From positions 1-32,338 of the IMG/VR virus record IMGVR_UViG_3300021132_000008: a stretch of DNA of 32,338 nt; one strand, given 5' to 3'. Numbering within the stretch: the first letter of the stretch is position 1; each line of letters begins with the position of its first letter. This document shows positions 1 to 32,338 of this stretch, one piece after another. The position numbers and the translations under genes were made by a program. Origin of the DNA: a virus. The notes below the pieces were generated by a model. The model saw only the letters and a list, made by a program, of their open reading frames with translations, made no database searches and was not told the DNA's origin.

Positions 1-402
1 TCAGGCAAGTGGTTATGGGCTGATACCTATTTGAATCAAATTTGGCTCAATGCAAACTTGCAGTTGGCTATGGTTAACTTGTTGACTTCTGTTGGCGCAG
101 TTCCTTACAACTCACAAGGTAACGGTTTGATCTACTCTGCTGCTCTTGATCCAATCAATGCTGGTTTAAACTTTGGCGCAATTCGTGCTGGTATCAACGT
201 TTCTGCTGCTCAAGCTGCTGAAATTCAGTATGCTTTAGGCTTTAACGCTGCTCCTACTATTGCTTCTCAAGGCTTCTACTTGCAGATTCTTCCAGCTACT
301 GCTCAGACTCGTGCTGCTCGTCAGTCTCCTCCAATCACCTTGTATTACCAAGATGGTGAGGCAGTTCAGCAAATCGTTATGGCTTCTATTGCAATTCAAT
401 AA
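1..402 (+). CDS. Tail sheath-like protein (DUF3383 family), C-terminal part only
   Basis: The reading frame is open from base 1, so the gene begins upstream of the window; 133 C-terminal residues are visible. The sequence around WLWADTYLNQIWL, then NAGLNFGAIRAG and a closing run of beta-strand-like residues (ITLYYQDGEAVQQI), matches my recollection of DUF3383 proteins, the sheath-position proteins of a group of contractile-tail phages. In the virion it would form the contractile outer layer around the tube. The gene directly downstream is a tube-like protein, the normal order. The family call is by recognition; the sheath role is from family and context. Confidence 0.8.
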   Translation, partial: SGKWLWADTYLNQIWLNANLQLAMVNLLTSVGAVPYNSQGNGLIYSAALDPINAGLNFGAIRAGINVSAAQAAEIQYALGFNAAPTIASQGFYLQILPATAQTRAARQSPPITLYYQDGEAVQQIVMASIAIQ

Positions 403-411
403 GGATAAATT

Positions 412-843
412 ATGTCAACAATAACCTCAGCAAATTCGGTCCTTTCATTAGCGATCAATAACTACTTCCCAGTTCCTCAAGTAATCCAAGGCTATGCAGT
501 GGATGATGCTTTTGAAGGTGAAGCCGTTCAACAGTCAGAAATCTTGATGGGCGTAGATGGTAAATTGAGCGCAGGTAAGGTATTTGTACCTTACAAGATG
601 ACCATTCACCTTCAAGCAGATAGCCCAAGCGTTTTCTTATTTGACGCATGGCGCAACGCTCAAGATGCTGCTGTCGATGTATTTTCAGCAAGTGGATCCA
701 TTACCCTGCCTTCAACAAGTATGGTATATACTTTGCAAAACGGCTATTTAACTTCAGCGACTCCGTTCCCTGCAGTTAAAAAGACATTGCAACCACTCGT
801 TTATGAGATTACTTGGCAGCGCATTATTGGCGGTCAAATTTAA
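412..843 (+). CDS. Tail tube protein (DUF3277-like)
   Basis: A 143-residue protein starting at ATG with AAGGATAAATT just before it. It has the look of the short tube/fibril proteins that follow DUF3383 sheaths: an N-terminal TSANSVLSLAI strand, then GYAVDDAFEGE and MGVDGKLSAGKV, and a hydrophobic C-terminal strand ending YEITWQRI. It is expected to polymerise into the inner tube through which DNA passes. It sits between sheath and chaperone genes, exactly where the tube gene belongs. The assignment rests on motif recognition and order. Confidence 0.75.
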   Translation: MSTITSANSVLSLAINNYFPVPQVIQGYAVDDAFEGEAVQQSEILMGVDGKLSAGKVFVPYKMTIHLQADSPSVFLFDAWRNAQDAAVDVFSASGSITLPSTSMVYTLQNGYLTSATPFPAVKKTLQPLVYEITWQRIIGGQI

Positions 844-862
844 CATGGCAGCGATATAAAAC

Positions 863-1327
863 ATGGCACGAAAAGAGTCGACATTCGTAGCGGACGCAGG
901 ACGTGATAAGGGCAAGCAATTCCTTATCACTGAAATGTCTGCCTCACAAGCTGAGAGCTGGGCTTTCAGGGTAATTCTCGCTATCGGCAATGCTGGTATT
1001 GAGATCCCGGATAACCTAGCTGCTCAGGGAATGGCGGGTCTTATGGCGGTGGGCTATATGAACCTTCTCAAGATTCCATTCGAGGCTGCAAAGCCTCTTT
1101 TGGACGAAATGATGGGGTGTGTTCAGATAGTCCCGTCTCCTAATGTCAAACGTCCTTTGATTGAAGATGACATAGAGGAAGTCAAGACTCGACTCATGTT
1201 GCGTAAAGCAATTTGGGATCTGCATATGGATTTTTTTTTAGACGCAGACAAGTCGACTTCGGAGTCAGAAGCGCAAGCACAAGCAACAATCGGCTCGTTG
1301 AGTATCAAGCCACCCCGCAAACGATAG
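863..1327 (+). CDS. Tail assembly chaperone, zero-frame product
   Basis: A 154-residue protein lying between the tube and tape-measure genes, the usual place of the tail assembly chaperone pair that coats the tape measure during tail polymerisation. It is predicted mostly helical with an acidic tail (DADKSTSESEAQAQ). A run of nine T at 1231-1239 followed by A makes the codons TTT TTA at 1235-1240. Before the shift point the frame encodes 126 residues, after which the zero frame adds 28 more and stops. There is no strong Shine-Dalgarno before ATG 863. Chaperone identity is from position and the frameshift signal, not strong sequence recognition. Confidence 0.7.
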   Translation: MARKESTFVADAGRDKGKQFLITEMSASQAESWAFRVILAIGNAGIEIPDNLAAQGMAGLMAVGYMNLLKIPFEAAKPLLDEMMGCVQIVPSPNVKRPLIEDDIEEVKTRLMLRKAIWDLHMDFFLDADKSTSESEAQAQATIGSLSIKPPRKR

Positions 1328-1458
1328 CAACAGTAGTCTCGTCAAGACTGGCTACCCTCCATGAACTTGATACTGTCTATGGTGTTGAGGATATGTGGAT
1401 ACTCCTTGAGATTCATGCTGTTGATCGGCATAATGCTTATATAGTGAGTCAAAAATAA
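863..1458 (+). CDS. Tail assembly chaperone, -1 frameshifted long product
   Basis: Ribosomes slipping back one base on T TTT TTA (1234-1240) would continue in the -1 frame from AGA at 1240 to a TAA at 1456-1458, giving about 198 residues (126 + 72). The extension (RRRQVDFGVRS, then SSRLATLHELDTVYGVEDM) has no start codon or ribosome site of its own that fits, yet the frame stays open right up to the tape measure, whose ATG overlaps its stop (TAATG). This matches the G/GT arrangement known in lambda and many tailed phages: both products bind the tape measure. Inference from slippery sequence plus gene order. Confidence 0.65.
1234..1240 (+). other. Slippery heptamer T TTT TTA (-1 frameshift site)
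   Basis: Read in the zero frame the site is ..T TTT TTA, which fits the X XXY YYZ rule for tandem -1 slippage. It lies inside a run of nine T (1231-1239). A small possible stimulatory hairpin, GACT-TCGG-AGTC, follows at about 1254-1265, about 13 bases downstream. The heptamer is seen directly; its use is inferred. Confidence 0.65.
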
Positions 1459-3059
1459 TGGCAACGGTCATAGACAGTTTATTAATTGAACTTGGATTAG
1501 ATACATCCAAGTTTGACGCATCGCAAAAAAAGTCCGTAGACGAGCTTCGCAAGTTTGACGAGCAAGCCCAAAAGACTTCTAAAAATACCCAGCAAGGCGC
1601 AAAAAACGTAGGTGACGGCTTTGAAAAGGCTCGTAATGCCTTAGTCTCCCTTGGCGTTGCTTTTGTCGGTATAAAAGGTTTTACGAACTTTGCTCAGCAA
1701 ATGACCAATACGAATGCTGCTATTGGTCGCAATGCACAATTATTCCAAATGTCTGCCCGAGAGCTCGATGCTTGGGGCGGGGTACTTAAAACAGTAGGCG
1801 GTGACGCTGAAACATTCCAATCTTCCATTCAGGCAATGCAACAAGGTATTGCCGGGATCAAACTTGGTGATGCTGCAATTCTTACCCCATTGGCACGATT
1901 GGGAGCATTGGCTTCTGTCGACATCAATAAGGGTACTGTTGATATTTACAAGCTGGCAGATGCTTTAAAACGCTTTAAAGCAGAAAATGGTGAGCAGCTT
2001 ACGCTTACCCTTGCTCAGCAGCTCGGCATCAACAAAGAGACATATATGGTCCTTTCTCAAGGATCTGAGGCGGTTCGCAAGCTTTATGACGAGCAATACA
2101 GGCTTTCAGGCGTAACCGAAGAAAATACCAAAAATGCTCAAAAGCTTCAAAAGCAATGGGCAGAAACCAGTCAAGCATTTTCCAAGGCTAAAAATGCCCT
2201 CATGGATGAGCTTGCTCCTGCTTTAAGTGCAGTTCTTCAAGGTGGTACTGCTTTCTTTGAAGGGTTTGTCAATGCTGATAAAAAGCTTGACGGTTTCCTT
2301 TCTCAGTTGACTTTGATCGGTGGCGCAGCTTTAACTTTGCAAGGCGCATTATCTTCATTAAAGATTGTTGGCATTTCTGTTGGTGAAGGGCTTACAGCAG
2401 CGTTTTCTAAGCTCTTTGGAGCTGCTGCATTGTTATTCCATAGCGAAGGCTTAAACAAGGGTGAAGACGAGGAAATAGTCCGTATTCATGCAGCTCAGGA
2501 TAAAGCTTCAGGAAAAGGTGGCGGTGCTGGTGGCGTTCCTCGCAATATGCGAAACAACAATCCCGGCAATATTGAGTATGGTGATTTTGCTCGTAAACTT
2601 GGCGCAACTGGTAGCGATGGGCGTTTTGCTATTTTTCCTGATCTAAAAACAGGTCAAGACGCAATGGCTTCATTGCTCATGGGGTATGCAAAAGGTGGCA
2701 GCAATACCATTTCTAAGATTGTTAGCAAATGGTCTCCTGCTGGAGAAAATGGAGCTGCCAATACGAATGCTTACATTGCTGACGTTGCCAAAAAAACAGG
2801 CATTGACCCAAATAAACCTTTGAGCATGGGCGAGCTTTCTGCAGTGCAGCAAGCAATGTCTGCTCACGAAGGTATGGTCGGGGCAAAAGCGACTGCCCCA
2901 GTTGGTGCTGGTGGAAATACAGGAAGCAATGTGCAAACCAATATCAACACAATCAACGTACAAACTCAAGCTACCGATGCCAATGGCGTTGCTAATGGCT
3001 TGCGTGGTGCGTTGCAAAATAATTCTTTGATTAATCTAGGCGTACAGGGAAATAGATAA
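1458..3059 (+). CDS. Tail tape measure protein with C-terminal NNPGN-type domain
   Basis: At 533 residues this is a short tape measure; it sets tail length and is ejected ahead of the DNA. The N-terminal part (about 1-250) is charged and helical, followed by hydrophobic stretches around 285-330 that could insert in membrane. From about residue 360 the style changes to a globular domain with RNNNPGNIE at 365-373, GSDGRFAIFPD and a conserved Trp-Ser-Pro, a pattern seen in phage structural proteins thought to act on peptidoglycan. The C-terminal ~60 residues are Asn/Gly-rich. Its ATG overlaps the stop of the frameshift extension and its TAA overlaps the next ATG. The tape-measure call is firm; muralytic activity is a suggestion. 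Confidence 0.85.
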   Translation: MATVIDSLLIELGLDTSKFDASQKKSVDELRKFDEQAQKTSKNTQQGAKNVGDGFEKARNALVSLGVAFVGIKGFTNFAQQMTNTNAAIGRNAQLFQMSARELDAWGGVLKTVGGDAETFQSSIQAMQQGIAGIKLGDAAILTPLARLGALASVDINKGTVDIYKLADALKRFKAENGEQLTLTLAQQLGINKETYMVLSQGSEAVRKLYDEQYRLSGVTEENTKNAQKLQKQWAETSQAFSKAKNALMDELAPALSAVLQGGTAFFEGFVNADKKLDGFLSQLTLIGGAALTLQGALSSLKIVGISVGEGLTAAFSKLFGAAALLFHSEGLNKGEDEEIVRIHAAQDKASGKGGGAGGVPRNMRNNNPGNIEYGDFARKLGATGSDGRFAIFPDLKTGQDAMASLLMGYAKGGSNTISKIVSKWSPAGENGAANTNAYIADVAKKTGIDPNKPLSMGELSAVQQAMSAHEGMVGAKATAPVGAGGNTGSNVQTNINTINVQTQATDANGVANGLRGALQNNSLINLGVQGNR

Positions 3060-3700
3060 TGCCAAATATTCCTTACCCTAATGTCCCAGCTTTACCCGGA
3101 GTACCCGCTTTAGCTCGTAGCAACAATTCTCAATTTGTGGCTGCAGCCTTAACTATTGTCGGAGAGATTCTTCCTCTCAATTTATTTGGGACAACTTGGG
3201 GAATTGTTGACGAAAACGGATCAGCTCTTTTAACCCCCGATTCTTTTGTCGATTTTGAATATCGAGAAGAATACAAAATTCCTATTTATCCGCTTGAGGA
3301 AGGTAGTTTTCAAAGCTATAACAAAGTGGCTATGCCTTTTGATTGTCGGGTGACAGTATCGTGTAGCGGTAATGGAAAAATGAGCAAGGAAGCGTTTTTG
3401 GCAGCGATTGAAAAGCTTTTAAGCTCTTTGACTCTTTGCAGCGTGGTTACTCCGAACGGTACTTATAAAAGTTGCAACCTTATTCATGTTGACTATCGCA
3501 GGGAAGCAAGACAAGGGGCAACTTTAATCATTGCTCAATTATGGTTTCAAGAGATCAGAATTGCTCAGCAACCAGTGGTTCCTACTGCCTCCCCTTCGGG
3601 AGCAAGTAGCACTAGCCTTGGTCAGCTTTCTCCAAATACCCCTAAAGGAAGTTTTGGATCATTTAACGCTTCTTCAGTATCAGGCATAGGAATAAAATGA
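3059..3700 (+). CDS. Baseplate-associated protein
   Basis: A 213-residue protein started by an ATG overlapping the tape-measure stop (TAATG). It contains a compact region rich in aromatic and beta-forming residues (FEYREEYKIPIYPLEEGSF, VTPNGTYKSCNLIHVDYRRE) and a Ser/Gly/Pro-rich C-terminal tail after about residue 170. Position between tape measure and baseplate plug/hub genes points to a hub-proximal or tail-tip adaptor protein. I do not recognise a named family with certainty; function is from context. Confidence 0.6.
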   Translation: MPNIPYPNVPALPGVPALARSNNSQFVAAALTIVGEILPLNLFGTTWGIVDENGSALLTPDSFVDFEYREEYKIPIYPLEEGSFQSYNKVAMPFDCRVTVSCSGNGKMSKEAFLAAIEKLLSSLTLCSVVTPNGTYKSCNLIHVDYRREARQGATLIIAQLWFQEIRIAQQPVVPTASPSGASSTSLGQLSPNTPKGSFGSFNASSVSGIGIK

Positions 3701-3990
3701 CAATTCAGACAATTCCAATTATTGCCGTTGCTGTTCAAAAATTTACCATTCAGTTAAATGGTCAAAGTTGTGCTATTAGCCTATCTCAAAAAAGCAATGG
3801 ACTTTATTTTGACATGACTGTCAATAACAATCCTTGCGTAAATTCGGTACTTTGCTTAAATTTGGTAGGATTGGTTCGTGAAAAATATTATGGATTTAAT
3901 GGTCAATTAGCATTTTTTGACACCCAAGGAACCACTGATCCTTACTATACTGGCTTAGGATCTCGTTATTTATTGGTTTATCAATCATGA
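3697..3990 (+). CDS. Baseplate plug-like small protein
   Basis: A 97-residue beta-rich protein whose ATG overlaps the previous stop (ATGA) and whose own stop overlaps the next start (ATGA). The pattern FTIQLNGQSCAISL, then YFDMTVNNNP and RYLLVYQS resembles the small plug proteins that sit between tape measure and hub in phages with DUF3383-type tails (Pam3-like baseplates). It would seal the tube at the baseplate until ejection. The tight coupling to the hub gene supports 1:1 baseplate stoichiometry. Assignment by recognition and order. Confidence 0.6.
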   Translation: MTIQTIPIIAVAVQKFTIQLNGQSCAISLSQKSNGLYFDMTVNNNPCVNSVLCLNLVGLVREKYYGFNGQLAFFDTQGTTDPYYTGLGSRYLLVYQS

Positions 3991-4847
3991 CTTTTGCAGT
4001 CCGTCAGATTAATTTGACATTTTCAAGCGCAGATTCTGAGCCTTTGGTTCTTGAGGGTTTGCGTTGCTCTGCCGTCATTACTAATCCGGGTGGCAATAAC
4101 GCTTTTGGACAGCTTCAACTGCAGGTCTATGGAATGACCTTAGATCAAATGAACCAGTATTCAAGCACTGGTTCAAACATGGTGGCAGTTCAAAATCAAG
4201 CCGTAACCGTTTCTGCTGGAAACCAAGGCGGTACTTTAAATCAGGTATTTTCAGGAACTTTGATTTCCAGCTTTATTGATCTATCAAATCTTCCCGAGGT
4301 AAGTTTTGTATGCGCTGCAGTGGCTGGCTATTACAACAAAGCAGCTCCGTCAGCTCCAAATACCTATCAAGGGGCGCAAAACGCTGAAGATATTATTGCT
4401 TCATTAACTAATTTATTGGGCTCGGATTGGACTTTTAACAATCCTAAAGGTGCTCATGCTGTTATTCAAAATCAATACTTATCAGGATCATTGATAGATC
4501 AAATTCAAACCGTTGCAAGAGCTGCGTCTTTGCCTTTGATTATTGAAAACAACTCTGTCACTATTTTCCCCAATGGCGGTACAAGAGACGATATTGTGGT
4601 CGAATTAAGTCCTGAAACCGGATTAATTGGCTATCCTTATTATTGGGAAGCTGGATTTACTGTTAGATCTGAATTCAATCCAATTATTGCTATTGGTAGG
4701 TCAATCAACCTGACTTCAGGCTTACCAAAAGCAAACGGACAATTCCCAGTTCAATATGCGACCCATGAATTAAGTACGTTGACCCCTGACGGTCCTTGGT
4801 TTACAACCTCTAAATTAAGCCCTGCGATCAATGTCCCAGTCAACTAA
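3987..4847 (+). CDS. Baseplate hub protein (gp27/gpD-like role)
   Basis: A 286-residue protein with beta-barrel-like halves: an N-terminal domain beginning RQINLTFSSADSEPLVLEG and GQLQLQVYGMTLDQMNQYS, and a C-terminal domain with AASLPLIIENNSVTIFP and VVELSPETGLIGYP. This is the usual hub pattern in which two tube-like domains form a trimer bridging tube and spike. It is followed, with a 17-base overlap, by the spike gene, as expected for a hub-spike pair. Confidence 0.75.
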   Translation: MTFAVRQINLTFSSADSEPLVLEGLRCSAVITNPGGNNAFGQLQLQVYGMTLDQMNQYSSTGSNMVAVQNQAVTVSAGNQGGTLNQVFSGTLISSFIDLSNLPEVSFVCAAVAGYYNKAAPSAPNTYQGAQNAEDIIASLTNLLGSDWTFNNPKGAHAVIQNQYLSGSLIDQIQTVARAASLPLIIENNSVTIFPNGGTRDDIVVELSPETGLIGYPYYWEAGFTVRSEFNPIIAIGRSINLTSGLPKANGQFPVQYATHELSTLTPDGPWFTTSKLSPAINVPVN

Positions 4848-5565
4848 TCAACCTATTCAGACTAACCACGTTCCCGCAGATAATGCTTCGGACGTAGGAC
4901 GGATGGACTTTATTGTCCGGTCTGCTTTATCGGGTCTTAGAACTGCAATTCCAGTAAAAGTTGTTGCCGTTACAAATAACGGTGGAGTTTCGGCTATTGG
5001 TCATGTTGACGTTCAGCCCTTAGTCAGCGCAGTTGACGGTAATGGTCAAGCTTGGGCGCATGGAATTATTCACAATGTCCCATATATGCGAATTCAAGGT
5101 GGATCGAATGGCGTAATTCTTGATCCAGTTGTCGGTGACATTGGCATAGGTACGGTTTGCGATAGAGACATTTCAACGGTAAAAGCTACTGGAGCAGTTG
5201 CTGCTCCCGGATCTAATCGTAAAAATGATATGTCTGATATGGTTTATTTGATGACCATTATTGGACAAGCACCTAGTCAATACATACAATTTAATAGCTC
5301 AGGAATTACCATACTTTCTCCCACCAAGGTTACAATAAACGCACCTAATGTGGAAATTGACGCTTCGTCTGCTTGCACAATAAACGCTCCAAATATTGTC
5401 TTAAATGGTGCGGTACAACAAGGCAGTGGATCGTATTCAGGAAATGCTACATTCGGTGGCTCAATGACTGTAACGGGTGACGTTACGGCTGCGGGTACAA
5501 GTTTGCATACTCATAAACATGGTGGCGTACAAACAGGTGGCGGTCAAACAGGAACTCCAGTGTGA
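4831..5565 (+). CDS. Baseplate spike / tail-tip protein (gpV/Gp138-like)
   Basis: A 244-residue protein. Residues about 35-115 form an OB-like domain (IPVKVVAVTNN, HVDVQPLVSAVDGNGQ, DPVVGDIGIGTVCDRD) typical of Gp138/gpV spikes. Residues about 155-220 are short beta-helix-type repeats (TINAPNVEIDASS, CTINAPNIVLNG). The end carries HTHKHGG with His226, His228 and His230, like the metal-binding tip of P2-type spikes. It trimerises under the hub and pierces the outer membrane. Its TGA is overlapped by the GTG of the following homing endonuclease. Confidence 0.85.
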   Translation: MSQSTNQPIQTNHVPADNASDVGRMDFIVRSALSGLRTAIPVKVVAVTNNGGVSAIGHVDVQPLVSAVDGNGQAWAHGIIHNVPYMRIQGGSNGVILDPVVGDIGIGTVCDRDISTVKATGAVAAPGSNRKNDMSDMVYLMTIIGQAPSQYIQFNSSGITILSPTKVTINAPNVEIDASSACTINAPNIVLNGAVQQGSGSYSGNATFGGSMTVTGDVTAAGTSLHTHKHGGVQTGGGQTGTPV

Positions 5566-6038
5566 ATCAGGATCTATTAAAAAATACCTTTGAATATCGT
5601 GAAGGAGAGCTTTATTGGAAAATAAAGCCTTCAGTTCGTACAAATATTGGCGATATGGCTGGATCTTCAAAAGGAATCTATAAAAAGGTTCAAGTTTTTG
5701 GCAAAACCTATCAAATTCATAGACTTATTTTTATGATGTTTAATGGGTTTTTTCCAAAAAATGTAGATCATATTGATGGTAATAAGCTAAATAATAGAAT
5801 TGAAAATTTAAGAGCAGCCACGACTTCTCAAAATATGTGCAATGTCAAAATTCCATCATCAAATACTTCAGGTATTAAAGGTGTTAGCTGGCATAAACAA
5901 AGAAAATCATGGCAAGTTCAGCTTCGTGTCTCAGGAAAGTCTACTTACTTTGGATTGTTTAAAGATATAGAATTGGCAGAATTGGTTATTTTAGAGGCTA
6001 GAAACAAATTTCATGGTAAGTTTGCGAGAACAGTATGA
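5562..6038 (+). CDS. HNH homing endonuclease with AP2 DNA-binding domain (copy 1)
   Basis: A 158-residue protein with an HNH nuclease motif: His53 in QIHRLIF, then DHIDGNKLNNRIENLR at 69-84. This is followed by an AP2/ERF-type DNA-binding domain (GIKGVSWHKQRKSWQV, then FGLFKDIELAELV; about 104-142). This is the classic free-standing phage homing endonuclease. It starts with GTG overlapping the spike stop (GTGA) and stops in TGA overlapping the next ATG, so it is slotted into a baseplate operon with no gap. It is visibly more A+T-rich than its neighbours, suggesting separate origin. Confidence 0.9.
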   Translation: MNQDLLKNTFEYREGELYWKIKPSVRTNIGDMAGSSKGIYKKVQVFGKTYQIHRLIFMMFNGFFPKNVDHIDGNKLNNRIENLRAATTSQNMCNVKIPSSNTSGIKGVSWHKQRKSWQVQLRVSGKSTYFGLFKDIELAELVILEARNKFHGKFARTV

Positions 6039-6403
6039 CGATAATTCACAATACCTTACTGCTAGATCAAACTGCTTGGGACTTGGTTCTCGATGTCAAT
6101 GGAAATATTGCATTAGCTGGCGCACCTTACGCAATAGCGCAAGACGTTGCTTCAGCGACTCGTACATTTTTAGGAGAATGCTGGTACGACACTACTCAGG
6201 GAATACCCTATTGGCAACAAATTCTTGGGGAATTTCCTCCTTTGCAGTACGTTGCTGAGCAACTTCAGGATGCAGCTTTAACAGTGCCTGACGTGGCTGC
6301 AGCGCAAGCAACCTTTACGTCCTTCCAAAATCGTTCTTTGGCTGGACAAATTCAAATTATAGATACGGATGGAGTCACAAATAACGTGGCTTTTGGTGGC
6401 TAA
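6035..6403 (+). CDS. Baseplate wedge protein, gp25/W-like
   Basis: A 122-residue protein resembling the GPW/gp25 family: a short N-terminal strand (LDQTAWDLVLDVNGNIAL), then DVASATRTFLGECWYDTTQGIPYWQQILG and LQDAALTVPDV. Wedge proteins of this family connect sheath and baseplate and start sheath polymerisation. In T4 and P2 they precede the J-like gene; here a homing endonuclease gene sits between them. Start ATG overlaps the upstream endonuclease stop (ATGA). Confidence 0.85.
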   Translation: MTIIHNTLLLDQTAWDLVLDVNGNIALAGAPYAIAQDVASATRTFLGECWYDTTQGIPYWQQILGEFPPLQYVAEQLQDAALTVPDVAAAQATFTSFQNRSLAGQIQIIDTDGVTNNVAFGG

Positions 6404-6404
6404 A

Positions 6405-6896
6405 ATGAATGATTTAAAACTTTTAAGCCAAGCTCAAGAAAATTTTTTTTATAAAAATGGAAATTTGCATTGGGCTAAAAAAACTGCTGAAAGAGTCAAA
6501 ATTGGCGACATTGCAGGAACCATGACAACTAATGGGTACATTAGAGTTATTTTGGGTGGAAAGCTTTATAGGGCTCACAGGATTATTTTTTTAATGCACT
6601 ATGGATATTTGCCTAAATTAATAGATCATGTTGATGGAAACCCGTCAAACAATCTTATAGAAAATTTAAGAGAAGCTACTGATAGTCAAAATCAACATAA
6701 TCGAAAAATAAACATTAATAATGTTTCCAAAACAAAAGGTATATCTTGGGAAAAATCAACAAAAAAATGGAGAGTTGATTTGGGCGTTAACGGCAAAAGA
6801 AAACATTTTGGAAGATTTTTTGACCTAGAATTGGCTGAATTGGTGGCAATAGAGGCAAGAAATAAATACCATAAACAATTCGCAAGGATTCAATAA
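6405..6896 (+). CDS. HNH homing endonuclease with AP2 domain (copy 2)
   Basis: Start chosen at ATG 6405, one base after the upstream TAA, giving 163 residues; an earlier in-frame ATG at 6369 lies wholly inside the wedge gene. It carries His58 in YRAHRIIF and DHVDGNPSNNLIENLRE at 74-90, then an AP2 domain (KGISWEKSTKKWRVDL, GRFFDLELAELV). It is clearly related to the copy at 5562-6038 over the whole length (compare ELAELV..EARNK[FY]H..FAR) but diverged, so the copies are not a recent duplication. Strongly A-rich base use compared with neighbours. The ribosome site of the next gene (AAGGA) lies inside its last codons. Confidence 0.9.
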   Translation: MNDLKLLSQAQENFFYKNGNLHWAKKTAERVKIGDIAGTMTTNGYIRVILGGKLYRAHRIIFLMHYGYLPKLIDHVDGNPSNNLIENLREATDSQNQHNRKININNVSKTKGISWEKSTKKWRVDLGVNGKRKHFGRFFDLELAELVAIEARNKYHKQFARIQ

Positions 6897-6898
6897 AA

Positions 6899-8107
6899 AT
6901 GAGCACTAACGTACCGTCAATTACATGGACCAATGGCGCACCTGTCCTGCCAGCAGAATCAGCAATTCTTGCTGGAGTTCAGGCAGACATTAATGCAGCT
7001 TTTGGAGGAGGCGTAAACCCCGGTCTTACGACTCCGCAGGGTCAATTAGCTCAAACCGAAACTGCCATTATTGGCGATAAAAACAATCAAATTGCTTATA
7101 TTGCTAACCAAGTAAACCCAGCGTTTGCTTCAGGTATTTGGCAAGATGCTATTGGTTATATTTATTTTATGAGCCGAATTCAAGCTTCGGGAACCGTAGT
7201 AAATGCCACTTGCGTAGGCGCAGTTGGTACGGTTATTCCTTTAGGCTCTATTGCTCAAGACTCTAGCGGATACCTTTATGCCTCTACTGCAGCAGCCACA
7301 ATTCCTTCCAGTGGCAGCGTAACCGTTCAATTTCAAAATCAAACTACTGGACCGATTGCTTGTCCTATTGGATCTCTTAATAAGATATATACAGCCGTTG
7401 CTGGCTGGAATACTGTATCCAATCCTGCTGCTGGCGCACTTGGAAACAACGTAGAGTCTAGGGCAGCCTTTGAATTGCGTAGACAAGCAAGTGTGGCAGT
7501 AAATGCCGTTAACTCTATTCAATCTATTCAAGCAGCCGTTTTAGCCGTTCCTAACGTATTGCAAGCCGTTGTTGTAGATAATTCAACGAATGCAACCGTA
7601 AACTATGGCAGCACTAGCTATCCATTGGCAGCGCATTCTATTTGCGTCAGCGTGGCTGGCGGTACGTCTTCAGCGATTGCCACTGCTATTTGGAATAAAA
7701 AACCACCGGGCTGCGGATACAACGGTAATACAACCGTTACCATTTATGACACCACTTATGCAACCCCAATTCCTTATACAGTCACTTATTTGACTCCAAC
7801 GTCAACGGCAGCATACTTTACGGTCAACATTCAAAATAACCCATTGTTGCCTTCAAATATTGTCTCGCTTGTTCAAAATGCTGTTTTGGCATCATTTAAC
7901 GGTCAAGACGGAGGAACTGCGGTCACTATCAACTCGACAACCTACTCAGGTCGCTATTATGCAAACATCAATGCTATTAGCTCTGCGGTGAATGTGATTG
8001 AAGTTTATTTGGGTACTTCTGCAAGCCCAAGTACCTTATCGATTGCATTCGGCATAGATCAGTTGCCAACCCTTTCAGCTTCTAATATTGCGGTGGTATT
8101 GGTTTAA
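6899..8107 (+). CDS. Baseplate J-like protein
   Basis: A 402-residue protein with the baseplate J features: N-terminal ILAGVQADINAAFGGG and TTPQGQLAQTETAIIGDKN (anchor helices), a middle domain with NNVESRAAFELRRQ followed by IQAAVLAVPNVLQAVVVDN, and a C-terminal beta domain. J-like proteins form the wedge dimers that join hub to tail fibres and relay the contraction signal. It follows the gp25-like gene with one endonuclease between, and precedes the I-like gene by two bases. Confidence 0.9.
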   Translation: MSTNVPSITWTNGAPVLPAESAILAGVQADINAAFGGGVNPGLTTPQGQLAQTETAIIGDKNNQIAYIANQVNPAFASGIWQDAIGYIYFMSRIQASGTVVNATCVGAVGTVIPLGSIAQDSSGYLYASTAAATIPSSGSVTVQFQNQTTGPIACPIGSLNKIYTAVAGWNTVSNPAAGALGNNVESRAAFELRRQASVAVNAVNSIQSIQAAVLAVPNVLQAVVVDNSTNATVNYGSTSYPLAAHSICVSVAGGTSSAIATAIWNKKPPGCGYNGNTTVTIYDTTYATPIPYTVTYLTPTSTAAYFTVNIQNNPLLPSNIVSLVQNAVLASFNGQDGGTAVTINSTTYSGRYYANINAISSAVNVIEVYLGTSASPSTLSIAFGIDQLPTLSASNIAVVLV

Positions 8108-8109
8108 TC

Positions 8110-8709
8110 ATGCAAAATTGGGATCAAACTCTTTTAAGTCAATATTGTGATTCGCCAACGATTGACGGTCTGCTTAATTCTTACAATAGCGCAGTTGATC
8201 CTGCTACTGATATTGCTAATTTTTATGTAAATATTTGGGATGTCTATACTGCCGTTGGCACTGGTTTAGATATTTGGGGTGCGATTGTTAACGTTTCTCG
8301 TTATCTTCAAATCCCCGGCTCTCCTAATTATTTAGGTTTTGAGGAAGCCTATCTTTCAGGATATGCAACCACAGGTCCACAACCTTTTGGTCAGGCTCCT
8401 TTTTATACTTCAGTTGCCTCTACAACAACCTATTATTTGTCGGATGACGTTTATAGACAGTTGATTTTGATTAAAGCTGCGGTCAATATCGGCAATCTAT
8501 CGGTTCCTCAAATTAATCAGTTGCTTCAAAAATTCTTTGGGCAATCTATTTCAGGAAGTCCTTATGGTGTAGCGTATGTTATTGATACACTTAATCAAGG
8601 ATTTACCTATCATTTCAATTTTGTACCAAATGCCTTGCAGCTTGCTATTGTTCAAAATTCAGGAGTTTTTCCTAGACCTGCAGGTGTTGCCGTAACCGTC
8701 ACTTATTAA
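8110..8709 (+). CDS. Baseplate wedge/tail protein, DUF2612 (I-like position)
   Basis: A 199-residue protein recognised as DUF2612-like from the N-terminal LLSQYCDSPTIDGLLNSYN and the GTGLDIWGAIVNVSRYL motif, followed by a YRQLILIKAAVNIGNLSVP helix and a beta-rich end. In this type of phage it occupies the position of P2 gpI and links J to the fibre. The gene lies directly between J and the fibre gene. Confidence 0.8.
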   Translation: MQNWDQTLLSQYCDSPTIDGLLNSYNSAVDPATDIANFYVNIWDVYTAVGTGLDIWGAIVNVSRYLQIPGSPNYLGFEEAYLSGYATTGPQPFGQAPFYTSVASTTTYYLSDDVYRQLILIKAAVNIGNLSVPQINQLLQKFFGQSISGSPYGVAYVIDTLNQGFTYHFNFVPNALQLAIVQNSGVFPRPAGVAVTVTY

Positions 8710-8720
8710 TAGGATCAAAT

Positions 8721-9929
8721 ATGCAAAGTACCAATATCCCAACAAAGATTCCCGTTCCGTTTGCAAATTCTGCCAGCTCAACTTATAAAAATACCATTCC
8801 GACAGCTTCTCAAATTGGTATTACAAACGGTAAAGCTTCTTTAACGGATGGATTCCCACCCCTTACATTTCAAGCTATTAGTTCGGGTGGAGTCCCTCCT
8901 TTTGGAGCAGACTTTAACGGCATTCTGTATGAAATAACATCCATTACTCAGTGGCAACAAGCGGGTGGATTTTTCCCTTACGATTCCTATTTTTCTTCAA
9001 CTATTGGAGGTTATCCAAAAGGGGCAATAGTTTTATCTTCTAGTTTGGGTGGATTGTGGCTAAACTTTATTGAAAATAATGCTAGCAATCCTGATACCGG
9101 TGGTACTGGATGGACACCTTTAGCATTTTTCCCCGGTCAACAACCAATAACCATTTCAAGCACTACAACAACGCTTACTTCATTACAAACTGCTTACCCA
9201 ATTTTGTTTTTGACAGGAACATTAACGGCAAATAGCACAATTTATGTTCCTCAATTAGCTAGAGAATGGATTGTTGTTAATCAAACAAATGGTTCATATA
9301 CTTTAACAATGGCAATTTCGGGAGGTCTTGGAGTTACTCTTACTCAAGGACAAAACACTTTTGTTTATACAGACGGTTCAAGTGGTGTTTATTTTGCAGA
9401 CTCAGCAAAAGTGGCAAGTTTTAATGGACGTGTAGGAACCGTTAGCTTAAATGCAACTGATGTCACTTCTGCTCTTGGTTATACTCCTTATAACTCAAGC
9501 AATCCAGCGGGATATTTGTCTTCTGCAGTAACTACATTTAATACAAGAAGCGGAGCAGTAACGTTAACAGGCTTAGACGTTACCAATGCGTTGACTTTTA
9601 CCCCTTATAATTCAAGCAATCCATCGGGATACATTACTGTTCCAACTGGTTTAGGCTGGAATGGCACTTCTTATCATGACTTTACAAGTTCAAAAACTGT
9701 AGGTACGACCTATACAAATAGTTATGGTTATCCTATTTTTCTTGAAATTAGTACCAATGCTGGAGGTGGTGGAGCAACAAGTATTAATGTAAATGGATCT
9801 CAAATTGCATATATGAATAGTGTTAGCGCACCTCCTTATGGAGCTTATGTTTGTGCAATTATTCCAACTGGAACCACCTATTCTGTTTCGAGTAACGGAT
9901 ATATTACTCAGTGGACTGAAATTTATTAA
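8721..9929 (+). CDS. Tail fibre protein
   Basis: A 402-residue protein with a conserved N-terminal anchoring region (IPVPFANSASSTYKNTIP; SGGVPPFGADFNGILYEITS) used for baseplate attachment. About residues 233-310 hold two copies of a fibre repeat: FNGRVGTVSLNATDVTSAL..TPYNSSNP and FNTRSGAVTLTGLDVTNAL..TPYNSSNP. The C-terminal ~90 residues (from GLGWNGTSYHDF) form a separate Gly/Ser/Thr-rich domain, probably receptor-binding. A good AGGATCAAAT site precedes the ATG. Confidence 0.85.
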   Translation: MQSTNIPTKIPVPFANSASSTYKNTIPTASQIGITNGKASLTDGFPPLTFQAISSGGVPPFGADFNGILYEITSITQWQQAGGFFPYDSYFSSTIGGYPKGAIVLSSSLGGLWLNFIENNASNPDTGGTGWTPLAFFPGQQPITISSTTTTLTSLQTAYPILFLTGTLTANSTIYVPQLAREWIVVNQTNGSYTLTMAISGGLGVTLTQGQNTFVYTDGSSGVYFADSAKVASFNGRVGTVSLNATDVTSALGYTPYNSSNPAGYLSSAVTTFNTRSGAVTLTGLDVTNALTFTPYNSSNPSGYITVPTGLGWNGTSYHDFTSSKTVGTTYTNSYGYPIFLEISTNAGGGGATSINVNGSQIAYMNSVSAPPYGAYVCAIIPTGTTYSVSSNGYITQWTEIY

Positions 9930-9937
9930 GGAAAATT

Positions 9938-10381
9938 ATGAATCACTATATAACACCTGACAATCAAATTTATGGTTTTGACGATGATCAAAAATCGCTT
10001 ATTCCAGTAGATGCTATTGAAATTCCATCTATTTATACTTTTGCACAGTATCCATTTTTGTCAGTTGTAAAAGGAGAAATTAAGTTTGATTCTTCTGCAT
10101 ATAACATTGCAAACAAAGCTCAAACAATCGCTCTTTATGAAAATGCTGCTCAAACTAATCTTGATTCTGTAGCAAAATCTTGGGGATATGATTCTTTAGT
10201 TTCTGCTGTTTCTTATATAAATTCAACAAATCCACAATTTAAAGCTGACGCAGAAGCATTGATTGAATGGCGTGACAGTTATTGGATGGAGGCTTATACT
10301 ATTAAAGCAGGAAACTTGCCATCAACTGCTGACGCTTTTGTTGCCATGCTCCCTGTAGCCCCAACTAAACCCGTTGTTTAA
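9938..10381 (+). CDS. Tail fibre assembly-like protein
   Basis: A 147-residue protein right after the fibre gene with AAGGAAAATT before its ATG. It begins with a short Phe/Tyr-rich segment (YITPDNQIYGFDDDQ) and ends with a helical part containing NAAQTNLDSVAKSWGYDSLVS and EWRDSYWMEAYTI, the pattern of tail-fibre assembly (Tfa/DUF4376-type) proteins, which either help fibres trimerise or cap them. The pairing with the fibre gene supports the role; sequence support is moderate. Confidence 0.65.
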   Translation: MNHYITPDNQIYGFDDDQKSLIPVDAIEIPSIYTFAQYPFLSVVKGEIKFDSSAYNIANKAQTIALYENAAQTNLDSVAKSWGYDSLVSAVSYINSTNPQFKADAEALIEWRDSYWMEAYTIKAGNLPSTADAFVAMLPVAPTKPVV

Positions 10382-10393
10382 AAAGGAAAAACC

Positions 10394-10609
10394 ATGAGCA
10401 TTAATTTGACCCTAGAAGTTCAAGAAGTAGAAGCTGTTGTTGCTGGCTTGCGTAAGCTGCCAATGGAGCTAATTGAAGAATTGGTCAATAAGATCAAAAT
10501 TCAAGCTATCCCTCAAATTCAAGAACAAGCCCTTGCTGCTCAAGCTGCTGCTGCTCCTGCAGAAGTTCCCGCAGATCCGGCTCCAGTAGATCCAGCCCCG
10601 GCTGCCTAA
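10394..10609 (+). CDS. Small conserved phage protein with Ala/Pro-rich tail
   Basis: A 71-residue protein. The first 40 residues (SINLTLEVQEVEAVVAGLRKLP) resemble a small helical protein often encoded next to phage fibre or lysis genes; the rest is an Ala/Pro/Gln-rich tail ending in PAPVDPAPAA. There is a clear AAGGAAAAACC ribosome site. No function is assigned; it begins the run of small genes before the lysis cassette. Confidence 0.65.
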   Translation: MSINLTLEVQEVEAVVAGLRKLPMELIEELVNKIKIQAIPQIQEQALAAQAAAAPAEVPADPAPVDPAPAA

Positions 10610-10623
10610 CATAAGGAAAAATC

Positions 10624-10809
10624 ATGTTTTCAATCAAGCAATTCCTCATTAATGCGTCTTCAGAAGTTCGTCAAGAGATCCGTAAATTGATTGACGAAAT
10701 TGAAGCCAGTATTCCTGCAGAAGTTCCTGTTGTAGAAGAAGCTGAAGCCCCAGTAAAAACAAAGGCTAAAGCTGCTGAAGCAGAAGCCGAAACACCTGCT
10801 GCGGAGTAA
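10624..10809 (+). CDS. Small acidic Ala/Glu-rich protein
   Basis: A 61-residue protein with a helical N-terminus (FSIKQFLINASSEVRQEIRKLIDEI) and a low-complexity Ala/Glu/Lys tail (KTKAKAAEAEAETPAAE). Good ribosome site (AAGGAAAAATC). Its length, helix-then-Ala-rich-tail design and position parallel the preceding gene. The two look like siblings by architecture rather than clear sequence identity. Function unknown. Confidence 0.6.
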   Translation: MFSIKQFLINASSEVRQEIRKLIDEIEASIPAEVPVVEEAEAPVKTKAKAAEAEAETPAAE

Positions 10810-10814
10810 GAAGC

Positions 10815-11078
10815 ATGGATTGGTCAGCAATAGTCGCAGCCATAGCAATTTTAGCCACAGCAGCCTCGGGAGTTATTGGCTGGTGGTCAAAAGAGCTATC
10901 TAAAAACCAAGATAAGATTATTGGAGACCAATCCACTTTAGCAAGACAGATCAATAGCCTTGAGGTAAAGGTCTCAGATCACTACGTTAAGCGTGAAGAT
11001 TTTCAAAGCGTTACCAACCAAATATTTCAAAAGCTGGACAAAATACTCGACAAACTTGATACGAAGGTGGATAAATAA
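10815..11078 (+). CDS. Membrane protein with coiled coil, lysis-cassette candidate
   Basis: An 87-residue protein: one membrane segment at about 4-23 (WSAIVAAIAILATAASGVIG) followed by a charged helix with heptad-like spacing (INSLEVKVSDHYVKRED, FQKLDKILDKLDTKVDK). This resembles small one-helix membrane proteins common beside phage lysis genes, sometimes annotated as holin-associated. It ends in TAATG overlap with the next gene. Holin, antiholin or structural roles are all possible. Confidence 0.6.
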   Translation: MDWSAIVAAIAILATAASGVIGWWSKELSKNQDKIIGDQSTLARQINSLEVKVSDHYVKREDFQSVTNQIFQKLDKILDKLDTKVDK

Positions 11079-11284
11079 TGTTTAAGCAGATCGCAGCACT
11101 ACTCAGACCTAGATCAGTAGCACCTGTAGCAGTTGCAGATTCTGCTGAAACCCCCGTCAAGCGTAAGCCAGCAGCTAAAAAAGTAGCGGTTAAAAAGTAT
11201 GCTGCAAAGCCTACAGCCAAAACTGTTGCAAAACCTGCAGCCAAAAAGCCAGCAGCAAAAAAGACCGTAGCCAAGAAAAAATGA
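11078..11284 (+). CDS. Histone-H1-like Lys/Ala/Pro-rich basic protein
   Basis: A 68-residue protein. After a short amphipathic start (FKQIAALLRPR) it is almost entirely Lys, Ala, Pro, Val and Thr in AKKxA-type units (VKRKPAAKKVAVKKYAAKP, then KPAAKKPAAKKTVAKKK). This composition is that of the C-terminal tail of histone H1 and bacterial H1-like proteins, which bind DNA non-specifically; no acidic residues follow about residue 24. The ATG overlaps the upstream TAA (TAATG) and the TGA overlaps the next ATG, so it is translated with membrane and lysis genes. DNA or RNA binding is inferred from composition only. Confidence 0.6.
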   Translation: MFKQIAALLRPRSVAPVAVADSAETPVKRKPAAKKVAVKKYAAKPTAKTVAKPAAKKPAAKKTVAKKK

Positions 11285-11466
11285 AACCTATGCACAAATC
11301 AAGGACTATGTGGTTTGGTCTAGCGGTTATGTGCTTAGGCTTTATTTACGATAACTTCTCCGTACTTCAAAACGTTATCGACCCTAAAAATTATGGGTGG
11401 TGGCTTATGGGAATCGGGCTTGCAGTCCAAATCCTTCGTTATTTAACTGACAAGCCAATCCGATAA
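11281..11466 (+). CDS. Two-helix membrane protein, holin candidate
   Basis: A 61-residue protein with two hydrophobic segments, about 10-26 (MWFGLAVMCLGFIYDNF) and 38-54 (YGWWLMGIGLAVQILRY), separated by a short polar turn, with a basic N-terminus and C-terminus. Size and topology fit a small class II holin or a related lysis-cassette membrane protein. Start overlaps the preceding stop (ATGA) and its stop overlaps the Rz start. Immediate linkage to Rz/Rz1 supports a lysis role. Confidence 0.6.
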   Translation: MKPMHKSRTMWFGLAVMCLGFIYDNFSVLQNVIDPKNYGWWLMGIGLAVQILRYLTDKPIR

Positions 11467-11882
11467 TGTTTCCGTTGCCAATCCTTACTTACGTCAAACT
11501 AGCTGCAGCAGTGGCTGCGTTGGCATTTTCTTGGTATCTTGGCTATAGCTTTGAAGCGTCTCGCTTTGATCGATACAAAGCAGATCAAGTGCTAGAGACC
11601 CAAAGACTTAAAGACCAACATCAAGCAGCAGCCGATAAAATCGAAAAGGATAAAAATGACCAAATCAACTCTATTAATACTCGGCTTGCTAATGCTCTTG
11701 TCGAGCTGCGGAACCGTCCCAGCAGACCCAAATCTGAAGCCACCAACGCTTCAACGTGTGGAACTGGGGCAACCCTTTATGCCGAGGATGGAAGCTTTCT
11801 TATCGGGGAAGCTGCCCGAGCAGACAAGCTCAGATCAGCCCTCCAAGCCTGTTACGAACAATACGACTCATTAATGAAGTGA
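11466..11882 (+). CDS. Inner-membrane spanin subunit (Rz-like i-spanin)
   Basis: A 138-residue protein with one N-terminal membrane helix at about 8-27 (YVKLAAAVAALAFSWYLGYS), then a long charged periplasmic helix (residues 40-80, YKADQVLETQRLKDQHQAA), the usual i-spanin plan. The C-terminal part includes a Cys-containing segment (STCGTGATLYAE). It would pair with the Rz1-like lipoprotein encoded inside it to fuse inner and outer membranes at the end of infection. The nested o-spanin is strong support. Confidence 0.85.
   Translation: MFPLPILTYVKLAAAVAALAFSWYLGYSFEASRFDRYKADQVLETQRLKDQHQAAADKIEKDKNDQINSINTRLANALVELRNRPSRPKSEATNASTCGTGATLYAEDGSFLIGEAARADKLRSALQACYEQYDSLMK
11656..11874 (+). CDS. 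Outer-membrane spanin lipoprotein (Rz1-like o-spanin), nested in Rz
   Basis: A 72-residue protein wholly inside the Rz-like gene in another frame, with its own AAAAGGATAAAA ribosome site. It has a lipoprotein signal with a lipobox, LLSSC, the lipidated Cys being residue 18, then a Pro-rich mature part (VPADPNLKPPTLQRVE). This is the embedded Rz1 arrangement of lambda. The mature protein would sit in the outer membrane and contact the i-spanin across the periplasm. Confidence 0.85.
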   Translation: MTKSTLLILGLLMLLSSCGTVPADPNLKPPTLQRVELGQPFMPRMEAFLSGKLPEQTSSDQPSKPVTNNTTH

Positions 11883-11883
11883 A

Positions 11884-12108
11884 ATGCCTAAAGATAAACT
11901 TGCTGCCGTTGTCACTTTAATTGCGTCATTTACTTTATGCCTGACTGTTTTATCAATGGTTACGGTTTTTATGTTTGGATTTTTCAATCCTGAAGTTGAC
12001 AACAATAAACTTTTTGAAATAGTCGGACCCGCATTTCAAACCATTATTGGCGGGTTCATTGGATTAATTACTGGAATAAAAATAGGATCTAACAATGACT
12101 CCGAGTAA
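11884..12108 (+). CDS. Two-helix membrane protein, second holin candidate
   Basis: A 74-residue protein with two membrane segments, about 8-33 (AVVTLIASFTLCLTVLSMVT plus the following Phe-rich residues) and 47-66 (VGPAFQTIIGGFIGLITGIK). It starts two bases after the Rz stop and overlaps the endolysin start by 14 bases. Being directly before the endolysin makes it the better positional holin candidate of the two membrane proteins here. No family recognised. Confidence 0.6.
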   Translation: MPKDKLAAVVTLIASFTLCLTVLSMVTVFMFGFFNPEVDNNKLFEIVGPAFQTIIGGFIGLITGIKIGSNNDSE

Positions 12109-12538
12109 AAAGTGCTATGACTTAATCAAAGAATTTGAAGGATGCAAGCTTGAGGCTTATCCTGATCCCGGCACTGGAGCCGAGCCGATTACTATTGGAG
12201 TAGGACATACTGGCGGTATTAAGCTGGGAATGACCATTACTCAAGAGCAAGCCGATGAGTACCTTGTAAGTGACGTAGCCCATGCTGCAAGCTCCGTAAA
12301 TCAAATGGTAAGCGTAGATATGACTCAGGGCGAATTCGATGCCCTATGCTCGTTTGCGTTTAATCTAGGGGTAGGAAATTTGAAAAGCTCCACTCTTTTA
12401 AAGAAGCTAAATGCTGGCGATAAGCAAGGCGCAGCAGATCAATTTTTGGTATGGAATAAAGCTGCAGGTCATGTAATGGCTGGACTTACAAGAAGGCGTG
12501 AAGCTGAAAGAGCTTTGTTTTTATCTGAATCAGCATGA
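12095..12538 (+). CDS. Endolysin, GH24 (T4-lysozyme-type)
   Basis: A 147-residue muramidase. The catalytic triad pattern is visible as Glu15 (IKEFEGCKLEAYPDP), Asp24 and Thr33 (ITIGVGHT), followed by the family's GEFDALCSFAFNLGVGNL and GLTRRREAERALF. It cleaves the glycan strands of host peptidoglycan at the end of the cycle. There is no signal or SAR segment at the N-terminus, so it needs a holin for release, consistent with the membrane genes upstream. Start overlaps the putative holin; stop overlaps the next ATG. Confidence 0.93.
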   Translation: MTPSKKCYDLIKEFEGCKLEAYPDPGTGAEPITIGVGHTGGIKLGMTITQEQADEYLVSDVAHAASSVNQMVSVDMTQGEFDALCSFAFNLGVGNLKSSTLLKKLNAGDKQGAADQFLVWNKAAGHVMAGLTRRREAERALFLSESA

Positions 12539-12750
12539 CAAAACATTTTCCCGGTCTCGATATGGACGCTATCTACGACAGGCTTGAAGAAAAAAAGCTT
12601 CGGTATCCAAAGCACCATAAGACAACTGGATACTGTTTATCCTGCAATGCCCCCCTTCAGGATCGGGCATTTTGTGATAATTGGTGTCGAGAAGACTACG
12701 AGTTTGAAAGTGAAATGCGAAAAAAAATCGTTGGCAGATCTAAGCGTTAA
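12535..12750 (+). CDS. Small zinc-ribbon-like protein
   Basis: A 71-residue protein with Cys34, Cys37, Cys47 and Cys51 in the pattern CLSC-x9-CDNWC, a likely four-Cys zinc site, and basic ends. ATG overlaps the endolysin TGA (ATGA), so it is the last gene of the rightward lysis operon. Its stop shares TTAA with the stop of the convergent leftward gene. Function unknown; nucleic-acid binding is possible. Confidence 0.7.
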   Translation: MTKHFPGLDMDAIYDRLEEKKLRYPKHHKTTGYCLSCNAPLQDRAFCDNWCREDYEFESEMRKKIVGRSKR

Positions 12751-13298
12751 CGAAACCCGCTTAATCGGAACGGTGTAAAAGCGAACGTAGCTTGGTACGC
12801 AAGAGGCTTAGGCATGACATTATCATCGACCAAAGCCCTAATATTCCAACCGAGATTAACCATAATGCAGCGACTGAAACCAATAGGAACAATAGCGACA
12901 AATTGAAATAGTCCATTAGCGTTAACGAGTACCCAACCTGAAATCGCATTGTCGTTGTCCTTTATCAGGTTATTCCCTTTAAACGAAGCAAAATAGGGGT
13001 TATTCAAATAACGCAATCCGCAGCTATATGCCGGATTTCTCCATAGCCATTTTACCTTGCTCCAATAGCTTCTACCATTAATTGATTGGAAGGTCGAATC
13101 CCCATCAAGGCTATTGTCCGGGGTCATAAACCAATTTAACCAAGTTGGAAGGCGTGGACCACGACCCCAAATCGAACCATTGTCCAGCCATCCGTCTCGT
13201 TACTCTGCAAGCAAAGGCAGCACTGGCGCAAGAACGTAGGCAGCAATCGTAGTCAAAAAATTGATTAAAGCCATAAACGGATACAGAAAATAGATCAC
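12747..13298 (-). pseudogene. DUF7338-like phage gene interrupted by an in-frame TAA
   Basis: Read leftward from GTG 13298 (AGAGGAG upstream; GTGA overlap with the previous gene) there are 32 codons including a membrane-like segment (INFLTTIAAYVLAPVLPLL), then TAA at 13202-13200. The same frame stays open for 150 more codons with LPTWLNWFMTPDNSLDGD and WLWRNPAYS, patterns I associate with an uncharacterised phage family in which the membrane segment and TPDN.LDGD motif belong to one protein. A distal restart at ATG 13127 has no ribosome site. One base change (for example CAA to TAA) explains it; sequencing error or readthrough are alternatives. Confidence 0.65.
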
Positions 13299-13450
13299 CT
13301 TGGCTCCTCTACTAAAGGCATAACACTAGCACCACTTTCCACAATTACTACTGGCTCATGTCGCAGCCAGCCATAAAACGGAATAGGGGTTTCCTCAATG
13401 GAATCCATAGCCTGAGCCTGAATTCTGTCCTCAGTAGTAAAAGTAGTCAT
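13295..13450 (-). CDS. Small protein, 51 residues
   Basis: Starts at ATG 13450, overlapping the stop of the upstream membrane peptide (ATGA), and ends in TGA overlapping the GTG of the interrupted gene. Begins TTFTTEDRIQAQAMDSIEE and includes FYGWLRHEPVVIVE. Mildly acidic, no membrane segment. Supported mainly by the two coupled overlaps within the leftward chain. Function unknown. Confidence 0.6.
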   Translation of the reverse strand: MTTFTTEDRIQAQAMDSIEETPIPFYGWLRHEPVVIVESGASVMPLVEEPR

Positions 13451-13542
13451 TTTTCAAACCAAATTTTTAGTGCAATATAAAGAATAAAAGCCCAAGCTAG
13501 TATCCCGCTAAGAAGAAAAAAAAGAAATAGGATTTCACTCAT
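13447..13542 (-). CDS. 31-residue single-span membrane peptide
   Basis: ATG 13542 is preceded by AAGGAAAAGAAA. The peptide is almost entirely hydrophobic (ILFLFFLLSGILAWAFILYI) with a basic end (LKIWFEK). Both ends overlap neighbours by ATGA. Too short for most gene finders; the good ribosome site and chain position support it. Function unknown. Confidence 0.55.
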   Translation of the reverse strand: MSEILFLFFLLSGILAWAFILYIALKIWFEK

Positions 13543-13607
13543 TTTCTTTTCCTTGCCGCAATTTCTTTTTGTAGGATGTACCAAAATTCAGATTTAATTA
13601 TCTTCAT
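13539..13607 (-). CDS. 22-residue basic peptide
   Basis: Start ATG 13607 was chosen because it overlaps the upstream stop (ATGA); ATG 13613 is an alternative. Sequence MKIIKSEFWYILQKEIAARK is amphipathic and basic. Its stop overlaps the next start. Could be a real micropeptide or only a coupling device for downstream translation. Confidence 0.4.
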   Translation of the reverse strand: MKIIKSEFWYILQKEIAARKRK

Positions 13608-13705
13608 GCCCATCCACCCAGTCTAATTGCCAGTCGTATTGCAGCAATTAAAACGACTGACGCAATTACCATAGTGGTCAATGCGACCTTCTCAGCCCAA
13701 TTCAT
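13604..13705 (-). CDS. 33-residue single-span membrane peptide
   Basis: Starts at ATG 13705 overlapping the upstream stop (ATGA). It has a membrane segment (VALTTMVIASVVLIAAIRL) and ends IRLGGWA. Its TGA overlaps the next start. One of at least five membrane-type peptides in this leftward chain. Function unknown. Confidence 0.5.
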   Translation of the reverse strand: MNWAEKVALTTMVIASVVLIAAIRLAIRLGGWA

Positions 13706-13878
13706 ATCCACCCCAATACGGCTCCCAGTGGGAACATGAATATGCCAACAACACGAAGTATCACAAGCCCGGTCACTAAATCGGCATGAGCGATCTCAAT
13801 AATGTTGCAGATCCACCCAATCCCCCCCAAGATAACCAAGCCCAACCAAAAAATCCCACCCCAATCAGAATCCTTCAT
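13702..13878 (-). CDS. Two-span membrane protein, 58 residues
   Basis: Start ATG 13878 chosen because GGAGACAAA precedes it and it overlaps the upstream stop (ATGA). Two hydrophobic segments, IFWLGLVILGGIGWICNII and TGLVILRVVGIFMFPLGAVL, separated by a polar loop. Stop overlaps the next gene. Possibly a superinfection or membrane-acting early protein; no family recognised. Confidence 0.6.
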   Translation of the reverse strand: MKDSDWGGIFWLGLVILGGIGWICNIIEIAHADLVTGLVILRVVGIFMFPLGAVLGWI

Positions 13879-14042
13879 TTTGTCTCCATATCTGCTAATA
13901 GCTGCTGAACGCACAAATCGAGCTCTATGAGCTTGTTGTAGAGATTGTCATATCCATACATAGCCGGATTGGAATTAAGCTTCTCAGCGTCTTTTAACAG
14001 GTCTTTGGCAAGGATTATTCCTTGGGAAATATCTTTTCTCAT
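13875..14042 (-). CDS. Small helical protein, 55 residues
   Basis: Begins MRKDISQGIILAKDLLKDAE and ends LDLCVQQLLADMETK. Predicted helical throughout and soluble. Start overlaps the upstream stop as TAATG; its TGA overlaps the next start as ATGA. Function unknown. Confidence 0.6.
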   Translation of the reverse strand: MRKDISQGIILAKDLLKDAEKLNSNPAMYGYDNLYNKLIELDLCVQQLLADMETK

Positions 14043-14245
14043 TATTTAATCCTTGCTACTTTTGCTTTTCTAAGTACGGCTTCGTATTGCTCTTTGGCTG
14101 CATCATCCAACTTACGCAAAGGCAAATTTTGATAGTAAGACCATTTATCCCGATAAGCCTGTTGCTCTGAAGGCGGGACCCAGCCATTCATGCGCCAGCG
14201 AATAGTGACATCGGTTCCTGCGGGTGTCCAAATATGCTCGTTCAT
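14042..14245 (-). CDS. Small hypothetical protein, 67 residues
   Basis: Trp/Tyr-rich N-terminal half (HIWTPAGTDVTIRWRMNGW, then WSYYQNLPLRKL) and a basic helical C-terminus. Soluble, basic. GGAGAAGCAAA precedes the ATG, and the start overlaps the lipoprotein stop. The early segment resembles short phage proteins of unknown role with a TDVT.RWR-type motif. Function unknown. Confidence 0.65.
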   Translation of the reverse strand: MNEHIWTPAGTDVTIRWRMNGWVPPSEQQAYRDKWSYYQNLPLRKLDDAAKEQYEAVLRKAKVARIK

Positions 14246-14424
14246 TTTGCTTCTCCTTTTTCGGTTTGAAAATAATCTTTTACTTCAATGCAGCTCATGA
14301 CGGTTTTTGTATATACAGAGGTCAATCCCTGTTTGGTATACATTACTCCGTCTTTGCAGACAACCGAAGGGTAGGTAATGCAACCCGTCAGAAGCACTGG
14401 CAAAACAAAAAATAAAATCCTCAT
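14242..14424 (-). CDS. Small lipoprotein
   Basis: A 60-residue protein with a lipoprotein signal: MRILFFVLPVLLTGC, lipobox LTGC, lipidated Cys15. The mature part has two further Cys (VVCKDG and SCIEVKD) that could form a disulfide. TAGGAATTG lies before the ATG. It is encoded away from the spanins and on the other strand, so it is not the o-spanin. Small phage lipoproteins often alter the host surface or block superinfection; that role is a guess here. Confidence 0.7.
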   Translation of the reverse strand: MRILFFVLPVLLTGCITYPSVVCKDGVMYTKQGLTSVYTKTVMSCIEVKDYFQTEKGEAK

Positions 14425-14432
14425 GTCAATTC

Positions 14433-14870
14433 CTAAAATATTTCGGTTAGGTCAACGTACTTGAACAACTCAATCGGCACGTCATAAAAATACTCATTTC
14501 GCTTGACTGCTCGGTTCGGAACTTCAATTAAAGGGCTGCTGATTACATCGTCTGCCGTACACCAATAAGCATTTTTAAAGTCCCGAGTCGTGACAAACAT
14601 CAACGTGCCGGGATTGCTAAAAAGCTTTTCTTTGCGTTGGGCTATATGAATGCTTTCGTAAGGGCAATGAAGCGTCCCCCAGTCTCTTGTCTCCACCTCA
14701 ATGTATCCACAAATCTGATCTTTTCTATATACGATCAAATCAACTGCATATTTATCGGGATTTTCTATGCACTTCAGACCCCACTTCATTGAAACCCATT
14801 CAGTCACAGCAGCTCGTGCTGGCGGGTCGCATAGGTCATGCAGCTCCTGATTGAACTTCTTATATTCCAT
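14433..14870 (-). CDS. Hypothetical protein, possible PD-(D/E)XK-fold
   Basis: Start taken at ATG 14870 (145 residues); a GTG at 14897 would add nine residues. The core reads YAVDLIVYRKDQICGYIEVE, an Asp followed by beta strands and an E-x-E, as in restriction-endonuclease-like folds, although the usual Lys of ExK is missing. The C-terminal half (TLMFVTTRDFKNAYW, then DVPIELFKYVDL) is also alternating strand/helix. It overlaps the upstream membrane peptide by 11 bases. It could be a degenerate nuclease or nuclease-inhibitor-like protein; not a firm call. Confidence 0.6.
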   Translation of the reverse strand: MEYKKFNQELHDLCDPPARAAVTEWVSMKWGLKCIENPDKYAVDLIVYRKDQICGYIEVETRDWGTLHCPYESIHIAQRKEKLFSNPGTLMFVTTRDFKNAYWCTADDVISSPLIEVPNRAVKRNEYFYDVPIELFKYVDLTEIF

Positions 14871-14991
14871 AAGCGAACATGGCTCCAAGAATCGCACCCA
14901 AAATAGCAGCCCCTAGGTACTCAACCCATGCTGGAATTTTTTTGTCCAACAAGTCACCCTGATACAAACGTTGGTCTCGATAGCCTCTCAT
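14860..14991 (-). CDS. 43-residue single-span membrane protein
   Basis: ATG 14991, with GGGGGAATTGAA before it. A polar N-terminal half (GYRDQRLYQGDLLDKK) precedes one Gly/Ala-rich membrane helix (YLGAAILGAILGAMFAYGI) at the C-terminus. Starts one base after the upstream TGA. Function unknown. Confidence 0.55.
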   Translation of the reverse strand: MRGYRDQRLYQGDLLDKKIPAWVEYLGAAILGAILGAMFAYGI

Positions 14992-14992
14992 T

Positions 14993-15181
14993 TCAATTCC
15001 CCCTCATTGCTTCTAAATTGTTGACATACTCTAATGCTTGATCTGCGCTGCTGAATTGATATTCAGATCCAACTGGATACTCATTGCCGTCACTACGGAC
15101 AGCCATCCAAGCCCCCGGCACAGTGGCACGAATTCTTGCGTTGTAACGTTCAGGCTGGAGGTAGATTTCTACGATATTCAT
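14993..15181 (-). CDS. Small hypothetical protein, 62 residues
   Basis: Starts at ATG 15181 with the CACGAAAGGA leader motif at 15188-15197. Contains RIRATVPGAWMAVRSDGNEY and FSSADQALEYVNNLEAM, looking like a compact alpha/beta protein. It is the first gene of the long overlapping leftward chain and follows the 15208-15450 gene in the same direction. Function unknown. Confidence 0.7.
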   Translation of the reverse strand: MNIVEIYLQPERYNARIRATVPGAWMAVRSDGNEYPVGSEYQFSSADQALEYVNNLEAMRGN

Positions 15182-15207
15182 TTTGGTTCCTTTCGTGGGT
15201 TCAAAAA

Positions 15208-15450
15208 TTATCTTGCTACGTTTGCTACTAAGTTACCATCCATAATTTCACCAAGAATCAATTTGGCACGATTCAGGGTCTGCCGAGCACGTTCTACTGC
15301 ACCCATTTCCATTTCCTCTTGGGCATCACTCATCAAACCAGCGACAACCATATTGGCTCCGCTTAACTGGTAAGTAATGCAGCCTTGGATTTGGGCGATA
15401 AATTCGGCACTGTTGCAGCCGTAACATTGGAGGTCAAAGTCTTGGTTCAT
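15208..15450 (-). CDS. Small hypothetical protein, 80 residues
   Basis: Start placed at ATG 15450 because CACGAAAGGA (15458-15467) sits just upstream; an in-frame extension to 15477 would include the leader itself. Contains three Cys (QCYGCNSAEF, QGCITYQL) and a helical half (RARQTLNRAKLILGEIM). Preceded by a clear promoter at 15490-15517. Function unknown. Confidence 0.7.
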   Translation of the reverse strand: MNQDFDLQCYGCNSAEFIAQIQGCITYQLSGANMVVAGLMSDAQEEMEMGAVERARQTLNRAKLILGEIMDGNLVANVAR

Positions 15451-15489
15451 TTCGATTTCCTTTCGTGAAAAAATCAAACTACATAAGCA

Positions 15490-15517
15490 GTATTACATAG
15501 GAGTATTACAGGGTCAA
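15490..15517 (-). promoter_or_regulatory. Leftward sigma70-type promoter
   Basis: Leftward reading gives TTGACC, 16 bases, TAATAC. An A-rich element with ACAACAAACCTAAAAATA lies directly upstream, like the ones before the other early promoters. It would drive 15208-15450 and the chain below it. It lies immediately after a terminator for the previous leftward genes. Confidence 0.6.
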
Positions 15518-15540
15518 CATTTATTTTTAGGTTTGTTGTA

Positions 15541-15560
15541 AAAACCCCGAAGGGCTTTTA
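15541..15560 (-). terminator. Leftward intrinsic terminator with UUCG loop
   Basis: On the leftward RNA: AAAAGCCCUUCGGGGUUUUU. CCC/GGG is closed by a UUCG tetraloop, flanked by AAAA/UUUU and a T tract, two bases after the TAA of the 15562-15696 gene. It separates this gene from the promoter at 15490-15517. Confidence 0.7.
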
Positions 15561-15561
15561 C

Positions 15562-15696
15562 TTAATAAGATAAATAAGCGCAACCACCATCAACCCAACG
15601 AGCTTCAGCTTCAGCCATTTGCTCGTTAGCCTCATCATCTAAACGATCCAGCTCTGCTGCTTCCTCTGCTGATAAACCTTCATAAATATCTAACAT
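15562..15696 (-). CDS. Small acidic protein, 44 residues
   Basis: ATG 15696 with the CACGAAAGGA leader at 15703-15712. Sequence starts MLDIYEGLSAEEAAELDRLD and is strongly acidic and helical, ending RWVDGGCAYLSY. It lies between a UUCG hairpin upstream and a terminator downstream. Function unknown; acidic small early proteins can be DNA mimics, but nothing specific shows that. Confidence 0.65.
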   Translation of the reverse strand: MLDIYEGLSAEEAAELDRLDDEANEQMAEAEARWVDGGCAYLSY

Positions 15697-15713
15697 TTCA
15701 ATTCCTTTCGTGT

Positions 15714-15729
15714 AGCCCCCGAAGGGGCT
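15714..15729 (-). other. UUCG hairpin abutting a ribosome-binding leader
   Basis: Leftward RNA AGCCCC-UUCG-GGGGCU forms a perfect 6-bp stem with a stable UUCG loop, ending one base before the CACGAAAGGA leader of the next gene. There is no T tract, so it is not a normal terminator. It might be an RNA end or stability element, or keep the ribosome site free. Confidence 0.55.
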
Positions 15730-15733
15730 GGGA

Positions 15734-15934
15734 TTAATTTTTGCAGTTGCCTTGAATCAAAGAAAATCTTGCTGTTGCTCTAGCGTGTCCGTTTGCTGTA
15801 CCACGACAACTGCAATGGATCATTAAATTTTTTGTGCCGTCTGAGTAATACATCATTGAAGCTCTATGGTTTTTTGTGCCACTGCGACCTATTGTCACTG
15901 AACCAATCACTTGTCTTTCGAGAACTCTTTCCAT
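15734..15934 (-). CDS. Small basic protein, 66 residues
   Basis: ATG 15934 with AACGAAAGGA (one mismatch to the shared leader) before it. Contains RQVIGSVTIGRSGTKNHRAS, MIHCSCRGTANGHARATARF; basic, with Cys and His that might bind metal. First gene after the promoter at 15971-15998. Function unknown. Confidence 0.65.
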   Translation of the reverse strand: MERVLERQVIGSVTIGRSGTKNHRASMMYYSDGTKNLMIHCSCRGTANGHARATARFSLIQGNCKN

Positions 15935-15970
15935 TTTGATTTCCTTTCGTTATTCACAACCTACACCTTA

Positions 15971-15998
15971 ATAATATACCTATTAAGCATATCGTCAA
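15971..15998 (-). promoter_or_regulatory. Leftward early-type promoter
   Basis: Leftward reading: TTGACG, 16 bases containing ATGCTTAATAGG, TATTAT. The spacer is nearly the same as in the promoters at 27914-27941, 28389-28414 and 28481-28508. Upstream lies ACAACACCAAAAAAATATTT, also seen before the 28389 promoter. Drives 15734-15934 and 15562-15696. Confidence 0.65.
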
Positions 15999-16055
15999 GG
16001 GGTTTTAACCACTTTTTGAAAATATTTTTTTGGTGTTGTTTTTGAGCAAAAGGGT

Positions 16056-16134
16056 GGGGGTGTCAAACCACGAAAGGATCCAGCATTGCGCTGAGCAGTA
16101 GATTTTAGGGATACCAGCCCTGAATGACACCCCC
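16056..16134 (+). ncRNA. Candidate structured RNA (three-helix fold)
   Basis: This lies in the only gap over 300 bases without a gene (15935-16262). GGGGGTGTCA (16056-16065) pairs perfectly with TGACACCCCC (16125-16134). Inside, 16104-16110 pairs with 16118-16124 (7 bp including one G-U, 7-base loop ATACCAG) and abuts the outer helix; 16081-16084 pairs with 16090-16093. The single-stranded joint holds an orphan CACGAAAGGA (16069-16078) with no start codon after it. The G-U pair is only allowed if the RNA is rightward. No rightward promoter was found. It is not a tRNA. Function unknown. Confidence 0.45.
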
Positions 16135-16143
16135 ATAAGGGTT

Positions 16144-16180
16144 TGGCAACCACCTTCGCTGCAAAGCTAAGGTAGTGCCA
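16144..16180 (-). other. Strong hairpin in the gene-free gap
   Basis: TGGCA (16144-16148)/TGCCA (16176-16180) followed by 16150-16156/16169-16175 gives 12 bp with one bulge. One pair is G-U if read leftward but a C-A mismatch if read rightward, favouring a leftward RNA. No T tract follows, so it is not a standard terminator. It may cap the 3' end of the leftward recombination transcript. Confidence 0.5.
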
Positions 16181-16262
16181 TTATAAGGCGGGACTACTCG
16201 CTGCGTCTGCTTGCGTCATTTCAGACCATTTCAAGTCAGCATCCGCTTTTGTCCCAGTGAAA

Positions 16263-16391
16263 CTAAACTCCGCAACCGCAAATCATTTTGCCACCGCCAC
16301 CGGGTACACAACGATACGGAGCGTATACAGGGCATGAAGCTGCTGCTGCAAACGATACTGTCAACAATACTACGGCAAGTGCTTTTTTCAT
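16263..16391 (-). CDS. Secreted cysteine-rich mini-protein, 42 residues
   Basis: ATG 16391 with AAAAGGAAAATTGT upstream. It has a signal peptide (MKKALAVVLLTVSFAAAA) followed by a short mature part with four Cys and a Gly run (SCPVYAPYRCVPGGGGKM, then ICGCGV). AASC might act as a weak lipobox, making it a lipopeptide. It is the last gene of the leftward SSB/ERF operon, 13 bases after the SSB stop. No family recognised. Exported phage mini-proteins of this kind could act in the periplasm; function unknown. Confidence 0.6.
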   Translation of the reverse strand: MKKALAVVLLTVSFAAAASCPVYAPYRCVPGGGGKMICGCGV

Positions 16392-16404
16392 ACAATTTTC
16401 CTTT

Positions 16405-16824
16405 TTAAAATGGGATGTCATCATCCATATCACCTAGACCACTACTAGCCCCTTGAGACTGAGGCTGACCACTTGAGCCACTTTCACTTGGCTTTCCTCC
16501 GAGCATCTTCATGGACTCAGCCACGATTTCAGTCGAATACTTTTCAATGCCGTTAGCATCGGTAAATTTACGAGTGCGAAGCTTTCCCTCGATATAGCAT
16601 TGGGAACCCTTTTTAAGGTACTGCCCAGCGATCTCAGCCAGCTTTCCAAAGAATGCGATCCTATGCCATTCCGTAGCTTCTTTTTGCTCTCCTGATTGCT
16701 TGTCTTTGTATTTGTCAGTGGTAGCCAGCGACAAGTTGGTCACTGCGTCTCCGCTTGGCATATAGCGAGTTTCAGGGTCACGACCTACATTGCCGATCAG
16801 GATTACTTTGTTTACTGAAGCCAT
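16405..16824 (-). CDS. ssb: Single-stranded DNA-binding protein
   Basis: A 139-residue SSB: N-terminal OB fold starting [20 protein letters not shown], with [23 protein letters not shown] and the usual [11 protein letters not shown], a Gly/Ser/Gln linker, and the acidic tip DMDDDIPF that recruits partner proteins. It coats ssDNA in replication and recombination. It sits in a leftward operon with an ERF annealing protein and a Gp157-like protein. GAAGGAAATTAA precedes the ATG. Confidence 0.97.
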
Positions 16825-17016
16825 TTAATTTCCTTCCGAAGATTGGATAAGTTGTTGGGATATTTTCATAAGTTCCGCAGAGACTATCCCCATGATCTCC
16901 TCGGTCTTTTCTTTGTCCAGCTTGACTCTGATTTCAAGAGCGTCCCCGGCAAAGGTTACGCTGCCTGATAGAAACCCTTCCGGGTTCCTGCTGAGATAAA
17001 CGCTTTCAAGCTTCAT
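16825..17016 (-). CDS. Small hypothetical protein in the recombination operon
   Basis: A 63-residue protein with an N-terminal beta part (LESVYLSRNPEGFLSGSVTF) and a helical C-terminus (KEKTEEIMGIVSAELMKIS). Its TAA is directly followed by the SSB ATG, and AAGGAGCTGAT stands before its own ATG. Context between Gp157-like and SSB genes suggests a part in DNA recombination; no family recognised. Confidence 0.7.
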   Translation of the reverse strand: MKLESVYLSRNPEGFLSGSVTFAGDALEIRVKLDKEKTEEIMGIVSAELMKISQQLIQSSEGN

Positions 17017-17025
17017 ATCAGCTCC

Positions 17026-17529
17026 TTATTTGATTGACAAAGACTGTCCAGCAGTCAGCTTAGCACCTTCAACAATCACCCCAGCCTTCAGATCTTCCTT
17101 GAGGCGATTCTTATTCAAGGTCGGAGCAGGTGGCTCAGGAATGTCGAAATACTCATCGGGGATCATGTCTTGATTGAGCACTTCAACTGCTGGAGGATTC
17201 TTGCGAACACTCAAAACAAAGTAAGGACAATCAATTTTTGTAATGCCAGTGCGGTTCATGTTGTCTAGTAAATACTGACGAATGCGATCCGCTTTAGCTT
17301 CAAGAGCTTTTCTACGCTCTGCCATTGCTTTTTCAGCATTCTTGATAGCTTCCGCAGAAGCCTCAAGATTACGAACAAACATAGCAACGTTAGTCGCTTT
17401 GACTTCAAGGTCCCCGGAGAGACCCTCCAGCGTATCGGCAAAGGTTTGCTCATCGATTTCCATTTCCTGCAGCTTTTGCAAGTCTGCAAGGTATTGGTCG
17501 GCAATGTTGTAAAGAGTAAGGTTTGTCAT
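17026..17529 (-). CDS. Siphovirus Gp157-like protein
   Basis: A 167-residue protein recognised as Gp157-like: a long N-terminal helix starting LYNIADQYLADLQKLQEM, central coiled coil with AEAIKNAEKAMAERRKALEA and RIRQYLLDNMNRTGI, then the typical SVRKNPPAVEVLNQDMIPDE and IPEPPAPTLNKNRLKEDLK. Gp157 proteins are usually encoded beside recombination genes. Their molecular role is not settled; phage-resistance effects were reported for one member. ATG overlaps the ERF stop (TAATG). Confidence 0.88.
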   Translation of the reverse strand: MTNLTLYNIADQYLADLQKLQEMEIDEQTFADTLEGLSGDLEVKATNVAMFVRNLEASAEAIKNAEKAMAERRKALEAKADRIRQYLLDNMNRTGITKIDCPYFVLSVRKNPPAVEVLNQDMIPDEYFDIPEPPAPTLNKNRLKEDLKAGVIVEGAKLTAGQSLSIK

Positions 17530-18191
17530 TATGCAATCCCCAATTCTGCTTTTTTAGCGTCTTTTGTCGTGGTGAACTTTTTGATAGCTTCTTGGTCTCC
17601 TTGACCTTGAGCTACTCGATAGGCTGCTTTGTAGGCTGCCGTCAGTTCGGTCTCGTCTGCTGCTGCGTCAATCGTTGCCAAGAAGTCAGCAACTTGGTTT
17701 TCAGTCAATGGAGACTTTTTGATAGTAGCTGGAACTTGGACTGCAGATCGATTAAGTGAAGCAATTTCATTGGTGTGAGCATCTGCATCATTGTCACCCT
17801 CAGTAGGGATGGCGAATGCTTGGAGAGCTGCGTATTTGTACGCTGCAGACATGGCTTTATTGGTAGCCTTGTCGGATGTATCCATTGCTTCACCAAACGT
17901 CTTGACGGTATGTTTGCTGCCGTCCTCGGCACAAACAAAGTCAAACTCGACCTCAACAGTAACGTAAAAGATTGCCCCGCCAGCTTTAGTCTGACGCTCT
18001 ACGCATTCACGAGTCAGTACCCGAGGCAATATGCAAAGACCATGCTCAGCCAACAACGGGCTAATGGTGTTGAAAATATCGTCAATGCCCCGGAACTTGT
18101 AAGTAGCCCCTTGTTGATTGGTGCGACTTTTGGTAATGCCGATCTTGGCTAGTTCGGCTTGAACCTTGTTGATTGCTTGATAAACTTTCAT
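17529..18191 (-). CDS. erf: ERF-family single-strand annealing protein
   Basis: A 220-residue recombinase of the ERF superfamily: KVYQAINKVQAELAKIGI, YKFRGIDDIFNTISPLL (residues 31-47) and the signature GEAMDTSDKATNKAMSAAYK (100-119) followed by LQAFAIPT. It anneals complementary ssDNA, working with SSB. The C-terminal ~80 residues are less conserved. The ATG is preceded by CACGAAAGGG, one base off the shared early leader. Confidence 0.93.
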   Translation of the reverse strand: MKVYQAINKVQAELAKIGITKSRTNQQGATYKFRGIDDIFNTISPLLAEHGLCILPRVLTRECVERQTKAGGAIFYVTVEVEFDFVCAEDGSKHTVKTFGEAMDTSDKATNKAMSAAYKYAALQAFAIPTEGDNDADAHTNEIASLNRSAVQVPATIKKSPLTENQVADFLATIDAAADETELTAAYKAAYRVAQGQGDQEAIKKFTTTKDAKKAELGIA

Positions 18192-18208
18192 GATTTCCCT
18201 TTCGTGGA

Positions 18209-18505
18209 TTAATCTAAATAACCTGAAGCAAGATTTGCCTCAGCGTGGCTATTGGCATAGCCCTCCATGTAATCGTAAGCCATACAAAACAACTTACGAC
18301 CTAGAGCCTCATAGTCGATCTCAGGCTGTTGCAAGATCAACTCAACTGCTTCCCGATCCTTGTCATTCGCTTCGCTAATACCTTCAGCAAAGTTGGAATA
18401 CTTCTTGGGATCGTACTCATCTTTCATAAGCTCGGACACTCGATCATCAATGCGATCAGAGTCATCATTGTCTTCGGGCTCGTAATACCGATTATTGTTT
18501 ACCAT
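18209..18505 (-). CDS. Acidic hypothetical protein, first gene of the recombination operon
   Basis: Start placed at ATG 18505 because CACGAAAGGA (18513-18522) precedes it; an upstream in-frame extension lacks support and runs over the promoter. The 98 residues are very acidic (RYYEPEDNDDSDRIDDRVSE) and helical near the end (YEALGRKLFCMAYDYMEGYA). It is the first gene leftward of the divergent promoter, before ERF. No family recognised; acidity would suit a DNA mimic or protein modulator. Confidence 0.7.
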   Translation of the reverse strand: MVNNNRYYEPEDNDDSDRIDDRVSELMKDEYDPKKYSNFAEGISEANDKDREAVELILQQPEIDYEALGRKLFCMAYDYMEGYANSHAEANLASGYLD

Positions 18506-18530
18506 TGTCTTATCCTTTCGTGAGATAAAT

Positions 18531-18577
18531 TTGTTGCTACAGTTCCTATCATATATGATAATCCACACCTATGCCAA
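18531..18577. promoter_or_regulatory. Divergent promoter pair with a palindromic shared -10 region
   Basis: TATCATATATGATA (18547-18560) is a perfect 14-base palindrome holding a TATGAT -10 on each strand. Rightward: TTGTTG (18531-18536), 17 bases, TATGAT (18554-18559), start of RNA predicted within a few bases of the rusA ATG. Leftward: TTGGCA (complement of 18572-18577), 18 bases, TATGAT. The two promoters overlap and should compete; the palindrome might also bind a dimeric regulator. Confidence 0.6.
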
Positions 18578-18939
18578 CTTTCCCAAAAAATATTTTTCTA
18601 GTGTTGCCTTTACCACCAACAATCAACTCCTACTGGGGTTTTTCAGGGCATAGGCGTTTCCTCACCCTAGGAGCTAGAGAGTTTAAGACGGCAGTAGCTC
18701 ATGAGGTGAACTTGCAGCCTATCCGTTTTGGAGACGCAAAACTGGAAATGACGGTCACGATCAATTTTCGAGACAAGCGAAAGGCTGACATTTCAAACCG
18801 GATCAAGGCACTGGAGGACGCTTTAGTCCAAGCCGGGCTTATGGATGATGACTCGCAGATCAAGGTGCTGCACGTTTACGAGGGTCCGATTGTCAAAGGT
18901 GGACGCTGTACCGTAAAAATAAATGTATTACCGTTTTAA
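18571..18939 (+). CDS. rusA: Holliday junction resolvase RusA
   Basis: A 122-residue protein with the RusA N-terminus (FLVLPLPPTINSYWGF) and catalytic region KADISNRIKALEDALVQAGL (Asp73, Lys79) followed by MDDDSQIKVLHV (Asp92-94). It resolves four-way junctions made in recombination and replication, as a dimer with Mg2+. There is no Shine-Dalgarno before ATG 18571, and the predicted transcript start is only about 5-7 bases upstream, so it may be translated from a leaderless mRNA. Confidence 0.93.
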   Translation: MPTFPKNIFLVLPLPPTINSYWGFSGHRRFLTLGAREFKTAVAHEVNLQPIRFGDAKLEMTVTINFRDKRKADISNRIKALEDALVQAGLMDDDSQIKVLHVYEGPIVKGGRCTVKINVLPF

Positions 18940-18989
18940 ATTTAGAGTATGATAGGAAGCTTAGAAATTGCATCCACGAAAGGAGCCCC

Positions 18990-19745
18990 ATGAACTTCTA
19001 CCCGTTTCACATAGGCGATTACATATCGCATACAAGTCATTTAAGCGATGCTGAAGACCTTGCCTATCGAAGGATGATGGATTTGTATTACCAAGGCGAG
19101 GAGCCCTTCACAAGCGTTTTATTGGTCGCTAGGAAGGTCAAATCTACCGTTGACATTGTGGAGGCTTTGCTTGAGGAATTCTTCGTAAAACAGGAAGACG
19201 GCTGGCATAATGAGAGAGCCGATAAGGAAATTGCGAAGTATCGGTCTAAAGCGAATTCCGCACGAAAAGCGAATCACATCCGTTGGGAATCCAAATCAGA
19301 TCTGAAATCAGATCTGAAATCAGATCTGAAATCAGATAAGGAATCAGAACTGAAATCAGATCAGGTTTCAGATACGTTTCAGATCCTAACCAAGAACCAA
19401 GAACCAAGAACCAATAACCAAGAAAATACAAATACTAAAACCAAGACTCCTGACGGAGTTAGCGAAACTGTTTTTCAAGATTTTGTAAAGTTAAGGAAAG
19501 GTTTAAAAGCACCCGTCACAGAAACGGCTTTAAAGGGGCTACAACGAGAAGCAGCAAAAGCTGGTATCAGCCTTCAGGAAGTTTTAGAACTCTGCTGTCA
19601 GAACGGCTGGAGGGGCTTTAAAGCTGATTGGCTGAAGGATAAGAACCAGTCAAAGACGGCTGGCACTCGAAATCAGGAAGTAATGTCAGGGTTAACCCGA
19701 GGTTTAATTGGAGGAGACAACAATGTCCGACTACTTGGAAAGTGA
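18990..19745 (+). CDS. DUF1376 replication initiator-like protein
   Basis: A 251-residue protein. Residues 1-95 are the DUF1376 domain (FYPFHIGDYISHTSHLSDAE, LAYRRMMDLYYQ, then the GWHNERADKEIAKYR end). Residues ~100-150 are a low-complexity linker with KSDL repeats and Asn/Gln/Thr-rich sequence. The C-terminal ~90 residues (LRKGLKAPVTETALKGL, LELCCQNGWRGFKADWL) match the ending seen in phage replication proteins. This is an O-like layout: DNA-binding end, repeat-encoding middle, partner-binding end. CACGAAAGGA precedes the ATG. The P-like gene follows. Confidence 0.8.
   Translation: MNFYPFHIGDYISHTSHLSDAEDLAYRRMMDLYYQGEEPFTSVLLVARKVKSTVDIVEALLEEFFVKQEDGWHNERADKEIAKYRSKANSARKANHIRWESKSDLKSDLKSDLKSDKESELKSDQVSDTFQILTKNQEPRTNNQENTNTKTKTPDGVSETVFQDFVKLRKGLKAPVTETALKGLQREAAKAGISLQEVLELCCQNGWRGFKADWLKDKNQSKTAGTRNQEVMSGLTRGLIGGDNNVRLLGK
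19293..19423 (+). repeat. 12-base iterons and A-rich tract inside the initiator gene; candidate origin
   Basis: About seven tandem 12-base units of consensus AAATCAGATCTG run from 19293 to about 19376; the first three are identical and each contains the palindrome CAGATCTG. Then comes an AACCAAG array (about 19388-19423) and an A-rich stretch to about 19445. In lambda the origin is iterons plus an A-rich tract within gene O. The repeats are seen directly; origin function is inferred. Confidence 0.5.
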
Positions 19746-20136
19746 CTTTTGCCAACCTGAAGACGGCTTGGATTACATTTTTGGGCGCATGGGGGCTATT
19801 TACGGAGCTGCGTTTATGCGTCATTGGGATGGGGTAGATCATGGATTGGTCCGTCAAACGTGGCTGGAGCTGCTGGGAGTTCATGCAACCTACAAGCCAA
19901 AGATTGACTATGCCCTGCTGCACATGGACCCTAAGTTCCCTCCTTCGGCATTGGCGTTCAAAAATCTATGCAATGACGGTCCTCGCATTCCAAGCAAGCC
20001 AAATACCTTAATTACCAAGCAGCCGACTCAAGCCGAGATTGCTGCAGCAGCCAAGGCAAAAGAGGAAGCACTGGAAAAATTGAGGGAATTCACCTCCTCA
20101 TTCAAACAAAAATCAGTTGCAATGATGGGAAAGTAA
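19723..20136 (+). CDS. Replication protein P-like (helicase loader candidate)
   Basis: Start placed at ATG 19723, preceded by GGAGGAGACAACA. A 137-residue protein: LDYIFGRMGAIYGAAFMRHW, VRQTWLELLGVH and LLHMDPKFPPSALAFKNLC recall lambda-P-type replication proteins of phages and prophages. The C-terminal part is a charged helix (AEIAAAAKAKEEALEKLREF). It overlaps the initiator end by 23 bases, the same gene order as lambda O-P. It would recruit the host DnaB helicase. Family assignment moderate. Confidence 0.6.
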   Translation: MSDYLESDFCQPEDGLDYIFGRMGAIYGAAFMRHWDGVDHGLVRQTWLELLGVHATYKPKIDYALLHMDPKFPPSALAFKNLCNDGPRIPSKPNTLITKQPTQAEIAAAAKAKEEALEKLREFTSSFKQKSVAMMGK

Positions 20137-20382
20137 ATGGAAAAGCAAAGTTCAAACGCACTGGTAAAGGTTCGAGCAGTCTTTGTCAAAGAAAAAAAGC
20201 CTTTGACCTTATCGGCTATTCGAGAAAAAACCAACCTAACATCGGCTGCAATCGCTATGGCTTTGTGCCACTTGCGTAGGCAGCGATATGTTACTCGGGA
20301 AATCGTTCCGAATACGACAATCCGGGCTAGGAAACAAGTTTGGTCCTACCAGTACCACCCGGACCGGATCAATGCCGATTAG
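20137..20382 (+). CDS. Winged-helix DNA-binding protein
   Basis: An 81-residue basic protein with a helix-turn-helix pattern: KKPLTLSAIREKTNLTSAAI (positioning and recognition helices) then MALCHLRRQRYVTREIVPN, a wing-like hairpin, and KQVWSYQYHP. This is like small phage winged-helix proteins. It starts directly after the previous stop. It could regulate middle or late genes; the target is unknown. Confidence 0.7.
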   Translation: MEKQSSNALVKVRAVFVKEKKPLTLSAIREKTNLTSAAIAMALCHLRRQRYVTREIVPNTTIRARKQVWSYQYHPDRINAD

Positions 20383-20569
20383 CGAACAAGCGCACAAATA
20401 TCGCTGCTTAGTTCGGCAGCTTCTCAGATACAGACACGAATGGGGTTTAGAGGAATACAGGTTATGGATAAATTCACCACTAAGGCAAAAGCTAAAGCTA
20501 CAAGTCGAGGAAGACTTTATCGTCCAGTGGAGACTGGGCAATCGGGGCGAGTGGGGGAGTTGGAAATAA
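20372..20569 (+). CDS. Small basic protein (DUF7696-like)
   Basis: ATG 20372 overlaps the previous gene by 11 bases; the frame is open further up only as a shadow of that gene. The 65 residues (EQAHKYRCLVRQLLRYRHEW, then VEEDFIVQWRLGNRGEWG) are Arg/Trp-rich and resemble a small phage protein family, DUF7696-like as I recall. It overlaps the next gene by over 100 bases in another frame, so one of the two may start later or be non-coding. Confidence 0.55.
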   Translation: MPISEQAHKYRCLVRQLLRYRHEWGLEEYRLWINSPLRQKLKLQVEEDFIVQWRLGNRGEWGSWK

Positions 20570-20682
20570 ATGATGCTGATTTTTGGCGGGGCAAGTATGA
20601 TGAGCTACTGAAACACCTAGAACACCAAAACAAATACCTTAGATTCCTAGAAGGTGAAGTTTTTGGGGGGAGTCCTTTTTGA
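20464..20682 (+). CDS. Small hypothetical protein overlapping its neighbour
   Basis: From ATG 20464 the frame gives 72 residues. The last 40 (INDADFWRGKYDELLKHLEH, then KYLRFLEGEVFG) look like a normal helical protein, while the first 30 (KFTTKAKAKATSRGR) may only be the shadow of the 20372-20569 gene. A TTG near 20560 is an alternative start. Its TGA overlaps the TTG of ninB. Confidence 0.5.
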   Translation: MDKFTTKAKAKATSRGRLYRPVETGQSGRVGELEINDADFWRGKYDELLKHLEHQNKYLRFLEGEVFGGSPF

Positions 20683-21062
20683 GAAAATATTTCATACTGG
20701 CTCATGACGTTGCTAGGTCCAACGCAAAAATTGCCGTAGCAGAAGCCCCGGAAGGCTACGCAATAGAGATCAAACCAATTACCCGCAGCCTTGCTCAGAA
20801 TGCCAAACTTCATGCGTTGATTACCGATATTGCCAAAGCACTTGAATGGGCTGGAGCCAAGCGAGACGTAGAGACTTGGAAGCGATTGTTGACGGCTGCA
20901 TGGCTTCGAGCTCGTGGAGAGCCAATCGAAATGCTGCCAGCCTTAGACGGTCATGGGGTCGACATCGTTTTCCGTAGGACTTCAGAGCTGACGATCAACG
21001 AAATGATCGAGCTGATCGAATACATCCAAGCATGGGCTGCAGATAAAAATATAGGTGTATGA
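20679..21062 (+). CDS. ninB: NinB-like recombination protein
   Basis: A 127-residue protein of the NinB/Orf family: ITRSLAQNAKLHALITDIAK and KRDVETWKRLLTAAWLRARG, then VDIVFRRTSELTINEMIELI. Lambda Orf (NinB) binds SSB and ssDNA and replaces RecFOR functions. Start is TTG 20679, overlapping the previous TGA, with GGGGGGAG eight bases upstream. It fits with the ERF, SSB and RusA genes nearby. Confidence 0.9.
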   Translation: MRKYFILAHDVARSNAKIAVAEAPEGYAIEIKPITRSLAQNAKLHALITDIAKALEWAGAKRDVETWKRLLTAAWLRARGEPIEMLPALDGHGVDIVFRRTSELTINEMIELIEYIQAWAADKNIGV

Positions 21063-21090
21063 TAAGAATATATTCACGAAAGGATATGCA

Positions 21091-21252
21091 ATGTACGTTA
21101 TCAAAAACGAAGACAACGAAGTCATGCGAATTGTTGGCAGACAAGAGGAAGCTCTTGCAGTTTGCGCTTTGCGTCCTGGCTGGACTTTTAAATGCGTTCG
21201 CAAACCAAAACCAAAGTTTGATCTGTCACAGTTTGAGGAAGCATTGATATGA
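21091..21252 (+). CDS. Small hypothetical protein, 53 residues
   Basis: Start ATG 21091 chosen for the CACGAAAGGA leader at 21075-21084 and a possible TATGAT -10 at 21058-21063. MYVIKNEDNEVMRIVGRQEE then RPGWTFKCVRKPKP: compact alpha/beta, basic. Stop overlaps the next ATG. Function unknown. Confidence 0.7.
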   Translation: MYVIKNEDNEVMRIVGRQEEALAVCALRPGWTFKCVRKPKPKFDLSQFEEALI

Positions 21253-21425
21253 AAGATATTCTCAATCTTGCTAAACTAATTATCTGCATGGTCATATTGC
21301 TTTGTGCTGTCAAAGCATTTATGGATTACCGGGATAATTGCCCTGTCGATATTTTTTGGCAATCAAGCAATAGTCTTGAAAAGCAATTTTGCCAGTTGGC
21401 TTACGGGTACAAGTATGGCAACTAA
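21249..21425 (+). CDS. Small membrane-anchored protein, 58 residues
   Basis: ATG 21249 overlaps the upstream TGA (ATGA). One membrane segment at about 7-25 (LAKLIICMVILLCAVKAFM) and a polar C-terminal part with two Cys (YRDNCPVDIFWQ, KQFCQLAYGYKYG), which may be periplasmic. Overlaps the HNH gene by 11 bases. Function unknown. Confidence 0.55.
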   Translation: MKDILNLAKLIICMVILLCAVKAFMDYRDNCPVDIFWQSSNSLEKQFCQLAYGYKYGN

Positions 21426-21684
21426 AGCCGAGAAAGAACATTTTGGAAAACTTGCGAGTCTCGGGTGCATCCTTTGTATTTACCTCGGATACGGAGAAGG
21501 AACACCTGCTGAAATTCATCACATCCGTAGAGCCGGGAAGCGCAGTAATGCTCCGGTCATTGCCCTCTGCCCCGAACATCATCGAGGCAATTCCGGTATT
21601 CATGGACTTGGACGCAAAGCCTTCGAGAAGGCATACGTCACCGAGGAGTATTTGTTGGAACTCACCCTTGGAAAAATTGCATGA
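21415..21684 (+). CDS. HNH-type nuclease (Ref/DUF968-like)
   Basis: Start placed at ATG 21415 (89 residues); the frame upstream is a shadow. It has a Cys pair (LGCILC), an HH motif in PAEIHHIRRAGKRS, and LCPEHHRGNSGIHGLGRKAF with its conserved Cys, His and Gly, ending in a YVTEEYLLELT helix. This matches phage HNH proteins of the Ref/DUF968 type that cut DNA during recombination. Zn would be held by the Cys/His set. It is part of the ninB-type recombination cluster. Confidence 0.8.
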   Translation: MATKAEKEHFGKLASLGCILCIYLGYGEGTPAEIHHIRRAGKRSNAPVIALCPEHHRGNSGIHGLGRKAFEKAYVTEEYLLELTLGKIA

Positions 21685-21689
21685 CCCTG

Positions 21690-21735
21690 ACTGATCGATT
21701 AACATTGGTGGAAATCGGTCAGTTAATTCCTTTTT
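21690..21735 (+). terminator. Rightward terminator-like hairpin
   Basis: ACTGATCGATT (21690-21700) pairs with AATCGGTCAGT (21713-21723): 11 bp with one G-U. It is followed by TTAATTCC and TTTTT at 21731-21735. The T run is a few bases late for an ideal terminator. A second small hairpin, GCAGG/CCTGC (21741-21745/21756-21760), follows before the next gene. Together they could be an antitermination target. Confidence 0.5.
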
Positions 21736-21777
21736 CTGACGCAGGATAAACGTAACCTGCACCTAAAAAGGAACTTG

Positions 21778-22218
21778 ATGAGCAGACGGTTTACCGATCC
21801 TGAATTTGAGGAAATATGCGTCAATTTTTGGCATTACGCCAAAGCGCATAGGTATGGCGGTCCCCGCTTACCACCCGGATTTGCTAAGGTGCTTAACGAA
21901 GGATCGGCAACTCATGAAGTAGATTACCCGCTTAACAAGTATTTCCCAGCCTTTACCATTGTGATTGAAAGCTTTGATCCAGTGGAGCAGATTGCTTTTT
22001 ATGCGGTCTACATATCGGCTGGATACAGGAATGGACGCAAGATCCCGATTAAGGTCCTTGCAAGCGAAGTGGGAATCAATCGGTCTAACTTCTACAAGAA
22101 GGCAGACTCAGTGGCTCAAAAAGCATGGAAGCAAGCCAAAAACTTGACAATGCTCCAGTCAAAACTTTACAAAACCGACCAAAAACTTTACAAAAACGAG
22201 GACGTGGAAACGGATTAG
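21778..22218 (+). CDS. Helix-turn-helix protein, possible late-gene regulator
   Basis: ATG 21778 with AAAAAGGAACTTG before it; 146 residues. The C-terminal half has IKVLASEVGINRSNFYKKADSVAQ, a helix-turn-helix pattern, after a helical region AFYAVYISAGYRNGRK, and it ends in a Lys-rich tail (SKLYKTDQKLYKNEDVETD). Its position as the last gene before the terminase, after two hairpins, is that of Q-type antiterminators or other late activators. No family is recognised, so the regulator role is from motif and place. Confidence 0.55.
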   Translation: MSRRFTDPEFEEICVNFWHYAKAHRYGGPRLPPGFAKVLNEGSATHEVDYPLNKYFPAFTIVIESFDPVEQIAFYAVYISAGYRNGRKIPIKVLASEVGINRSNFYKKADSVAQKAWKQAKNLTMLQSKLYKTDQKLYKNEDVETD

Positions 22219-22221
22219 GGT

Positions 22222-22313
22222 GAGGGTGTAGATTTGGCGATTTTGAATCGTAGATCAGAAGGCAGAAAAACTATCTACTTCTCGCATCCTCTAATGTCTG
22301 CCTAACCACCCTC
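22222..22313 (+). other. Nested inverted repeats before terminase genes (possible pseudoknot or pac/cos region)
   Basis: GAGGGTG (22222-22228) pairs with CACCCTC (22307-22313). Inside, GTAGAT (22250-22255) pairs with ATCTAC (22273-22278), and AGGCAGA (22260-22266), lying in that loop, pairs with TCTGCCT (22297-22303). The last two cross, as in an H-type pseudoknot, or are alternative folds. The ~200 bases between 22219 and 22423 hold no larger gene. It may be late leader RNA or a DNA packaging site. Confidence 0.45.
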
Positions 22314-22374
22314 GTAAACATTGTATTAAACTAGGTGTATCCCGAATAGGGAGACAAAAAAGGAAGATACATTT

Positions 22375-22425
22375 TGAATAGAAAATCGTATATTTTGGAT
22401 ACGCTGAGAGGAGTAGTCAGCTAAT
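22375..22425 (+). CDS. Possible 16-residue leader peptide before terS
   Basis: TTG 22375 with GGAAG seven bases upstream opens a 16-codon frame, MNRKSYILDTLRGVVS, whose TAA overlaps the terS ATG (TAATG). The terS ribosome site AGAGGAG lies inside it. This would couple terS translation to the leader. Very short, so tentative. Confidence 0.3.
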
Positions 22426-22975
22426 GGCACGAACTTCAAAGCTTACCGAAGCTCAATGGCACGACATTGAAAAACGAATGCTTGCGGGCGAGAAGGCTGC
22501 AGTGCTTGCTAAAGAGTACGGGATTGACCGGGCTCAGATAACTCGCAAGATTACTCCCAGTGTGCGGAATGTAAAAATCGTTGCAAATCAATTACTTAAT
22601 GCTGAGGCAGCTTTTAAGCAGCTTCCAATTACGCAACAAATCGCAACAATTAGCCTAATGGATGAGCTAAGAGCGATCAGTACCAACCTAGCCAGTGCAG
22701 CTAAGTACGGTGCAGTCAATGCCAATATCCTTTCGGGAATGGCAAACCAGCAGCTCAATACGGTCAATGAGGAAAATCTCTTGACGGGCGAGGGAATGAT
22801 TGCACTCAAGACGGTAAGCGCATTACAGGACATGGCAAACGAAGCCAGCAAAGTTCCCCTTGGATTGCTCAGCGCAAACAAGGATCAAATGCAAAAGATT
22901 ACAAACCCGCAGAATTCAGATCTACGGGAAATGACTGACGAGGAACTCTTTGCAATCGCAAGCCGAGGCAGCTAA
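22424..22975 (+). CDS. terS: Terminase small subunit-like protein
   Basis: A 183-residue protein directly before TerL. The N-terminus has a helix-turn-helix for DNA recognition (EAQWHDIEKRMLAGEKAAVL, then YGIDRAQITRKI). The middle is helical (oligomerisation) and the C-terminus acidic (SDLREMTDEELFAIA). The small subunit binds the packaging site and hands the DNA to TerL. Overlaps TerL by 26 bases. Identity rests on position and architecture. Confidence 0.8.
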   Translation: MARTSKLTEAQWHDIEKRMLAGEKAAVLAKEYGIDRAQITRKITPSVRNVKIVANQLLNAEAAFKQLPITQQIATISLMDELRAISTNLASAAKYGAVNANILSGMANQQLNTVNEENLLTGEGMIALKTVSALQDMANEASKVPLGLLSANKDQMQKITNPQNSDLREMTDEELFAIASRGS

Positions 22976-24401
22976 GGAGCTGCTGATTAGGCGTAAAGCC
23001 CGATCAGACATCCTTCAGTATGCAAACGCCATAGAAGTTCCAGGTCGACCTATGACGGACGATCCTGATACAGAATTCTTTGAGCCTATCGAAACCACGA
23101 TGGCTCATCATCATCGGCTGCTTCTCAAGAAGCTAGACGAGGTAGCAAATACAAAACATGGGCGCATGATGGTATTCATGCCCCCGGGCTCGGCAAAGTC
23201 GACTTATGCCTCAGTAGTATTCCCCAGCAAGTACCTTGGGGCTGCTCCTAATCGCAAAGTCATCCTTGCCAGCTATGGTGACGATCTAGCTAGAAAGCTT
23301 GGTAGGCGCACCCGATCAATCATTAAGCAGCCTAGATACCGAGGAATTTTCGGAACTGGGCTTACTGTCGAGTCTTCGGCAGCGCAGGAATTCGCACTGG
23401 ACAACGGTAGCGAATACATGGCTTGCGGTATTCTCGGGGGCGTTACTGGTAATCGAGCTCATGGAATCATCATTGATGACCCTATCAAGGGGCGTGAGCA
23501 AGCTAATTCGGACACAATCCGTAATAAAACCTATGACGCTTTCGAGGATGATCTAAAGACCCGTTTGATACCGGGAGGCTGGATTGTCCTCATTCAAACC
23601 CGTTGGCATGAAGATGACCTAGCAGGTCGAATCCTTCCCGATGGCTGGAAAGGTGAATCCGGCAAGATCTTATGCAAGGACGGCAATTACTGGGAAGTGG
23701 TCTGTTTACCCGCTAAATGCGAAAACGAGGGCGATCCTCTTGGCAGACAGATTGGTGAATACCTTTGGACCGAATGGTTCGATGAGAAACACTGGGCTCA
23801 ATTTGAAAGTAATCCGAGGACGTGGGCAGCTCTTTATCAACAAAGACCTGCTCCACTAGACGGAGACTTGTTTAAACCCGATCAAATACAGATCGTGGAC
23901 GCAATACCTGCTGGAGAAATTAAATGGTGTAGGGGCTGGGACTTAGCCAGCACTACGGACGGTGACTATACGGCAGGAGGAAAGCTTGGCAGATTATCAG
24001 ATGGCAGGTTTATTATTTCGGATATGGTTCGACTGCGTGTGGGTCCCGATCAGCGTGACGCAGCAATGGTTAATACGGCTGCGCTTGATGGAAGGTCGGT
24101 CAAAGTAAGTATTCCGCAAGATCCGGGACAGGCTGGTAAAACGCAAGTCTTATACCTAACTCGAGCATTGTCAGGATATACTGTCAAAAGCTCACCCGAA
24201 TCGGGCGACAAAATCACGAGAGCAGAGCCGTTTGCTGCTCAAGTTAATATTGGTAACGTATTAATGCTTCGAGGCGATTGGAATGCACCCTTGATAAACG
24301 AAATGCGAATATTCCCTAATGGCTCACATGATGACCAAGTGGACTCGCTATCAAGAGCGTTTTCTGAAATAATGATTCCTCGCAAGAGTTTCTTTGGATA
24401 G
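22950..24401 (+). CDS. terL: Terminase large subunit
   Basis: A 483-residue packaging motor. The ATPase domain has Walker A MPPGSAKST at 77-85 and Walker B IIIDDP at 173-178, and the adenine/coupling region includes LIQTRWHEDDLAGRI. The nuclease domain has RGWDLAST (Asp331) and GSHDDQVDSLSRAF (Asp461, Asp462, Asp465) for metal-dependent cutting. Start is TTG 22950 with GAGGAA upstream. It docks on the portal, encoded seven bases downstream. Confidence 0.97.
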   Translation: MQSQAEAAKELLIRRKARSDILQYANAIEVPGRPMTDDPDTEFFEPIETTMAHHHRLLLKKLDEVANTKHGRMMVFMPPGSAKSTYASVVFPSKYLGAAPNRKVILASYGDDLARKLGRRTRSIIKQPRYRGIFGTGLTVESSAAQEFALDNGSEYMACGILGGVTGNRAHGIIIDDPIKGREQANSDTIRNKTYDAFEDDLKTRLIPGGWIVLIQTRWHEDDLAGRILPDGWKGESGKILCKDGNYWEVVCLPAKCENEGDPLGRQIGEYLWTEWFDEKHWAQFESNPRTWAALYQQRPAPLDGDLFKPDQIQIVDAIPAGEIKWCRGWDLASTTDGDYTAGGKLGRLSDGRFIISDMVRLRVGPDQRDAAMVNTAALDGRSVKVSIPQDPGQAGKTQVLYLTRALSGYTVKSSPESGDKITRAEPFAAQVNIGNVLMLRGDWNAPLINEMRIFPNGSHDDQVDSLSRAFSEIMIPRKSFFG

Positions 24402-24407
24402 GATTTT

Positions 24408-27173
24408 ATGTTTAAGTGGCTAAAAGGAAAGACAGAGGTTCAACAAGAACCGATCAAGCCCAAGGCTCGTAAAAGCCTATTCAGCACTCATGCGTTCGAT
24501 ATGCTCGATCCCGATGCTAAAAGATTCAAAGTCGCTGACACCTTTTCAGCACTTTTAAAGCAGCAGCCTTCGCTCTATGGCGAATACGCAATGGATGATT
24601 CCAGCAATGGCGTTGCTAATTTCAAAATGTTTGCTGCTGGCAGCAATAGCGTTTCCGATGTCGTAGTAGGCTGGTACGCTTCCCAAGGATTTATCGGAGC
24701 GCAGCTCTGCGGTATCTTGGCTCAAAACTGGCTGATTAATAAAGCTTGCTCAATGCCAGCCGATGATGCCATTCGTAAGGGCTACAACGTAGTTACCGTT
24801 GACGGTGACGAACTGGACCCTGAAGCCGTTAAGATCATCAAAGCTTACGACAAAGCCTTCAAGCTGAACTTCAATATGCGTGAGTTCATCCGCAAGGGTC
24901 GCATCTTTGGTATTCGTGTGGCAATGTTTAAAGTCATTTCGACTGATAAAGACTATTACGAGAAGCCTTTCAACATTGATGGCGTGACTGCTGGTTCCTA
25001 TAAAGGAATCGTACAAGTTGACCCGTACTGGACAGCTCCAATGCTGGACGGTGCTTCAGCTTCACAGCCTGACACCCTGCATTTTTATGAGCCGACTTGG
25101 TGGATCATCAACGGCAAAAAGGTTCATCGTAGCCATTTAATTATTTTCCGTCATGCTGAGCCTGTAGACGTGCTCAAGCCTCAATACATTTATGGCGGTG
25201 TGCCACTGACTCAACAGTTGATGGAGCGTGTATACGCTGCAGAGCGCACCTCTAATGAAGCTCCACAGTTGGCAATGTCCAAGCGTACAACCGTTTGGCT
25301 AACCGACATGGAAGCCGTTATGAGCGACACCAACGCAGCAATCGGAAGATTGCAGCAATGGGCTGCCTATCGTGATAACTACGGTGTAAAGCTTGGCGAT
25401 AAAGAAGGTGACGAATTCCAGCAATTCGATACCTCCCTAGCCGACTTTGATGCCCTCATCATGACTCAGTATCAACTCGTGGCTGCGATTGCAGGTGTGC
25501 CAGCGACTAAGCTGCTCGGCACTTCTCCAAAAGGCTTTAATGCCACTGGCGAATACGAAGAAGCAAGCTATCACGAGCTGCTCGAATCGATCCAGTCAAA
25601 CGATCTGACCCCATTCGCTGAGCGTCATCATCAACTGGTTATCAAAGCATACGTTGAGCCACAGCTCAAGAAGAAGTTCGATCTCGAAACTACTTTGAAC
25701 TGGCTCCCACTCGATACACCTACTGCCGAAGAATTGGCTCAAACCAATCTGCTCAAGGCTCAAACTGGACAGACTCTTATCGGTTCCGGTGCTATTAGCA
25801 GCGAAGATGAGCGTCAACGTGTAGCAACTGACAAGCAGTCCGGCTACAACGAAATTGGCATTCTTGAAGATCAAGACCCTGAAGGTGAAGAATTAGCGGA
25901 GGAAGATTTCGAGAAAGTGCAAGACGGTATTTGGACTCCATTGCCAAAGAATGAAGAAGTCTCATACAAGACAACTGACGGAGACTTTGCCGATCCTGAA
26001 GATGGCGAAGGTCCTTTGGGCAAGACATTTCAAGTAACTCAAGACAAAGATCCCTGCTGGGAAGGTTACGAGCAATTTGGAATGAAGGACAAAGACGGCA
26101 AACAAGTTCCTAATTGCGTTTCTCAAGATGATGCTGAATTCAAAGAAGAAGATCATCCTCGTGCAAAAAACGGACAATTTGGCTCAGGCGGGGCTAGTGC
26201 AGCTCCTGAGTCTAAAGAGAGTAAAAAAAAAGAAGTAAAAGGTGAATCTCATGGATCTGCTGAAAAGTCCTCTGAGTCTGCTCAAAAAGAGCTTCCTTTG
26301 GAGGAAAAGACAGGATCAGTCCAAGCGCAAGCAAAAGGATTCCAAAAAGTCAAAGAGCTTCCTAACGGTGGATATGTCGACCAACATGGATTCGAGCATT
26401 CACCCGGACTCAATGAGCATGAGCGAAGTATTGAAGACGGCTTTTACGAACAAATCCTAAAAGATACGCCTAAGCTAATTGCTGCGTACAAGGATACATT
26501 CGGTCACGTTGTAGATCCTGACCTTGTTAAAAAGCTAGATCCAAGCTTTGCTAAAGATCCATCATTAGCTGCAGCCGTACATGAGCCAAGCTCTTATCTG
26601 TCTAAAGTAATTTGGAAAGATGCTCTCGAGCAAAAAGCTAAAAACAACGATACCGAAGCCACAATGTTTACGGCTGGCGGTAGCGGATCAGGCAAGTCCG
26701 AATCTGAAAAGATGGCTCGTGACCTGCTCGGTCTTAAAGAAGATGCGTTGACCTTTGATTCTGTATTGGGCAACTTCAAGTCCGCTGCTGACAAAATCGA
26801 TCAAACCTTGAGCATTACCAAGGGTAACGTAGACATCGTTTACACCAATGCGTCTCTTGACCTTGCCGTATTGCTTAATTTGAAGCGCAGCCGGACAGTC
26901 CGATTGGATACCCAGCTTGACGCTCATATCAAAGCTTCTGCAAACATCAAGAAGATTGCCGATCATTACAAGGGCAATAAGCGAGTAAATATTACTATCG
27001 TCAACAACAACACTGGCGATCCTCCTTACCTAACCGAAGGCAAGATCGACCAAGTTCCTGACTACACTGACAGAGCTGCTATGCGGGAGAGAATGATCTC
27101 ATTCGCTAAGAAAATTGTCGCTGAAGGCAGGATCAAGGATGGCGATAAAAAGCTCAAGATGCTGCTAGGTTAA
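24408..27173 (+). CDS. Portal protein (DUF1073-type) fused to a zeta-like P-loop kinase domain
   Basis: At 921 residues this is about twice normal portal length. Residues ~1-490 are a DUF1073-type portal (WYASQGFIGAQLCGILAQNW, GKKVHRSHLIIFRHAEPVD, AIAGVPATKLLGTSPKGFN). Residues 548-571 hold the DPCWEGYEQFGMK..VPNCV motif, and ~580-590 DHPRAKNGQFGSGG, both common tails of phage head proteins, then a charged linker. Residues ~660-921 form a kinase-like domain with P-loop GGSGSGKS at 757-764, then TFDSVLGNFKSAADKIDQTL and DIVYTNASLDLAVLLNLKRS, resembling zeta-toxin domains of phage polyvalent proteins. Its last 20 bases overlap a convergent gene. Confidence 0.85.
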   Translation: MFKWLKGKTEVQQEPIKPKARKSLFSTHAFDMLDPDAKRFKVADTFSALLKQQPSLYGEYAMDDSSNGVANFKMFAAGSNSVSDVVVGWYASQGFIGAQLCGILAQNWLINKACSMPADDAIRKGYNVVTVDGDELDPEAVKIIKAYDKAFKLNFNMREFIRKGRIFGIRVAMFKVISTDKDYYEKPFNIDGVTAGSYKGIVQVDPYWTAPMLDGASASQPDTLHFYEPTWWIINGKKVHRSHLIIFRHAEPVDVLKPQYIYGGVPLTQQLMERVYAAERTSNEAPQLAMSKRTTVWLTDMEAVMSDTNAAIGRLQQWAAYRDNYGVKLGDKEGDEFQQFDTSLADFDALIMTQYQLVAAIAGVPATKLLGTSPKGFNATGEYEEASYHELLESIQSNDLTPFAERHHQLVIKAYVEPQLKKKFDLETTLNWLPLDTPTAEELAQTNLLKAQTGQTLIGSGAISSEDERQRVATDKQSGYNEIGILEDQDPEGEELAEEDFEKVQDGIWTPLPKNEEVSYKTTDGDFADPEDGEGPLGKTFQVTQDKDPCWEGYEQFGMKDKDGKQVPNCVSQDDAEFKEEDHPRAKNGQFGSGGASAAPESKESKKKEVKGESHGSAEKSSESAQKELPLEEKTGSVQAQAKGFQKVKELPNGGYVDQHGFEHSPGLNEHERSIEDGFYEQILKDTPKLIAAYKDTFGHVVDPDLVKKLDPSFAKDPSLAAAVHEPSSYLSKVIWKDALEQKAKNNDTEATMFTAGGSGSGKSESEKMARDLLGLKEDALTFDSVLGNFKSAADKIDQTLSITKGNVDIVYTNASLDLAVLLNLKRSRTVRLDTQLDAHIKASANIKKIADHYKGNKRVNITIVNNNTGDPPYLTEGKIDQVPDYTDRAAMRERMISFAKKIVAEGRIKDGDKKLKMLLG

Positions 27174-27393
27174 TCCTGCGCTCCTCAAGGATCATTCGGA
27201 CGTGCTCACGATCAAGTGAGTCTCCAATGACCGGGGAGCCACAGCGATAAGCAGCCCCGGCTTTTGATTGAAGAAAACGGATTGCCATTTTAATTTCGTC
27301 CATTGTGACCCCGAGATCGTAAACCCCGTTTTTGCCGTAGAAGCTATAAACGTAATTGGCGAAGACTTTAAGTTCTTGGTATGACATTGCCAT
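27154..27393 (-). CDS. Small hypothetical protein, 79 residues
   Basis: ATG 27393 with AACGAAAGGA (27401-27410, one mismatch to the shared leader). SYQELKVFANYVYSFYGKNG, GVTMDEIKMAIRFLQSK and HVRMILEERRI indicate a helical soluble protein. Its 3' end overlaps the portal 3' end, tail to tail, by 20 bases. Last gene of the leftward island operon. Function unknown. Confidence 0.7.
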   Translation of the reverse strand: MAMSYQELKVFANYVYSFYGKNGVYDLGVTMDEIKMAIRFLQSKAGAAYRCGSPVIGDSLDREHVRMILEERRINLAAS

Positions 27394-27408
27394 TTTGAGA
27401 TCCTTTCG

Positions 27409-27660
27409 TTAGTTGCTCATTGCGTCATAAGCTGCTTGGTTTTCGTAACGGATGCAGCCTTCTCCGTTATACATTGGACCGACTAATCCAGCGAAAACTG
27501 GCTGACCGATCAACTCACTGCGTAAGTAGCCCCGGTCTTCAAAACGATTGAACTCGTAACCACGAACTGCCATTGCTTCAATGCAGTCCCCTACGTTTGC
27601 GACTTCGATGTCAAAGCCACCCCAGCCGTTTTGATCTAATGCAACAATTTGGTATCTCAT
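27409..27660 (-). CDS. Small hypothetical protein, 83 residues
   Basis: Start ATG 27660, with CACGAAAGGA at 27667-27676; an upstream in-frame extension would run through that leader. MRYQIVALDQNGWGGFDIEV, then GYEFNRFEDRGYLRSELIG: alpha/beta, acidic. Function unknown; part of the island between portal and MuF. Confidence 0.7.
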   Translation of the reverse strand: MRYQIVALDQNGWGGFDIEVANVGDCIEAMAVRGYEFNRFEDRGYLRSELIGQPVFAGLVGPMYNGEGCIRYENQAAYDAMSN

Positions 27661-27679
27661 GATTTTTCCTTTCGTGGAA

Positions 27680-27874
27680 TTAATTGACTCGGTACTGCTC
27701 GATTGCGATTGCCATTGCTGCCTCGGCTTCCTCTGCATTGCCACCAGCGACTAAGACGTTACGGGCTGCAGCGTCAATGTAACGGAGGTCCATGATGTCA
27801 AACTGGATACCGTTGCCAATGCGATTGAAGATCTGATTGACTTGGCGGTCAAGGGCTCTATTTGCGTTTCTCAT
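27680..27874 (-). CDS. Small helical protein, 64 residues
   Basis: ATG 27874 with CACGAAAGGA at 27882-27891. MRNANRALDRQVNQIFNRIG then YIDAAARNVLVAGGNAEEAE: helical, Ala/Asn-rich. First gene after the promoter at 27914-27941. Function unknown. Confidence 0.7.
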   Translation of the reverse strand: MRNANRALDRQVNQIFNRIGNGIQFDIMDLRYIDAAARNVLVAGGNAEEAEAAMAIAIEQYRVN

Positions 27875-27913
27875 TTTCGTTTCCTTTCGTGGGTAACTGA
27901 AGACTACAACTTA

Positions 27914-27941
27914 ATAATATACTAATTAAGCATGGTGTCAA
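27914..27941 (-). promoter_or_regulatory. Leftward early-type promoter
   Basis: Leftward: consensus TTGACA, 16 bases containing ATGCTTAATTAG, TATTAT. A TTGTAG lies about 7 bases after the -10, and CACGAAAGGA follows just before the gene. Closely matches the promoter at 15971-15998 over -35, spacer and -10. Confidence 0.7.
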
Positions 27942-27971
27942 GCGATATTTGCATAAACACCACAATTATTT

Positions 27972-28184
27972 TTATTTGTTGGCAAGGCACTCGGAGCAGT
28001 TGCATTCGATGACCTCAAGCTTTACGGCTTTGCGTAAGTCTGCCATGCTGTCAAAACCTTTGACGTGGACTAGATCATCCGAGAACCGAAAGCCATAAGG
28101 CAGGTTCAGGATGTAGCTTGGGTAATCTGAATATTCCCCATCGACATCCACGTCCCGGGCAGTGTTCAATTTGTATTTAGCCAT
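27972..28184 (-). CDS. Small hypothetical protein, 70 residues
   Basis: ATG 28184 with CACGAAAGGA at 28191-28200. MAKYKLNTARDVDVDGEYSD, then SYILNLPYGFRFSDDLVHVK, ending with a Cys pair (ECNCSECLANK) that could bind metal. Ends before the next leftward promoter. Function unknown. Confidence 0.7.
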   Translation of the reverse strand: MAKYKLNTARDVDVDGEYSDYPSYILNLPYGFRFSDDLVHVKGFDSMADLRKAVKLEVIECNCSECLANK

Positions 28185-28203
28185 TTTGATTCCTTTCGTG
28201 GGA

Positions 28204-28344
28204 TTAAGCTTGAAGTTCTTGCATTGCTTGCTGCGCTGCTGCAGCTCTACGGACATGACCTTTAGCCATTGCTACGGCATAGATCACTTGTAATTCTAGG
28301 ATTCCTCGGATTTCCAAGTATCCATAACGGGCTAGTGCTTCCAT
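28204..28344 (-). CDS. Small Ala-rich helical protein, 46 residues
   Basis: ATG 28344 with CACGAAAGGA at 28352-28361. MEALARYGYLEIRGILELQV then HVRRAAAAQQAMQELQA: helical and amphipathic. First gene after the leftward promoter at 28389-28414. Function unknown. Confidence 0.65.
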   Translation of the reverse strand: MEALARYGYLEIRGILELQVIYAVAMAKGHVRRAAAAQQAMQELQA

Positions 28345-28388
28345 GATTCGTTCCTTTCGTGGTAACTGATTTTTACTACAGTCTTAGT

Positions 28389-28414
28389 ATCATACTAATT
28401 AAGCATACTGTCAA
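28389..28414 (-). promoter_or_regulatory. Leftward early-type promoter
   Basis: Leftward: TTGACA, then spacer with ATGCTTAATTAG, then TATGAT (14 bases) or GATACT (17 bases); the exact -10 is unclear. Upstream sits ACAACACCCTAAAAATATTT, the same element as before the promoter at 15971. TGTAG follows as in the others. Confidence 0.6.
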
Positions 28415-28480
28415 GAGGTTTGAGAAATATTTTTAGGGTGTTGTATTTGTAATACACCTCAAAAAAAGATCAAAAAACAC

Positions 28481-28508
28481 TTGACGCAATGCTAAATAGG
28501 TATATACT
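28481..28508 (+). promoter_or_regulatory. Rightward early-type promoter
   Basis: TTGACG (28481-28486), 16 bases including ATGCTAAATAGG, TATACT (28503-28508). Only about 66 bases from the divergent leftward promoter. Leader AAGGTGTTGTCTTTG leads to CACGAAAGGA at 28531-28540 and the ATG at 28548. It is the mirror-strand copy of the same promoter design. Confidence 0.7.
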
Positions 28509-28530
28509 GAAGGTGTTGTCTTTGATTAAT

Positions 28531-28540
28531 CACGAAAGGA
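28531..28540 (+). promoter_or_regulatory. Shared early-gene leader motif CACGAAAGGA (representative copy)
   Basis: Exact rightward copies: 16069, 18975, 21075, 28531. Exact leftward copies (coordinates of the complement): 15188, 15458, 15703, 18513, 27667, 27882, 28191, 28352. One-mismatch leftward copies: 15941, 18197, 27401. All but 16069 end about 5-8 bases before a start codon. AAAGGA is the Shine-Dalgarno; the constant CACG before it is not needed for ribosome pairing. Confidence 0.75.
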
Positions 28541-28547
28541 AATCAAA

Positions 28548-29147
28548 ATGAGAGTTCAAGAACGTTGCAGATTTGTCCCTGAAGGTTATGTTTTGTTGGC
28601 TCAAGACGAGGCTTTGGGTATTGAGGTTTTTGGAGATCCTGAGCGCAATGTCGCAAGGGGCTTCAGTGGTCGCAGAAATCGTGCTGACTTTGCCTACCGT
28701 TTCAACAATGCTGAGCGTATGAATGCTTACATTGCTGAATACATTGCCGGAATTGTTGCCCAGCGTGATCGTGTTGCCCAGCGTAGAGCTGAGCGTGTTG
28801 CAGCTAACCGTAATGCCGTTGTAAATGTCGGTGACATTTTCCAAGCGATGTGGGGTTACGATCAAACAAATATTGACTACTTTCAAGTTGTAGCGGTTAG
28901 TGGTCAAATGATGGAAGTTCGTGAGATCGGCTGCTTGAGCGAAGGTAACGGATTGCCTGACCAAGGCGTGTGCGTTCCAGCTCCTAACAATTTCAGGGGC
29001 GAGGCTAGAAGGGTTCGTATCCAAGCAAGCGGTGAAAGCGTGTTTTTCCGTTTCGCAAGCTATGCCAATGCTTACAGGATCAATCCTGTTGCAGTAGTGG
29101 CTGGGGTTCCGATTTACGAGCAAGCCAACTGGACAGCTTACGCATGA
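28548..29147 (+). CDS. Hypothetical protein, 199 residues, early-type expression
   Basis: Own promoter at 28481 and CACGAAAGGA leader. The N-terminal part has QERCRFVPEGYVLLAQDEAL; the middle (~60-95) is a very Arg/Ala-rich helix (IVAQRDRVAQRRAERVAANR); the C-terminal part has VVNVGDIFQAMWGYDQTNID, FQVVAVSGQMMEVREIG and FFRFASYANAYRINP. The last domain looks like a beta domain seen in other phage hypotheticals. No function assigned. Its TGA region overlaps the next ATG. Confidence 0.75.
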   Translation: MRVQERCRFVPEGYVLLAQDEALGIEVFGDPERNVARGFSGRRNRADFAYRFNNAERMNAYIAEYIAGIVAQRDRVAQRRAERVAANRNAVVNVGDIFQAMWGYDQTNIDYFQVVAVSGQMMEVREIGCLSEGNGLPDQGVCVPAPNNFRGEARRVRIQASGESVFFRFASYANAYRINPVAVVAGVPIYEQANWTAYA

Positions 29148-29356
29148 TGACCAACAAACGAAACAGAGGGGGGATGGGATACGTCCCCACTGCTCAGGAA
29201 ATTATTGAGGCACGAGGGCATTTATCCCAATCCAAATCAGCCAGTATGATCTATACTACTCAAGCACGTTGGAGTAATTACGAGACTGGCAAAAGCCGAA
29301 TGCACCCGGCATATTGGGAGCTATTCCTTAGAAAGAAAGGAGAAGAAAATGCCTAA
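29144..29356 (+). CDS. XRE/Cro-type helix-turn-helix protein
   Basis: A 70-residue protein: PTAQEIIEARGHLSQSKSAS then TTQARWSNYETGKSRMHPAYW, a XRE-type helix-turn-helix (the WSNYETGK segment is typical of the recognition helix and following turn), ending LFLRKKGEENA. Start overlaps the upstream stop (ATGA). Possibly controls the early promoters of this island. Role is from motif and context. Confidence 0.75.
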   Translation: MMTNKRNRGGMGYVPTAQEIIEARGHLSQSKSASMIYTTQARWSNYETGKSRMHPAYWELFLRKKGEENA

Positions 29357-29531
29357 AAAAATGAGTTTTGAAGAAGCTCGTGCCAAGTGGCTCAAAGAGC
29401 TTAATGGTCGAGACATGGCTGAATATGGCAATGATCTTGAAAAAGAGCAAGACGCAAAAGTGGCAAAGCTTATGACTCCTGAGTACCTAGCTAGTTGGGA
29501 AAAGGCAGACAAAGATGCCGAAGGCAAGTAA
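29349..29531 (+). CDS. Small charged helical protein, 60 residues
   Basis: ATG 29349 with AAAGGAGAAGAAA upstream, overlapping the XRE gene by 8 bases. FEEARAKWLKELNGRDMAEY then EKEQDAKVAKLMTPEYLAS: highly charged and helical. Overlaps the MuF gene by 17 bases. Function unknown. Confidence 0.65.
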   Translation: MPKKMSFEEARAKWLKELNGRDMAEYGNDLEKEQDAKVAKLMTPEYLASWEKADKDAEGK

Positions 29532-30345
29532 GAAGCCTGTAAATGGGATAGTCGGTGGAGCATTAAGACCTAATGCAAGTATTGCTGCCGACTACGCCAA
29601 GCCAACAGTAGATCTGATCGGCTTGATGTCTCGTGACGTTGAAAGACAGTTAAAAAAACTATTTAAAGAAAACAAGTTCGGGTTTGCTGAGGATGCTTCA
29701 ATCTCCAGTCAAGCCCGAATCCTTTTGAGTTGGCTGCTTGAGAAGTGGTCAAAACGCTTTAATGCTATCGCTAAGAGCTCTACGGAGCGCATGATAGAGC
29801 GCACTATTCGGAATTCAGCCGTAACGCTAGGAATGTCCTTAAAGGATGCCAGCGAGGATTTTAAGATCGATACTTCCTTCAGGAATGCTCAGATCAACGA
29901 TGTAATTAAAGCCAGCACTCAAGAAGCTGCAAACCTTATCAAAATAATTCCGCAAAAGTATCTTGCCGAAGTCCAAGGGCAAGTCATGCGAAGCATTACA
30001 ACTGGAAAGGGAATGGAGGATTTAGTCCCGTTCCTGACCAAAAAATACAATGGCAATATTCGTCATGCGAGAAATGTTGCGCTGGATCAGACTCGCAAGG
30101 CGTATCAATCGATCAATACCTCAAGACTTAAAACGCTTGGAGTAAAGAAGTTTATATGGATACACTCAGGCGGTGGTAAGGAGCCACGAGTGAATCATAT
30201 TAGAATGTCGGGTAATGAATATTCATTCGACAAACCACCCGTAATTGGGGTAATGTACGGGGAAGAAGTGCGGGGATTACCCGGTGATTTACCAAATTGC
30301 CGTTGTATTTGCAAACCAGTCATCAACTTTGATTTAGACGAATAA
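29515..30345 (+). CDS. MuF-like minor head protein
   Basis: A 276-residue protein with the Mu F signature near the end: NIRHARNVALDQTRKAYQSI, then KFIWIHSGGGKEPRVNHIRM, DKPPVIG and GDLPNCRCICKPVINFD. The N-terminal half is helical and binds portal or lumen. A few copies sit inside the capsid at the portal and may be ejected. Normally it lies right after the portal; here an early-gene island of about 2.3 kb separates them. Confidence 0.93.
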   Translation: MPKASKKPVNGIVGGALRPNASIAADYAKPTVDLIGLMSRDVERQLKKLFKENKFGFAEDASISSQARILLSWLLEKWSKRFNAIAKSSTERMIERTIRNSAVTLGMSLKDASEDFKIDTSFRNAQINDVIKASTQEAANLIKIIPQKYLAEVQGQVMRSITTGKGMEDLVPFLTKKYNGNIRHARNVALDQTRKAYQSINTSRLKTLGVKKFIWIHSGGGKEPRVNHIRMSGNEYSFDKPPVIGVMYGEEVRGLPGDLPNCRCICKPVINFDLDE

Positions 30346-30354
30346 GGAACCAAA

Positions 30355-30936
30355 ATGAAAGATCAATTAAACGCAGTAGAGTCAGCGAATATGAGCATTG
30401 CCTCAATCGCTGGCATGGGCGAATCTGCCCAAGCAGAAGGTGTTTACACTTTTAAATGCTTTGAATACGAAGGTGGTACTCTCTTGTGGGAAGACACAAT
30501 TGAAAACGTAGTTTGTACCCTTGGTAAAAACTTGATGCTACAAACAGCTTTGACTGGTTCTGCCTATACAGTAGTTGGTCCTTACATGGGATTGATTAGC
30601 TCTGTTGGCTATACAGCAGTTGCTGCTGGCGACACAATGGCTTCACATACAGGCTGGAACGAAGCTGGTTCAACTAATGCCCCAACATTTGCAGCTCGTA
30701 TTGCTCCTGCATTCGGCACTGCTGCTGCTGGCGCAATCTCTACTAGCTCTCCAACTAGCTTCACAATGACTGGCGCAGGTACTTTGGTCGGTGCGTTTAT
30801 CACTTACGGCACTGGCGCAGTTACTACATTGATGAGCACTGCAGGTACTTTATTGTCTGCTGGCGCATTCACTGGCGGTAATCAACCTGTCAATAGCGGT
30901 AACGTTGTTCAAGTTACTTACTCACTAAGCCTCTAA
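30355..30936 (+). CDS. Virion structural protein, possible head decoration/fibre
   Basis: A 193-residue Gly/Ala/Ser/Thr-rich protein with AAGGAACCAAA before its ATG. GVYTFKCFEYEGGTLLWEDT and NVVCTLGKNLMLQTALTGSA begin a beta-rich domain; the rest has GLISSVGYTAVAAGDTMASH and TGWNEAG, a pattern of phage head-fibre or structural proteins. Codon use is like that of the strongly expressed tube gene. Likely virion; exact place uncertain. Confidence 0.65.
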   Translation: MKDQLNAVESANMSIASIAGMGESAQAEGVYTFKCFEYEGGTLLWEDTIENVVCTLGKNLMLQTALTGSAYTVVGPYMGLISSVGYTAVAAGDTMASHTGWNEAGSTNAPTFAARIAPAFGTAAAGAISTSSPTSFTMTGAGTLVGAFITYGTGAVTTLMSTAGTLLSAGAFTGGNQPVNSGNVVQVTYSLSL

Positions 30937-30946
30937 GGAATAAATC

Positions 30947-31129
30947 ATGCCTAAATTTACACAAGGTCAAGAAGTATCTCAAATCATTACAGCACCTATT
31001 ACTGGTACTGTTGAAAAGTTTGCTTTTGACGAAAACACTGGCGAAATCGTATTTTTGGTAGCTTACAAAGACGCAGATGGTGAAGACCAAAAGCGTTATT
31101 TCAAAGAAACTGAAATCGCTGCCGTCTAA
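30947..31129 (+). CDS. Small SH3-like beta protein, 60 residues
   Basis: AAGGAATAAATC precedes the ATG. QGQEVSQIITAPITGTVEKF then EIVFLVAYKDADGEDQKRYF and KETEIAAV follow the pattern of a small beta barrel of KOW/SH3 style. Lies between two structural genes; may be a virion accessory or chaperone. Function unknown. Confidence 0.65.
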   Translation: MPKFTQGQEVSQIITAPITGTVEKFAFDENTGEIVFLVAYKDADGEDQKRYFKETEIAAV

Positions 31130-31131
31130 TC

Positions 31132-32338
31132 ATGACATTTTTATTAGTTAACCGGGTACGAGAAACCACAATTTCTCCCGGTACGGGTACAGCAACCCTC
31201 GCAGGTGCTGCTCTTGGCTATCAAACCTTCTCCGCAGGAGTTGGGGCAAATAACACGACTTATTATGTTATTGCCGATCAGAATGGGGCAAACTGGGAAG
31301 TGGGTTACGGCACTGTTGGCTCGGGTGGCACTACGCTTGCCCGTACTACAGTGCTGTCCTCGTCCAACGCTGGATCATTGGTGAACTTCTCCAGTGGTAC
31401 GCAGGACGTTTGGGTCGATTATCCGGCTAATAAAGCAGTATTTCAAGATTCAACTGGGACCGTATCTGTCCCAGTATTGTTGACAACTTCAACAACTAGT
31501 ACGACTCCAAATCTTAGTTTTAATGCGTCAAACACTGGTTTTGCTGTTGGTGCAAGTGTTTCAGGAAGTTATCTTCAGTCTCTTTTGCAAAACAAAAGCG
31601 GAACTGCTGGAGCTTCAGCTAATTACGTTTTAAGCAATGACTTAGGAACCGACTCTACCTATTACGGTGAATTCGGCATGAATTCTTCCGTATATAGTGC
31701 ATCAACTCCTTCGGATTTTTTCTCCATAAATAACGGAATTTATTTTTCGGGTCATGATGGAGATATAACCTTTGGCTCGGGCAATGGTTTTAAATCATAT
31801 TTTGCTTGGGGATCTTCAGGTCAATCTGCTCACGTTATTAACGTTTCAGGAGCTTTAGGGTTTTCCACTAATTTAGGAACTACTCCAGCATTAAGCGGAA
31901 CCACTGGATACGGTACTGCTGGTCAGGTTCCTGTAAGCGCAGGGTCAACTGGGGCAGTTTCTTGGAGCAGCACTCCAACATTGACCGGAACAAATTTTAC
32001 TGGCGTTCCCATTAGCACTGCAATTAGCGGTCTAGGTACTGGCGTTGCGTCAGCCTTGGCTATCGCTATTGGCTCTGCAGGTGCTCCAGTTACATTCAAC
32101 GGAGCTCTTGGCACTCCTTCAAGTGGGACATTAACAAATTGCACTTTTCCAACGCTTAATCAAAATACAACAGGTCAAGCTGGATCAGTAGCAAACTCTC
32201 ATACTGCCGGAACTGGTTTAAGCGGATCAACTTTTAATGGTTCAGCAGCGGTTACATGGACTCTTGCTACAGCTTATGGAGACTCAATCAATCCATACGC
32301 TTCTAAAACGGCAAACTACTTCTTAGCTGCTCCTAACG
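31132..32338 (+). CDS. Head or tail fibre protein, 3' end outside the window
   Basis: Open from ATG 31132 to the last base (402 codons) with no stop, so the C-terminus is missing. The first ~100 residues (MTFLLVNRVRETTISPGTGT, YYVIADQNGANWEVGYGTVG, then TTVLSSSNAGSLVNFSSGTQ) are a domain common in phage structural/fibre proteins. Repeating Gly/Ser/Thr fibre sequence follows, with GAPVTFNGALGTPSSGTLTN and GDSINPYASKTANYFLAAPN near the end, typical of fibres. Position after MuF suggests a head fibre, but tail fibre is possible. Confidence 0.8.
   Translation, partial: MTFLLVNRVRETTISPGTGTATLAGAALGYQTFSAGVGANNTTYYVIADQNGANWEVGYGTVGSGGTTLARTTVLSSSNAGSLVNFSSGTQDVWVDYPANKAVFQDSTGTVSVPVLLTTSTTSTTPNLSFNASNTGFAVGASVSGSYLQSLLQNKSGTAGASANYVLSNDLGTDSTYYGEFGMNSSVYSASTPSDFFSINNGIYFSGHDGDITFGSGNGFKSYFAWGSSGQSAHVINVSGALGFSTNLGTTPALSGTTGYGTAGQVPVSAGSTGAVSWSSTPTLTGTNFTGVPISTAISGLGTGVASALAIAIGSAGAPVTFNGALGTPSSGTLTNCTFPTLNQNTTGQAGSVANSHTAGTGLSGSTFNGSAAVTWTLATAYGDSINPYASKTANYFLAAPN

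What the first reader, a model, noticed from the sequence alone, without database searches (positions are those of the whole stretch)
24408..27173. Portal protein carrying a zeta-toxin-like kinase domain
The single 921-codon frame reads as a normal portal for its first half and ends in a P-loop domain (GGSGSGKS at 757-764) with zeta-type downstream motifs. Zeta toxins phosphorylate cell-wall precursors or nucleotides. Polyvalent phage head proteins are known to bring effector domains into cells, but a portal carrying one is uncommon. The portal is a 12-mer, so about twelve kinase domains would sit at the portal vertex, either inside the head or outside at the motor. It could be an ejected effector after proteolysis, or a packaging-linked enzyme.
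Basis: partly seen in the sequence, partly recalled or inferred. Interest (0 to 1): 0.72.

Follow-up and report, generated by a model that had tools for sequence, protein, structure and literature searches.

The report
Phage portal carrying a zeta-toxin kinase
A freshwater phage makes its DNA-entry ring with a cell-wall-poisoning kinase, of a kind otherwise known from bacterial toxin-antitoxin pairs, attached to the end that should lie inside the virus head, and wherever this kinase occurs in related phages a tiny candidate antidote gene usually lies close by.

Summary
Window 24408-27173 is one uninterrupted 921-codon frame: a PF06381/E217-type portal (residues 99-453), a linker, and a P-loop domain (656-921). 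The domain is a zeta-toxin kinase of the Neisseria ng_zeta1 subclass (PDB profile E 8e-22; AlphaFold pLDDT 92.5; structural Z 23.8). D705, K763 and R829 are invariant in all 31 sequences aligned, and the domain is under purifying selection. The fusion recurs in many contigs. The C-terminus of homologous portals lies inside the head and is an exchangeable slot: portals with cores over 97% identical carry zeta, ADP-ribosyltransferase, a probable RelA-like domain or nothing.

Main new result: the zeta domain travels with a tiny gene (window 29349-29531, 60 aa), found with 25 of 30 distinct zeta sequences having at least 2.5 kb downstream and with 0 of 48 zeta-less portals. In some carriers it overlaps the zeta stop codon or lies nested out of frame behind the domain. 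I read it as a toxin-antitoxin pair whose toxin is built into the virion. Portal-effector fusions as a class are published; this variant appears new. Delivery, activity and neutralisation are untested.

The parts
24408..27173 (+). portal - linker - zeta-kinase fusion gene, 921 aa
   Evidence: same fusion in other contigs
24702..25766 (+). portal core (PF06381, residues 99-453)
   Evidence: E 6e-81; E217/Pa193 portals
26049..26180 (+). linker with DPCWEGYEQ...VPNCV (from residue 548) and the module-boundary motif ExxHPRxxxGxF (residues 580-591)
   Evidence: the motif precedes most passenger modules in related carriers
26373..27170 (+). zeta-kinase passenger domain (residues 656-921)
   Evidence: dN/dS 0.10-0.17
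26520..26522 (+). D705, predicted catalytic base (equivalent of ng_zeta1 Asp56), 31/31 invariant
26676..26699 (+). P-loop GGSGSGKS, residues 757-764 (K763 = ng_zeta1 K115)
26892..26894 (+). R829, equivalent of ng_zeta1 Arg181, 31/31 invariant
29349..29531 (+). 60-aa candidate antitoxin (g60), predicted helical, tracks the zeta domain across carriers
29144..29356 (+). 70-aa HTH-like gene (g70), with zeta loci and RelA-like-passenger loci; possible regulator
   Evidence: (HTH_31, sub-threshold)
29515..30345 (+). MuF-type head morphogenesis gene, overlapping the 3' end of g60
22950..24401 (+). probable large terminase, directly upstream of the portal (by position and from the sequence; not searched)

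Best explanation
The gene makes a dodecameric portal whose subunits each carry, on a long flexible linker, a zeta-type kinase inside the capsid (position inferred from E217/Pa193). The kinase is of the ng_zeta1 subclass and is predicted to use ATP to phosphorylate UDP-activated cell-wall sugars at the 4'-OH, turning them into dead-end metabolites (inferred from homology). The 60-aa gene at 29349-29531 is its cognate antitoxin (inferred): it is made in the producing cell and keeps the kinase silent until heads are sealed. When the phage infects, the kinase is released, probably by cleavage at or near the ExxHPRxxxGxF linker, enters with the DNA without antitoxin, and arrests wall synthesis in the new host or in a competing infection. 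Shown here: the fusion, fold, conserved catalytic residues, purifying selection, exchange of the module between carriers, and co-occurrence with the small gene. Inferred: location, cleavage, delivery, substrate, neutralisation.
For: Portal homology and topology. Kinase fold and family. Key residues: D705, K763 and R829 in 31/31; position 708 Lys in 28 and Arg in 3. dN/dS 0.10-0.17. Exchangeable slot: portal cores 97-99% identical with different or no passengers; L041/L043 portals 80% identical but the tail after the second linker motif practically identical in protein and 99.4% in DNA; InPase in the same slot of an E217-type portal. Same domain on MuF-like proteins, on a second portal family, on an adjacent separate gene, and on giant polyvalent-type proteins. 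Partner gene: all profile hits with E<0.01 lie in zeta loci; 25/30 against 0/48; 11/11 zeta portals against 0/28 others where the stretch to muf is covered; a search from the g60 side returned zeta wherever the contig reaches far enough; in MuF carriers its frame overlaps or abuts the zeta stop; nested +1-frame homologue in L060/L061, 18/32 identical to the free-standing gene in L063 with third codon positions most diverged.
Against: No virion proteomics, no activity data. A portal ring is not itself ejected, so delivery needs a cleavage that is not shown. g60 has no detectable similarity to any solved antitoxin. In the window g60 lies 2.2 kb downstream of the portal gene rather than next to it. 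Phylogenetically independent portal pairs are few (2 on well-supported branches, 4 in all). L041/L043-type and L025 zeta genes show no g60 in the stretch available (up to about 2.5 kb). ng_zeta1 Arg175 is not conserved.
Confidence: 0.55

Rival explanations
1. The kinase acts in the producing cell: late-made free portal subunits phosphorylate wall precursors to help lysis, with the small gene setting the timing; capsid location is incidental.
For: The portal gene lies among head genes and is presumably expressed late; ng_zeta1 expression lyses E. coli; a partner gene would be needed to prevent early lysis.
Against: The same domain sits on MuF-like, giant polyvalent-type and other virion-type proteins and on the portal end facing the head interior, which fits cargo better than a lysis factor; related portals 93-99% identical exchange it for other domains or do without.
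Confidence: 0.2
2. Virion-delivered kinase with another substrate (NAD, nucleotides, or a nucleic-acid or defence-signal molecule), that is, counter-defence rather than wall poisoning.
For: AvrRxo1, an NAD kinase, shares the fold (Z 11.6); other passengers in the slot are ART and pyrophosphatase.
Against: The match to ng_zeta1 is far stronger (Z 23.8) and the position of the UDP-MurNAc-binding Lys59 is kept as Lys or Arg in 31/31; Arg175 is not conserved, so specificity stays open.
Confidence: 0.2
3. The tail is structural or a packaging-linked ATPase at the portal; the small gene is an assembly chaperone or adaptor.
For: A P-loop at a portal could suggest a motor role; g60 overlaps the MuF head gene in the window.
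Against: Close portals lack the tail altogether (16-76 aa left); the fold is a zeta kinase with invariant catalytic residues; g60 follows the domain onto unrelated carriers.
Confidence: 0.05

Closest known systems
ng_zeta1 / ng_epsilon1 toxin-antitoxin of Neisseria gonorrhoeae (PDB 6EPG/6EPH/6EPI)
   Same: Whole-domain fold (Z 23.8), catalytic Asp before the P-loop, P-loop Lys, Lys59 and Arg181 equivalents, a small partner gene
   Different: Ours is fused to a phage portal; no OB-fold domain; Arg175 not kept; partner has no detectable sequence relation to ng_epsilon1; activity untested
Portal-effector fusions of polyvalent-type phage proteins (Iyer 2017, PMC5512222; Iyer 2022, PMC9503650), e.g. 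InPase on the BcepF1 portal
   Same: Enzyme domain on the portal, predicted packaged and injected; zeta-like kinases reported there on conjugative-element proteins and fused to MuF in phages
   Different: Zeta on a portal, the interchange between near-identical portals, and a partner gene tracking the domain were not found in the passages read
MuF polymorphic toxins (Jamet 2017, PMC5576092)
   Same: Variable C-terminal toxin on a head protein encoded next to the portal; zeta also occurs on MuF-like proteins here (L051-L059)
   Different: In the window the carrier is the portal itself and the MuF gene is separate and toxin-free
E217/Pa193 portal gp19 (PDB 8FVH, 9B41)
   Same: Orthologous portal with a barrel pointing into the head and a C-terminal tail not seen in cryo-EM
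   Different: Tail is an inorganic pyrophosphatase in the Pbunavirus portal scanned (SL1), not a kinase

Membership tests
PF06381 phage portal | Profile match over the portal core above the gathering score | tested here: met
   272 bits against 33.8; E217/Pa193 portals E about 1e-132
Zeta toxin kinase (PF06414) | Pfam gathering score reached by this protein | tested here: inconclusive
   15.5 and 17.6 bits against 22.3; homologues of the same domain reach 27.7-59.1
Zeta toxin kinase, ng_zeta1 subclass | Zeta phosphotransferase fold | tested here: met
   AlphaFold pLDDT 92.5; Z 23.8 over 247 residues to 6epg, 11.9 to S. pyogenes zeta; sequence profile E 8e-22
Zeta toxin kinase, ng_zeta1 subclass | Catalytic Asp upstream of the P-loop, P-loop Lys, active-site Arg | tested here: met
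   D705, K763, R829 invariant in 31/31; Arg175 equivalent not conserved
Zeta toxin kinase, ng_zeta1 subclass | C-terminal OB-fold domain of the gonococcal protein (not a defining feature of the subclass) | tested here: not met
   Protein ends after the kinase domain; match stops at ng_zeta1 residue 269. The paper reports the OB domain only in gonococcal zetas and one Eikenella homologue
Zeta toxin kinase | Phosphorylation of UDP-sugars and toxicity | not testable with these tools
   needs biochemistry
Type II toxin-antitoxin pair | Small partner gene linked to the toxin | tested here: met
   25/30 against 0/48; 11/11 against 0/28; across several carrier types
Type II toxin-antitoxin pair | Partner binds and neutralises the toxin | not testable with these tools
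   needs biochemistry
Epsilon / ng_epsilon1 antitoxin | Sequence homology to a known epsilon | tested here: inconclusive
   No relevant hit in PDB sequences or Pfam; the predicted three helices are not specific
MuF polymorphic toxin | MuF domain N-terminal to the toxin | tested here: not met
   Carrier is a portal; MuF is a separate gene at 29515. In relatives L051-L059 the carrier is MuF-like (PF04233 just under cut-off for L053)
Polyvalent (injected virion) protein | Present in the virion and delivered to the host | not testable with these tools
   Location inferred from E217/Pa193

The most novel reading that the evidence does not exclude
Tailed phages build complete toxin-antitoxin pairs into virion assembly: a zeta kinase is loaded twelve per head on the portal while a cognate antitoxin is made but left behind, so that opening the virion in a new cell arms the toxin. 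The module is swapped between head proteins at a conserved linker, and in some phages the antitoxin is encoded out of frame inside the same gene behind the kinase domain.
Probability: 0.45. Interest if true: 0.85.

Novelty: new variant of a known kind. Interest (0 to 1): 0.7.

Why it matters
It turns a predicted but untested idea (phages inject enzymes fused to head proteins) into a concrete system with a known enzyme class, known catalytic residues and a candidate antidote. The portal, usually treated as a purely mechanical ring, becomes an interchangeable cargo carrier, which may also bear on the C-terminal third missing from the E217/Pa193 portal maps. A dedicated antitoxin would explain how a phage can make a wall-poisoning protein without killing its own producer too early.

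Tried and rejected
Sequencing or assembly artefact: rejected, the fusion is intact in many contigs. Packaging motor ATPase: disfavoured by fold and by tail-less close relatives. Homology of g60 to a solved epsilon antitoxin: none found. Relatives of the window's domain in plasmids: none. Bacterial genomes: only one polyvalent-type giant in a Burkholderiales MAG. A linker search in isolate phages returned mainly T4-like cyanophage proteins with the DPCW part; of the rows shown only one reached the HPR part. A formal independence test of zeta and g60 on the portal tree had too few pairs to be significant. An antitoxin candidate between portal and muf in RelA-like-passenger loci: no clear same-strand ATG frame, only short TTG-start or antisense frames. 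Literature searches found no paper describing a zeta-portal fusion; most subscription journals and preprints are not covered. No two-chain structure prediction was possible with the tools at hand.

Full report
Observation. Window 24408-27173 is a single open frame of 921 codons. Residues 99-453 are a PF06381 portal (E 6e-81), and residues 73-491 match the cryo-EM portals of Pseudomonas phages Pa193 and E217 at E about 1e-132. GGSGSGKS lies at 757-764. The window is a 32-kb virus record with probable terminase genes just upstream and a MuF head gene downstream. The same unbroken portal-zeta frame is found in many other contigs, with zeta domains 56-100% identical.

What the domain is. The Pfam Zeta_toxin profile gives only a sub-threshold hit for this protein, but distant relatives of the same domain exceed the cut-off (27.7-59.1 bits). 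A profile of 31 sequences (A3) finds the gonococcal ng_zeta1 structures at E 8e-22 and nothing else below E 0.07. The AlphaFold model of residues 656-921 has pLDDT 92.5 and matches ng_zeta1 with Z 23.8 over 247 residues; S. pyogenes zeta, AvrRxo1 and PezT follow at Z 11-12 (Foldseek agrees). The ng_zeta1 paper (PMC5923241) describes a subclass in which two sequence blocks are swapped: the catalytic base Asp56 precedes the P-loop (K115), Lys59 contacts the substrate, and Arg175 and Arg181 lie in the active site. Through the alignment, Asp56, Lys59, K115 and Arg181 correspond to D705, K708, K763 and R829. D705, K763 and R829 are invariant in 31/31, position 708 is Lys in 28 and Arg in 3, and Arg175 has no conserved counterpart. 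dN/dS is 0.10-0.17. The domain is thus very probably an active kinase. UDP-sugar 4'-phosphorylation is an inference from homology, and NAD or another substrate remains possible.

Where it sits. In E217 the portal C-terminus forms a barrel projecting into the head (PMC10329688), and in Pa193 residues 529-765 have no density (PMC11042391). In the E217-type portal of Pbunavirus SL1, of the same length, that part contains an inorganic pyrophosphatase domain (PF18823, E 4e-43, residues 635-753). By homology the zeta domain lies inside the capsid on a long linker, up to twelve copies per head. This is inferred, not shown; what the Pa193 paper says about mass spectrometry does not settle whether the tail is cleaved.

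An exchangeable slot. Among portals about 79-95% identical to this one, tails are absent or short (16-76 aa), or carry zeta, an ADP-ribosyltransferase (L105, E 5e-15), a probable RelA/SpoT-like domain (L097/L100/L106; my reading of the sequence, supported only by a match to a PHROG head-morphogenesis family), an unidentified 'YRVAEREG' domain alone or in tandem with zeta, and others. Portal cores 97-99% identical carry different passengers: L115 ART against L037 YRV+zeta, L105 ART against L119 none. L041 and L043 have portals 80% identical, but after the second linker motif their tails are practically identical in protein and 99.4% identical in DNA; L004 and L031 have portals 99.3% identical with zeta domains 65% identical. 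The motif ExxHPRxxxGxF marks most module boundaries, twice in two-module tails. It may be a recombination point, a protease site, or both. The same zeta domain also occurs on MuF-like proteins (L051-L059), on a second portal family (L025, L039, L044), on a separate gene directly or almost directly behind a tail-less portal of that second family (L030, L034, L036, L047), on a NUDIX-zeta-DUF2213 protein (L060/L061), and on large polyvalent-type proteins (L064, L066-L068, L167).

The partner gene. Window 29349-29531 encodes a 60-aa protein (g60). A profile of g60 run over all small frames of all loci then held gave hits with E<0.01 only in zeta loci. By distinct sequences, 25 of 30 zeta domains with at least 2.5 kb downstream have g60, against 0 of 48 zeta-less portals, 17 of which have that much downstream. 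Where the stretch from portal to muf is covered, 11/11 zeta portals have it and 0/28 others do. Starting from g60, contigs that extend far enough upstream carry zeta. In MuF carriers its frame overlaps or abuts the zeta stop, and in L044 and L047 it starts within 60 nt. The five exceptions are divergent. In L063 a weak homologue overlaps the zeta stop. In L060/L061 it is nested in the +1 frame directly behind the zeta domain; it shares 18 of 32 residues with the L063 gene, with identities of 22, 24 and 13 of 32 at codon positions 1, 2 and 3, the pattern of selection in the antitoxin frame. L064 has a weaker nested candidate. L018 and L069 have different small frames overlapping the zeta stop. 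L049 has none that I recognise. g60 has no PDB or Pfam relative and is predicted helical. I infer a cognate antitoxin. Limits: few independent portal pairs, a 2.2-kb gap in the window, and no detectable epsilon homology. An HTH-like gene (g70, 29144-29356) accompanies zeta and also the RelA-like-passenger loci and could be a regulator.

Mechanism. Most likely: portal-kinase subunits are made late together with the antitoxin; the kinase ends up inside the head; in the next cell it is released, probably by proteolysis at the linker, and acts without antitoxin on wall precursors. Only architecture, fold, selection, exchange and co-occurrence are shown. Rivals are action in the producing cell (lysis aid), a different substrate (counter-defence), and a structural role.

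Relation to known systems. Portal and MuF fusions to effector domains are published (Iyer 2017 PMC5512222, including the BcepF1 portal-InPase; Iyer 2022 PMC9503650; MuF toxins, Jamet 2017 PMC5576092), and zeta-like kinases fused to MuF are mentioned in the first. I found no description of a zeta-portal fusion or of a linked antitoxin in the papers available. I file it as a new variant of a known kind.

Noticed in passing
window 27154-28256 (-) and 28548-29147 (+): Cluster of small genes between portal and MuF, mostly antisense; homologues occur downstream of many zeta portals and none was detected downstream of zeta-less portals, where muf follows the portal directly in most.
   Followed up: partly
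L060:6614-6826, L061:6614-6826, L064:6539-6808 (+1 frame): Antitoxin-like frames nested out of frame directly behind the zeta domain inside larger genes; the L064 one is weak.
   Followed up: partly
L097, L100, L106: Probable RelA/SpoT-like passenger on the portal C-terminus, with an HTH-like gene but no clear antitoxin candidate behind it.
   Followed up: partly
L014, L037, L099, L086: Unidentified 'VYRVAEREG...' domain in the same portal slot, often in tandem with zeta.
   Followed up: no
L045:4816-5505: A second gene with the ExxHPRxxxGxF motif directly upstream of the free-standing zeta gene; perhaps another packaged effector.
   Followed up: no
window 26049-26120: DPCWEGYEQxGMKxKxGxxVPNCV motif: matches lie in hypothetical proteins of T4-like cyanophages and in the large gene following MuF in L047; function unknown.
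   Followed up: partly
window 5562-6038 and 6369-6896 (+): Two related HNH-type endonuclease-like frames (read from the sequence, not searched) lying between late structural genes.
   Followed up: no
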